This document shows positions 1 to 64,000 of a stretch of DNA of 64,000 nt, piece by piece (the stretch's first letter is position 1; each line of letters begins with the position of its first letter). This stretch comes from Tubulanus polymorphus (Eukaryota > Nemertea > Palaeonemertea > Tubulaniformes > Tubulanidae): positions 16,184,155-16,248,154 of the forward strand of contig NC_134033.1 of assembly GCF_964204645.1 (NCBI RefSeq), in the 5' to 3' direction. The notes under the pieces were generated by a model. The model did no database searches, was not told the DNA's origin, and saw only the letters and a program-made list of their open reading frames with translations. The position numbers and the translations under genes are program-made.

Positions 1-134
1 TCGACATTTTGTTCACCGCATTCTTCCAATTTTGATCTTCAGACTTTCATGACTATTTTTGTTGTTTCGTTGTTCAATATCTTGAAGATTTGTTTCTGAA
101 TGTTACGTTACAATGATCTTAAATCCTTTCTTAC

Positions 135-388
135 CTGTCAGTCGTGGAACGCACTTGTTTACAAATAGTTCTTCGTTGAGTTTACAATTAGCTGGAAATG
201 AAGAAGTACAATTTTTTTCGTTTTTTTACGAGAAGATTGTCATTTTCGGTGACTTCAACGATTCATTAAAACTATTATATTAATATTAATGAAAGATTCC
301 TCATATTTTCAATATATACTAAAATGCTTACATTTTGACTTCGGGAGACATTCCTTGCCAATTCGCTTCATTCCTGGTGGGCACTTAA
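135..388 (-). CDS. Two-cysteine mini-modules at the left edge
   Basis: Exons 332-388 (KCPPGMKRIGKECLPKSK) and 135-191 (NCKLNEELFVNKCVPRLTG) are phase 1-1 with GTAAG donors. No stop is reached, so the gene continues past the left edge of the window. Confidence 0.7.
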
Positions 389-3300
389 CTGAAAGTTAAA
401 CAATTGAAGTGATTTTATGACATAACACGTGAAGGTATTTTTCAGAAATTGGAATGGATACTGAATATTTACGTACTGTGACAAAGAGTGCAAGTCTTAT
501 CTGTAAGAACGATGAAATATAGTGAAATAAAAGAATAAATGAAAGAGAATTCAAATTCTTTTCATATCGAGTTTAAGTTACTCCAATGTCGTACCTCGGC
601 AATAACCCCATTTCCTATCTTTATCGTAGTCCGGAGTTGTGGCGCACCAAGCGTTTTTGGCTTTGATCATGACACAATGAAAGTAATACTTGTTCTTGTA
701 TTTGAATGGGAACGAACAGTATCCTTCTCCTCCGTTACCGTTCATTGTTTTAACGGCTCCTAGTAAAAGTTAATCGATGTTATAGAAACCTTGGGGAATT
801 TCTGCAGATTAAGGATATTAACTGAAAAGGCCGTGTTCCCGTGTTACAGTTTGAGTAACATCATGATCCAAACGACATTCACAAAAATCAAATAAACAAA
901 CGATAGTTTGGGTTGTTTTTTACATACCATGGCAGTATCCCCATTTTTTATCCTTGTTGAAATCATGAGTAACAGCGCACCAGGGTTTTCCAGATTTGCT
1001 ATTTTCAGTGATGCAGTACGACTTAGATACGTTATGGTACATGAATGGAAACGCGCAATTTGCTTTTTTTCCGTTGCCGCCGTATGTCTTGACAACGTCT
1101 GAAAAACGACAAACATATTTTACGGATCCACATCAGTTGGGATGAGTGCTCAGTCAGTGGCGTAGTTGGTACATTTCCGTCCTGGTCGTACGGCTCGGAC
1201 CATAACGCATTGAATATATATTCACATATTACAAAAATCTTACCAGAGAATATAACTGTACAATTATTATTGAACATCCACTGGCCGATCGGACATTTGC
1301 CTCCTGTAACGGAACAAACATAGAACATCATACATAGAACAACATGCAACCGTGCGACGATTCTCTTTTTATTTACCGAACGAGCATCATACATATTCAT
1401 TGTTTTAGATTCCGATGAAATCAAAACTTTCTCTTTTTCTACTTACTAGGTTTACACGCGTTGCCGACCTTGACCTCATTTGTCTTGCACGCAACTGCAG
1501 CTGAAATAGGACAGACGAAAACATATATAGATCTGCTAAATTCTGGTGAGAGGGGTGGGCTATTTGTGGTGGGGTACAATACGGTATTTTGATGATTATA
1601 TACACCCGATCACACCAGTTCCCGGTTAAAATTCAAAAGCGACCGACCGACAGGTGGAGCCAGTCGCCGGTTATATGTCACAGATATTCGGAGGCAACAT
1701 CTACAGGGGTCGGTTCCATATTCAAGACTTAAAACCAAAAGTGGTCTTAAATCTTAAGACTGGTCTTAAGTTGTTAGATTGGCTATAGAACTAAGTTGGT
1801 TTTAGACTGGTCTTAAGTCTAAGCCCTCACTATGGAACCGGACCCAGGAGATGAGGAGTCGGGAAACGATCTATTCTGCTCAATACTGTTAGTTATAGGT
1901 ACGATAAAAGTTTAAAGGTAGAAAAAAAAACCCACGCAAAGTTGTAGCTACAACCATTAGCAAGCCGCGTATGAAAAAGGACACTGTGTCACGCAATACG
2001 ATTGGTTTAATGATAATCACGTGTTAGCAGTAAATAAAAATGGCCGATAGGAAGTTAGTGCGGAGTTTGAATATTAATCAGGTTTCGTGCAAATTAAACC
2101 AAAAACATCGATCGACGTAGCACAGTGTTATTACCGTGGATGCAACTGACTGGAGGGTGTTCACACGGTGCTCCGATCTGAAACGATAGTTCACCGAATA
2201 CCGGATGGATTACCTCTCAGGAAGGGAACGCACTAAGACGTGATTATATCATTGATTGCAGCGATTACAGTGTCCACAGTGTGAGGAGTGTGAGCAGCGT
2301 GCGCGCGCAGATCCTTACCCATTGAAGCGTAGCAGATTTTTCCGTTTTTCAAAACGTAATTCTCCGGACAAAATAATCCGAATTCGGGCATCACTGAAAC
2401 GAATAGTGTGAATGTTATTTATTTATTCAGTTCAATTTTGGTTCTGATGAGTTTTCGATTTCTATAAGAGTAGAGACTGAGACGTGTTAACCGGATGTCA
2501 AACCAGTAAACACGAAGACAGGTGATTATATGTAGGTTTGATATTATTCGAAATGCGAACTTTCAGTGATAGTGCTAGCTTTGTTAGGTAAATGTGTAAA
2601 GTTAACGAAGAAACACTGCCTCCCCCTATAGACAGCCTACTTTTGTTTCTTTATTGAACTTATAGTAGCGAAACTAGTAGCGAAAGCTCGTATTTCTAGT
2701 GGAATTGAGTAACATCATCCTCCCTGGCAGGGATTCGAACCTGATGCATCGCTAGACTCGGTCACGGCACAAACCCTGTCACAGTAGACCGGGTGCGCAG
2801 GTACATGCGCAAGTTCACCGCGCGTTCGATCAGAATGCTCGTTGCATATTCGTTGCAATTTACGGATCTAACTATAAGTGGAAAGAACCCGGGCTAAAAT
2901 GAAACGGGATTTCCAATTGGCTAATAATAACATCATCGTAGCTGCGCAGGTAGCTCCGTACTCGATCTATTGTGGCAGGTTGTCCTACGGTGGCTAGTCT
3001 CGATACCATCAGGTTCGAATCCCTGCCGAGGGAGTACGAGTGAACGTACACAGTATTACCAGTCTTCACGCTACTAATGCAATTAAAGTTAATACGGCGC
3101 TCACACAACGAATATGGTAATTCATTGTTCTTTTATTTAGAGGGCCAATGAAAGACCCGTAATACAAATTTCGATATTGTATATATATATATATATCTGA
3201 AGATCAACCGCATGTGCCGGATTATCTTACCGGTCATTCGGACACATTGTTCCGTCTTGATACGAACGTACCCAGGCTCGCATGGTTTAGCTAAAACAGA

Positions 3301-6300
3301 CAATGATAATATCAATCAATCGATTCGTAATCTCAAGTATTATTTGAAAGTTATTTTCAATATAGTTCCTTCAATCAATTCAAAAAGGTCACGAATTAAT
3401 ACTTGGGTAAACTTACGTTCATCGCGGACGCAAATTCCACCAACAACTGTCTCCCCTTTGGGACACAATTTCACTGGCTTTTGAGGTTCGGGCTTGACGA
3501 GGTTCCCTGAAGATTTGAAATCAGTTAGGAAATAACATCGTTAAGACTGTTACGTAACCCTTCCGTCGTGTCCAAAAAAAAACTTGGCTTTATAACGAAT
3601 ACATGTGGCGTTTTGAAGGATGATATTGCGGATGGTATCAGCTTTCTCCGTGATTTAGGGTTACATTTGGCAGACAGAGGTTTTTTGTGATCACTGATTA
3701 AGATGTACCTTTTAACGCGCCCAGCAGCCAGTCGATGTATTCATTTATATCTTTATGTGAACAGCAAACTGATTGATTTCCAGGCGCAACCATTCCTATA
3801 CTTTTGGAATTTGATTTCGGTCCTGAAAACGAAAACTTCTATCATTAACAATCTAATTTGAATACGGGCGCTGATTGGCTTAAACGCCAAACTCCGGTTA
3901 ATTAATTGGCTCATATTATTATTACTCCGGGCACAATTCCGCAGATTGTATATATGTTTTTTTTTTGCTTTACGTCGTTCCGATATTATTTTTCCAAAGA
4001 CTACACATACTACACTGTTAGCAGCAAGCAGGTTTCAAACCCTCTTGTCACTCAGTACTGATCTTGGTTTCCCAACCCTAATGGATTGTTGATTAAACCT
4101 GGCGACTTGACCGCGGCCTTTGAAGTGTTGCACGCCGTAAGCAACCAGCATGACTTACAGTTGTGAATGGTCAGGCCCCACAATATTTGAAATCATTAGT
4201 GCAATACAAGGCATCCTCTAGAGTGTTAAGATCAAACAGTCAATCACTTCTAGTCATCCCTCGTGTCAATCTAGTCTCTGCGGGTCACAGGGGGTTTTCT
4301 TACTCCGCCCCACTACTTTGGAACTCCTTACCAGATGCAATTAAATCTAGTCCTTCTACTGATGTTTTTAAATCGCAACTTAAAACCCATTTGTTCACTA
4401 AAGCTTTTAACTAATGATGTAAATTGTTTTTTCTGTCTTTACGTTTAAATTGTGTCTTAAAGCCAATATGCATATTTTATATGGATTTTAGGCTCAATAA
4501 ATTATTATTATTATTATTATTGTGAGTATAAACGAGTCAGATTTGACTGGCTCCAGAACTGTAGAACTGTGTCTTTCGGGACCCAATTCTACAGGTCGTG
4601 AGTTAAGATTCGAGTCAGCATTGACTTTTTGAAAATCGACTAAATCTAACATTAATTCAAGACTGGAACTGGACCCAATATTCTACGAGGGTTAGATTTA
4701 ATTGGGAACTAGCTCCAGAACTGCGGAACTGTAGAACCGGATTCTATGAATTACCCGTAGATATGTAGATAATTTCTATTCGTTTCCGTTTCGCTGATTT
4801 CGCAGCCGATTTCGCCTTGTGTTTATTCGACACCTGACCGCTGCCGACCAACACCAGATATCGGCGTGTATATCTTCTTCCTCCGTGATTTACTGCAAAT
4901 CCGTGTTTCCACGCGAATTTGATAGCTCTATCCAGTCGACTAGGCCCTGCGAGTAAGACGTGAATAATATACCGAGCAATTCGAATAGGAAGTTTTTGAA
5001 ACGGTTAGGTAAAGCTGCACCGAGGCATCACTCGTAATGCGTCTCAGTGGAAGCCAAGCGCAAGCTGCTGAATGAGGTGACAGCCATGGTTGACAGCTTA
5101 CGTCCAATATGACGCGTGCATAATATGTCTGACGTCCGAGCATTTACCTACGTGTAGGCTTACGTAGATTTTATTAGGGATCCCCACAGCTGCGAAATGA
5201 GGGATTCCCTTCTCAAACAGGGGTGAATCCAGAAATTTTGGGTTTCGCAATTCTGACAAATCCCTCTAACTGTGGGCGAAGCTAAAGCGAAGTGTATTGT
5301 TAAAAATGTTTAGAAAATTAGAGTAGATCCAGTATTGGGAAGCTAGGTTATTGTTTGGAGGGAAATCGGGATATCCAGTGTAGGGCAGCGGGGTTATTCT
5401 GCGGAAAAGCGTGAGGAAATCCAGTGTAGAGAACAGGGGCTACTTTGCAGACGGGAATAAAGAACTCCAGTGCAGGGAGGTAGTGTCCTTACCGCCGTTA
5501 TATTTGATATTATCCAATGATTTCACGGCTCTATCTTTGTTAGTGTTTCTCTTAAACCAGCCGTAAACAGTGGTTTTACTGTGGTAAGTCAATATAGCCA
5601 CAGATACATTCCTCGGGTTGATGTACAATTTCGTCAGGATGATCCGCACGAATTCTTTAGCCGCTTCGAACCCGGGTTTTCCCATTTTTGATGACGCGTC
5701 AATCATGAACATGACGTCTGCCTTTTCTCTAACTGAAGATAGTCAAATTTTCGAAATATTGGTTCTGATTCAATAAACCATTTTACAGTTACTCCGTCAT
5801 TTTGTTGGGGTAACATTGTCCTTATTGCTGGGTCATTTTTTTCTCTTTTTTAAGAACTATTTATAATATTTGAATATAAAAGATCTATTCTTACCTCCTT
5901 GTGCAGCCTGAATACACTTATTTCCGATTCTGAAGTATCCAGGTTTGCATTTGCCTAAATAAAACCGATTTCAGGGAATATTAGAAAATCTCATGATTCA
6001 GTATATATAGTAAAGCATACTTGGATGTTCTTGTGTAATTTAATTGATCTATTTACCCGGTCTTTGACATTTCGAGTTTTGCGAGACGAAACCTTTCGGA
6101 CACCTTATCTCGGCTGTAAATAGAGAAAGCGTCAAAACTCAAAATGCCACAAAATGGATGGACATATCGTTATTATTTTCTAATGATTTCAGGATTTTGC
6201 TGTGATTTCATCACGGCTTAGATTTAATGCTAGCCTGAAAGCGTCTTAGTTCTATAGCCAATTCAACGATATGAGTCCAGTCTCGAGATTTAAGACTATC

Positions 6301-9300
6301 TTATCGAGGTCCAGAAGAAATGGGATTTCTCAGATAAAAAGCCAAGTCAAAGGCTATTAGCGCAGGGCCCACTCTCGGTATGAGATATTTTCTAAGAAAT
6401 ATGGAATTCCCGAAACGATGAATGTCAAATTTACGGGTTTTAATGATCTTTGTCGTGGCGAAAAGGGCAACCTCCGTGGGACCGAGACCATTCCTTGAAT
6501 CTGCCCCTGCGTTTACCATGACTATCCTACGATGGTTTCAGCAATAGTAAAGTTACCTTTACAATAGCCCCACAGTTTGTCCTGATCATAGTATTTGGTA
6601 GTAGCGCACCACGGCCGTTTAGCGTTCAGCAAAATACAAGTATCATAACTTTTCTCTTTATAAACGAAAGGAAAGATGCACAGCTTCCCGCCTCCAGTTC
6701 CTTCGACTGTTTTTATTTTCACTACAAAAAAAAGCGTGACAAGAAAATCAACGTCTAATTTTCAAAACATTGAAATTGAAGACAATGAACTTACGGGGGG
6801 GGGGGGTTACCGGCGGGCGCACACCAGATAGCTAACAGAACACTCACGCACCTGTTCTTTCGTTCGTCACTTTAATACATTTCGAGCCTTCTTTTTTGTA
6901 ATGAACAGGACATTGACCTCTATCTATACAGATATAAACAGACGCGTTAAGAATGTCACTAATTCAAGTCCTGTACCGTCTTGTGTCGCAGTGGAACTGA
7001 GGTTATCAACCAGAGATGATACGATACGTACTGTAGATACGATGACAGATTCCATTTCGTCTTTCAAACCCTTTTGGACACGTGGTCGGTGTACCTATAA
7101 ATATATTGTACATTAATGTTGCATTTCTACTAAATTGTAATATGTTTAACTGATCTGCTTCGTGTTATTCAGCGGGTAGACGGGTGGTTGGTGCAAAGTT
7201 TAAAAGGGTAGACGGGTGGTTGGTGCAAAGTTTAAAAAGGAATGTGATCTAGTTTCGAAAGGAAGCCAATTCTAAAACGTTATGGCAATTTGTAGCCAGC
7301 TCTATAGTCAGTCAGTTCTAGCCAGTTCTAATCAGTACTAATCGGCTAGCCGTGAGAACCAGTTCTCAGTTCTAACTGAATCTTGCCGGTTCTAATCAGC
7401 CAGCTGTAAGGACTAGTACCAGTTAGATCTAGTTAGTTCTATTTTCAAATTCAGACACCAACCGCGGTAACCGAGGATCGATCGAATATCGTTTTTTTTC
7501 TCCGAGAATTATAGTTGAAATTTAATTGTCGGAGAACACCTGTTGGGATCGGAATTAGGAATTCATTAGTAGCGATCGGAACGAACCAATCGATTCGGTT
7601 CTCTGCATCTAGCCGTAGTACATCCTCGCTTGTCAGGGTTTGAAGCTCACCACGCCGACACAAACCCATCATTGGTCTGTTACACCGCCCAAAATTTCTT
7701 GAGCGGACAGGTTGTCGCTCAGCGGTCACCAGTCTATATATCTAGCCAATCAGGTACGTTGTACTGATCTGCCGGCGAAAAATAAACGCTATTGATCGGC
7801 TTAATACATAGACTGGTGGCCGCTGACTGGCAACCTGTCCAAGAATTTTTGGTGGTGTTATACACCAATGAAGGGTTTGTGGCCAGGCAACCAAACCCTG
7901 GCAAGCGAGGATGCCCGGAGTATACGGTTCCAACACTAACCCATTATTTTACTGTACAACCACTGGCTGGATCGTTTCACCTTGACCATAACGAAATTTC
8001 CGGTTCCGGTAACAGCCTTCATTTCACGTTTGTTCACCTTGTCGTTGGCGACCCAGTAAATTTCAATTCTTTTCTTCCTCAATTCTCGTCCGATTCTCGA
8101 TGAAGCTAACATGTTGTTCGAACTGCCAGCTCCCAGTACCACTATTACCTGCAATACGTTAAGTAAAACAGCATCAATATTTTTTGTACAGTGGAACTGC
8201 GTTACAGCGAACTTCTGGGCACCAGAAAATCTGTTCGTTATAACCGATAGTTCTATATACAGCCGAACCTCGTTACAACAAACTTCAGGAGACTAGAAAA
8301 TCTGTTCGTTATAACCGATAGTTCTATATACAGCCGAACCTGTTACAACAAACTTCAGGAGACTAGAAAATCTGTTCGTTATAACCGATAGTTCGCTATA
8401 ACCAGTATGAAATAATCACAATTTTCGTTAAGCGATAGTTCGTTGGATTCGGGATGAAATTGAAATAAATTGTCTTAAAAACTCTTTCGGGATGAAATTG
8501 AAATTCTTTCCAAGATAAATAGTTAGTGAAACTTTGCCCTAATTGACAGACACCGAAGTAGGTATCTACATCGATCAGTTTGTTCTCTCAGTCCCCCTAC
8601 CTTTCGAGCAGATTTTTTCCGGGCTCTATGATGCCTAACTAGTTGATGTTCCGCTTCTACCAGTCCGATAGCTAAATTAGACGGGTTGCCGACCTGTTTT
8701 ATATCGGTTATCGTGCGGAATACTTCCGCCTTCTGGACGGGTTTCCGCTTCAAGTCGAGTAAAACGCGCGCCCGTTCGTCGTAAGTGACCACTGCGACGT
8801 GAGCGCGAGCGTCGTCGATTCTGATTCCGTTCAAAATTCGAAGCAGTAAAAGTTTAATGTTAGTCAATTTGCGGGCGTTCATGCGTTTAGAAACATCGAC
8901 CAGCACGACCAGGTCAACCTTAACCAAATCTGATAGAGAAATGTAACGATATTAATCGGGTGTTTTTACATGACGAAGTAGATTAAAAATAAAGGTCTTT
9001 TCAAGTAAACGTGTCGATAGGTCGTACTAGGAAGGTTAACTGATTTTTATCAAATATCGTGATCATGATAAAATCAGTTTACCTAAACAGTACCTGTATT
9101 CATTATCAATTTGATAATCTCATGGCTTAGATAATCATGGATTTGATAATCTTATGGCTCTTAAGACCAGTCTAAGGCCATCTTCGTTCTATAGCCAATC
9201 AAAGAACCCAAGACCACGTTTGAATTTTTTAGGTCAAGACTATACAACTAGGCCAAGGTGAACACGGCTCGTTTACAAGATTCTAATTAGTCTCACCTCC

Positions 9301-12300
9301 TCCTGGGTCGAGTTTGATGCACGTTTTTCCCACTCCGTAATATCCTGGTTGACAATCTGTAACGAGAAGGATCTATAGACGTCACTTTCATCATTCGACT
9401 GGAAAACCTGCTGACTTTGAATCGACTTATTGAGAATTCTACCGACCTTTTTTGATACATTTTCTATCCCCGTTTAGCATTCCCGGCGGGCAGGACATCA
9501 CAGCTACAACAAGAAACAAATATGTTGCGATGGAAATTGGAAAAAGGCGAATCTCGAATAAAAACGTTTTTCTCATTAGGATTTGAAAGTTTGATAAGAC
9601 AACTTCCAAATAAAAAAAACCGAGGAAATTAGTTTCGACTTGGACAATTAACAAATTTTGCAATAAGAAATTATGCTTTTAAGACTTCAGAGCCGCCACC
9701 ATGACCGAAACCAGTCCGTCTCATCGGGGAACTTACCCTGGCAATAGCCCCATTTGCCGTCCGTGTCGTAGTCCGAAGTGGTGGCGCACCACACGTAAGA
9801 TGAACCAATCGCCGTGCACGCTTTATAGATTTGACCTTTATATCGAAAGGGAAATTTACAAAACGCGCCGGCGCCGTTACCCCCGAATGTTTTGATTAAT
9901 TCTACAAAGAATAAATCAAGAAATGAATGGGGAACAATGAACAGCAAGATAGGATACAGAAAATGTGTATAAATTTGAATATGATAAAGGAGGACTCGAA
10001 GGATTACAATCTCAGGTCGATCTATGTGCGCCAGTTATAATCTGTAAAATGAAGGGGTCACAAACGGTTGCGGAAGATGACGTCATTCCACTTACCAACT
10101 CGACGGACAATCGATAAGGCGCATTTCTGATCGCCTTGATCTACAAAACCAGGCGGACATGGAACACCATTCTTTACTGTAAATCAAATTAGACTCTAAT
10201 TAGTATCGTCCACTCTTGGGCAGAGGGGGTTTTCCTGTCGAAATCTAGACCCAGTTCAAATAGAAATGGCTAAAATTCAGATGTCGTATTAACCCATTAA
10301 GTGCTCTTGTACAGAGATGTTAATTTTATCTCTGAGCTAGGTGTCCACCGTTGTGAGTTGGGATTTGAACTCCCGGAGTCAAACTACTTGACCTCGAATC
10401 AATTTGGCTTTAGAGATGTTATTAACCATGAATTGTGGAACCAGATCCTTGAGACCAAATTAGCAGTCAATGAACCGTCCATGAATTTAAAGCTTTTGTT
10501 GAAACTTACGTTTTTTCTTGACTTTGATACATTTGGTTCCCTGTTGTATGAATCCTACTGGGCAGCCTTTTACATGTGCTAAAATTTAGAAATAAATATC
10601 CTGTTAATTCACCTGAGAAGTTAACTAGTATATCTGTCCCGTGGATGGATATCCTCTCAGCAAAAACGTCACGCCTGAAGTCAATCAATCAAATAAATAA
10701 TGGATAATCACGCTTATTTCTAGATCAAAGATCCACCAGTATTTTGTTATTCTAACTAATTAAGCCTCTTATCCGGGTCTCTGCTTACCGTGACAGACAA
10801 GTTTCACGAATTTTCCCTTTTTCAGATGCAGCGTGTCGGTGCTTTTCACGTGTATGGTCTCGTCTGCAAGTCGATTCAGTTTGGCGCGCACGAGATTCTT
10901 GCCGATACCGACGACGATCGACAGAACGTGTAAAGACTCGTCGTGAAGCGTCAGGTTTCCGAACAGATCCGAGTGACTGGTGATCAGTACGATGATATTG
11001 GGCACCCCGGCCCGGGCGCCGTTACCGGGCAGGAATACCTGCTGATGCACGGATTTCATCGCGGATTCTAAATTTCGAGTATTAAACTTCGTGCGTTTCA
11101 GATGTTTTGTAACTTCTTTGACAGCATCAACGTTAGTAGAATCCTAGAACAAAATGCGACATGCGCTGTATTTTATGCTGTTCATTGAGCCCTAGTCGTA
11201 TAACATTTTTTACTTTTAGTATCTATGTTCTTGGTGGTAGGCCTTTATGAATCATACAATTTCGTTATGACACTAGTATTCCTGGAGATGACTGCAATAG
11301 ATTTTAGTAGCAATCGCCAGGCGAATTAAGTGGTCCAGAGATTCGTTGACCTGTACCGGGTAACAAGGGTCTACAGTAAAGTTGACCGGTACCGAGGAAG
11401 GAGGAGTCTACTGTAGAGTTGACCTGTACCGGGTAACAAGGGTCTACAGTAAAGTTGACCGGTACCGAGGAAGGAGGAGTCTACTGTAGAGTTGACCTGT
11501 ACCGGGTAACAAGGGTCTACAGTAAAGTTGACCGGTACCGAGGAAGGAGGAGTCTGTAGAGTTGACCGGTATCGAGTATGGAGGAGTCTACTGTTTTTGA
11601 TCAGAACTATTTAAAACGTGGATTATGCTGTAGAGTTGACCAGTGGAGTTAACCATCAAGACGACAAGTACCGAGTTAGGAAGAATCAGGGAAAATGACG
11701 GTGTTTACCGAATGGATATAGTTAGAAAGTTTAAACGGATCGGGGTCTATGCTGTAGACCGGTTACCTTTAGTTTGAGAAGCACTTTCGCCCGTTTACTG
11801 AAACTGACAACAGCCACTCGATTGTGATCTAAACCGATTCTGAGATCGGACAGCACATCTTCGATGAACTGACCGACGGCTTTGAGGTCCTGTGTCACCA
11901 TCCCGCTGGACGTGTCGATCAGAAATATCAAATCACTGGCCATTTTACACCCTGAAATCCAACAGTACACAACGTACAATCAAACGCGCATCATCTGACG
12001 TCTTAATTTCCCAATGCGTAGGAGATCATTCTCTAATGGGAAGCTACAACACAATCCGAGTTTGGATGGTGAACCCTTATGGGTAGACCCTCCCCAACGT
12101 CAACCAAACCAAACTTCAGACGATAGGATCGAATGAGTCCTCATTCAGATAAGTTTTCAACAAACGATGAATTTGATGAACGATTTCTTATCATCTTAGA
12201 TAACCAATCTAAAGGTTTCCAGAAATGTATAAGATACTATTATGTTATTCATTATCTTCTACACTGAAAATAATCAGTTTATCTGCCATAATCATGAATG

Positions 12301-14045
12301 GGGTAACCGCACCGCTACTGTGGCAATCGAGGATTCCACTTCTGGCAGGCGAGGATCCACCAGGTTCGCTAGTAGTATGACTTGTTCTACATTTAAAACC
12401 GAATGATTTTTTCTTAAATGAATAAATCATTAATGAAATCTGTATCGATATCTGAGTAGAAAATATGAATTTATTAGAAATTCAGTACAAAGCTTATGAA
12501 CTAAATTTGACAACGAAATTATGAATATATATAAAAAGATTCATTTCCATTTTTACCTTTTTGTTTATTTTGCTCTGTTTCTGTCACGAATCGACCGGTG
12601 TAGATGGCTTCAACCTGCATCGATAAAATCTCAAAAACCACAGAATTAGGCAGATAGACAAAGTAGCAAGTTCAATCTTACGAGCCCGGCCTTGCCCTTC
12701 GTGATGTCGTCCACGTGAAGGCAACGTCTTGACGCGCGGACTATTTGTTTGTATCTTTTGCGACGAAAAACTATCACCGAAGCGAATATTTGACAACGCA
12801 AGCTTGATAATCGTAGAGTTAAAAGATGGTATAACAGTTTGAGCAGAATAACATCTAAACTAGGTCACGATGGCCACTTATTTCATCAAGTCGAATTTAA
12901 CTCAGTCTGGGACGTAAATATTCGGAACTGTCATATAACTTGTAATGAAGATTGATTTTGACGTATAGTTTTCGAATGGAAAATCTGCCTAATTCGTCGT
13001 TCAGCTCTTGAGAGATTATCGGTGATGTTTTTATTTTATCAAGCCAAACTACGCGCGGTGAATGAATGAAATAAGCGGCCGGCAGATATACGGAGAAATC
13101 AGGGGGAGATGGAAGGTGGGGGTGGGGGTAACCGGGTATTGGGTGACTGGCGACCGCGGTGTGTATACCCACGACGTTACGATTTTCGGAACCAAAAATA
13201 CATCGGTAAAAGCAAGACGAAAAAGGATTTAGAAGAACAAAGAACTTGGAACCGTAGTCTACAGGAACGCAAGTTACAAGTGCAGCGTTCGGGATTAGTT
13301 GAAATCCGAAGAAAAGTTGTCACCAGTTACAGGTACATAGTAATCGTAATTGATATGTCTGTTCTACAAAGAAAATTGGTATTAATTTGAATGAATTTGC
13401 ACAGTTATTGCTCAACTGATAACAAACATGTGCCAAAGTCTCTAACAAGTCAGTGTAGCAGTGGTCGAGTGGTTCGGTCACTGGTCTCGCCCCTTGCTCG
13501 TGGTGGTTTCTAGTACCGGTAGCTTGTGGCATTCTTGACCCCTGATCGCTTTTATCTATAGATAGATTGATACCCAAATCGGCTGAAATAAAAATTCGTC
13601 ACTGATTCTCTACGAAAGTCTGAAAAAGAATTGTCTTTTAGATTTTAATAGAAATGATTTAAATGGAAAATGTTTTTCCCGCGACTAGAACGTGTGGACG
13701 CGTACGCATTGGTCGCGTTTAGTGCCCATTTGAAATTCCGTTATCGATCAGCAGGGCTCTATACTGGAGGGGCAGTAGAATCTATGTTGAAGGGGCAGTA
13801 GACTCTATGCTGAAGGGGCAGTAGGGGCAGTAGGCTCTATGTTGAAGGGGTAGTAGACTCTATGTTGCTGCTGATTGATGCTCATGATAAATGTCACCGA
13901 ACGCTTGTGATTCTTCTACATCAATTAAGTTCTAACTTGTTTTCACTTACTCTTATCTTTCTCATCTGAGGCTGCAACAACAGTGGTTATAACAACGACC
14001 AGTAGACCGATGGTGAACAGTCCCCTCATCGCGCCCTCTATACGC
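135..14045 (-). CDS. Large secreted VWA / fibronectin type II / two-cysteine-module protein (partial, 3' end off window)
   Basis: Hand-built model of 26 coding exons on the minus strand: 13951-14029 (signal peptide), 12682-12770, 12557-12614, 11767-11951, 10789-11143, 10510-10578, 10096-10176, 9737-9901, 9447-9503, 9297-9356, 8601-8929, 7953-8148, 6557-6721, 6057-6113, 5895-5954, 5493-5732, 3709-3822, 3417-3506, 3231-3290, 2319-2393, 1447-1494, 1244-1303, 928-1098, 595-759, 332-388 and 135-191. All have GT-AG borders and the frame closes at each junction. Module order is signal, VWA1, mini x2, FN2, mini x2, VWA2, FN2, mini x2, VWA3 (incomplete), mini x5, FN2 x2, mini x2, then off the left edge. 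Almost all module borders are phase 1, the classic class 1-1 shuffled exon. An extracellular adhesion or matrix role is inferred from the modules; I do not recognise a named orthologue. Exon 3709-3822 is the least certain. Confidence 0.8.
595..1098 (-). CDS. Two tandem fibronectin type II domains
   Basis: Exons 928-1098 (CAFPFMYHNVSKSYC, WCAVTHDFNKDKKWGYC) and 595-759 (YCSFPFKYKNKYYFHC, WCATTPDYDKDRKWGYC) are phase 1-1 FN2 exons lying side by side. Each keeps four cysteines and the closing W-G-Y-C. Tandem FN2 pairs occur in gelatin-binding proteins; function here is not known. Confidence 0.88.
1244..3506 (-). CDS. Five consecutive two-cysteine mini-modules
   Basis: Exons 3417-3506 (LCPKGETVVGGICVRDE), 3231-3290 (CEPGYVRIKTEQCVRM), 2319-2393 (CPENYVLKNGKICYAS), 1447-1494 (CKTNEVKVGNACKP) and 1244-1303 (KCPIGQWMFNNNCTVIF) are all phase 1-1, 48-90 nt, each with two cysteines. 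This is the longest run of the module in the window. The acceptor of 1447-1494 is tandem (CAGCTGCAG), so use of the outer site would add two residues in frame. Confidence 0.72.
1705..1846. mobile_element. Foldback element (GGTTCCATA ends)
   Basis: The ends are imperfect inverted repeats: GGGTCGGTTCCATA at the left and TATGGAACCGGACCC at the right. The interior repeats TCTTAAGACTGGTCTTAAG and a GATTGGCTATAGAAC core. Related interior motifs recur near 6230-6300, 9160-9240, 22820-23060 and 56640-56880. It looks like a non-autonomous DNA transposon with no coding capacity. Confidence 0.6.
2719..3034. mobile_element. Foldback element whose ends carry a tRNA B-box-like motif, copy 1
   Basis: The left end carries TCCCTGGCAGGGATTCGAAC and the right end its near reverse complement, with GGTTCGAATCC at 3012-3022. 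That 11-mer matches the RNA polymerase III B-box consensus found in tRNA genes. About 250 bp of related interior separates the ends. Related copies lie near 21500-21838 and 51041-51330, with an end fragment at 22240-22270. It lies in an intron of the VWA/FN2 gene. Confidence 0.62.
3709..3822 (-). CDS. Possible linker exon or end of VWA3
   Basis: A 114-nt phase 1-1 open exon with a good acceptor (TTTTCAG) and a GTACAT donor. It encodes SIGMVAPGNQSVCC then INEYIDWLLGALKG, ending in a predicted amphipathic helix that could be the last VWA helix. It joins exon 3417-3506 in frame. No clear homology was recognised, so it could be a linker. Confidence 0.5.
4140..4525 (+). mobile_element. 3' end of a CR1/L2-type LINE retrotransposon
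   Basis: The plus-strand reading frame ending at 4414 (stop) encodes the typical C-terminus of a non-LTR reverse transcriptase ORF, with QYLKSLVQY, VIPRVNLVSAGHRGFS and LLWNSLPDAIKS followed by LKTHLFTKAFN. A short 3' UTR and an (ATT)n tail at about 4500-4520 follow, as expected of a CR1/L2-like LINE. The copy is 5' truncated and lies antisense in the intron between exons 5493-5732 and 3709-3822 of the VWA/FN2 gene. Confidence 0.85.
5493..5732 (-). CDS. VWA domain 3, first part
   Basis: This 240-nt exon encodes KADVMFMIDASSKMGK, then NVSVAILTYHSKTTVYGW and a helix ending DNIKYNGG. The metal-site motif is again degenerate (DASSK). The exon ends in phase 1 (AACGGCG|GTAAGG), unlike the phase-0 breaks in VWA1 and VWA2, so the second half of this domain is organised differently or is missing. 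The only downstream candidate I can link in frame is exon 3709-3822, which lacks an obvious beta-4 strand. Confidence 0.72.
5895..6113 (-). CDS. Two-cysteine mini-modules upstream of VWA3
   Basis: Exons 6057-6113 (RCPKGFVSQNSKCQRP) and 5895-5954 (CKPGYFRIGNKCIQAAQGG) are phase 1-1. They match the positions and lengths of exons 9447-9503 and 9297-9356 in the preceding block. Confidence 0.72.
6557..6721 (-). CDS. Fibronectin type II domain (second)
   Basis: A 165-nt phase 1-1 exon encodes CIFPFVYKEKSYDTC and WCATTKYYDQDKLWGYC, with all four FN2 cysteines and the aromatic core. It directly follows VWA2 and precedes two more mini-modules, the same order as the preceding block. Flanking splice signals are good. 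Confidence 0.88.
7174..7240. repeat. Short tandem duplication of about 32 bp
   Basis: The unit containing GGTAGACGGGTGGTTGGTGC occurs twice in succession. Degenerate AGCCAGTTCTAATCAGT repeats follow to about 7440. No coding content. Confidence 0.7.
7621..7913. mobile_element. Foldback element (CATCCTCGCTTG ends), copy 1
   Basis: The left end CATCCTCGCTTGTCAGGGTT is mirrored by AACCCTGGCAAGCGAGGATG at the right end. The interior holds a palindromic pair around CCAATCAGGTACGTTGTAC. Related copies are at 14136-14350 and 29442-29736. No protein is encoded; it is probably a non-autonomous DNA element. Confidence 0.7.
7953..8929 (-). CDS. VWA domain 2 (two exons)
   Basis: Exons 8601-8929 and 7953-8148 join in phase 0, as in VWA1. 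They encode VDLVVLVDVSKRM, then HVAVVTYDERARVLLDLKR, and in the second exon VIVVLGAGSSNNML and further alpha/beta elements. The metal-site motif is degenerate: DVSKR has Arg at the second serine position, and the acidic residue after beta-4 is missing (LGAGSS). The 3' end uses a donor A|GTAAAA at 7953, chosen because only this phase joins the next FN2 exon; reading on would meet a stop codon within a few residues. Confidence 0.78.
8191..8410. repeat. Partly amplified pogo/Tigger-type end repeats
   Basis: Two to three direct copies of a block containing AAAATCTGTTCGTTATAACC and ATAGTTCTATATACAGCCGA. The sequence is related to the complete element at 53054-53209 and the fragment near 49217. It looks like a decayed non-autonomous element that has been tandemly duplicated. 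Confidence 0.6.
9297..9503 (-). CDS. Two-cysteine mini-modules upstream of VWA2
   Basis: Exons 9447-9503 (CPPGMLNGDRKCIKK) and 9297-9356 (CQPGYYGVGKTCIKLDPGG) are phase 1-1 and 57-60 nt long. Each holds exactly two cysteines. The FN2, mini, mini, VWA order seen here repeats at 6557-5493, implying duplication of a multi-exon block. Confidence 0.75.
9737..9901 (-). CDS. Fibronectin type II domain (first from the N-terminus)
   Basis: A single 165-nt phase 1-1 exon encodes an FN2 domain with four cysteines and the family signatures CKFPFRYKG, WCATTSDYDTDGKWGYC. FN2 domains bind collagen/gelatin or glycans in other proteins, so a matrix-binding role is a reasonable inference. Acceptor and donor are strong (TTTGTAG and G|GTAAGT). 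Exons 595-759 and 6557-6721 have exactly the same length. Confidence 0.9.
10096..10578 (-). CDS. Two-cysteine mini-modules between VWA1 and the first FN2
   Basis: Exons 10510-10578 and 10096-10176, both phase 1-1, each encode about 23-27 residues with just two cysteines. They contain CPVGFIQQGTKCIKV and CPPGFVDQGDQKCAL. The spacing C-P-x-G-[FY]-x(5-8)-K-C-[IVA] recurs through the gene, so this is a repeated module that probably forms one disulfide-closed loop. I do not recognise a named domain; it resembles a fragment of an EGF-type or TNFR-type cysteine loop. Confidence 0.75.
10789..11951 (-). CDS. VWA domain 1 (two exons)
   Basis: Exons 11767-11951 and 10789-11143, joined in phase 0, encode a von Willebrand factor A domain. 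Strand beta-1 ends LIFLIDTSSGM, followed by a helix, then NRVAVVSFSKRAKVLLKL and, in the second exon, NIIVLITSHSDLFGN and a closing helix. The usual metal-binding motif DxSxS reads DTSSG, so the second serine is displaced, and the usual Thr-Asp-Gly after beta-4 is replaced by TSHSD. The fold is clear; classical metal-dependent ligand binding is doubtful. A roughly 73-bp tandem repeat occupies the intervening intron. Confidence 0.82.
11335..11600. repeat. Minisatellite of about 73 bp
   Basis: About three direct copies of a unit that includes GTTGACCTGTACCGGGTAAC and GTTGACCGGTACCGAGGAAG, followed by a degenerate copy. It lies in the intron that splits VWA1. Confidence 0.8.
12315..12375. repeat. 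Dispersed repeat (GGCAATCGAGGATTCC family), copy 1
   Basis: The block GGCAATCGAGGATTCCAC... GGCGAGGATCCACCAGG matches segments at 54173-54230, 59605-59660 and, partly, 59809-59860 and 32158-32185. No inverted ends or coding potential were recognised, so its class is unknown. Confidence 0.6.
13453..13520 (+). other. tRNA-like (A-box-like) sequence, decayed
   Basis: AGTGGTCGAGTGGTTCGGTC resembles the D-arm/A-box of a serine-type tRNA, with a degenerate B-box about 45 bases later (GGTGGTTTCTAGTACC). No cloverleaf can be closed. It may be a relic of a tRNA-derived SINE or a tRNA pseudogene. Confidence 0.3.
13755..13865. repeat. Short minisatellite of about 30 bp
   Basis: Repeats of GGGGCAGTAGACTCTATGYTGAA, about four degenerate copies. 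It lies just downstream of the signal-peptide exon of the VWA/FN2 gene, inside its first coding intron. Confidence 0.7.
13951..14029 (-). CDS. Signal-peptide exon of the VWA/FN2 gene
   Basis: The start ATG is followed by Arg-Gly, then a hydrophobic core (LFTIGLLVVVITTVVAA) and an acidic/basic stretch (SDEKDK), a textbook secretory signal. The exon has 26 codons plus one base and ends in a GTAAGT donor. The phase-1 end joins exon 12682-12770, whose product is very basic (RRKRY, a possible furin-type site) and contains one Cys. That exon is followed by 12557-12614, which leads into the first VWA domain. Confidence 0.8.
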
Positions 14046-14135
14046 CTACAATAGAATTACACAGCCCATAGAGACGACACTCCGGATAAATAAGAGTTCA
14101 TCGGACGTATTAATCATCGTGTTTGTAACATTCTA

Positions 14136-14350
14136 GCATCCTCGCTTGCCAGGGTTTGATTGCCGCCTGATGAAACTCAGGCAAACACAAACCCAAGCCT
14201 CTGCAGATCTCTGCAGGTGGCCACTTGGCGGCAACCAGTCCGCCTAAGAAATCTTGGGCGATGTAATATACCAATGAAGGGATCGCGGCTATGGTTTGCG
14301 TTGGCGTGAGCTTCGGCTGGCGACAATCAAACCCCGGTGGGCGAGAATGC
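14136..14350. mobile_element. Foldback element (CATCCTCGCTTG ends), copy 2
   Basis: The left end GCATCCTCGCTTGCCAGGGT is partly mirrored by ACAATCAAACCCCGGTGGGC at the right. It is an internally shortened relative of the copies at 7621-7913 and 29442-29736. It sits about 100 bp upstream of the VWA/FN2 start codon, inside the proposed leader intron. Confidence 0.62.
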
Positions 14351-14867
14351 GCTTCAGGTGTCTGAACCCGAGAGCACCATTTTAAGACGGTGGTCCTGCT
14401 GAACGATGTCAAAGACGTTGTCTTTTTGTTTTTTAAAATTTTTCATTTTTGTATATTTGTGTCGGTCTCTGTAAATAATCTATGTTATGAATAAAAAATA
14501 ATAAATTCATTTTTGATCAATTTCTGGCAGGTTTCGATTGAACGTATCCCGGTTTGGGAATTGCGATTCCCGATTACATATATTCTCATGAACGTTTACA
14601 GATAACGCTATTCCGAACATGTGCCTGAAGAGTATCGAATCGGCAAAGAGACCAATCGAAATGTGCCATAAATTCTGTTCTTAAACTTTAAAATTTGTAT
14701 ATAGTTGGTTTTAAACATTTCATAAATTTTAGTTATTCAGCAATGTCCGAAAATGTGGATTTTTTACTGCCATTTAGTATAACTCGAGTGGGTGAAATAT
14801 TATGTTGTGATATTATGTAATATCTATTCGTTCACCACTTTAATCTACATTACAAAATGACATAATA

Positions 14868-15990
14868 GATCACGATTGATAAAACACTCTGGATCCGTGT
14901 TGAAGCTAAGTAGAGAGAATCCCACAATAATAACGAAAAAAACACAGTCCGAAAATGTAACCGAAGCTGGTATTCGCACTATCGTATCATATAATTACCC
15001 TTTGGTTTGCTTCCCTTAAATCTATTTTAGCGTGCAGCTGTTTCTGTACGTTAATTTTCATTTAGTTTGTATCATCTCTGATTACTTGAATTAGTCTCTT
15101 TGTCTCTGGATTGTATATAATATCTCATAATTTTTGTTGTAACTCATTATTTCTGAAGATGACTATTAGGATAAAGTCGAAACGTTGAATAAACTACACT
15201 AGCTCAAGGAATACAGTATTCCAGAAGATGACTATTAGGATAAACTCGAAACGTTGAATAAACTACACTAGCTCAAGGAATACAGTATTCCTGAAGATGA
15301 CTATTAGGATAAAGTCGAAACGTTGAATACACTACACTTGCTCAAGGAATGCAGTATTCCTGAAGATGACTATTAGGATATAGTCGAAACGTTGAATAAA
15401 CTACACTAGCTCAAGGAATACAGTATTCCTGAAGATGACTATTAGGATAAAGTCGAAACGTTGAATACACTACACTTGCTCAAGGAATGCAGTATTCCTG
15501 AAGATGACTTAAGTCGAAACGTTGAATAAACTACATTAGCTCAAGGAAAACAGTATTCCTGAAGATGACTATTAGGATAAAGTCGAAACGTTGAATAAAC
15601 TACACTAGCTCAAGGAATACAGTATTCCTGAAGATGACTATCAGGATATAATCGAAACGTTGAATAAACTATTCACTAGTTCAAGGAATACAGTATTCCT
15701 GAAGATGACTAAAGTCGAAACGTTGAATAAACTACACTAGTTCAAGGAATACAGTATTCCTGAAGATGACTATTAGGATATAATCGAAACGTTGAATAAA
15801 CTATTCACTAGTTCAAGGAATACAGTATTCCTGAAGATGACTAAGGTCGAAACGTCACATAAACTACACTAGCTCAAGGAATACAGTATTCCTGAAGATG
15901 ACTAAAGTCGAAACGTTGAATAAACTACTAAAAGCATCAGTTACATTTTCGGACTGTGTTTTTCTCGTTATTATTGTAGGATTCTCTCTA
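14868..15990. mobile_element. Inverted-repeat element carrying an internal minisatellite
   Basis: About 50-bp inverted repeats at 14911-14963 and 15938-15990 (TAGAGAGAATCC, AACACAGTCCGAAAATGTAA and their reverse complements) bracket a tandem array. A further 43 bp at 14868-14910 also belongs to the family, because it is matched next to a related copy at 52917-53031. No transposase is present, so the element is non-autonomous. Its architecture resembles other invertebrate elements with a central tandem array, but I cannot assign a named family. Confidence 0.75.
15153..15930 (+). repeat. Minisatellite, 69-bp unit, about 12 copies
   Basis: The unit runs CCTGAAGATGACTATTAGGA, then AAAGTCGAAACGTTGAATAA and CACTAGCTCAAGGAATACAG. 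Several copies lack the block TATTAGGATA, giving 59-60-bp variants. Each junction contains GGAATACAGTATTCC, a 6-bp stem with a 3-base loop. Isolated related units are seen near 31835 and 44790. Confidence 0.9.
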
Positions 15991-17440
15991 CTAACATGAT
16001 AGATTTACAGCCGCCCAACCTTTCTACTTCTCATAGTATATGATGATAGTCTACTTGTCACCATCAATATGTACAAAAATAATAACAAGAAAAACAACTG
16101 ATTTCAACCAGGAAACTTACCTTTCTGTCTGTAAACCTAAATGTGAAACCCTTTTACGAAGCGACTATTCGAAAATTCCTCGGTTTAAGATCATCCGATT
16201 GTCCTAATGAAACTCTATAATTCGCCGTTGTTATCTCGGGGCCATGTGCGAACTGATATCGGCGCCCAATTATAACGCGAACACAATCGCGCGATGAACG
16301 GCACCTACCCTTAAAAACAGAACAGATGTCGAAAACCTATACCGAGCCTCCCCCCGTGTTTAATTCCCGACGATCGTTATCGAATTCTCGTTTCGAAAAG
16401 CGGCAATTAGATAAAACACGTAACCAATTAGTTTTCTGAGCTGTAACGATTTTATTTCATCGATATTTTAATTAGAATATATATAAATATAATTCTGAAT
16501 ATCGCGTATTGCGTTTGGACTTCAGTTCGGATGCGTTTGGAAAGGTTTGTCTCACCCCGATTATTGAAAACAATAAGCCTACATGTTATTGCGCTCCTAA
16601 AACCTGTACTGTACCTAAAATGGAGGTCGTGCAGTCACGTGCTTTCCAAATGACCAACGCCACCTGTCAGCAACTACGATCAACGAAAACGACGGAACGA
16701 CGGAATAGCTTCAACTCGGATTTATTTACTAGCACTAAACAACGAGTACCGATTTGCTACAAAACAAAAACAACTAAATGAGTAACAATACAATAAAATT
16801 AGCAGAAAATTGTGATAATTCGATAACTTACAATTGCTATCTCCAGCCATAGCGTAGTGCTGGCATACCTCAAATTCGAATGACAGGATAAGACTGTGCA
16901 TTTTACTGAAATGCCGCGAAAATTTATACAGATAGAAGTTCATCGGTTTACTAAATCTATTCAATTCTCCGTGAAGCGAAACGCAAAGGATTTAAGGATA
17001 ATACTGTATACAAATATCCAACAGTACTAATACACGACTTTAACAATACCGGTGAAGGAAGCACAAATTTAACTTTATATACATAGATTTCAACACTGCC
17101 ATATTGAAGGCCATTTACGTGACAGATTCCCAAAGTTTTCAACTGATCATGCATTTGAGCAATCTTTAGTGTCAAAGCTTGTTATATATGAATCAATATA
17201 TCATATTTTGCCCAGCACCTGCTCGAAGGCTTGTTGGTAAATGCACGTTATGTTATCACATCTTAATTTCAATTTTGATTTATAATTCTTCGTTCGTATT
17301 GTCCTGTCTAATGTAAGAGATCATCTGGTGTACTAGTATAACTAAGGAACAATAAAGAGTATTTGTATTTGTATTTGTATTTGTACTTATGCATGACAAG
17401 TCGGCAACACTGGCGGGCAAACTTACTATGACGTCACGTG

Positions 17441-17445
17441 CTCTA

Positions 17446-17522
<77 letters not shown>
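17441..17522. repeat. (AT)n microsatellite
   Basis: About 80 bp of uninterrupted alternating A and T. A short (GTATTT)n tract lies just upstream at 17358-17386. Confidence 0.95.
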
Positions 17523-17527
<5 letters not shown>

Positions 17528-18078
17528 GATAAGCATAGGTCAGTTGCGCAGTCATGGCTGTAAGACCGGTCCATAGCCAGTCTAATTTAGGGCGGATCAA
17601 CATCACGACTGCGAGCGCCACGGGACCAACAAAATTATGTTTTCTTTCCATTTCTCTTAACTTAAGGTGTCATCATGTCGCAAACGGCAGATTTCCACTC
17701 ATCAATAAACTCACATCCTTATCTCGTGTATTGGTTCGACTCCATTTCCATGTGTAAAACACGCTAGTGCTCAGCCAACCATGCCTTATAAATAAACGTT
17801 TATCTTATCTTATCTTCGATAATCTTATACATTTGATAAAGTCAGGATGAATAAAGAAATCTGAACTTATCTTATCGTATCACTGCTAACATTGCTAACA
17901 TTGTACCCAGGTGTCGTCAAGATCGACAAACTATTAACAAAGCTAAGTAGCGGAAAGACAGACACAAAGACACACAGATATTAAACCTGAGAATGAATAT
18001 ATTTGAACATAGATTTCACTGATCTTGAAAACACTTCAATTTGCGCCAGCTGCAGTGCTTACTTCAATACGATACTGT

Positions 18079-19071
18079 TCAATCGCATATAACACGATCT
18101 ACAGGCGCGTCTTTCGATCCGACCGAATACCTCCACATACTCAAAGCTCGATTACCCAGTTTAAGGGTTTCGCTCATGATTCCATCTTTTAAAGTTCTAG
18201 TGACGAACGGAAAGTGTCCGTGTAACGCCGCGCAGTCGGTATGTACGACCCTAAAAGTACGAAACGTCCTGTGCGACACGTGGTGAGATGTACATTTCTT
18301 GTCGATATCCCCGTAACGATCTAGTAATACTTTTCTCCACTTGCGAGGCGCCGGTAACATCATTCCCATAAAAGGAACTTTAACGAGTGGGAAAATATCG
18401 GAGTTGTTCCTTCGTACCCACGGCTGAAATGTTGAATCTTTTATATATTCATCTATATGCACATAAGGCCATATATCGACAAGTGGCCAATGCGAGTACG
18501 AAAAAGATAATTTCCACGGGCGACTTTTAAACATTTTTATTTTCATATGTTTTACTTGCGGATCGTTGTCGTCGAAGACTTTCCTAATCTTCAATAAATC
18601 CTTTTTTGACAACTGAACGTCGAAATCGTCGTCCCAGGGCACCGGTCCGTGGTGACGATAGGCGCCGATCAACGAACCGGAAAACAGAAAATACTTGATA
18701 TTCAATCTGCGCATCAACGCATCGAACTGTCTCACCAGTAATCTGTATTGCGCTTTCCATTTTGGCTGGAGCTCCCTCGCGACGAATTTCATACGCAACC
18801 GATTCGACAGAGAGGAGCTCGATGTCTTCGCCCCCTCGATATTATCCTCGCGAAATTCGTAATAACTGTTCACGGAATGCACACTCTTCTTCGCCAGCGG
18901 TAGATACTTTAGTTCACCGGCTCGTCGGAATGTTTGAAAATTCACGAACAATGCGGAAATCGCGATGACGGAACAAACTCCGAGTAAACACAAACAAATT
19001 CTCAAACTCGAGACCATCCCAAAATACAGAGAATACTTGATTTTAACAGTTCTTTCACAATTTGGTTCCAT
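18079..19071 (-). CDS. LicD-family type II membrane protein (fukutin/FKRP-related superfamily)
   Basis: An intronless 330-residue ORF. Residues about 16-44 form one uncleaved hydrophobic segment after a short basic N-terminus, giving a type II Golgi-like topology. The core reads LFSGSLIGAYRHHGPVPWDD followed by DFDV (Asp cluster 147-151), the LicD nucleotidyltransferase-fold motif that coordinates the metal-nucleotide. LVDIWPYV and the VPFMGMMLPAPRKW stretch near residue 233 also fit the family. LicD relatives transfer phosphocholine or ribitol-phosphate to glycans; the substrate here is unknown. It is much closer in length to the small invertebrate LicD proteins (such as C. elegans W02B3.4) than to fukutin. 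The start is the first Met upstream of the membrane segment. It is transcribed away from the GPCR at 20347. Confidence 0.85.
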   Translation of the reverse strand: MEPNCERTVKIKYSLYFGMVSSLRICLCLLGVCSVIAISALFVNFQTFRRAGELKYLPLAKKSVHSVNSYYEFREDNIEGAKTSSSSLSNRLRMKFVARELQPKWKAQYRLLVRQFDALMRRLNIKYFLFSGSLIGAYRHHGPVPWDDDFDVQLSKKDLLKIRKVFDDNDPQVKHMKIKMFKSRPWKLSFSYSHWPLVDIWPYVHIDEYIKDSTFQPWVRRNNSDIFPLVKVPFMGMMLPAPRKWRKVLLDRYGDIDKKCTSHHVSHRTFRTFRVVHTDCAALHGHFPFVTRTLKDGIMSETLKLGNRALSMWRYSVGSKDAPVDRVICD

Positions 19072-19689
19072 CAGTGATTAATAAGGCATCTAGAACTTTG
19101 ATGGTTGAATAGATTTAGAAATTGAAGTTCAAGCTTAGGCTAATTGTTTAGACATAGTAGCCTAATCATGGATTCCATGGCTCAATTAGCCGTTGAAGCT
19201 ATTTTGGCTGCAAAATAGTAGCGAAAGCTTGTACTTCAAAGTTATCAGTCTGACTAGTTCGGGAACCACTAGTGAACACAGTTTATTGACGCAATCTGGT
19301 TCCAGCAAAAGAAAACAGCTTGATATCAATAAAGGCTGTGTTTAGGTTATCGACCAAGCACCGCACGCGCTCATTGTAACATCGAACCCCGTTATTTTAA
19401 GAGCAACAGCTTAATATGATAATATATCTTATGTACTGGTAATCCACATTCGACGGTGACAACAACAGCGGCAGGGTTCGTTTCATTTTACTTTATTACG
19501 AGGGAGAATGAAAATATCGAAAATGATTGTCTCTGTTTCAATTAAATGCGACGATATATAGTTTGATGTTAAAGGTTTAGCGAGCTAATTCTTAATTCTA
19601 AATAAAGTTTTTTTTTCATATGTTCTTCTTGAATCACTGGTATTTGTATGGCATTGGTAAAAAAAACAATTAACAACCTCTCAGTAAAT

Positions 19690-19870
19690 GACCCCTATAC
19701 CATAGTTAACATTAAACAACTTTCCAGTAGCTGACCCCTATATACCATGGTTAACATTAAACAACCTTCCAGTAGCTGACCCCTATATACCATGGTTAAC
19801 ATTAAACAACTTTCCAGTAGCTGACCCCTATATACCATGGTTAACATTAAACAACCTTCCAGTAGCTGAC
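19690..19870. repeat. Minisatellite of about 51 bp, four copies
   Basis: Unit TTAACATTAAACAACYTTCC followed by AGTAGCTGACCCCTATATAC and CATGG, about four copies with one or two substitutions. It lies between the head-to-head LicD and GPCR genes. Confidence 0.9.
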
Positions 19871-20346
19871 CGACCGGTGAGGGCGCATTTTCATTGGACA
19901 TTCTACTACGTGTATAATACACTTCAATCGCTCTAGTCACAAATTGATTTACATATACATCGTATAAAATACTTCGGTGCCAAAGCCAAAATGTCTGCAT
20001 CATAGATTAAAAATCAATGTTGCTTGTCTCACTAACTTTGCCCCCCCCCCCCCCTACTATATTCAATCCGCCAGCTCTTACACAATACACTGTACTGACA
20101 ATGAGAAGTAGACAACAAGATTGTGTGCAACATATTGGGAAACTCATATTCGCGTCTACCGGATAACAATGAAGCAAACAATGAAGTTAGATAAAAATTT
20201 TGATAACAACAGGGAGCATCGATTGCTAAACGCCAGATTCGGACTTGAATTTCAATAGAGGCATAGCTCAACTGCTGTCACCAGAACGCGATCAGAATAC
20301 ACACATATTTCTATAACGGCAGTTTCTGAATGCGGCGAAGCAGAGG

Positions 20347-21417
20347 ATGGCAGACGAGATGGCCTCCAGCTCAATAATTATCGGTAACACTACTAGTACC
20401 GGTAGCAGCACCGCCACCGCTGAACCACTTTTCCGATGCCCCGTCAATTTTCTCTACGTCTTCAGATTCAACACTCTCGTCTATGCCCTGGGACCTATAT
20501 GCGCCTTGGGTATCTGTTTAAACGCTTTCAACGTATGCGTATTTCGACGCATGCGAGAGAGCGGGCAAGCTATCTACTTGCTCACGTTAATGTCCTGCGC
20601 GGATATCATCTATTTGGCGAACATCTTTCTCGACGGCCCGGTCCGTTTCGTAACGTCCTACGTCGTTTTCGGCGATGAGGTTTTCCGTCGTCGGCACACG
20701 ACTCTGTTTCCGATTTGGAATTGGATCGCGATCGCCTCGTACAAGTCGACGATGACCGTGCGAAATTGGGCCGTAGTTCTGACGGCCGTCGTTAGGTGTC
20801 TCCACATTTTATTTCCGCTGTGGTCGCGACGAGTCGTCGATCGTCGGTTCGTGAACGTCTGCGCGACAACAATCGTCGCCATAGCAGCCGTGTTATTCGT
20901 ACCGCGCTATTTCGGGTCGAAAATCATTTACGAACTGCCCTGTAAGGAGGCCCCGAGTTCGAGCCCGGTTTACGGTAAGTTCGTCAAAACCAAAGACATG
21001 GGTAAAATATTCACGCATATTTACATAGCGGTAACGGTGTGCGCACCGGCTCTGATACTGATTTTAGCCAATACGGTTTTGCTACGATCCGTCAGCCTTT
21101 CGAGTGTATCTCACAAAAAGATATCGACGAAAAGCGAAAACGACTCAAAACCGGGTTCGAACGCCAGGGCCACGCAGTTAGTCATAATAGCGACGTTCGT
21201 TTATCTGGTTTGCGAATTGCCGACTTTGATCTCTAGAATAGTTGAGTATTTTGTGAAATATGACCGAACGTTGTTAATGTTGTGCGTATCGGCAATCAGG
21301 GATAAACTAACCCCGCTGGACGCTGCTATCAATTGCCTCATATTCGTAATAGCCAGCGCCCATTTTAGAAAAACTGCCAGAAATATGCTATGCAAAGGTC
21401 GAAAAGCTAGCAACTAA
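20347..21417 (+). CDS. Rhodopsin-like GPCR, peptide-receptor type, with degenerate signature motifs
   Basis: An intronless 356-residue ORF with seven hydrophobic segments (about 45-66, 76-96, 120-155, 170-187, 222-247, 276-300, 322-340). It has an N-glycosylation site near the N-terminus (NTT at 14-16) and the TM2 aspartate (D86 in LMSCADIIYL). The layout resembles invertebrate FMRFamide-receptor-like orphans, but the ligand is unknown. The DRY motif is V-R-C (R150 kept), NPxxY is N-C-L-I-F (329-333), and no cysteine sits near the expected start of TM3, although C199 is present in the second extracellular loop. Intact seven-helix length argues for a real gene. It faces the LicD gene across about 1.3 kb. 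Confidence 0.85.
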   Translation: MADEMASSSIIIGNTTSTGSSTATAEPLFRCPVNFLYVFRFNTLVYALGPICALGICLNAFNVCVFRRMRESGQAIYLLTLMSCADIIYLANIFLDGPVRFVTSYVVFGDEVFRRRHTTLFPIWNWIAIASYKSTMTVRNWAVVLTAVVRCLHILFPLWSRRVVDRRFVNVCATTIVAIAAVLFVPRYFGSKIIYELPCKEAPSSSPVYGKFVKTKDMGKIFTHIYIAVTVCAPALILILANTVLLRSVSLSSVSHKKISTKSENDSKPGSNARATQLVIIATFVYLVCELPTLISRIVEYFVKYDRTLLMLCVSAIRDKLTPLDAAINCLIFVIASAHFRKTARNMLCKGRKASN

Positions 21418-21499
21418 CCCCCGATTAGCCAACCTGACAGGCAACTTTGGAGAAGTACCCTTTTTGCAAATATGTTACATCCAATATCACGTGCCCCCC

Positions 21500-21838
21500 A
21501 AAATCAAATTTGATGGAACCTGATGGCATCGCTACACTCAGCCGCGGCACGAACCCCTGCCACACTAGACCGGCTGCGCAGGTACATGCGCAGGTGTACC
21601 GCGCGAAGACTTGCAGCGCCAATCAGATTGCTCGTTGTATAATCGCTGAGGTAAATATCACGGAATAACTATAATTGGGAAAATCAGGGTTAAAATAAAA
21701 CGGGATATCTGATTGGCTAATAATGACATCTAAACTGGGCGCGTAGCTGCGCACACGGCTGCGCACACGGGAAGTGTGGCAGGGTTCCGTACCGTGGCAA
21801 TCACGATTCCATTAGGTTCGAATCCCTGTCGGGAGAGG
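21500..21838. mobile_element. Foldback element with B-box-like ends, copy 2
   Basis: The interior matches 2719-3034 (CACTAGACCGG, GCGCAGGTACATGCGCAGG, AAACGGGATATCTGATTGGC). The right end carries AGGTTCGAATCCCTGTCGGG. The left end has lost part of the terminal repeat (AACCTGATGGCATCGCTAC remains). It begins about 80 bp past the GPCR stop codon. A second end fragment lies at 22240-22270. Confidence 0.6.
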
Positions 21839-23140
21839 ATGAACCTTCTGACGCTTCAGATGAATGATATGATTCAAAATGATTTACATAAAGTTCTTGG
21901 TGGTGCCGATAGATGGCGAGCTGATAGCGAATCGCATCCAGGCGTTTCTTCCCGTTTGGAAAGAAACGGAACTGTAACGGCCATTTTAAATCAAAATCAT
22001 TTTCAGTTACGTCAAACGGTTACGTAATCAAAGAGACGTAGAGCGCCATCTATTCATGATAATTCAGAAAATAATGTTCGAATTTTGAATCAGGAAAGCG
22101 TCATTAGAGGAATATCTCATACGGAGCACATTTTCTAGTTAGTCTCGTTGCCCGATTTGCATAAAACGGTTCGTGACCGTTAGATGGCGAGTTGGTTGTA
22201 AATTATGGGATTCGAACATCGCGTTGCAAGAGTCCAATGTCATCAGGTTCGAATCCTAGCCGAGGAGGGAGGACATCTGCGGGATTTTGGTCGTTTCCTT
22301 TCCATTGATATCCATCGATACGAAAAATATAAGATAGCGAGCGATTTTAAAGTGAAATACAAGTTTTAATCACATTTATTCAATATATATATTTATAACA
22401 TACTATATTTCATACCCGTACAAAATACTATAATCATAATAAAACGATATTCAAATTTACATAAAGTAAGAAACATTATTTCTGAACGCAGTTTATAACA
22501 AATTCCCTATACAAAACAAATAATACATCACCGTTAAGAAATCAATAAATTCTGTTTTTTTTCATTTCGAAAATACGGTTCTTATCCTTTTCAAAGTGTA
22601 CCAGATCCCTGGTACATCATTTACAGTTGCTATAATCTATCTGTCCCCAGGAATCAGATCCACAGTTGTTGGTCATGACTCTTGTGGATTAAAACACAAT
22701 TAATTTACAATGATCTGATTTCAACTGTAGTCAAATCTTAACCGACAATCGCGGAACTGGATTCAGCAGGAGCCAGATGCACGGTCGTGACTTAGACGAG
22801 TCACACTCGAGATCCAATCTCAAACCATCTTAGTTTTATAATAAATCTTACGACTTAAGACAAATCTTAAAATTTGAGACGTTTCAGATTAAGTCACGAC
22901 CGTTGCTCGAGTCCATAGTTGAGACTGGAGTCCAAACGTGCTATCAAAAGGCTAGGGCTGATCATAGTAAATCAAAATTTGATTCGAGTTCTATGGGCTG
23001 ATAGGGCTGTTGGATAAGCTAAAGAACTCGGTTGGTCCTAGATTAGTCTTAAATCTAAGCCACAGCTATCGAACTGGGGTCCAAGTTTTATACCCCAATC
23101 ACTTATAGAAAATATATACTGAATCGTACGTACGTCCTAT

Positions 23141-24108
23141 TTAGAAATTCTCAAGGTCAGGAGATTGAAGGTCATCGACCGGTTTCATCGTACCGAGTTG
23201 CCAGTCTAACTCGCACGGATCAACAAACGCGTCGTCGCCTTGGAAATACGAGCCCGGTTCGTAGTAAACCGTGTCGTCGAATTCGAAATCGTCGTGACCG
23301 GCGTCGGAGAAATTAAAATCGGACACGCGACTGCTCGTGCGGGAAAGCGTGCCCGCTTTCTTACGACCCATCAGCGGCGTATTGTCCGTCGTCGAAGTCG
23401 GACTCGTGTCCTGGCCTTCCGCTTCCGGTCGGTTTTTAAACGTCAACGGTTTCAGATTGTTTTTATTGAGCGGAGTCAGGGTTAAACTGCGCAGGGATTT
23501 CGGAGATAGACTAGTCAGCGAACCTCTAGGCCGTGGTCGTGCGATGTTCTGGTTCGATTGACGTTCGACGAACGACGTGTCCTTCGTCGTCGGTTCGATG
23601 ACGGCCACGGTTTCGTTAGTTCCGTCGATTCTCGTTAGAGGGATATTCGGTGAACTGGGCGATGCTTGACTGTCGCGTTTATTGCTCGCCATTAACGGTT
23701 CTAACGACGGACTGTAGCAACCTTTATCTTTTAATCCGTACCGTTTATTCCTGTCGGCGGTCGAATCCAAAGTAGAACCGTCCGGCGGATTACGATACCG
23801 ATCCGCCTCTACTTCCTCGCCGTTTCGTCGCTCGTCGCCTTCGATTTTCAATTTTTTCCGATCGATTACGATGACGTCATCCATCGTATGGATTTCGAAG
23901 GTTGTTTTTTCCGTTTTCTCCGGGGAAGCCGGCACCACGTAGCTGAGTTTGCCTTGTTTTTTGAGTTTGCGGTATTTGTATAGAGCGGCTACGGCCCCGA
24001 TACATACCACCAGACAGAGAATGACCCCCACGGCCGCTACCGCTGTCTTCCATACACCCGTGTCCTTTTCCGCTACTATTGTGACGCCATTGTCCGTTCC
24101 GTTGTAAA
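23141..24108 (-). CDS. THSD1-like gene: membrane segment and cytoplasmic tail exon
   Basis: This terminal exon encodes a short juxtamembrane stalk, the helix TAVAAVGVILCLVVCIGAVA, a basic stop-transfer (YKYRKLKK) and a Ser/Thr/Pro-rich tail. The tail closes with an acidic, tyrosine-bearing segment (DFEFDDTVYYEPGSYF). The tail is probably disordered and phosphorylated (inference). The acidic end resembles the C-terminus of THSD1. Confidence 0.8.
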
Positions 24109-27100
24109 CTACAAATAATAAGCACATTTCAAACATAAGGTACGATAGTCAGATGCATAAATACACCTCGTTCACGTTCAGCGGCCATGTTGGATCGCGC
24201 GCGATTTCAATCGGATCTCACTAGACTTGGGCAAATTTCTTGGATTTTCGGTTTTCGAAGCTAGTCGACTATGTGGTCGGAACTAATAACCGAACGCACT
24301 ATATTTTGGTGGTGCCGCATTTCACAGTGTAAAACAGTTTAAAATGTTGTCTAAAGTTTTCTAAAAATTGAATGTTTTTATTTGAAAAATCGCTAATAAT
24401 TCTGGTTCTTCAAAAAGAACTTACCAAAAGATGTGTACTTCGCCTTGAATCCAAGGCCGCGTGGACCTTCATTTCCGGTCAGAGATAACTGAATTATTAC
24501 GACGTTATGGCGGCTGGTAATCGGTTCCGGCATTTCGCTTCCGGTTTCGCGTAGCAACATTTCGCGGTCGTGACCTTCACCGCTCCAGACGATCAGAGTT
24601 TGTTTACCTTCGTCGAGGTTGAATATTTGAAAGTTGATGGTAGCACGATGGGTTTCGGGTAGTTCTATACGCCACCTATTGACGCTTTCTGTGCATAATC
24701 CGTTCGTGTCGATGATGGCGGTCGTCTCGTTAAGGGTGCAACCACAATCACACCCGAACGCTGTAGGACGATATAGTAACTTATAAGACTTAAATGCTGA
24801 AAGGTACATTTTAATTACTAAAATCTACTAGTTGCTAATTAATCGATATTTCGTTAATTACAGAAAGATCGGTGCCTGTTTAATTACCTGAACATTCGGC
24901 CCAGCATTCTTTGCGATCGACCGTAGGACTTCCGCATGGTTTGCCGCCTTTGGCAGGCGGGGGACTGTCGCAAAGGCGGTACCGCTGTCGTTCGCCTTGA
25001 CCGCACTGGGCAGTACACGCCGACCAGTGAGACCATGCGCCCCATCCGCCGTCAACGACTTTGTAACAGAATCTGACAATTCGGAGAAATATAGTTGTTG
25101 GAACGCGGAATTATATTGTTGTTCATTGTTCGAAAAAATAATTCAAATGCATCTTACCATGAAATCGATAAACGTCGCCAGGAACCACATGATGGATTAG
25201 TTGTATATGAAATTAAAGAAAACGTAGTAATGAATTTTTTGATGAATTCGTTAAAATACGCGAACAATTTTTAAATGGATTAAAAAGTTGGATTCTTAGT
25301 ACGTAGCTTGTCGGTACTGAAGTAACCTGACAACTGGGCCCAGTTTTATAGACTGGTATTACCTTTAAGCCGGCTAACTTAATTTATTTTCAGTTGAGGG
25401 TTATTGGTATTATCAGTCTATAAAACCGGGCCCTGAATACCCTAGACCCAGTTGCACAATTCTCGCCCAGTTTTATAGACTGATATTACCTTAAACCCTA
25501 GGGCTAACTCAATTGATATTGGGTTAGCCCCAGGGTTAAAGGTAATACCAGTCAATAAAACCTGCCTCAGACTAACTTATGAAAGTCTAATATCTCACTA
25601 TGCGATCTCCTTTCAGATTCTACGCATTTTTCTTTTTCTTTTGAGTTTTTATTTGCGAATTGATGTCGACTCACAACACGAGAATCAGAGAGGCGAAATG
25701 TGAAAATCATTAACGGTAATTTGAGACGCGGCGTTTGATTGGTCGCGTGAAAGTAAAGGAAGTTCCTATCATTTAACGGTGATGAATTTGAAAGCTGTTT
25801 TAATTTGTCGTCAATAACAGCGGAGAAAAATTAATAGCTCGTAAGAAACCCGAGATGTTGAGTGTTGTTTAATTGCTGCCGCTGCTTCGTTTATTGATAT
25901 TTTAAATTGAAGAGGGCGATATTAATTTCGAAATACCACCGATCCATAAAATACGGTTAACAGGCAGCGAGACGGGAATGTGGAGGACAGGGATGAGGTA
26001 TAAGGGGGGGGGGGTGGACCATGGAGATAGAGCTCGGGAGACACGAAAAGATGTTACGCATATACCACAAGCTGTATAACCACTGGCCATATGGACTAGT
26101 TCCATTGGTCTACTGGTCAGCACGCTTGCTTTCTACGTACAAGACCCGGGTTCGATCCCCGGTGAGTGCGCGTAATTTCATTGTCACTTCTCTTCAAAAA
26201 GAACTGCTATCGAGTACGACTGATTTGTCAGTCAGTTTTATTTTGTGCATTAAATTCAACCTCATTTATTGAATATCAATGGAATAATATTTTGTATGCA
26301 GGAATTTAGTTGTTTCGAAATAAGAATAATTGACTCATGATTTATAAAGACAATGTGTCAGGAGGTGGAATAGAAATAGGGATATAAAGAGATAGTTATG
26401 AAAGGGCGGGGTCCGATCTAAGCACTTGTCCGATTGCCCGGGACAAGAATATTCTCATCAGGGCAAGCAGGTTATCATTATCACTTGTCCACCGGGCTAG
26501 TGCAATTTTATGTCACAAAGCTTTTTTCCCACTCGATACAACAGATGATAGTGCCACCAATCGGACTGTCTGTGAAGGGCAAGTATTTTTTTGGAGGGCG
26601 CAAGCAAAATTTCAGATATGCCTACCCCCCCGAGCAAGTGACTATCATTCCTTAGATCGGACCCTGAAGGGGGATGTGTTCGAAAACAGCTAGATGTGAG
26701 TGATGGTGATAGGGAGGGAGAGGAGTTGTAAGTTGTAAGAAGTTTGATTATGGAATTTATAGGGGGAAAAGAGGTCGGTTGTTGCTGCGTGTTCGATAGC
26801 GCATAACGAACCTAGGAGGTTGTTATATGGTGCATTAGACGGTGTGTAAGAGCCGGATAAAGTTGGTGTTAGAAAAATGTTTATCGACGACGGTTGTTTC
26901 TGAGAAATAGATTATCTCGCATTGAGTTGAGAGAGATCGGGTCGGGTCCCTGATGACAGTTTACTACATCTGCCGTCAACTGATAGTCGTCATCGTCATC
27001 GTCATCGTCATCATCATCATCAACGCTGCAGCTTTTCCTCCATATTCTTACGCGGTTGCCATGGATTTTGGGCGTATCGATGGTAACAGCGCGCCATCGA

Positions 27101-30100
27101 TCACGGTATATCTCGGTTAATGAGGCGTCGAGCGAAGAAAACGAGTGAGGCTTGTATTCTCCGATCTCGTTAAATCCCAGGTGAGAGAGAGAGAAAGAGA
27201 GAAACATCAAAGTGACGCCGCTGTGTGTAACCGGCGCGTCGGCTTTATTTATAGTCGCTGTGACTTGATGACAAAAGGATGAAATAATCCGATGACTCAC
27301 AGTCACGTGTTCATTCGACTCAAACATTCGCTGGAAAAACTTCGCATCCAGTTTTATGGAATTAAGTTAAACTAAAAAAACACAAAGGCTGATTTAGGGG
27401 ATGGACCGGGTGGGCTGGTCTAAGTTCAGAATGCGAATCTGCCCTCCTAAAAGTCGAAATAAATCCAAATGGGTCGTGATTAGGACCAGAAAAGCCCAAT
27501 TTGTCCTACGTTTTCTGAGGGAGGGTCGCCACCAGAAGCCTACACGGACTATCGTCCTTGCAACCCTCACATCGCTAAATCTGTACAAAAATGCCCATTT
27601 CGATTATCACGTCCACGCCTTTTGAAGGAATCCTAAATCCGTCCGTATAAATCGATGTTAAATCGCGCTGGTTACTTCGTGTTTTCAAGGTAGATAACAA
27701 TTCAAACGAAACCGTTTTAAACAAAACACTTTTCCGCGAATTTTGCGACCAGTTTCATAGGAAAAAAAGTTACATTGAGTTTGGATTGAATTACTGTTCG
27801 GTTCTGATACAAGCCTTTCGAATCCCTGAATGCTCTGAGCGCCAATCATATACTCAGATTCAAGGTTTCTGTTTCTGTTTTAAGGCAGGAGTGGACCAAG
27901 CCCAGGTTCCTGAGTACTGCTCAGCACCTATAACATGGAAAAATCTTGAATCTTTCGGGCTCTTGAGATGCAATCTGAGTCAATTTGAGGTATCAAATCT
28001 GTATCCGAAAAATATGAAATTTTGACATGTGAAAGAAAAATCATTCATAGAAAATAAGAATTTGACCAATTTTCGATTATTCAAATTGACCATTTTAAAT
28101 TACTTCTACCAGAACTTGAAAAAAATAGAAGGCACTTCTACAATCGTGAGTACCGCTCCAGCGGTAGCAGCGCCAGGCTGGATCCGCCCCTGAAGGGTGA
28201 GAGAAAAACCATGGATTTTGGCCAGAAATTTCAATTATCATTTGATCATTCCCGGAAAACCAATGGTTATATATACGAACGCGTGTCCTGTATCGGATTC
28301 TTTCCGTCCAATTTCCCGGGAGACCCCTGCATGAGCTATATATTTCGCCAGTCAACGAGGTCCATAACTCGTTTATGATAACACATAGTAAAACAGAACT
28401 TATATCCGCCAAACAGTAATCTGTTTACAAGACCATTAACGGCGAACTATTGGGAATTTAGTGGATTTAATTAACGACGAAAACCGTTCGAATAGAAACT
28501 GTCACATCATCTGCTATCGGGATCTGGCGTTCTCGTTATTTTCTCGGTGTTATATTAGACCGGGGGTTTAGGTGAGAGATTGACTGTGTGTGTGTGTACA
28601 GCAGCGGCGCACACGGCGCACACGGCACACGATATATCATTCAATAACCGTTGGGATGTGACACATCGCAAATTGTGGCATTATTCCGCAGGAAATTGTT
28701 CCGTTCCTCGACATAAATTCTCAGCGCTCGGCGACGAGTTTCGATGCACAGAATCGCGCGAGCGCGTGGACAGTTCCGCATGAGTTCAGACGACAGGATA
28801 TCCATCTGCGTCATCTCGTCGATCTGGATATCAGGTGACCGAATCGGTCGTGGGTGGGATATGCATATATAATGTAGTTGACCCAAGCGGAATTTTGAAG
28901 GAAGGGAAGGAGTTGATTTTTAAAAGGGTGGACCGGGAGTCGAAATTGTTCAGATTTCAACTCGATCACCGCAATTAGGAAGAAAAAGGAATTCCGTAAT
29001 TTGGTGAATCAGTGAAGATCACAATAAATCTAAAATCCCACAAAATGATATCTAGGTCAAATAAATAGGTAACTTACTAAGCTAGCAAATACTATGACAG
29101 AACCCACTATCCAAACCAAGAATTTATTTAATCAAAAATTATCCTGACGATGATATTGATTTCCTCACACTTGATCTCGAGTCTTTTAGAAGAGTAGACG
29201 AATTCTTTGTTTTAAAACATTTAAATCTGTATATATACTGGGTTCTTATTATATCACCTATTCTCAACGTTTGAGTGTGGCCATTCTACTATTGAATTAG
29301 TAAATGAAATAAGTAATTAGACATATCATTTAGACTGAAGAAGGATGAAATCACCCGAAATATTTCGAGTATTCTGAAAGAAATTTTTAGTCTTTCGACA
29401 ATATTGTTGAATTTCATATTTATGGAAATAGTTCTGTGTTCTCCATACTCGCTTGCCAGGGTTTGATTGCCGCCCGCTAGAGCTCACGCCAATACAAACG
29501 CTGGCCGCAAACCCTTAGATCGGTCCATTACACTGTTCACCAGTCTATGTAAGCCAATCAGATTTGGTACAACGCACCTGATTGGCTAGGTATATAGACT
29601 GGTGGGCGCTGAGCGGGAACCTGTCCAACCAAGAAATTTTGGACGGTGTTAGACACCGATAAAGAGTTTGCGGCCAGGGTTTTGTATTTGCGTGTGCAAC
29701 GGCCGGCGGCAATCAAACTCTGGCAAGCGAGGATGGGTTTTCTCGTTCTACTTACGCATTCCTTCGATGGTGGCGACGCATTTTGTGACCGGCTCGTCGA
29801 TAACGCCGTCGCTATCGACGCTCACGTAGCGAAAACAATAACCTAACATTTCGCGTTCGAACGTATCGCAGGGCAGCTTAAAATCCGAGTACCCCGAGCC
29901 GGTCCTGATCACATCTCTCTCGAAAAGATACGTCAAATCCTGCGCGGTCGTCCTGAGCATCGAATCATGCGTTCGATTGATGGCGAACACGCGTATTTTG
30001 TCGTCGTCGCCGATACATTTCGGGAAGTGTAAGACGACAGTTAGCGGAGTATTACACGGGTATAACGACCTGCGAGTAGGCACGACCTTGTAGACTTTAC

Positions 30101-30742
30101 TCGCCGACATTACTTGCATAGGACTGCTTTCGCTAATCGGCTCCGAGGTGGCGTACGCCGAATACAATAACGCCTGGTAATAACCGGCGTGTTCGAACCC
30201 GGAACAATTCAACAACATTGTATACTTGTAGTCTAACGACGATAGTTTGTAGACGTAATTTCGGTAGATCGTCTGACGTCGTTGGTATCTGACGTCGGAT
30301 TTCATCGGCTGCTCGCGTCCGTAGTAAACGACGTCCAAGTAATATTTCGAATGTCGGAACGATTCGCATTTCGCACCGGTTCCCTGGAACTGAATGCTGA
30401 CGTCATTGGTCAGCGCGGTCATTTTGATCGGCCACGTGAACGGTATTTCCGGCCAGTAAACGGTCAGAGTTTCCGAATGCGCCAGAGTTTTCCCGCTTTT
30501 CGTCAATTGGAAATAAAACTTGCCGGCGTAATCGATTATTCCGCATTTGAAAGTGACCGTTCCGTTTTTCTTCGGTTGCCGGATTCTTTCTTTGTAATAC
30601 GAGCTGCCGCCGAGATCGGCGTCCAGTAGTTCGACGAATGATCCGGAGATGTCGCCACCTGACGGTATTGTATATTCTACTGTGACGTCACCTTTCAGCG
30701 CGGTATAATGACGGACTGTAATCAAGTTGTAACTTCCGATTA
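23141..30742 (-). CDS. THSD1-like transmembrane receptor (5' end not found)
   Basis: Four exons joined in phase 1: 29756-30742, 24888-25058, 24425-24760 and 23141-24108 (stop at 23141). The product of about 820 residues has an N-terminal beta-rich ectodomain, one TSP1 repeat, a CUB-like domain, a membrane helix and a 250-residue cytoplasmic tail. Domain order and scattered identities (TVTFKCGIIDYAGKFYF, VYWPEIPF, LYPC, the tail motif EPGSYFQGDD) recall vertebrate THSD1, a focal-adhesion-linked membrane protein. The CUB-like exon has no counterpart that I know of in vertebrate THSD1. A signal-peptide exon is required upstream of 30742 but I could not identify it. A TTTATT (AATAAA on this strand) near 22375 may be the poly(A) signal. 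Confidence 0.78.
24425..24760 (-). CDS. THSD1-like gene: CUB-like domain exon
   Basis: A 336-nt phase 1-1 exon starts FGCDCGCTLNETTAIID and continues with WRIELPETHRATINFQIF, LIVWSGEGHD and HNVVIIQLSLTGNEGPRGLG ending in FKAKYTS. The alternating strands and the final G-F-x-A-x-Y are typical of CUB domains, although spacing is loose. Called CUB-like by eye only. Confidence 0.68.
24888..25058 (-). CDS. THSD1-like gene: TSP1 repeat exon
   Basis: A 171-nt phase 1-1 exon encodes a thrombospondin type 1 repeat: DGGWGAWSHWSACTAQCGQG, then RLCDSPPPAKGGKPC and ECWAEC. The WxxWxxC core and six cysteines are intact. The acceptor ACAAAG at 25059 was chosen over a stronger CAG 14 bases upstream because only it keeps phase 1 with the preceding exon. 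Confidence 0.85.
25333..25565. mobile_element. Two adjacent foldback elements (TTTTATAGACTGGTATTACC ends)
   Basis: Two near-palindromes of about 100 bp lie at 25333-25434 and 25464-25565. Each begins CCCAGTTTTATAGACTG and ends with the reverse complement (CAGTCTATAAAACCGGGC), with GGCTAACTCAATTGATATTG at the centre. Others occur at 55002-55114 and, diverged, 37215-37381. They lie in the large intron of the THSD1-like gene. Confidence 0.75.
26098..26168 (+). other. tRNA-like sequence with A and B boxes
   Basis: TTGGTCTACTGGTCAGCACG resembles an A box and CCGGGTTCGATCCCCGG forms a perfect 5-bp T-arm with a B box. The acceptor and D stems do not pair and only about four anticodon-stem pairs form. 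It is therefore a tRNA pseudogene or the head of a tRNA-derived SINE rather than a working tRNA. Confidence 0.45.
26408..26665. mobile_element. Foldback element (GGGTCCGATCTAAG ends)
   Basis: GGGGTCCGATCTAAGCACTTG at the left is mirrored by CAAGTGACT...CTTAGATCGGACCC at the right. The copy is about 258 bp, non-coding, inside the large THSD1-like intron. No second full copy was found in the window. Confidence 0.65.
29442..29736. mobile_element. Foldback element (CGCTTGCCAGGGTTTGATTG ends), copy 3
   Basis: The best-preserved member of this family: CGCTTGCCAGGGTTTGATTG at the left and GGCAATCAAACTCTGGCAAG at the right, with an inner palindrome around CCAATCAGATTTGGTACAAC. It is about 295 bp. 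It stops about 19 bp from the 5' splice site of exon 29756-30742. Confidence 0.78.
29756..30742 (-). CDS. THSD1-like gene: N-terminal ectodomain exon
   Basis: A 987-nt phase 1-1 exon of 329 codons. It begins IGSYNLITVRHYTALKGDV and contains two to three beta-sandwich-like stretches with paired cysteines, such as GTVTFKCGIIDYAG, CNTPLTVVLHFPKC and LPCDTFEREMLGYCF. The first stretch and WPEIPFTWPIKM resemble the Ig-like N-terminal part of THSD1. Its donor lies only about 19 bp from a foldback element (29442-29736). Confidence 0.78.
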
Positions 30743-33700
30743 CTGTAATTGAAATATAAACACGATTTATTGATTATATCATATACAGGACTATAAAATA
30801 TCGATTATGAACACCGACATTTTACAATGCAGTTAATTGAACAGGTTCTAGGGGGCGTCTCGGACTAAATTCGAGGTTGGTTCACTCCATGGACATCCAT
30901 TTCATCAGAGAAAACAATGAACCTTTTAACTGCAGTTTTCATAGTACCTATTCTATTTGCGGTCCTTTTGTTCAAGAGAACCCCCTCCCACTATCACCCT
31001 GAGCTGCGCCGGAACAAAGAAAACTAGCATTCGAATGATTGTTAGTCAAAATTGGCACCATTGGCACAAATACCCATCAATGTAAGGCCAGTGGAAAGCC
31101 ATCCTACTCGCCTGGTCGATCCAAAGAAGATGGGTCCAATTTCACGGAGCGTGCAGTTGGGGGTTAGTATCTATGTTATTTATGTGTGTGGTATTTGTTA
31201 TTACTTATTCGTTTTAATTATGGACCAGGCAGTGCTGCCACCTAAGTTTAAGGCGTGTAGAATAAAGATGGCTGAATATTGAATTCTTGTTCTTCGTAGC
31301 ATCTGTCTTCATCCAGATCCATCGACCGACCTTACAAAATTCTTCTATCGTTTTAGACTTAGTATTACCTCGTTAAATAATTACATTTAATTTAATTCCC
31401 CTGTATAGAAATCGTACTGAAATAACTTGAATTCGATTGTCGTTTTTTGTATTGTTCTCGGTGTTGACACCCGCCGATACACCACCGTCAGGTTGGGTGA
31501 TAATAATATACCCACCATCGATTGGCATGGCAACTCTTAAGAGTAAATGCCTGATTTATGGTACATAGAAACCATTAACTGGTAAAGGAAGTGACGCACA
31601 AGCTGCACTAACAACAACTCAGTGTGACGTGTCAAATTATATACCTGTTGACGACTCATTATTAACCCTTCATTTACCAGACTTTACTGGATTCAGTTCC
31701 ACAATATTGTGAGGTAGTGCTAACTTTGAACTTTGGATTCAGTTCCACAGTTGTGAGTTTCAGTTACAGTTAGTTAAGTTTCAGTTAACTCTGAGCTCGA
31801 GATCCAGTTCCCCCGCAGTTGTGTGAATAAACTACTAGCTCAAGGAAGTATTCTCAGACGTGTTGATATCATTCTTTTTCGTTATTATTATGGGATTTTT
31901 CATCATTTCAACATAGTTTTGTCAATGGTTATCCGCAGTTGTTAGATCGAATTAACTCTGATTTATACTTATTCGTTAAAGCCCGACGCATACGGCATAA
32001 CAAAGCACATCGAAAAGGGTTTTCATGAAAAAAAACCGTTTTTTTTCGGTGCGTGTGGGGGCTTTACAATTAATTTAACTCTGAGTCCAGTGTACCATCC
32101 GATATAGCCTACAATGAAGATAGGCCTACGGAGAGCCGAGGCTCGGCATACAAGGCTTACTGTGGCAATCGAGGAACCGTTAGGGGCGTTAGTGAGAAAT
32201 CATTACAAATTAATTTAAAATCTGAACAAAATTTTCCCATTCAGTGACGAACTAAGGTCAAGCACGGTGGAGATCTCGTGGCGATGATGTCCTCTTACCC
32301 GTTACCCGTGAGTAGATACCGCCGGAAGTAATATAGCTATTTCCGGTTACGCATTTGATAAGGGCGTGACGTCGTGTCTGTGTCTGCAGCAGCTGCAGCA
32401 GCGGCGGCGGAGAGTTCAACACGATCAAATAACACGAACTATTATCATCACAATACGACAACAGATCAAAGGATTTTATTTAATATAAACGGCGCCCTTT
32501 TGATGTTTCATAAACACCGGTATCAGTTTCAAACTGTAACCGCTTCGTGTGTCGTGTTGTCATGGAAATATATCGTGATGAGTGATAATAGTTTTAAATT
32601 GGAAACATGTACAATCCTATATATACATATAAAACAGTCGAAAAGAATATAAAAGTGCTGAATTTGTTGAAATGGATTTCGAGTATATATCAGTTGAATG
32701 CAATTCAAGCTCTCTTTTAAAAGCACGTACTTTTTAAATTAAGAATTGACAATTTCGACACTTTGCAAAGTACAAACTGGGATGGGGTATCATTGAGCTA
32801 GATTGAGCTAGATTCGAGGATTTCCCCCATAAGGAGTGGGTCTAGTGGGGAACCCTAGTGGGAGCTTCGGAGGTCGGACACCTGCCTATCGAGGTGGCCA
32901 TTTTTGTCAAGACAGGTCGTTAATACCTACATATGAAATGTCACACTCAACCTCTGGGAAACTTCGTATGGATTTCGTCAAAAACATCTAAGAATGACGA
33001 CATTATGTTTTGTCAGGGAATATTTCCATGGCCCTTATCAGCCATCATAGAATACCCTTCATATTCTCCAGTAGCCCGCTGATTTTCTGAGAGTCCCATT
33101 GCGTAGTAGGGCACGTGTTATAATAGTCTAATCATACTTTCAGTGTTTTTTTTTATATTTTGATAATTCGAGGAAAGAATTCCATCAGATGGTTTATTCT
33201 TGAAGTGCCCGCTAATTATACTAGATCCCCCACTTATAAAAGACAGTGTAGTAGCAAGTGTTCTAATAGTCTGAAATCATTTTTCAGTATTTTTTCTAAA
33301 TATGTATCTTAATAATTCGAGGGAGGAATTGAGTGTTTATCACATATAGTTTATTCTACGGTCGGTGCTCGGCGTCATCAATCACTAGCACTAATTGGTT
33401 CCATATCATACCGCGGATTGACGCTAATTGCCTACTGGACCTTTAAAGAAACAATTACTGTCGAATTTCTACGAACTGCTGCTCGGTCCAGTAACGGTTA
33501 CCCGGGTAAAGCATGCATGACTAGTATATTAATTCTCGACAGTCGTAGTTATGAGTCTTGTTAACGCGACGCGATATGTTCCTAATATGCGCACCTCTCA
33601 TAAATCTTCGATTCGCGCTCTGCCCCTCCCGTTCGAGCAATCTCGCTCTCGCCGGTAAATGGGGATTTTATGATCGCTAATATGCCTGCAAGAGTTGATA

Positions 33701-33904
33701 GAACGTCTACGAGGCTTTTATGCGGTGTAGCAGCGCGCGCGGTGGTGAAGCGAATTCTCACAACGACATAACCACATTGCCACCATCATAAGTATCCCTA
33801 TTGTTTATCCATATCTTTAGTTCAACTGTTTATGGCGTATATAACCCCTACTTTGTATCGCAAGTCTCTTTGTTATGGTCAGTATATAATCGCTAAATTG
33901 TGTC

Positions 33905-34050
33905 GTTACTTCGATTCCCGATTTCGAAATCAAACCCCCTGTTTCGCTCCCGGCAGGTGTGTTGGGTTTGTAACGGACACCAAATCATAAGAAAAACAAA
34001 TCAAGCGAAATCTACAAATCGAATAAATAACAGGGTCAATCTCTATTCTA
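33905..34050. repeat. Dispersed repeat (CAAACCCCCTGTTTCGCTCC family), copy 1
   Basis: Contains CGATTTCGAAATCAAACCCC, a CGGCAGGTGTG block and AAATAACAGGGTCAATCTCT. Matching copies lie at 37825-37960, 43075-43225, 56095-56255 and, diverged, 41985-42090. Copies share an internal order but no clear inverted ends, so a SINE or a solo element end is possible. Confidence 0.65.
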
Positions 34051-35034
34051 AGATCGAAAACGGCATTTTTGGCGTACATAATATATTTGAAGTGGATTTT
34101 ATCGTCATCTTAATAGAGAATTTTGATGGAAAATGTAAATGCAGGTATCAGCAAACTACATGTATTTTTATTGGTAAACTGGTGTACTGGCGTGTGTATA
34201 AGCGAAGAGTGCAGCTATAATTTTATGTATGAAGACAGAATGATACTTGACATATGACAGTTAGAGCTCAGATTATATTAGCTCACGTGACAGCTAAGAG
34301 CACTGCGACCCTACTTCATCGCGCTCGGATTTATAACCGGGATTCGAACCCACTAGCTCGCTCTCTCTGTATATCAAATAACTATAAATCTGTCGGATGG
34401 CATTAAGTAAATGATACCGCGCGGATGTTATCGTTCGCGGTTTATTCCTAGATAAATATTCATTGCGAAGAAAACTGTAAATCCGCACTATTAGGACCAA
34501 AACGATTAATACATGACGGCTAAAACGGTATTTCAATTCGTTTTCGCAGAAACTCATAGTTCTACCAGGGAGGAATCCTGGGTCAGGGATATTTGGGGTA
34601 TTTTGGATATTATGACTCGGATTTCGACGGACACCACACATACGAGACCCTGTAAAAGGTATAAATACAAATTCGTCTTGTTACAGTCAGACCGGTCTAT
34701 CTTAACTCGTTTTAGGAGTTAATCGCTTTTTCTCGGAACTGGGTCCTCCCGCGTGTCGATGTGGGAAGTCTCGGAATGGCCGTTGTTGGAATCTGTTCAA
34801 TCAGTTCAAACTCACGGAAGCTTAGTCACGTGACGTTGATGACAATGCGTAGTTATTTACGAGTCTCGCAGGTGAAAATGTAATCGCATTCTGTCTGATG
34901 TCTACTGCTCCCCGCTGCCGACCCGCTGCCGATCCGCTGCCGTCCGATGCGTTTCTATTTCATTTATTATTTATATCGATATTGTCAAATTGTCAATTTT
35001 TAGTTAACCGTGATTTTATCACCCGACAGTACCG

Positions 35035-35130
35035 CAGCGCACACCGCAGCGCACACCGTATACCGCACATTGTAGCGCACACAACAGCCCACACCGCAGC
35101 CCACGCTGTGGCGCACACTGCAGCGCACAA
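35035..35130. repeat. Degenerate GCAGCGCACACC tandem repeat
   Basis: About eight variants of a 10-14-bp unit (CGCAGCGCACAC, CACAGCCCACAC). Low complexity, non-coding. Confidence 0.75.
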
Positions 35131-36026
35131 TGTGTAATAATGTCTTTTTCTCAGTGAAAGATCACTTGAAAGCTCGAAAGTTACGAGTTTTAGAATTCGG
35201 CTCTGATACTTTTCAAATGATTTCCAAAATATGCACGTTTCACTGGATTATTGTTAACCAAACACTTTGAATAACGTGTTCACAGTGTTCACAGTATGTA
35301 TATATGGGATATTTGATTTTCAGACGATGGTGAAAGATGTTTTTGACAGTTTAATTAAAAAGAATCCATCAGAGAAACGACGATCGGTAAACATTTGAAG
35401 AACGTGATTTTACAAATTATTCGATTAATACAACGATTCAGTATAGTTTAACATCAGTGTGGCTTTTAAAATAACGCGCGTTATCGAGATTCCGAGATGT
35501 GAGGTTTGGGTGAGAGCGGAGGAGGGGAATCTGAGGTACATGATCAGTTTTCTGGGTGAGAGCAGAGGAAGGTCTGAGGTACATCGGATGAGTGACAGGG
35601 GAAACTGATATGGATCATGATTTCAAGATCAGTTGACTCGTGTGTGTGGGTTCTTATGGGCGAGGGAAACAGGGGGACGACTAACCTAGTCCTTCTAGGA
35701 GGCATGGGGACCAAACAGAGTCCTGTATGATACACGGGAAACCGCCACAGAGTCCTTTACGATAAGGGACCACCTAGAGTCCAACAGAAAGGAGGAGGGA
35801 CCAACAATAAAATGCTGTAGGACGATGAAAGAACTATGACAGTTGAGTTTCCTACGCAAGAAAGATTAAAGCCACGATCACACGGAGATGATTTTGGCCC
35901 GGATCAGACCCGAGCCAAATTTGGCCCGGGCCAAAAACGCTCGTGTGATTCCTGTGCAGGGGAACTGAGCACCGAAAAGCAGTGTGATAAGTATGGGCTG
36001 AGATAGAACTTAACGCGACGGAGGGG

Positions 36027-36232
<206 letters not shown>

Positions 36233-37214
36233 GGTTCGGGGCAGGATAATATTGAGTTGCGTTTGGAAGCTAACGGCGAATTATTATTAGTCAGCATTAA
36301 ATGAACAGCACATCAGCATCAACTGCGTATCCGCGCAATGAATCGATACGTTTTCATCAGAAACTAAATTAAAAGAAGCAACGATAGAAGAAAAACGGCG
36401 ATTACCGCGGATCAGAAAGGATGGAGAGAGAGGGGGAGGCATGGGAGTCGGAGCGGGTCTGATTGCCTGTTAGTCACTGTAATAATAATCATCGCTCTTC
36501 TAAGTTGCGAGGGTAAAATAACCAAATTGATTGACAAGTTAATTGCTCGATTAACAAACTGATTGACAGATTTTTAGCGGTGCTTCTCGAACTAATCGCG
36601 TTGGTGTAAAAGATTGATTTTGTAAAAAAATACTCGGGCCTGATCCTGTTACCAAATTCAGAGGCCCAGCAGAATTATGAAATTGGCCCAGAATGAAATC
36701 GAACGTTGGTTTTCATATAGACAAGTAGTGACTGTTTGCAAAACCATTGAAGGAAAAACCGTAATATTGATGATGAAAATCTAGCAAAGTTAGCGCTCCA
36801 TAATCAACAACACATGGTTGTAACTGAGTTAAACAAAGCAATTTGTCACGTGACTAGTGATGCCCTCAAGAATATTTGCTAAAACACATCTCAGTTGCTG
36901 TCGATGTGTGCGCTATGGACCGAGCGACCACGCCACGCAGTTGCTGGTTTTCATTAGATTGTCGATGTGCGCGGGTACTCGCTCACTAGCAACTAGTTGT
37001 CTCCAGTCGCTTTGTCGATGTATGCTTAGCTTTAAGATTCGTTTGTTATGAGCAACCAGTTTCGAAAATGGCTTTGAGTCAAAATGTCTTTGAGCTTTTG
37101 ACAATGTCACTAGGAAGAGACATTCACTTAGTCGAGTGTTCGCTACTCTCCTAGTTTTTCTTCAGTGGAGTCGAAAGTTTTCGTTGCTTAAGTCGCTACA
37201 GCGAAAACTATAAC

Positions 37215-37381
37215 CCTGGGCCCGGTTTCATAGACTGAGTATCAAAGTTATCCCTGGGGGTAAATCCTCAATCTGGGTGACAACCACCATAGTAACAATG
37301 AGAAACCATGGTTATAACTGACAAATTTCAAAATGTTCCCAGGGACTATTTTTCTTCCACGTCTATGAAACCCAGCCCAGG
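37215..37381. mobile_element. Foldback element (CTGGGCCCGGTTTCATAGAC ends)
   Basis: CTGGGCCCGGTTTCATAGAC is mirrored by GTCTATGAAACCCAGCCCAG. The interior holds the inner pair CCATAGTAACAATGAGAAAC/GGTTATAAC. It is a diverged relative of the elements at 25333-25565 and 55002-55114. Confidence 0.65.
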
Positions 37382-38699
37382 TGAGGAATACCATAGTAAC
37401 GGCGCGAGGAACCATGGGAATAATAGCATCGCACCCAACACGGGTTGATAAGTCATATTTCTGCGACATTATTATCATTATGAATTTTATTGCTCTTATA
37501 ATGAGCAGTTACTGCACCGGTTGACCTCTACCCGGTCCATTAACGGTAATCCCATTAAATCAATTAAATATTAAGCTGATAATTAACGCTCGCTTACCAG
37601 GGCTGCTCACATTCAACCTTCGTTTCCAAATACAGCGAATTAGCATTGAAGTAGTGGGGCTTCAAAAATCTACCCACCAACATCTACCCGAGAAATAACA
37701 AAACACCACACGGACTTTTTACACGTGAAAAACGACCAAAAAACGGAAAAATGGGAAAACCTTGTATCTTAGTTATCAAAAATCTCGATGTATTAAATCT
37801 GACAGCCAACTACATCAACCCCAATCAGTCAAACCCCCTGCTTTTGCTACAGGCAGGTGTGGTGGGTTTGTAAGGGACGCCAAATCAAAACAAATCAAAT
37901 AAATTCTACCAATCAAATAAATAACAGGGTCAAACCCTATTTTAAGATACAAAAAAGCTACCATCACAAAGTACATATAATTTCGGGATTATTTCTTCCG
38001 AATTTAGATTCTGAAAATGTTTGCATGCTAGAAAAATTCTAAATTTTTCCAGGGTGGCCCGACCACCGTGTCATAATATAACCAAGTCAGTCATCAAGAA
38101 AGTGACTTTTTCCAGTCAGATATTGGCCGTGATAGTTCTACCGATGATACTTATGTCCAGACACATCTGCTGATTGGGTGCGTAATTCCCCCGGTAAGAC
38201 ATTATACGTGACTTCAAGTTTGCATCGCTGGAAGTTTCCTGATGGCTGTTTGTTTAAGGTAATGCGCGCTATGACTGTAGGAGACACAGAGTCAGACAGT
38301 CACAGGGTGAACTCTATGGTAATGACAATCCAAGAGACATTAGTATCAACTCATTAGCCTCGGTGATAGATGGGTCGACGTCACATTACCAGTAACTATT
38401 ACCAGTTCCATCCATGTTAACTACAGACAAAAAAAACTATTGCAGCCAATAATACCAGAAACAATGTGGATTCAGCCCGATACGCATGTATATGATTATC
38501 GATACTATGTCACTTGCAGCTCGAAGGACTTTAGAGGGCAAGCTTTATTCGGACTCAGTAGCTTATTGGCCACAATGTGATGCGTTTTTTGTTGTTAACT
38601 ATTTTCTTATTGCTTTAACGTTTTGGTAACGGATGATTTCAGTAAGATAGAAAACTCGGGTATTGTTAGTAATGTTAACTGACTGGTGACCAGTTAACG

Positions 38700-38860
38700 C
38701 ACCTGTTTGGTTACCAGAACCGCACCTGACTAGTAACCAATAGGCTGCCACACCTGACTAGTGACCAGTTACCGCACCTGACTGGTGACCAGTACTGCGC
38801 CTGACTCGTGACCAGTACTGCACCTGACTGGTGACCAGTACTGTAACCAGAACCGCACCT
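38700..38860. repeat. CACCTGACTGGTGACCAGTA tandem repeat
   Basis: About seven variants of a 20-26-bp unit that is itself partly palindromic (ACTGGTGACCAGT). Non-coding. Confidence 0.85.
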
Positions 38861-39069
38861 GACGGGTTTTAGAGTTTGAGTTGGAGGTGTCAGCAATGAC
38901 TCCGACCACACATAGAATTCGATGATCGTGTATGAGTGGCTTATCTTCTAATAAAGCTTCTGATTAAGTTCGGGTTTTGAAGATAATTTATTTCTGTTCA
39001 TCAAAATGGGAACCCACAGCTATCCCAATAGATGGCGTGACGAACAATATGTCGAAAGTTGTCAAAATT

Positions 39070-39122
39070 GGTTCCCATTGTTTTGATACGTATGCCCGAG
39101 GGCCCGGGTTCGAGTCCTGCTA
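39070..39122 (+). other. tRNA B-box-like sequence
   Basis: GCCCGGGTTCGAGTCCTGCT contains an exact GGTTCGAGTCC B box, but I see no A box or closable cloverleaf upstream. It may be a tRNA or SINE relic. Confidence 0.3.
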
Positions 39123-42100
39123 GCTTCAGAATTACCACCGACCTAGGATAAGGATAACGGTTAAGCTAGGTTTATTTTGGTAAACTTGTCAACAACACGC
39201 AAGTTTGGATACACTAAAAAAGCCGATTTCGAATGCTGACAATTTTTACTGACATTTTCCTCCAATCCCCACTTGCGTTTAACTGCTAAATACGGAATGT
39301 AACGGGAGCTGAGAATGATGTCAACTATGACGTCATCTCTCAACCGTCGCTTCCCCGCTAGTTCGACAAAATCACGTGACCGCAGCCGCCGCCGGTGGTG
39401 TCGTCTGCTATGAGATTCCGCCGTTAATATCGCGCTACATTTTATCGAAGTGTAACCTGCACTTCACTAGTCAAGTATCAGTTAAGTGTATCTACCTTAT
39501 AAAACACCGGTCTCACCGGTCAATCAATCATCCTTGTGTAAATACACCTATAGGGGGCGTAAGTAGTCTGATCAATTTATCATCCCCTGTGTAAACAAAA
39601 TTCAGGTTACGTCTATAGGTGGCGTTAGTAGTTTACCTTGATAAATTGCTTGCAGCACGACCAAACAGCGCGTAACCAGTCCAATATCCATCTCTGTTCC
39701 CGATATCCATTCAATAGCTGCGACAAGCGTAACCAGTCCAACCAGTATAATGCACGCCGTCCCTCCCGAGAATTCCACGCGGCAACCAGTCTATTTATTT
39801 GATACGGATCTAAAAAAGGAAGACAAATTAAAAATCAATCGACCGAAACTCAGTCCCCAATAATCCCCGTAAATCCCTTGACTCAATACGTCAAGATAAT
39901 CTTCATAATGTTGTATCCACGAAATACTGATTAAACCCGGTATTTCAGATAGCGTCGAATCCGGGCCACATATTCGTGACACTTTGCAGAACTCTCGACT
40001 AATTCCTACTCATAACTGTCAAAAAATATTTGCGTAGATAATCTACGGAAAATTACGTTTTTAAAGCGATGCTGCATAAGCCATAAATGCATCCCTAAAA
40101 ATGAGCCTCCGGATTGAATTAATCCTTCGCGAATAAAGAATTCGGAAACGAAAATTACAAAAAAACCATAGTTCCACAGTTAAATATCCTAGAAGTAAAA
40201 TCTTTACTCATAACTGTGGAATCGGGTCCTAGGTCTGGAGAATGAAAAAGTTGAAGCTTAATACGGTTTGTTCGCATGGAAAACATGCAGTTATCATTCG
40301 CAAACTATGTAATTGTAATTGTATATAAATTCGATTTTAAATTTTGTCGTGAAACTGGTCCCGACTCCAGTCAAATATTAGCTGAGAACTATGGACCCGG
40401 TTGTCGGCAAAAATCCGAAAGAAAAACAAACTTGACATTCGTTAAAATTCGTCGTCATGAGCTAATTTTATGACTGTAAATTCATCGCGCAAAATCGTTG
40501 TAATTTATTTCGGTGAAATTCTGTGACCGTAAATGAAGTTCAAACCACACTACGAAACTGTATCGTGTTTTGTATTATGAACTATTGCTGTTTTTATAGA
40601 TTTGATGGTTTGTGATAACGAGCAAGCAGCTGTCAACATATAACGAGCCGACATACTCTGACGCTCGGAGGGTGTATAGTAGTTATTTGTGAGGAGGTGT
40701 TCTGTTTCTCGATGGCTCTCTTCGCAGACGATCTAGCTGTCATTTTCTATGAGTACTAAGTGGTATTTGAGAGACGAGAGTTTGGATCCTCGGGGAATTC
40801 GGGTGTTAACTCGATTCTCATCTTGTAAATCGCTGCGGGATGATCAATTTCACAACTAACCGACCGACTCATGAAACTTGTATCATATCATTCGCGATTG
40901 AGCTATCGTTCTGTCTCGTCGTTTCTCGTCGTTTCTCGCTCTGACCAACGCGTCATCGTAGCGCCAAGTGGAACTGAATATTCGCACGACCCGTACAGTC
41001 AACTGGCTATTGGTTGCTAGAAAATTAGTTTCTTTTGTACGATAAGTGCCTCGTAATCGCCGATTTTATCTATTTTCCAAAAAAGAAAAACAAAAAAACC
41101 TGTTTCTAAAAAGAACATCCTTTATCGTCGCTTTAATGATTGGATTTGAAGTCAAAATCCCGAAACCGTTAGGATATAGATAAGATATTCTATCAATTTG
41201 CGTGGGATCTTATTCGTGGTCTGAACTGAGGTGAATCCCGAATACAAATACAGCATCAGTGAGTTAACAGTTAACTCTGAGTTGAAATCAGTTCATTTCC
41301 AACGAGTTTTAAACCCCAGTCTAATACAAACTCACAACTGTCGAACTGGGTCCAGAGCTGCAAAAACACCGAAAACACCCTCCCGGGGCCCAGTCACTTA
41401 GAGTCAACTCTTGAGTTGAGATCAGTACATTTCCAATGAGTTACCTTTTACGCTTAAGTCAAATCCTAACATACAACTGTGGAACTGAGTCCAGCCCTTT
41501 TTTCGAACGATCATTTTTGACTGATTCAAACCAATTATCATCTAGTTTTCTCTGGGAGTCTGTTAATATTCGTCCTATAAACCTCTCAGAACGATCGATC
41601 GATAAAACCCCAGCTGTAATTTCTAATTAAAACTAATGACAATCTCGATGCTGACGAGAGAAAGATGTGAAAATCTAATTTGTGTAATCACTGTTTTACG
41701 ACTCGAGAAACATTAAAAACACAGTTTGGGGCCATTGACTGAAGGGGGCTTCATGGGTACAATATTGGCACAGTTTGGGTCATTGACAAAGTATGTACGC
41801 ATCTATGGGGGATGGGGGCTTCGGGGTACAAAATTAGCCATTTTCCTTCATGCACATATAATGCTAAATATTTTGTGCGGATGAGTGATGAACCAGTGGC
41901 TTACCTGTTCAAGTTCCAAAATATCTAATCATGTATTTCGATTGAAACTAGAAATTAGGTAAATTCGACCGATCATCCTGTGTCAGTATTTCGATTTCCG
42001 ATTTCAAAATGTAAGCATCAAATCAAAACCAAATCAATAACATAAATAACAGGGACTAACATCCCTATTAGAAAGGATCGTCAAAAAGAATTGTCATCAA

Positions 42101-43889
42101 AATTTGGGTTTGCACTCTATGAACTGTCCATTACATCCAGCTCCATCTAAACGATATCTTGTGTACAAAAAATGCTCAAAAAACCATTTTCGACACGTTT
42201 TCGAATTCGGAAGTTTTTCTTGACATTGAGTGTTTAAATACGCATAAAATCGGGCACTGATTCGACCCTTTTGGATAAGCATCGATAGATTTTTGGATAA
42301 GAGATCAGAAAACGCTTTCAAATGTCGGAAATCTCGTTACATAAATCGGTCGTAAGAGAGATCAGTAAGATCACGAAGGGCGCTGACAACTTGCAGCAGC
42401 GGCAGCAGCAGCAGCACTCATAAACAAATTGAAGGGCTGAAAAATCCGAGAAATCTGACATGAAAATACATTAGTTAAATGTGTTCTACTCTCTCACTGG
42501 ATATGATGATGTCAGACGATTTTCCGTAGTCCATTAAAACATCAGATCGGAGTAGATCAGAAAGCCTTTTCCTCCGTCGCCAGCGACTGCTCCACGCTGT
42601 ATACAGCGAGGGGCAGCAGAGAGAGAGAGAGAGAGAGCAATCTCCGATAAAAAGCATTACAGGATACAGAGGCGGCCAAGAGAGCAAATTATTATTGAGT
42701 CGATTTTTTGCCGTTGATATTGAAATAGGATGAATCATACGTACAGCTACCGGGCCGTCTGCTAACAGGGAGCCGCCCGTCCTCCTGCAACTCCCAAGTG
42801 AAAAGTTTCCTAAAATATCCCATCCGTCCCGACTCCTTGGGCTTCCTAAAAATCCTTGAGTGCCTCACAACCGCGGTATTCCGAATCCGACAGTCAATGA
42901 TCGAAAGATGAGAAAAATCTAGCAATATGAAAAGCCAGAATCAAGGCTCCGTTGCGTGGTCTTGACGTAAGAGCGTCGTGTGGTTTGAAGACTGGTCTAA
43001 AGTTGTTGGATTGGTTGAAGAAACAGAATTTCCCAATTGTAAACTTCGATTCAAACAAAAAGATTCTGTAAATTCGACCGCTGATCACGCAACTTCGATT
43101 TCCGATTTCAAAAGCAAACCCCCTGTTTCGTTCCCGGCAGGTGCGGTGGATTCGTAAGGGACACCAAATCAAACGAAATCTACTAATCAAATAAATAACA
43201 GCGTCATTCCCCGTTTTAAGAATCGGAATGAACTTAGTCTGGCCTTATATGTAAGCCTTGTCTGTGCAACGACTGGCTACGGCAATTTTTTCCTTTATGC
43301 GAATTATCGAGGAATAAACAAAACAGGCGTAACTCAAAATCAACGAGTCGTATACGTCATATAAACATATATACTTCTGGCTCGGAAAAGTTTCGAATCA
43401 ATGGAATCTACCGACCAGCGATATCAATTTTTAATTTTTAGTGAATTACGCGCGCACACACACAATTGATTAATACGTACGTATCCCTTTCTAAACATAC
43501 GAGTTACCCACAGGCTATAAACATCAAAGTACGTGCTATAAAATATTTACATACACCCTACATTGAACTGACTCTAACTCCATCTCTCTCTCTCTCTCTC
43601 TCTAGTCAGGTGCCGGTGTTCAGGTGTTTATATTGTGTAAGTGGTATCGGTAAATTGATTGTTTCATATTCTATTGTTGAATTACAACAACCAGTCGGTG
43701 GATAAAACGCCCGCTCAAATTCTCCGTCAAGTAGCAATACCGAAATTCGATACCGGGGGGTTACTTCTATACTACCAGCTCGGGAGAAAGTTATACGGAC
43801 CTAACACACATCGTGGGCAATGTAATTCCCACTATCGGTGACTGACTATGATTCAATTGAAGAAAATATTCACAATTATGACGAAAAAC

Positions 43890-44290
43890 TAAGAGAGTAG
43901 CGACGTTTTTTACTCAATGTTCTATAAGCTCGTTTCAAAGCTTTTTCAAAAATAGCCCGTCGAGCAATTGAGTCTAAACGGCACAATAATTAATACTTTC
44001 TCAGTTGTAAAAATGGCAGAACTGAGTCTAAACGTCACTAAACTCTTGAATTGTTTATTTAAATGGCTCATATCGAGTCTATACGTCAGTACTCTCTTAG
44101 TTTTTGAAAATGTCTCGTAGAATTGAGTCTAAACTTCGCAACTCTTAGTTTTGAAAATGGCTTATAGAATCGAGTCTAAACGTTACTACTCTCTTAGTTT
44201 TTGAAAATGGCTCAAAGAATTGAGTCCAAGCGTCACAACTCTCTTAAAGTTTTCAAAAAGGCTCACGAAACGTCAATACTGTCTTAGTTT
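43890..44290. repeat. Degenerate tandem repeat, about 55-65 bp
   Basis: Six to seven diverged units containing AATTGAGTCTAAACGTCA, ACTCTCTTAGTTTT and GAAAATGGCTCA. The same words reappear in the foldback at 48108-48214, so that element may have seeded the array. Confidence 0.65.
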
Positions 44291-47200
44291 TGAAAACGGC
44301 TCTTCGATTTTTCTCATAATTATGGTCTTTTCAATTCCCATAAAGCCTACCGAAATTATAGTATATCGTAGAGATGAAAATATCTAAGCAGCCATCGCGG
44401 AGATATCTCAAAGCCGAGTTTCCCCCCGATGACACGACAAAGCTGTGAATCAGAAATGGTTACCAGCCTTTGGGCGTTTCAAAGACGTCATCTTGTAAAG
44501 CCGCGACGGAGGCTACATTTTATGAAAAGCCTAATCCCGTTGAGATGGCGAATTTTATGTAAGAAATCTGAAATAATGTGCGCGCGTTGCCTCAAAGCAA
44601 GATCTCTAATTATAGCACCAGAACTCGTTATATATAAATTTAAAAGATTAAAAGAGAAACTGACTACAGAAATCGTTCGAAACTTCACGTTTTTAAGCTA
44701 TAAACTGTACCTACTCAATCAACGTTTCGACCGAAAATAGCAAAAGTACATGAAGAGATATTTTATGTATTTTCGCTAATAGTCATCTCCAGGAATTAGG
44801 TTATAGTCGAAACTTTGAATCAATAAATTCATAGCTAAAGGACATTTTTCGGATTTTATCTTCCGTTATATTAGAGTGTGGATATTTTTTCTACGTTATA
44901 TCGTCACAACAGGGAATAGTTTTTCACGAATGGTTTTCCCGTTTTTAAATTTTTACAATCGATAAATAAATTTCGTTTTTTAATCGTTTCAATTTGTATA
45001 CAGTGGGTTTTAAGTCTATTCTCCTCGTCTGAATTAAACTATTTTACTACGATTTACGATATTCATATTTTGGAACAGGAACCTATCACGATGTAGATTT
45101 TGGGATCTATCGTTGAACAACAATCCAGTTTCAAATAATTCTAATAATTCTATTCTCGCAGTTTTGAAGATCTAGAAGATATTCGTTTCGAAAAAAATTC
45201 CATGACATTCTTTGTTTTTGTTTTCAATTATTACAAATTTCGATTTGAAGATCTGAAAAATCGTCGCCTTACCTGCCTCGGCGTTAGAAGTATTCAGCCA
45301 TTTACGCCCGAAACGACCGGTACCTACCGGAAGTCAATGACAAAGTTCCATTTGTATTTTCTGACAGTTTTTGAAATATTCCTGTCGTATTTTACGGCCG
45401 TGCGTATTTCCGTTTCCGGTCGATAGCGTTCGAAAGAAAATGAACACACGGGAAAAATCTCTCAATCACATTGAAAACATCCTGTGCAGTCTAAAAACTC
45501 AGAGGGAAGTGCTCCAGTTACTGTAGATCGCGGAGTTTCCCGGATTGAGAAGAACTTCCACACGTACGCGCTGCCGAGCGCCGGTTGTAATGGCTGACGG
45601 ATGGAGACAATATAATAAGCTCGAGACGCGCTCGGAGTCAATTATATTCTGAATCAATGAGGCCGAATCCTACTTCAGATCGATGCTCTATTTACACAAG
45701 GGATCCAGTAGACTTGCGGAACATCGCGCCATTTACATTATCACTTAAAACTAAATATTTTGAAGTATCGTTTTTACCGTATAGAAAAATCTAAAATTAG
45801 AAAGGCGCTCTCGATAAATCGTTAAAGCAGTTTCCACATATTTGAATTTCATATTTATAGTCGATTCTGCGGTGTAATCGACACATCAAATGCATTTATT
45901 CGTTTTACCAAAATGTAAATTTGTTAACTGAGAATGAATTTCAGCCAGTAAACCGTTAAAAACCGTTACATATTCAAATTCAAAATATTTCCGTCGACTA
46001 ATTCCCTCTTAATGATAGTGAACATATCTTCAAATAAATATTTCACAACCTTAAAAAAATGCCGAACTTCTAAGCTGTTAATCTAACACGAATTTCCGCA
46101 TTAACATAAACCGTTAAAAACCGTTTCCGATATTTGAATTTCATATTTTCAGCCTAATTTGATTTTAGCGCAGACTGGAAATTAGATTAGAACATCTTTT
46201 TAATCCCGTTTTGAAACGTATAATTGAACGCAAACGGATTATATCCGATTGAAAAAAAAATGTCGACCAGTTGGGAATTAGTTCTTTCATCTTAAAAAAC
46301 ACTTAACGGCATCATCTTTGATTCCGAAAAATAAATTAAGTCCTTAATCATCTTTGCATTAATATCACCGATCTATATATCTATGTACAGAGTGTTTGCA
46401 TTAGTATATTTCGACGCAAAAAAAACAATATCCGAACTTACCTCCGTATACGAAACCAGACGAGCCTGAATGGATCGATAATGAGAATTATCCGTCTGCG
46501 CCTCATCACTCAACAGACTGAACAGTTTCATTCCACGCCCCCTACTCTGCGTATTCCACCAATCACGTCGCCTCGTTGCCTCGTTCGCTATCCATCTTAT
46601 TAATCATAAATGCTATTAAAGTATGATCCAAACAACACCGGTATGGAAGATGTTCCCGCCGTGATCAGATGCATGATTATTGATTCTGGATTTGTCTATA
46701 AATCAGAATATCAGATCTATAGGGCTATTATCAAACAATGCACGTGATATTAGATAAAGCGGGTTCGTACCAGCTCGTATAGAAAAATTATGGAAATGAT
46801 ATAGATCCAGTCCTCCAGATGGATCCAGAAATTTGGTTCTGGAAAACTGGTGCAGAATGATCAAAATTATCATAGAGATACTTCGCGATGCTCCCAATTT
46901 TGATTATAGAACCACATCTGACTTCAACACACTCACCAGACGCAATCAGTCGATACAGCTATTTAGTGTCTATAAATGTATTTTAGTGATCTAACCATGT
47001 GGTCCTCTAGTTTTTCTTGTGAGAGGTCCCGCGTTCGAATCATTGGATCGGTTTTGCCGAGAGCTAGGATTATGTTTGTTTTACTAGTCATGGGCCTATA
47101 AATTGAGTCTTACTCAGGGAATCTTTTCCTTTATGGAATAAAAATTTTTTCTTTGAAAATGCATGTGTAGAATCAAATGAAAAATTTCACCGCAATCTCC

Positions 47201-47306
47201 ATAGCCCAGTCCGGCGTTCGCGGTTCGTTGGACGCGTTGGACGCGGGCATGCTGCACGGCTCGTTATCCGGTCCATAAGTCCGCATCCGTGTCGTGTTAG
47301 ACGAAA

Positions 47307-47314
47307 TGACGTCA
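47307..47314. promoter_or_regulatory. CRE palindrome at the YIPF6 start
   Basis: A perfect TGACGTCA cAMP-response-element palindrome lies 16 bases upstream of the preferred YIPF6 start codon (47330) and overlaps an alternative in-frame ATG at 47306. CRE sites near the transcription start are common in CpG-rich promoters; the preceding 120 bp are CpG-rich. Binding is inferred, not shown. Confidence 0.45.
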
Positions 47315-47329
47315 TTGGGGAATACCATC

Positions 47330-50300
47330 ATGGCTGACGTGGAAGTCGAAATTGATGAAAATCAGGTAAAAATTTACAAATTACGTTGTCTATGATAAAA
47401 TGACATGTGTATAAAATACCATTCTGAAAAATGTTTAACGTTGGGCAAATATTTAACTCAAATTCATAGTATTTTGACCGCTTTGTAAGCTGTGACGGCT
47501 TCTTAAACATTGAATTGACAACTAAAGTTTTCTCCACACCACAGTGACCAGTGTCATCAGTGACTGACTCAACCCCAGCTCCACGTCCCCCCTTTCCTCA
47601 CCTCCGCTTCCCAACAACCAGACCCTGTCTCCCTCCTCTTGATCTGGCCCTTTCATCCCCAGGAGAGGGACTGCAGTCTAGGTTGTACCTAATGTAGCTT
47701 TTTAAAGATATTACTCTCCTCTCCTACAATTTCCATCAATCCATGGTATCTGGTCGTTGGCGAAGTGCCCCTTTAGGCTGGATAAGTCAATAGATTTAAA
47801 GTTTAAAGATGATTATTTGCCTGTTGTGTATATGTCGGCCTAACTGATATTGTTTGTTTGTTGTTATTGTAGTCCGATACGTTATTAAACGACGTATCAT
47901 TGGAAGGTGATATCACCGTTCCCGGAGCTCCGCAGGAAGATGAAGACACTCTGTCTACGCTGGACGAACCCGTTAAAGATACCGTTGTAAGTTTCTATCC
48001 AATTGTCAATATCAGGGAGGCCGTGCTCAGGGAGGCCGTGCTCAGGGAGGCCGTGCTCACAGTGGCTTCACTCTGTTTTCTATTGACAAGTTTATAAGGC
48101 TGCAAAACTAAGAGAGTAGTGATATTTCGACTTAATGAGCCATTGCTGTTGTTGAAAAAAAAATATTTTGAAAATGGCTCATGGAGATATGTTGAAATAT
48201 CACTACTCGCTTAGGCACAGGGGCTCGTATCAGAGTTGTAGATTAAGGTAAAAACAATAATCTATTAATCCAATGTCTATAATGTATATGAAATAACTAT
48301 TTTATACACATTATAGACATCAGATTAACTGATTAGTCGCTTTTACATTAATCTAAAGCTCTGATACTCTGCCCCTGTGATCTTAGGATTCTTCACTGGG
48401 CCGATAGGGTAACCACATATTTTGAAATTCGCGGTGTTTATAGTAAAATCGAGGAATAATTTTAATTGTTTTTTTTTTTAGCTGAGGGACATGAAAGCGG
48501 TCGGTGTAAAGTTTTTTCACGTTTTTTATCCAAAAGAAAGCAAGAAATTATTACGAGAATGTAAGTGAAATACAGTGGAAATTATGTTTATATACAAATT
48601 CTCTATTTTAGATATAGATTGTCATTTTGCTGTTTCGATTTATTTCAGGGGATTTATGGGGTCCACTTGTACTGTGCGTATTTCTGGCCATGTAAGTTAT
48701 CAATTTTTCGAAAAAATTTTCAAGCTTTTCTTAAAAATCTTTGTTTTTAGCTTTTTTTTAGAGAGATTTGAGATTCTTACAGATCAGGGTATTCTGACTC
48801 TTTCCGTAAAAATCAGCGACAAATCCTGGAATTTGAATTTCTGGTCTGTTGTTGTTGCTGGTGACAAGCAGCAAAAGGAACCTCTTGATAAGAAACAGCT
48901 CTCACTGAGGATATCTTATAATTTAATCAGGGAATTTTTGGTCAAGGGCCAGGGAAATATCTGTAAGAACCCTTGAAATTAATCTGATATTGCGAAATTA
49001 AAACGCTGATTTTGTCTGTAGGATGCTGCAAGGTTCAACTGAACGAGCGAATGATTTGAACGACGGAGGTCCGCAGTTCGCTGAAGTGTTCGTCATTTAT
49101 TGGGTCGGGGCTGTGATCGTTACGTTAAATACCAAATTACTCGGAGGATCGATGTAAGTATTGAAACTATAAACGGATAACAGAAAATCAAGTCAGTAGT
49201 ATGATACATATTGATACATTAGTGGAACCTCGTTATAACAAACTCGGGATCTTGATATGGGAAGTTTTACTGAAAAAGCAGCTCTGTAATCAGGGCTGGC
49301 GGAAGGATAAGCACATTGGTCCAGCCACTTCTTACTGTCTGTAGTATTTCGAGCGCCCAAGGCATGAAGCACCGGTGGGGGAGTGGGAGTCCTCTTTTTG
49401 AAAAAGCTTTTGAAATGAGAAATGCGTTTTAACGACATTCTGGCGTGAGATATTTGAGATAAATCCCCTTACAACCGGGACAAAATTCACGGCAAGAAGA
49501 TACTAGGTTTTGTATGGGATCATTCATTTATTACGTACGCATAAAATTTGAATTTTTCGACCCCCCTCCCCCCTCTGTACGCAAAATCGGCCATTTCTTC
49601 ATATACATTAAGCATTACAGTACGCGATAGCACTGACCCTCCCCCCTCCCCTAATGCGTACGTAATAAATGAATGACCCCTATGTATATATTACGTCAAA
49701 AGTGAAACATGATCGGCAAAGTTTTGGTCCGGCCAAGGCCGCCCCGTTTCCTCCGGCCATTGTAATTAAGCGCCATTTTTCTCTGAATTTCAGATCGTTT
49801 TTCCAGAGTGTTTGCGTGTTAGGTTATTGTGTTTTACCGTTGACTATAGCTCTGATATTTTGTCGTATAATTCTCGTCGCCGGCCACACGACGGCGCTGT
49901 TCGTCGTTCGGTTAATTCTCGTCCTGATCGCGTTCTGCTGGTCTACGTTCGGTAAGTCATCATCCATATTTTACCGCACCCCATAATTACTGTAGATCTT
50001 TCAGGACCCGGTTATACGCGGTTACGAGTTCCGTTTTGGCTTTACGAAGTTGAATTCATGACATCTGCTTAGTTCGATACTTGTTGCGGGCATCTGTGAT
50101 TAAGACTCGAATCCTAACTGACAATACTCAACCGGGTCCTAGGATCTCGGAATTCTCAAAACCTAAAATTTTAACTAAAGTAAATTCAACGAAATACGAA
50201 CCAATTTCCACAGTTTGACTCGTTGAATGAAAATGAGTTCATTTCCGATTTTTCAAACCTTTGTCAAATTCTAATTGAACAGAAGTTGAACACGCCGCTA

Positions 50301-50636
50301 GCTTCTGGGTTCAGTTCCACGGTTGTCAGTTAAAGTTAATGCTGTATAAAAATCAATGAGTCAAATCTGAACTCAGAACTGTGGAACTGGGTCGAAGATC
50401 TCGTTCTGTAGGTCTCGGTTAGACTTCATTTAGATGAGATTTTTTCAATTCAGAAATCATCGAAATATCGCCAATATTTTACAACCGTAATCGTATGAAC
50501 TGTTTCGATATTTTCAGCGTCTACCGCGTTCCTCGGTGATAGTCAACCTCCGCATCGGAAGGGTCTCGCGGTTTATCCGATATTCCTATTCTATTTCGTC
50601 ATCAGTTGGTTGATCATTTCGCATACTCATTTCTAA
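47330..50636 (+). CDS. YIPF6: YIPF6, Yip1-domain Golgi/ER membrane protein (complete, 7 exons)
   Basis: Exons 47330-47365, 47873-47986, 48482-48560, 48649-48691, 49022-49153, 49794-49951 and 50518-50636 give 226 residues, close to vertebrate YIPF6. Every intron is GT-AG and the frame closes to a TAA. The acidic cytoplasmic N-terminus (EGDITVPGAPQEDEDTLSTL) precedes the conserved RDMKAVGVKFFHVFYPKES, WDLWGPLVLC, NDGGPQFAEVFVIYW, LNTKLLGGSISFFQSVCVLG and ASTAFLGDSQPPHR segments. Five membrane helices fill the C-terminal two thirds. Yip1-family proteins act in vesicle trafficking and Golgi structure with Rab GTPases. An in-frame ATG at 47306 could add eight residues. Exon 4 is only 43 nt. Confidence 0.95.
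48008..48060 (+). repeat. Three copies of a 15-bp tandem repeat
   Basis: AGGGAGGCCGTGCTC occurs three times in a row, 20-70 bp into YIPF6 intron 2. Confidence 0.85.
48108..48379. mobile_element. Two back-to-back foldback elements in YIPF6 intron 2
   Basis: 48108-48214 has ends CTAAGAGAGTAGTGATATTTC and GAAATATCACTACTCGCTTAG. 48216-48379 has ends CACAGGGGC...GTATCAGAG and CTCTGATACTCTGCCCCTGTG around an inner palindrome TCTATAATGTATATG. They abut within two bases and together fill more than half of this 495-bp intron. Neither encodes protein. Confidence 0.78.
49515..49682. mobile_element. Foldback element (GGTCATTCATTTATTACGTA ends) in YIPF6 intron 5
   Basis: GGGATCATTCATTTATTACG and CGTAATAAATGAATGACCCC are nearly perfect inverted ends. 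Inner C-rich arms (CCCCCCTCCCCCCT and CCCTCCCCCCTCCCC) are both on the same strand, so only the ends pair. The copy is about 166 bp and non-coding. Confidence 0.8.
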
Positions 50637-51040
50637 TATACGACAGCGACATCTGGTGGATGAGACTGAGCAATTACAACGCCCCCTGGTGGATTAGATT
50701 TCGGGGATTTCTGATTTCATTGTATTTAATCCTCAGGGTGGTTGAAAGGACTGTGGATTCGAAGCACCCCTTTGGACTGTTCTTGAAATTTCACCCCGGT
50801 GGCTGACGTCATTAGGATATGACCCCCGATGAACATTCCAGTGGTTGCTGAATGACCAGTAGTTCGGGATTCGATTGATAGATGGCGTATAGGTGTACAT
50901 ACTTTCTATGGTTATTTTTGCTTTATAAAATCTGTAACTAAAAAGCTGATTTATAAAAAAACGATCAAAATTGTGCCGTTAATTTCTACTGTAAAACAGA
51001 TGTCTTATCGGGAAGATCTGCGTTCGAATCATGCGTGGAA

Positions 51041-51330
51041 CATGCTCCCTCGGCAGGGATTCGAGCCTGATGGCATCGCTAGCCTCCGCCACACTAGACC
51101 GGGTGCACAGGCACTCATGCGCAGCTTTGCCGTGCGAAAATTTGCGGCACCAATCAGATTTCTCGTTGTATAAACGCTGAGGCAAATTTCACGGATAAAC
51201 TGTCTAGGGAAAACCCGGGCTAAAATTAAAACGGGATTCGTGATTTGCTAATAATGACATCATCCAAGCTGCGTATTCGGTCTAGTGTTGCGGGTTTCAT
51301 ACTGTGGCAAGTCTCGATGCCCGGGGGAAG
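51041..51330. mobile_element. Foldback element with B-box-like ends, copy 3
   Basis: The left end CTCCCTCGGCAGGGATTCGA and the interior (CACTAGACCGGGTGCACAGG, AAACGGGATTCGTGATTTGC) match 2719-3034; the right end is decayed (CTCGATGCCCGGGGGAAG). It lies between the YIPF6 stop codon and its likely poly(A) region. Confidence 0.6.
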
Positions 51331-51579
51331 ATGGCGTTGACGAACATTTCCAATGATGCAGCGCTGCGATAGGATCGTCTGTCATATACCCGTTTCTTTG
51401 TTATTTGTACTTGTACATACTTTATCTAAATTTGTGTAATTTCCGAATCCAAACTCAGTGGGTTTTATTCGTATTAGGTAAATTAGGGACGCGATACGTC
51501 TTCAATGCGAAGAATTATCTGTATTTTAAATTTCTAAATCTCTAAAACTATTTGTATGAAATATTATCGTATTGTAAAT

Positions 51580-51625
51580 TTGAGAATAAATAACATCGTA
51601 TTTATTTATTATTGTAAAATAAAAA
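51580..51625. terminator. Shared bidirectional poly(A) region
   Basis: AATAAA at 51585-51590 reads for the plus-strand YIPF6 gene. TTTATT at 51601-51606 and 51605-51610 reads as AATAAA for the minus-strand DEG/ENaC gene. The two genes are tail to tail and this AT-rich stretch is the best poly(A) candidate for both. Distances are about 950 bp and 770 bp from the stop codons. Confidence 0.5.
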
Positions 51626-52068
51626 AAACATATTTGCAACTTTCAACGTTTTGTTTAATTTCGTATCAGTTTCTGGTTTCTGATCATCTTTGAAAGTTTC
51701 TTCGGTGTGTAGATGAACCTTTTAGTAGTTTCTGGCGTTACCACTAGGGGGTGGTAGAGCGTCGTAGGTTACTGTGGATACAACCACTTCCAAAAACTGG
51801 GTGAAGGCGTGACACCACCACCGCGGGAACACCCTGTCTAGACGTAACGGGAGGGGGGCACCAAGGGCTCCTTAAAAAGTTGCCCTGAAATTGTACAGGC
51901 AAATGAAACATAATGAACTGTTAGCAAAACGTTTAGATTCATAAAATCTTGTTCTTTTCCAAAAATGAGTTAATGTGTAACGATGTTTTTTCTATGTTAG
52001 CCCTTTTAATGATTTTATATACGCCCTATATTGGGCTGCAACCCTCCCTGAATCAGACTTCAGATCAG

Positions 52069-52178
52069 CCCCTGGGGCCGTTTTCACCAAGCACCCGGTT
52101 ACCTACGTGTCACGTCTGCCCGAGAGTTCACCCATTAATCTTACGTGACACGGGTGTTTCGTGAATACGGCCCCTGGG
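52069..52178. mobile_element. Foldback element (CCCCTGGGGCCGT ends)
   Basis: GGGGCCGTTTTCACCAAGCACCCG at the left is mirrored by CGGGTGTTTCGTGAATACGGCCCC at the right, with an inner pair CACGTC.../ACGTGACACG. It lies in the 3' flank shared by YIPF6 and the DEG/ENaC gene. Confidence 0.72.
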
Positions 52179-52374
52179 CGCTGTTGTCCTTGGTATAGCG
52201 CAGAGGGTGGCTAAGAATTCATTCGGAGTCGGTTTTGGCAGATTCTGTATTGTTATCGCGATGTGATTTCCGTGGACAAATATTGTCCTGATAAACTAAT
52301 TAGTCTCACGCAATTATGACTAAGACTGTTGTTAGTGACTTCAATATCGTTTTGTGTGCGACGAGATCCTAGTA

Positions 52375-53411
52375 CTAGAAATGCGCCTGATGATTTCTCG
52401 ACGCGTCCATGAACTGTTTCTTGCCGGCCGCTAATTGCGAAATAAGCTTCGCCGTTTTCCTAACGTCGCTCTCCGTATTCAAACTCAGTATCGGCGACGA
52501 GGGAGATTTCGGGTAGAATTTCCAATTGTTCACGTTCCTCGTCGCCGGCGGTGGCGCTGTTCGATGATCGACCGCGTTCGGTAGTGTCACGTGATCGTCT
52601 GCCTCGATCCAGGCGTGTTTGTACGACGCGAACGGTACCCTAGTTCCGCCGAGGATGTCGTCCTCGTCGGCGATACGAGGCAGGTATATCGCCGGTCTGT
52701 TCGATGTTATCAGCGGGTTGTTAAACGCCCTATAAGCGCCGCCTCCTCCTCCAGTTCGATAATGTCCTCCGCCGACTGTATCACCCTCACTTATCAGGTA
52801 AGCGTGTCCGTTTCCCCTGCCCACCTTCTCAACTCTCGACCTTCCCCTGTTCAGATACTCGACCATATCTTTCTTCTTTTCTCTGTAATGAAAATGAATG
52901 ATACTCCTGATATTACTAGAGAATCCCACAAAAAAAAACGAAAAAACAGTCCGAAGTTCGTTATTATTGTGGAATTCTCTCTTCATCACTTCAACACGGA
53001 TCCATAGTGTTTTATCAATCGTGATACTCTGATATTCACTCCCAAACGTAATACAGTGGAACCTCGTTACCACTTCACGGGACCAAAAAATCTGTTCGTT
53101 ATAACCGATAGTTCGTTATAACCATTATGCAATAATCGGAATTCGCTTATCTGGGACGAAATTCTAGGTTTTTTTATAAACGATAAAACGGTCGTACGAG
53201 GTTCCACTGTATATCTGTAATGGAATATAGCACAGTTGCTTAAGTGAGATGGGGTCGGTGTTATAGGGGGCGCCACTGACCTTCGTCTGCAGATCAAAAT
53301 ACACATCCACAAGCAACTGAATATAATACCGACAAACTCGAGCAACGTCACGCAGGAAATACCGACCAATAACGCCGAAGCGCCACCTATATGCGAGAGG
53401 AATACCCACAC
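52375..53411 (-). CDS. DEG/ENaC gene exons 10-11: TM2 and cytoplasmic tail
   Basis: Exon 53281-53411 is TM2 with the GxS filter and the downstream Glu. Exon 52375-52882 encodes a tail with a Gly-rich stretch (TVGGGHYRTGGGGGAYR) and an Arg/Pro-rich middle, with no recognised domain. The 398-bp intron between them is largely made of two transposon-derived segments (52917-53031 and 53054-53209). Confidence 0.88.
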
Positions 53412-56400
53412 CTGTAAAACATGATACGAATATCGAATTGCAAGGACGACTTTCTTAATTTCAGAGCAGGTATGATAAACATCGGCTACTTACATTTTCT
53501 GTGTACGTTTCTGTAAACTCGTTGATGTGAGCGTCTTGGTAAAATATTTCGAATTTGGCGAAATTATTTCTGAAAAAAAATCGCATGCAACGATGCTCCA
53601 ATTGAATGTGCAATGAAATAAACGGTGGGAATTTTCACCAACAGGGGGCGTTGCAAATACTCACTTGATGTAAGTTTCGTTTTTCCAAGAAGCCTTGACA
53701 GCTGGCTAAAAAAATTACGATTGTCAAAAAAAGATAATATGATGAAAAGATTTTTTTTTGAAACGATGATCGTATAAGATGATTTAAAACGGAAGGACTG
53801 GACGAGTGTAAGTTTGATTGCTACGTACGTTATGGAAGCTTGCTGGATTTAACCACGTGGTCTCAAACGTGGTAGACTTATAAACAACTTCGCTAAAATT
53901 AAAGAAATAATGTTTAATTGAATTGAGAAAGTTTTATTTTGCTTTTTTCTCTTCATTTGATCAAACAATAAAAAACATCCTACAACTTACGAGCATTGTG
54001 CTTTACAATCACATTCACTTCCGTTCGGTTTTAGTGACGTCATAACTAGTTTGCATAAATCTGCATAATATATTCGATTTACAGTGATACATTCGATTCG
54101 TTATTAATATATTGTGTATCATTAAATCATTAGTGAAATCATAAGAGAGAATGGGGAACTGTCAACGCTACTGTGGCAATCGAGGATTCCACTTGTGGCA
54201 AGTAAGGTTCCGCCAAGTGTCGCTAGTGTCGTTCAGCTTCTTCTGCGCTTCAATTGAGATCCAATGAACTGCGACCTTAGATAAATAAATTGGAAACTAT
54301 ACCAACTGCCGTGTAGAAAAATGAATCCGATGTATATTCTGTGGATTCGGGGCCTAGGAATCAATTCAAAGATGAATGAACTAATTCTTAACGTTAGACC
54401 GAGTGCTCGTAACGCCATCTCGCGGAATAGTTCCCCATTTCATTGATTAAAATAGATTGACTAATTTACATACATTGTTGTATATTCCTGCCGCTACATA
54501 CAGATTCGGCCGCTCCGTGGCGCTGCGCGTTGCCCAGCGAACAATTGCAATATTTTTTCAAGTCGGCGTCTAAACAGTTTTGCAAACAAACCTTTTAGAA
54601 ACCAAAAAAAAACAAATATATATTTAAAAAACGCGTTTGTAATATCCTATCGAAATGATTTCGACGATATTATGCAAACGTATATTTCAGCGAAGAATCG
54701 CTATATGTTTCTGTTAAATGCTGAATTATTAATTGTAGATAACAAATTTACAGTCGTTGAGAGCGGCTGTTGAAGTGGGTAGAGTTGAGAGTTTTGGGAA
54801 CGGTTAAAACTGTATAGATAAAAACCAATTAATAATTACCGACCATCGTCACCGGTAAAACCTGTATATACGTGTATAACACGGGGATCTAGTTCCAAAT
54901 AGTTAGATTTCGATTATTAGTTTCATTGTTTCATTTTTCAAACATCAAACAATCCCTAGGAAAAAATGTTAACTCACAACAGGTCCAGGGCCTACCGACA
55001 GCTGGGCCCGGTCTTATAGACTGGTATTACCTTTAACCCGGGGGCTAACTTAATTGATAATGAATTGAGTTAGCCGGCCAACGGGTAATAACAGTCTATA
55101 AAACCGGCCCCTGGAGTTTAGTAAGGTAACCCGCGGCCACACATACCAGGGGTCTGGTTAGGTGAGAGGGAGAGATCGGGGCGAGGGAAAAGAAGTGGTA
55201 GAGGGACAGAGAAAGGATATAGGGAGAGAGAGTGGAGGAGAGTGAGAGAGATTGGAAGAGAGGGAGAGAGAGTGGAAGAGAGGGAGAGGGAGTGGAAGAA
55301 AGAGGGGGATAAGGGAGAGATGAGAAAGAGAAGGGAAATTTCTACTTACTTTAGGATGATCCAAATTGCAATTTTCAGCTAATCTCTTGTAAAAATACTA
55401 AAAATCGAACAAACAAAATAATTTGATCATCAATTCAATTCGTATGAAATTACTAATATTGGCGGATACAGCGGTTCATCTACCTCGGTGATAGCGATAG
55501 AGACGGCTTTACCGGGAGTTAATACCACTGCGAGTGGAGCGGCATAGAACTGGTCGTCGTGACGGTGAATATAAACACGAATTCCCAAGTATTGCGTCGT
55601 ATTTAAATACTGGTCGGTTTGTAAGTCGACAATACTGTTGAATACTAGCAAGCAGAGAAAATACATCATAAAAACAGTGAAGACCTTCACATCCAGTCCC
55701 GTGGAAACTGGTGGCATGATATTTCATTTTGTTAAGGGCGTCGCGGTGATTGGGTCACGTCCTTGACCCTTGCGATGTGGCCTTCAGCCACAGACGACCA
55801 CCTTCTGGAGTTTTCTCTGCTCGAGGTGCTTGGCATCAGACAAGCAATGGCGACTATACAACCACACTGCTAAGCTGTGTGTCCATAAATCGAAAAGCTT
55901 TTTGTGAACTGATATACGTGTGGATACGATGTTCTAGCTAAGTAACATTTTGTTTAATCCGCCCATTAAAAACCTATAAATCAGGCACAACAGTCAACAT
56001 GTTTGTTGGCCCCAACATGTTTTAAGATCGTTTAAACGAACTGGAACCGGAATTTCCAATTACGTATGTATGATTTCAATAAAAAATACTGTAAATTCGA
56101 TCACAAGTCGATCACGTCGATTTCCGATTTCAAAATTAAACCCCCTGATTCTCTCCCGGCAGGTGTCAGTGGTGGTGCGTTTTCAGGGGACAATACATCA
56201 AGACGAATCAGACCAAATCTACCAATCAAACACTAGGAGGGACAATCCCTATTTCACAAGATAGAAACACTGAACACAAATAACGTAAAACCTACCACAC
56301 CTGCCGGGAATAAAACTGGGAGTTTCATTTTCGGAAATCGGTGTATATTTGATATGCGTAGATGGAACTGGATAATTGGAAATTTTGATGTAAGTGTATT

Positions 56401-59141
56401 AGCTGAGTAGACCTCCAGCTGACGCGAATACGTACCAGTTTTCTGTGAAATTATTACGTTTTGAGTGACATTTTCCCGTTTGTTTTTGTATGTGATACAA
56501 TTTCCATAATTCATGTCGGTGACGACTTCAAAATCGCTGGAACATAATAATGAAATGTGTAGGAAAATCTGAATGATTGGGGTACGAATGCGAGTGTGCG
56601 GGCTTCAGGGTGCCAGTCGCACAGACAAGGCTTACATTTAAGACCAGTCTTAGACTAGCTTTACTCTATAATAGCCAATCAAACAACTTAAGGCCATTCT
56701 AAGCCGATTTTGGTTCTACCAACTTAGAAGTGGTCTAAACTAATTATGGTTCTAACAATTTCAGACCAGTTTAAGTTCGTTTTGGTTCTACTACATATCT
56801 AACGACAGAAGACCAATCCTAAGCTCATTTTAGTTCTATAGCCAATCTAACAACTTTAGACCAGTCAAAAAGATTTAAGACCACTTATGGTCACGACTGT
56901 GCGATAAGGTTATATAATTTGGGCTTTAATTAAGAATAATTGTAGTTATTCTTCTTAACTTCACCCAGAAGTCGTCCAGAGTTTTATTTTCACAATATAT
57001 ATTTTCTATTCTCTTCTATACTTCTTATCGTAAATTAACTCGTCAATCAAATATACAACAACGAAGAAATTGAATCTAATCGGAAGGCGTCAAGAGTGAA
57101 CTGATTAAAACAAGAACGCGGTTGCCTTAGCAATTTCACGTGATTTATGAATAAATATTAACTTCACTTGCAGTAAAAAAACGCACCATCAGCACCAGCA
57201 GCACCAGCACCAGCAGCAGCAGCAGCAGTGCTGAGAACATTAAACTAATGGCCTGTGAATAAAACACTCTACGAAGTAATTCTGCGGTATTAGATTTCAC
57301 GTTGAGAAATAAAGGTCGATATAGTATGTAGCCGCGATGCCGCCGAGTCGCTCGCGACAGAGAGAGACCCAATCGAACATTCACACTTTTAACTGGTATT
57401 TTATGAGATGTTGGTTGTCTCTCTGCGGGAGGCTGGGTCGGTGGTGATGCGATGATGGCGTGAGCTAGGAGGTGGAGGAAGGGGGGGCACTGACCAAATC
57501 AAAAGTCGATATCCATACGCGAAAATTATGTGTCTATCGTACTATGCATGAACAAGCCTTGATCAGCTTTAAGTATAGGTAATATCAATCGGCAACCTTT
57601 CGGCGGGGTTCTTCCAGAGAGTCAAGCCGAAGAACCCCTAAAGGTTCTGCAGAAGAACCATTCAATTTGGTTCTAAGAATATGGCTCCACAGTTCCACAG
57701 TTGTAACTACGAGTTAAAATTAGTTCATTTTTAAACGAGTCAGGTCTATACTCAGAACTGATGGGTGCCCTGGACCACGTCCTTCGTACATTCGCCTGAC
57801 CGTCGTAATGAGCCGAAAATATCCGGCGCAGCTGATGTTATCGGATATCTGACTGTCTAATCAGCAGAACATTATAGTTCCGCGGTTAAAATTTGAAGAG
57901 GGTTAAAACATTGAAATCAGTGAAACTTAACCGAGAATTGTGGAACTGGTTTCAGATCAATACCTACTTACCGGTACATATACCGGTACATTCCGGCACT
58001 AATTTGACTATTTAACTCAACTATAGACGCAGACGAGAGTCTTGTTTAGTCGCTTTTGATCGATATTTCATCATTTCGATTTAAGAATCGACTGAAATTG
58101 ATTCTGACCAACGTGTTAACAACAGAATTTTGAGAATGTGTTCCTAAAACACAAATGAACACATTACCGTTTCGAAAGTTTAAGAATCAACTGTAAAAAT
58201 GGTCGATGGTTTTGCAGTTGAAAAAGAATTCATAAAACCTAGAACCTGACACTTGAAAAGTGATATGCGTTGATTTTCCATCGGTTTGAGACTGTGGTCG
58301 ATTTACTTATTTGCTTCGAAAATACATTCGAAAAATCATTTTAAAAAAAATTCATTTGATTCACGGGAATTTTTGGTTAGAATTGTACTCGAAATTTTAG
58401 ACAACGTGTTAACGATAAAACCCGGCGTTTAGGAATGCGTCAATTTAAAACAAACTTGAACACGAACCTTTCCGAACATTTACCGCCTAAAAACTCACAA
58501 TCGACGACCGTCGAATTCAGAATATCAGCACCGAGTTTTCGAACGCTTGAAAATCCGATTTTATCCATAACATTTTCGTAAATATCGTCGTCTTTCAATC
58601 TGTTTAAAATTCGACTATAAATCCGTCTGTTTGTAACCCCCCTCAACCGCAGTAATTCCTGTAAATATGTCGTATTTAAAGCTGCCGCGATCTGATCAGC
58701 AGTTCGTAATCGCGTTTGAATTTTCGGGTCTTTCAAAGCCGATTTTTGAAACGGGTTATAGTTACAGAGCGTAATCGACGGGAATTGTCGCGGATTCGAA
58801 CCGCGGACTTGCCGCTGGACGAATTTCGATTCCATCGTTAAGTACGCGTCGATTAGTTTATACAGTAAAAATCCCAGACCCGTGCAACCGCAGAGGAAAA
58901 TCAGGACCCAGATCAGTTTCGTGAACGCCCATCTGGTTTTGGCCGCGTACGGCAGCCCGTGAGCGCTCGAAATAAGGAAAAGGTGTCGAACCCCGCGACA
59001 GAAGGAATATTGCTCCGAATCCCGAGCCGGTCTGGCTCCAGCCGCGCCGACTCCGCGGGAATCCTCCGACCAAGGTTCACATTGCAACTGATTCACGTAA
59101 CGTTCACATTTCTCTTGCCACGACTCCTCGCTGTCGTCCAT
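52375..59141 (-). CDS. DEG/ENaC/ASIC-family sodium channel subunit (complete, 11 exons)
   Basis: Exons 58468-59141, 56436-56536, 55484-55644, 55350-55397, 54474-54591, 53991-54060, 53829-53892, 53665-53705, 53494-53569, 53281-53411 and 52375-52882 total 1992 nt, giving 663 residues plus stop with all phases closing. The gating His-Gly motif (61-62) precedes TM1 (about 72-97). Then follow FPSITLCNYNPF (120-131), the NYGNC motif, the cysteine-rich CLQNCLDADLKKYCNC and ECDCKAQCS segments, and TM2 (452-492) with GGASALLVGISCVTLLEF, whose G-I-S (468-470) is the selectivity filter. A 170-residue cytoplasmic tail follows. Channels of this family are trimers gated by peptides, protons, bile acids or force; the subfamily (FaNaC, ASIC or other) cannot be fixed by eye. 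Confidence 0.93.
52917..53031. mobile_element. Short relative of the 14868-15990 inverted-repeat element
   Basis: CTAGAGAATCCCAC...CAGTCCGAAGTTCGTTATTA is followed by an inverted copy ending GGAATTCTCTC and then by CTTCAACACGGATCC...TTTATCAATCGTGATAC. That last part matches the flank at 14868-14910 in reverse complement. It lacks the 69-bp minisatellite, so it is an internally deleted or ancestral form. Confidence 0.65.
53054..53209. mobile_element. Pogo/Tigger-like miniature element flanked by TA
   Basis: CAGTGGAACCTCGTTA at the left and CGAGGTTCCACTG at the right are inverted ends, flanked on both sides by TA, the target duplication typical of the Tc1/mariner-pogo superfamily. The interior reads AATCTGTTCGTTATAACC. 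At 156 bp it has no transposase. Confidence 0.8.
54168..54235. repeat. Dispersed repeat (GGCAATCGAGGATTCC family), copy 2
   Basis: GCTACTGTGGCAATCGAGGA and GTGTCGCTAGTGTCG match the segments at 12315-12375 and 59605-59660. It lies in a DEG/ENaC intron. Confidence 0.6.
55002..55114. mobile_element. Foldback element (GTCTTATAGACTGGTATTAC ends)
   Basis: CTGGGCCCGGTCTTATAGAC and GTCTATAAAACCGGCCCCTG are inverted ends around GGGGCTAACTTAATTGATAA. It belongs to the same family as 25333-25565 and lies in the DEG/ENaC intron following exon 4 (55350-55397). Confidence 0.75.
55165..55335. repeat. Purine-rich GAGA/GGGAGAG tract
   Basis: About 170 bp almost free of pyrimidines on the plus strand, dominated by GGGAGAGAGAGTGGAAGAGA. 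On the coding (minus) strand it is a polypyrimidine tract starting about 15 nt after the donor of the 48-nt exon 55350-55397. Confidence 0.85.
56095..56255. repeat. Dispersed repeat (CAAACCCCCTGTTTCGCTCC family), further copy
   Basis: CGATTTCCGATTTCAAAATT, AAACCCCCTGATTCTCTCCC and CGGCAGGTG blocks match copies at 33905, 37825 and 43075 in the same order. It lies in a DEG/ENaC intron next to exon 2. Confidence 0.65.
58468..59141 (-). CDS. DEG/ENaC gene exon 1: N-terminus, TM1 and palm start
   Basis: A 674-nt exon encoding the cytoplasmic N-terminus, the HG gating motif in SSAHGLPYAAKTRWAFTK, TM1 and the first extracellular part ending GGKCSE. The donor (AAAG|GTTCGT) is weaker than the others but is the only one that keeps phase 2 with exon 2 (56436-56536), which supplies NYGNC. 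Confidence 0.88.
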
Positions 59142-59604
59142 CTTTGATTAACTCGTCGTCCGACGTACAGGGGGCGCTACGATCGCCAGTCGATTCGAAG
59201 CACGAACCCCTATATATTGACACGTATTTTCAGTCGCGCGTCGATATCGCGTGTGTAAATTCCTAACCGTTTAAAGATACGCAATGTGAACCTCTAAAGC
59301 GTCTCTTGCGAACTAAAAGGCTGGAACACTTCACGTCGGCACCGCTCCAATATCGCTGCAACCTCGCCGTATCGGCCGCAGTTGCCATTAGTAATAACAT
59401 CGCACCGACGCACGCTCTCCCTCTCCTCTCAATATCGGCAGTTGAAGTGTCTCCTGCAATTCTGGCACTTATGTTTTATTGTTTTCGATTATTCGCTAAT
59501 TGCGCACCGGGTAATTTCATTACATATATATCAAAATATAGTCGTTGAACCGATGGTGATGTTGTAATGTTGTAATGCAGGTGATATGGAACTCTACGTT
59601 CGAT

Positions 59605-59860
59605 TGTGGTAATCGAGGATTCCGCTTGTGGCAAGCGACGATCCACCAGGTGTCGCTAGTGTGCGGTGGGACAACGATGCCGCATTTTGTCCTTAAATTT
59701 AAATGAAATTTCGCGATATAGAGAGAACAAAAATAGCTCGATGTTTGATTTTGCAAGATAAATACGATTTTATTCGATACAAATTACAAGCGTATTCATA
59801 AAATAATAGGCAAGCGACGATCCACTAGGTGTCACTAGTGTGCAGTAGGACAACGATGCC
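59605..59860. repeat. Dispersed repeat in two direct copies
   Basis: GGCAAGCGACGATCCACCAG followed by GTGTCGCTAGTGTGCGGTGG occurs near 59628-59680 and again at 59809-59860 with few changes. The neighbouring words CGATTTTATTCGATACAAAT and CGATTCTATTTATTGATACA (59763 and 60040) suggest duplication of a longer block of about 190-280 bp. It lies between the DEG/ENaC start and the end of the TSP1/fibrinogen-like gene. Confidence 0.6.
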
Positions 59861-60047
59861 GCGTATCTTCTGAAAATCTATCCATTTCTCGCACCATATT
59901 AGCCTTTTTAAAGAGTTATTCAAGAGACATGATGTGCCTATGCGCGCATTCTTGATTATGCCGCTTTTTTCGATACCGATGGCAAAGCAATCAAAACTAA
60001 GAACGAATTACTGCTGTCTTTGTTTTTGCAAGACGAACACGATTCTA

Positions 60048-60053
60048 TTTATT
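60048..60053 (-). terminator. Poly(A) signal of the TSP1/fibrinogen-like gene
   Basis: TTTATT on the plus strand reads AATAAA on the minus strand, about 50 bp past the stop codon at 60104. This would give a short 3' UTR. Confidence 0.5.
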
Positions 60054-60103
60054 GATACAAGTTACAAGATTTCACGAGACAATGTGATTAATTTTCAGTT
60101 AGT

Positions 60104-62632
60104 TTAGATGTCGCTGTAATCGGGGTCTACTCCCCAACACTCCAGTGGCCCCACCTGGTGGTAGCCTCGTTCAGCCTGTAAATTTTGTCCTTTATCTTCG
60201 GCCTGACCTGTTGTAATAAATTATAGAATACAGTGACATCATTCGAACGGACTATTCGACTTATAGCTAGAAGAAGGCGAAGCGTCAAAGTCCTCTTTTA
60301 ATTTTACTTCGTAATTATGGGTTTTTCTTCAATTGAATAAGACAGACATTGGGGAAGTCTTAATACTGCGAGGACAGTTACAATTAGGAATTTATTTGAT
60401 TCCAACCATTTCCATGGTATATATATTGAGGGAGACTATCAAAACTATATTTACAATACCACAGAAAACGTAATACTTTTCCTAATAAAACAAAGTAATT
60501 AACAATACATATCTTACACTATTTATAACGCATTACTATTGCAACGATCTATAATTCAAATTCAAATTCAGATCTCTTTCACGAATATAATAGCATATGT
60601 ATCTATAAACCACCGCCTAGCGGGAATCGGATGAACTAACCTGTATCTCCGGCACAGAAATGAGTCACCGGAAGATCTTCTTTGAACGTCAAATAACCGC
60701 CATCTTGTCTCCAATAAGCGTCGTTCATGTCGCAATTACAACTTTTGCGGTCGGTACAAGTTCCGTTCTGTCCGCAAGCGCAGCCTTCGAACGATCTGTC
60801 CGTCACGTCGCCCCAATATTTGAAGACCACGTCGTAACGGCCTTTCCAGTACGTCACTCGTAAATTCGGGTCTTTCTCCGACAGGAAACCGGTCATGTAG
60901 CATCTCCAGCCGACGAACTGGCGACAGTGCTCGGACTGGTCTAAAAGCGGGTACAGATTGTAGTATTGGTATCGTCTGGGAATCAGTTCGTCGTAGACAA
61001 TCTCTTTATCGTATTCGCACGATCCTTCGTAGCCACTGACGTACGTCCAATTCATAGAGTCGTGATCTTAATACAAAGTATTCACAGTTCAAATAATTAC
61101 TTAATATAATGGAAATTCCAGAGGGAAAGATACACTTTTGAACAAGTGATTACATGTATCGAAAAATATTGGGCCAATATTTCTCGAAATCCACACAGAA
61201 ACATTTTGTGAGGTTCTAATTAGCTTACGCACCAGGTGAGAGAAAACACTTACTGATAATCGTTACACCGACGCCCCCTCGTGACTGCATATCGCACCAA
61301 ACTCTAAACGACGGGTAATTCAGCGTGGGTCTGATGTTTACGTAGTTCGATTCGGTCATTCCACGCTGTTTCATTTCCGTGCATGTTTTTGCTGTAATAT
61401 TAGAAACCACGTATAAATATTCTGGGACGGGTACACACCGCGTGTATACTTCATAATACGTACGGTTTGGTAAACAGTTAAACGAGTTACAGTCGACGAC
61501 CTCGGTCGCATTACCCACACAGGGTAGAGTTAGATCACCGTACGTGTCCATATTACACGATCTGACTCGAGACTTTCTACCCGTATCACATGACTTACTG
61601 CACAGAGTAAACGGACCCCAATCCGACCAATCACCGGGCTCTGTTGCACAGAAATTTTTGAATGAATTAGAAAAAGAAGTATTAAGTGTCGTCTGAAAAA
61701 TATTTGTATGCCTCAATCGAATTCACATAGAAAACTGTTCAAGCTTAGCTCGATGTTAAAATCATGGCGTGCCATACTTTCCGTAACGCAAGCGACTAAC
61801 TGAAGTTAATAGACACGGTTGACGGCCATTTGACGGCCAATCTGACGAGCAATTCACGTTAAGTCTGTGAATGAGGTATATACGTAAGCTTGACTTTAAG
61901 ACGATCTAAAACCAGTTTTGTGGAACTGTTCTGTTTTCACGAAGAACTTACTGGGACAATCTCCGAGGAAACAGTCGATGGTATGGTCGCCGGAACCAGG
62001 GCAGGTTCGACCCCCGAATTGAGGCGGTTTACACAGCCTCGTGCGCGTACGCGTTCCGTTGCCGCACGTTCTACTGCAATCGGTAAATCCGCCCCACGAT
62101 TCCCAAACTCCGTCAACTGTAACGAATATGCGAAATAGATCAGCCTTAGAAAAAACAAATCAAAATATCGCGTTCGAGAATTAAAGATTTAGGTTAGAAA
62201 ATTGATACCTTGTTTCTTAATATCTACCGAGCATAAACGTTTACCCGGGCGCCCGCCTATCTGGCCTGTTATTACTCAAATCATGATAAAGCTGGCCTTA
62301 GCAACCCCGGCAGTTATCGTTTCATTTAAGCCTCAGACCTGGAAGTATTGTTTTACAAAATTGGCGCCGCCCCCCCCCCCCCCCCCGAAAGCCAGATCTC
62401 TCTAATTTCTAACTTCTTTTTAAAATGGAAAATTGTAAGGAGAAAATAGAAAATAAAAGATCTTTACCCGGGCAATTCAATTCGTTACAAACGGAGCTGT
62501 CTTCATCCGGACCGGTACAAGGATCACCGCCGTGCTGAGGTTTTCTGCAGTCCCGGGTTCGAATGCGTGTACCGCCGTTACAGGTCACTGTACACGTACC
62601 CCATTGCTGCCATTGCAACCAATACCCGTTGA
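60104..62632 (-). CDS. TSP1 x3 plus fibrinogen-like domain extracellular protein (5' end missing)
   Basis: Exons 62468-62632, 61952-62116, 61254-61640, 60641-61066 and 60104-60207 join in phase 1 and end in TAA. The first three each hold a TSP1 repeat (WLQWQQWGTCTVTCNGGTRI, SWGGFTDCSRTCGNGTRT, DWSDWGPFTLCSKSCDTGRK). The rest is a fibrinogen-like domain of the neurexin-IV/CNTNAP type: KTCTEMKQRG, FRVWCDM, GVTIINHDSMNWTYVSGYEG, a small cysteine knot (CACGQNGTCTDRKSCNCD), YWRQDGGYLTFKEDLPVTHF and YHQVGPLECWG. This supports a secreted or surface adhesion protein. The 5' exons, including a signal peptide, were not found in the last 1.4 kb of the window. No TM follows, so the protein probably ends in the fibrinogen-like domain. 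Confidence 0.85.
62372..62388. repeat. Poly(C) run
   Basis: An uninterrupted run of about 17 C. Other homopolymer runs: C14 at 20041, G9 at about 6796 and G10 at about 26006. Read counts at such sites are error prone. Confidence 0.85.
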
Positions 62633-64000
62633 CTATATACAAAAATATAAAACGGGAAATATCTCATAAATGCAGGTTTGACTATCTTTCTGTAACGACC
62701 TGAAATAGAACTCAAGGTTATAGCGCTGCAAGGCAAGGATTTCGAGCGATGAAAAAAAACTGGTTTTTTGTCAAAAGGATACGCGACAAGGGAAGGTTTC
62801 GTCGTGTGTAAAACGTTTTTCATGGTGGATATTTTCGTCGCAGGTGACGTCTCTCTCTGAAATACGACAGAAATACGTAATCAACTTACCATTTTAATTA
62901 ACGAGTCATCGTATTACTGACTAACGAATCCACATAAACACAGAATACTGAACAGTGATATTTAATTGAAGTCTGCTTTTGATAAATAATCAACGTAAGC
63001 TTACAAAACATCTAGTATCGCGTAGGTTCACTGATTTGTAGTCATCTTGGTTTTCTCAAGTTATATATACGTAAATCAAGAAAAAACTGACCTGATCGTC
63101 AATGTACTTCACTTCACTCTATCTGACAATCCCAAAGCGTCCAAAACTATCACAATCATCTCTCGTTTTCATAACGCGGAGCGAAACGGACGCTTTTTCG
63201 GGAAAGCAGTTCATTTTATACCAGCGACTGTGAAATAACTTCACGGAATTACGATGTTTGGTCTGTAATTAAACGGATGTTCTTCAGGCGATCACGCGAA
63301 CCATTCCTACAGTTATAAGCAGCCGATTAACGGTAAAATCGACAATTAGTGTTTTAATTATTCAACCTGATGATCCATCTATCAGACGCTGTGATAATTG
63401 ATTAACCCGTTGCCCCAGATCCTGAGTTGTGTTGTATCTGATGGAAATTTGCCCGGTGGTTAGGGTAACCCAATAACTATATCTTGTACGTAGTTTTTCG
63501 ATGACGAAACCTGCGCTTTTAGTGATCATTAACTGTCAACTGTTGGAGAGAGGGCGACAATATCTATTTAGAGGGCGAGCGGATGAGTTCACGGGACTCC
63601 GCTGTCAGTTGTGGTTTCACATTCACCAAGCCTGATCGGTCCCATGGTTGAGTGGAACCGGGTCCAAGAATCTTAGTTACACTAGGATCGTAGAGCGACT
63701 GGGTGGAGACAACCATGCTGCCTGGACTGGGTGAAGGTTTCACAACGCTGCATTCCAAGTGGTTTCACTCAATACGGTCCTGGTGACATAGTCTCTGAGT
63801 CTGGACAGGGCATCGGTATTCATGGGTTTCGACCCCGGGCGGTCCTGAAAGTTTTTGGTGAGTCAGCTCAGAATTATCGACTCAAGATTTCAACGATGGA
63901 AAATATATAGTCACAAATGGTTAATTTGCCAATGCAATGGCAAAAAGAGTAATTAGTAATGCATAGAATTCTCGTACTGTGGATCGGGTAGCAATAAACT
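62633..64000. other. No supportable gene at the right edge
   Basis: A donor-like AAAATG|GTAAGT lies on the minus strand at about 62890, but the only phase compatible with the next exon is closed by a stop just upstream, so it is not accepted as coding. GGTGAAGG...ACAACCA blocks near 63600-63780 resemble 51750-51840, another dispersed repeat. Confidence 0.4.

Follow-up and report, generated by a model that had tools for sequence, protein, structure and literature searches.

Modules that spread by exon shuffling are usually ~40 residues long or longer and contain two or three disulfides. Several VWA domains within one matrix protein are familiar from collagen VI alpha 3 and the matrilins, FN2 domains are found in MMP-2, MMP-9 and fibronectin, and a hairpin pinned by a single disulfide is, to our knowledge, known as a free unit only from the insect GBP/ENF peptides. 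One review likens the GBP motif to the C-terminal portion of EGF (PMC6439351). The mussel byssus protein PTMP1, which is secreted, carries two VWA domains and has a mass of ~49 kDa, is a reported collagen binder, and FN2 is not named in the excerpt of its description used here (PMC4754843). In schistosomes, micro-exon genes (MEG) encode secreted proteins in rows of short exons of 3–81 bp (PMC10526429).

The window analyzed here is a stretch of 64 000 nucleotides from the nemertean Tubulanus polymorphus (contig NC_134033.1, hereafter C9, positions 16184155–16248154), set within a searched genome of 267.8 Mb in 77 contigs. It contains part of a gene that shares features with all of these systems. 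Like PTMP1, the product looks secreted and bears VWA domains, the first of which matches the PTMP1 structure 4cn8 with an E-value of 4e-11 in a PDB search, but it combines more VWA domains with FN2. In contrast to collagen VI and the matrilins, the part encoded in the window has no collagen domain and includes, in addition, FN2 domains and two-cysteine mini-modules (m), and in contrast to MMP-2 and MMP-9, it has no protease domain. The preliminary description of this DNA knew of no protein with such an architecture, and none was found in the open-licence literature. We consider it fairly probable that the gene product is a secreted protein of giant size, destined for the extracellular matrix or for adhesion, in which half-EGF hairpins serve as shuffled spacers.

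Architecture of the gene

The gene model was built from exons picked by eye, with consensus-like splice sites and with phase agreement as one criterion. Splicing of 28 exons on the minus strand, from position 14029 to position 135 of the window, yields one stop-free frame of 1121 amino acids (Table 1). The exons located previously are all present on this strand, and the earlier view of a modular, secreted-looking gene composed of FN2, VWA and mini-modules is borne out by the signal peptide-like first exon and by the Pfam matches of the protein to VWA (PF00092; 232.5 bits in 3 stretches, cut-off 23.8, E 4.8e-69) and fn2 (PF00040; 204.3 bits in 4 stretches, cut-off 22.2, E 1.8e-61). Two other VWA models match as well, and the Pfam scan of the window protein detected neither collagen nor EGF nor protease domains. 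Lysine accounts for 12% of the residues of this part of the protein.

The order of the modules is signal peptide, (VWA-m-m-FN2-m-m)x2, VWA, five m, FN2-FN2 and three m. Phase 1 is used by 25 of the 27 modelled introns, as expected from the earlier statement that nearly all modules are phase 1-1, and the remaining two are phase-0 introns inside VWA1 and VWA2. There are 16 mini-exons, rather than the 13 counted originally, namely 15 with two cysteines 10–11 residues apart and one 8-aa C-x2-C exon. The block FN2-m-m-VWA, which was thought to occur twice in full, indeed has two copies, one consisting of FN2-1, m3, m4 and the two exons of VWA2, the other of FN2-2, m7, m8 and the three exons of VWA3, but these end at 7941 and 3709 (not 5493), respectively. 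Moreover, both FN2 domains are also preceded by VWA-m-m, so that VWA-m-m-FN2-m-m is the better description of the unit. Additional exons are possible between the signal-peptide exon (13951) and VWA1 (11951).

Table 1. Exons of the modelled gene, in order of transcription
Feature	Position in window	Strand	Basis
Exon 1 (start ATG, signal peptide-like MRGLFTIGLLVVVITTVVAASDEKDK; phase-1 donor)	13951..14029	-	spliced model, read from sequence
VWA1 exon a	11767..11951	-	spliced model, Pfam VWA
VWA1 exon b (joined to exon a across a phase-0 intron)	10789..11143	-	spliced model, Pfam VWA
m1	10510..10578	-	spliced model, mini-module profile
m2	10096..10176	-	spliced model, mini-module profile
FN2-1	9737..9901	-	spliced model, Pfam fn2
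m3	9447..9503	-	spliced model, mini-module profile
m4	9297..9356	-	spliced model, mini-module profile
VWA2 exon a	8601..8929	-	spliced model, Pfam VWA
VWA2 exon b	7941..8148	-	spliced model, Pfam VWA
m5	7032..7094	-	spliced model, mini-module profile
m6	6852..6923	-	spliced model, mini-module profile
FN2-2	6557..6721	-	spliced model, Pfam fn2
m7	6057..6113	-	spliced model, mini-module profile
m8	5895..5954	-	spliced model, mini-module profile
VWA3 exon a	5493..5732	-	spliced model, Pfam VWA
VWA3 exon b	4755..4946	-	spliced model, Pfam VWA
VWA3 exon c	3709..3822	-	spliced model
m9 (predicted beta-hairpin)	3417..3506	-	spliced model, AlphaFold
m10	3231..3290	-	spliced model, mini-module profile
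m11	2319..2393	-	spliced model, mini-module profile
m12, divergent (C-K-T-N)	1447..1500	-	spliced model, mini-module profile
m13	1244..1303	-	spliced model, mini-module profile
FN2-3	928..1098	-	spliced model, Pfam fn2
FN2-4	595..759	-	spliced model, Pfam fn2
m14, 8-aa C-x2-C exon, least certain of the model	477..500	-	splice sites, phase only
m15	332..388	-	spliced model, mini-module profile
m16; gene runs on past left edge (C9:16184154 downwards)	135..191	-	spliced model, continuation on same strand

Judging from the sequence, the window holds just the 5' part of a larger gene that extends ~19 kb beyond the left edge. The related exons that had been noticed up to this edge continue beyond it on the same strand, and the continuation was modelled in part from C9:16184155 to 16164846. 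It starts with the fifth and sixth FN2 domains (C9:16184017-16183853 and 16183708 to about 16183545, minus strand), followed by two lysine-rich exons, one of 611 aa (C9:16183201-16181366, 25.5% Lys) and the other of 1431 aa (C9:16180699-16176404, 22.6% Lys). In these exons, 22 of 22 and 54 of 55 cysteines, respectively, belong to 11 and 27 two-cysteine units with spacing like that of the mini-modules and with no introns between the units. The reverse strands of both exons also carry long open frames, probably a consequence of composition. Farther left are more mini-exons and Lys/Glu/Pro-rich stretches, then VWA4 (C9:16169194-16168320) and VWA5 (beginning at 16166845), and finally the last exon, which starts at C9:16165942 and encodes a Pro-rich tail with a stop near 16164846. 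Window and continuation together contain five VWA and six FN2 domains. It is very unlikely that the window exons are split over two or more genes: a 2-kb intron separates the signal peptide from VWA1, and the mini-exon array beyond the gene (see below) has a separate last exon, as might be expected of such a split, but every junction fits in phase, the kinds of modules alternate across the window, and an unsystematic reading turned up neither a second start exon nor another last exon ahead of C9:16165942. Upstream of the gene, the window contains an intronless 312-aa frame of the LicD family (18079-19017, minus strand; PF04991, 70.2 bits) and repeats with TTCAGGAATACTGTATTCCTTGA (15150-15950).

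The relatives of the VWA and FN2 domains in the PDB are collagen VI (the top match), gelatinases, fibronectin, VWF and PTMP1, with FN2 scores of up to 46.9 bits per domain. Four cysteines are invariant in all four window FN2 domains. In three of them, cysteines 2 and 3 enclose a loop shorter by two residues than its counterpart in MMP-2 and MMP-9, and hence ligand binding may differ. An AlphaFold model of FN2 from the four-sequence alignment was poor (mean pLDDT 61.7). The full metal site motif of VWA domains, MIDAS, is DxSxS...T...D. Comparison by eye with this motif showed it to be incomplete in all of VWA1-5: two MIDAS residues are missing in each of VWA1 (DTSSG), VWA2 (DVSKR), VWA3 (DASSK) and VWA5 (DTSRY), and one in VWA4, which retains DSSDS and has N in place of the last Asp. 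This incompleteness makes metal-dependent binding unlikely in most of the VWA domains of the gene.

Mini-exons in the gene and in the adjoining array

Next to the gene, between C9:16162889 and 16144667, a best-chain rule delineates an array of 56 mini-exons, among which the doubtful rows GCSKGFPLKCQISI, GDKCPLDKITACL and DVMCSDWHTPVPHSHNCH were retained. Under a candidate rule that demanded multiples of 3, 54 of these exons are 39–66 nt long and two are 96 nt long; 32 are exactly 48 nt, with cysteines at residues 4 and 15. The spliced array comprises 58 units, with a loop of 10 residues in 45 of the 58 and a linker of 4 in 46 of the 57, so that the regular period, C-x10-C-x4, is 16 residues. 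A separate last exon, Pro/Ala-rich in its tail and closed by a stop, follows the array, and the candidate start exon at C9:16163094 is weak; the array could thus be a second gene, or else provide the window gene with an alternative 3' end. Two tRNA-Cys genes are located on the opposite strand between the last exon of the window gene and the array (L010 23-98 and L029 9350-9422). Altogether, there are more than 100 copies of the mini-module around the locus: the window contributes 15, the two long exons 11 and 27, and the array 58.

The abundance of mini-exons on one strand can be gleaned from an untrained rule applied to both strands (acceptor, donor, phase 1-1, two cysteines 7–12 apart). Over the 60 kb that extend from the array up to window position 20000, this rule yields 80 candidates on the minus strand and 2 on the plus strand; the respective counts are 15 and 1 in window 1-14029, 3 and 1 in window 14030-64000, and 1 and 0 in the 20 kb past the array. 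The possibility that mini-modules are a general feature of FN2 genes was rejected because 18 other 10-kb FN2-bearing stretches (16 places) yield 8 candidates on one strand and 7 on the other. The pattern C-P/K/E-x-G-x(4,9)-C has 11 matches in the whole window on both strands, 10 of these in the gene on its strand. A mini-module profile gives 94 matches on the minus strand and none on the plus strand in 80 kb, compared with 2, at score 14, in a 224-kb control, but its training set consisted of minus-strand hits from this very region, and the case for the strand bias therefore rests on the untrained rule instead. Genome-wide, the mini-module pattern has 83 matches and its reversed control 32; C9:16146248-16173236 accounts for 19 of the former, and many of the remaining ones are copies of two repeats. 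These two repeated elements, with CAGGGTCAGTCTGTCCATGAGGATAC and TAGGGACACCATGCCCGTATGGTTAC, are scattered over many contigs.

The array does not appear to be a satellite-DNA artifact, an explanation that was considered and rejected: the long self-matches lie in two introns (16155808-16154728 and 16144652-16144222), the sole self-match that touches two exons is 55 bases long, and third codon positions vary. In the 32 equal 48-nt exons, the first and second codon positions of Cys, Pro and Gly are conserved and the third positions are variable, and the introns carry little information away from the splice sites (0.16 bits on average at -60 to -31). This combination reflects selection on the protein. 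Modules of the array resemble one another strongly at lags 4, 6 and 8 (equalled in 0, 0 and 1 of 500 shuffles, respectively), less so at lags 2 (29 of 500) and 9 (56 of 500) and not at lags 1, 3, 5, 7 and 10; the peaks suggest that modules were probably copied in even-numbered sets.

Affinities of the mini-module

AlphaFold, given m9 (30 aa) and an alignment of the 14 other window modules, predicts a beta-hairpin with strands at residues 19-22 and 25-28 (mean pLDDT 75.8, rising by blocks from 60 to 80 at residues 11-20 and 87 at residues 21-30; pTM low, 0.31). When the window modules were compared with Pfam in six groups, none scored above a cut-off, the best matches below it being EGF_MSP1_1 (19.7 bits), TIL, EB, CPW_WPC and cEGF, and in NCBIfam there were solely matches far below cut-off. 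The whole tandem array, however, reaches 33.8 bits with cEGF (PF12662, cut-off 26.6) as the sum of weak matches, compared with at most 15.3 bits for the window modules. A match to a known domain such as an EGF or TNFR subdomain had been named as grounds for abandoning the novel module, and this has come about in part: the array as a whole passes the cEGF cut-off, but the window modules remain below every Pfam cut-off. The notion of an undescribed unit with no known kin is not supported, given the cEGF score of the array and the predicted hairpin. Plain EGF, TNFR or TIL identity was rejected as well, the window modules being under the cut-offs and having two cysteines only. The six cysteines and three disulfides of EGF are not found in the mini-modules, most of which have two cysteines, and scans of the window model, both long exons and the array revealed no full EGF domain.

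In PDB searches, the first match of a 15-row profile of window modules is the insect Stress-response Peptide-1 (25 residues, E 0.005), and that of a 63-row profile is an insulin-like receptor (2.6e-5), not EGF, with VWF, Stress-response Peptide-1 (0.093), a metalloproteinase inhibitor, C-type lectins, TNFR21, thrombomodulin and R-spondin following at E-values from 0.07 to 10. Other hairpins, those of TIL, EB, VWF, TNFR21, the insulin-like receptor and C-type lectin, score against the mini-modules in the same range as the EGF-like ones, and this spread of Pfam and PDB matches indicates that a hairpin of this type occurs in many cysteine-rich domains. The most likely reading is, nevertheless, that the mini-module is a stand-alone half-EGF resembling the C-terminal hairpin of EGF. 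It shares with cEGF the pattern C-P-x-G-[YF]-x(n)-C, the ~10-residue loop and the hairpin, but lacks the first and second disulfides, stands alone and mostly occupies its own exon. Descent from EGF, rather than convergence, may be suggested, short of proof, by one array exon, VCSCPEGYMKKDNKCI, that retains the C-x-C-P-x-G-Y found where EGF or TIL domains end. Under this scenario, the C-terminal hairpin of EGF would have turned into an independent exon-shuffling unit, a one-disulfide beta-hairpin, after the other two disulfides had been lost.

The same array exon and the cEGF match of the array would also fit an ordinary EGF/VWA matrix family, in which the mini-modules are decayed EGF domains and the gene is a product of mere matrilin-like shuffling. 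We regard this as unlikely because the mini-module forms its own symmetric exon in most copies, 32 of the 56 array exons share the 48-nt length, conservation is seen at the protein level, and a full EGF is absent from the window model, the long exons and the array. Weak matches to TIL (PF01826, at most 18.0 bits) and Antistasin (20.4 bits) raise the possibility of a protease-inhibitor array of one of these types, but all are below the cut-offs (24.5 and 21.2, respectively), and the module has two cysteines, compared with ten in the TIL domain, which makes an inhibitor array extremely unlikely.

The insect GBP/ENF and stress-response peptides (6ee9) resemble the mini-modules as free-standing one-disulfide hairpins. 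A multi-copy precursor from which such cytokine-type peptides are cut would be in line with Stress-response Peptide-1 topping the 15-row search, and the GBP consensus, C-x2-G-x(4,6)-G-x(1,2)-C-[KR] as given in PMC6439351, fits 6 of the 15 window modules and 31 of the 56 array modules when the last K/R is omitted. The known peptides, however, are released and end in C-[KR], whereas here tens of copies are fused: the full consensus fits 0 of 15 window and 2 of 56 array modules, and a dibasic pair is present in 0 of the 57 linkers of the array, where such sites were examined. These counts render a released-peptide role of the mini-modules unlikely. Given also that Stress-response Peptide-1 drops to E 0.093 with the 63-row profile and that fused VWA and FN2 domains are not expected in such a precursor, the GBP/ENF scenario seems extremely unlikely.

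Another possibility is that symmetric micro-exons are skipped combinatorially, generating a diversity of secreted variants as in the schistosome MEG. The mini-exons of both the gene and the array were modelled as phase 1-1, and the schistosome exons are comparably short (PMC10526429), but the C-P-x-G-Y core is conserved and symmetric exons are expected from any exon shuffling. Most exons here, furthermore, correspond to a two-cysteine unit, and the likeness is one of exon layout; a diversity generator appears quite unlikely.

A putative matrix scaffold, its history and its genomic relatives

The function suggested as most likely by the domain content is that of a secreted collagen-binding matrix or adhesive scaffold. 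The FN2 and VWA domains would attach to collagen, or to a matrix polymer like it, at several points simultaneously, the VWA domains without metal because none has a full MIDAS. The hairpins would act as short spacers, each pinned by a disulfide and, in the array, highly regular, and the lysine-rich stretches as charged linkers and possible cross-linking sites. Duplicating or skipping a symmetric exon leaves the reading frame intact, and this would account for the growth of the arrays. A stronger version of the proposal, to which we give an even chance, is that the mini-module is an independent mobile shuffling module of 16–25 residues, among the smallest in animals, that partners with VWA at four or more loci and has been amplified here to more than 100 copies, building, with FN2 and lysine-rich repeats, an undescribed class of giant matrix proteins. 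If so, a 16-residue one-disulfide unit lowers the size limit for an exon-shuffling module, with more than 50 consecutive exon-by-exon repeats lying next door to a gene where the same unit is fused to VWA and FN2. The array would also offer materials research a natural, very regular disulfide-pinned repeat with a 16-residue period, and the gene would unite FN2, VWA and a potentially cross-linkable lysine-rich scaffold within a single protein.

Assembly by shuffling and block duplication, as proposed originally, is supported in part. The modules that follow FN2 correspond between the two blocks (m3/m7 score 35, m4/m8 34; 2 of 24 orders reach the observed score sum), but those that follow VWA do not (11.5 and 9.5), and VWA2 and VWA3 are only 24.9% identical, with introns at different places. 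The six pairs among VWA1, 2, 3 and 5 show 23–29% identity. In a tree of 56 FN2 domains, with partial ones excluded, which is poorly resolved and has unsettled bootstrap values, the six FN2 domains of the gene require 4 changes against a shuffled mean of 5.8 (5 of 500 shuffles as low); they are thus somewhat clustered but do not form one group, and the starred branches force at least 2 changes. Block duplication in the window gene is likely, then, but would be old.

The genome contains 65 FN2 matches and at least 126 VWA matches. At three loci, C9:11755001-11759000, C1:2418001-2421500 and C1:29495001-29498500, the untrained rule finds 6, 9 and 7 mini-exon candidates, respectively, all on the strand of the nearby VWA exon and 0 on the other, compared with 0 candidates at each of three places where the pattern hit lies away from VWA. 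These loci were chosen because a genome-wide hit of the mini-module pattern lay near a VWA exon, so they are not a blind sample and give no measure of frequency; with this proviso, they point to a family of VWA and mini-module genes of which the window gene would be the member with FN2. Two other places were noted by eye. An FN2 cluster at C9:9297849-9314615 combines FN2 with PAN/Apple-like exons and one or two mini-like exons, and exons at C8:11039001-11042000 contain many C-P-x-G-Y/F-Y-C repeats reminiscent of GCC2/GCC3.
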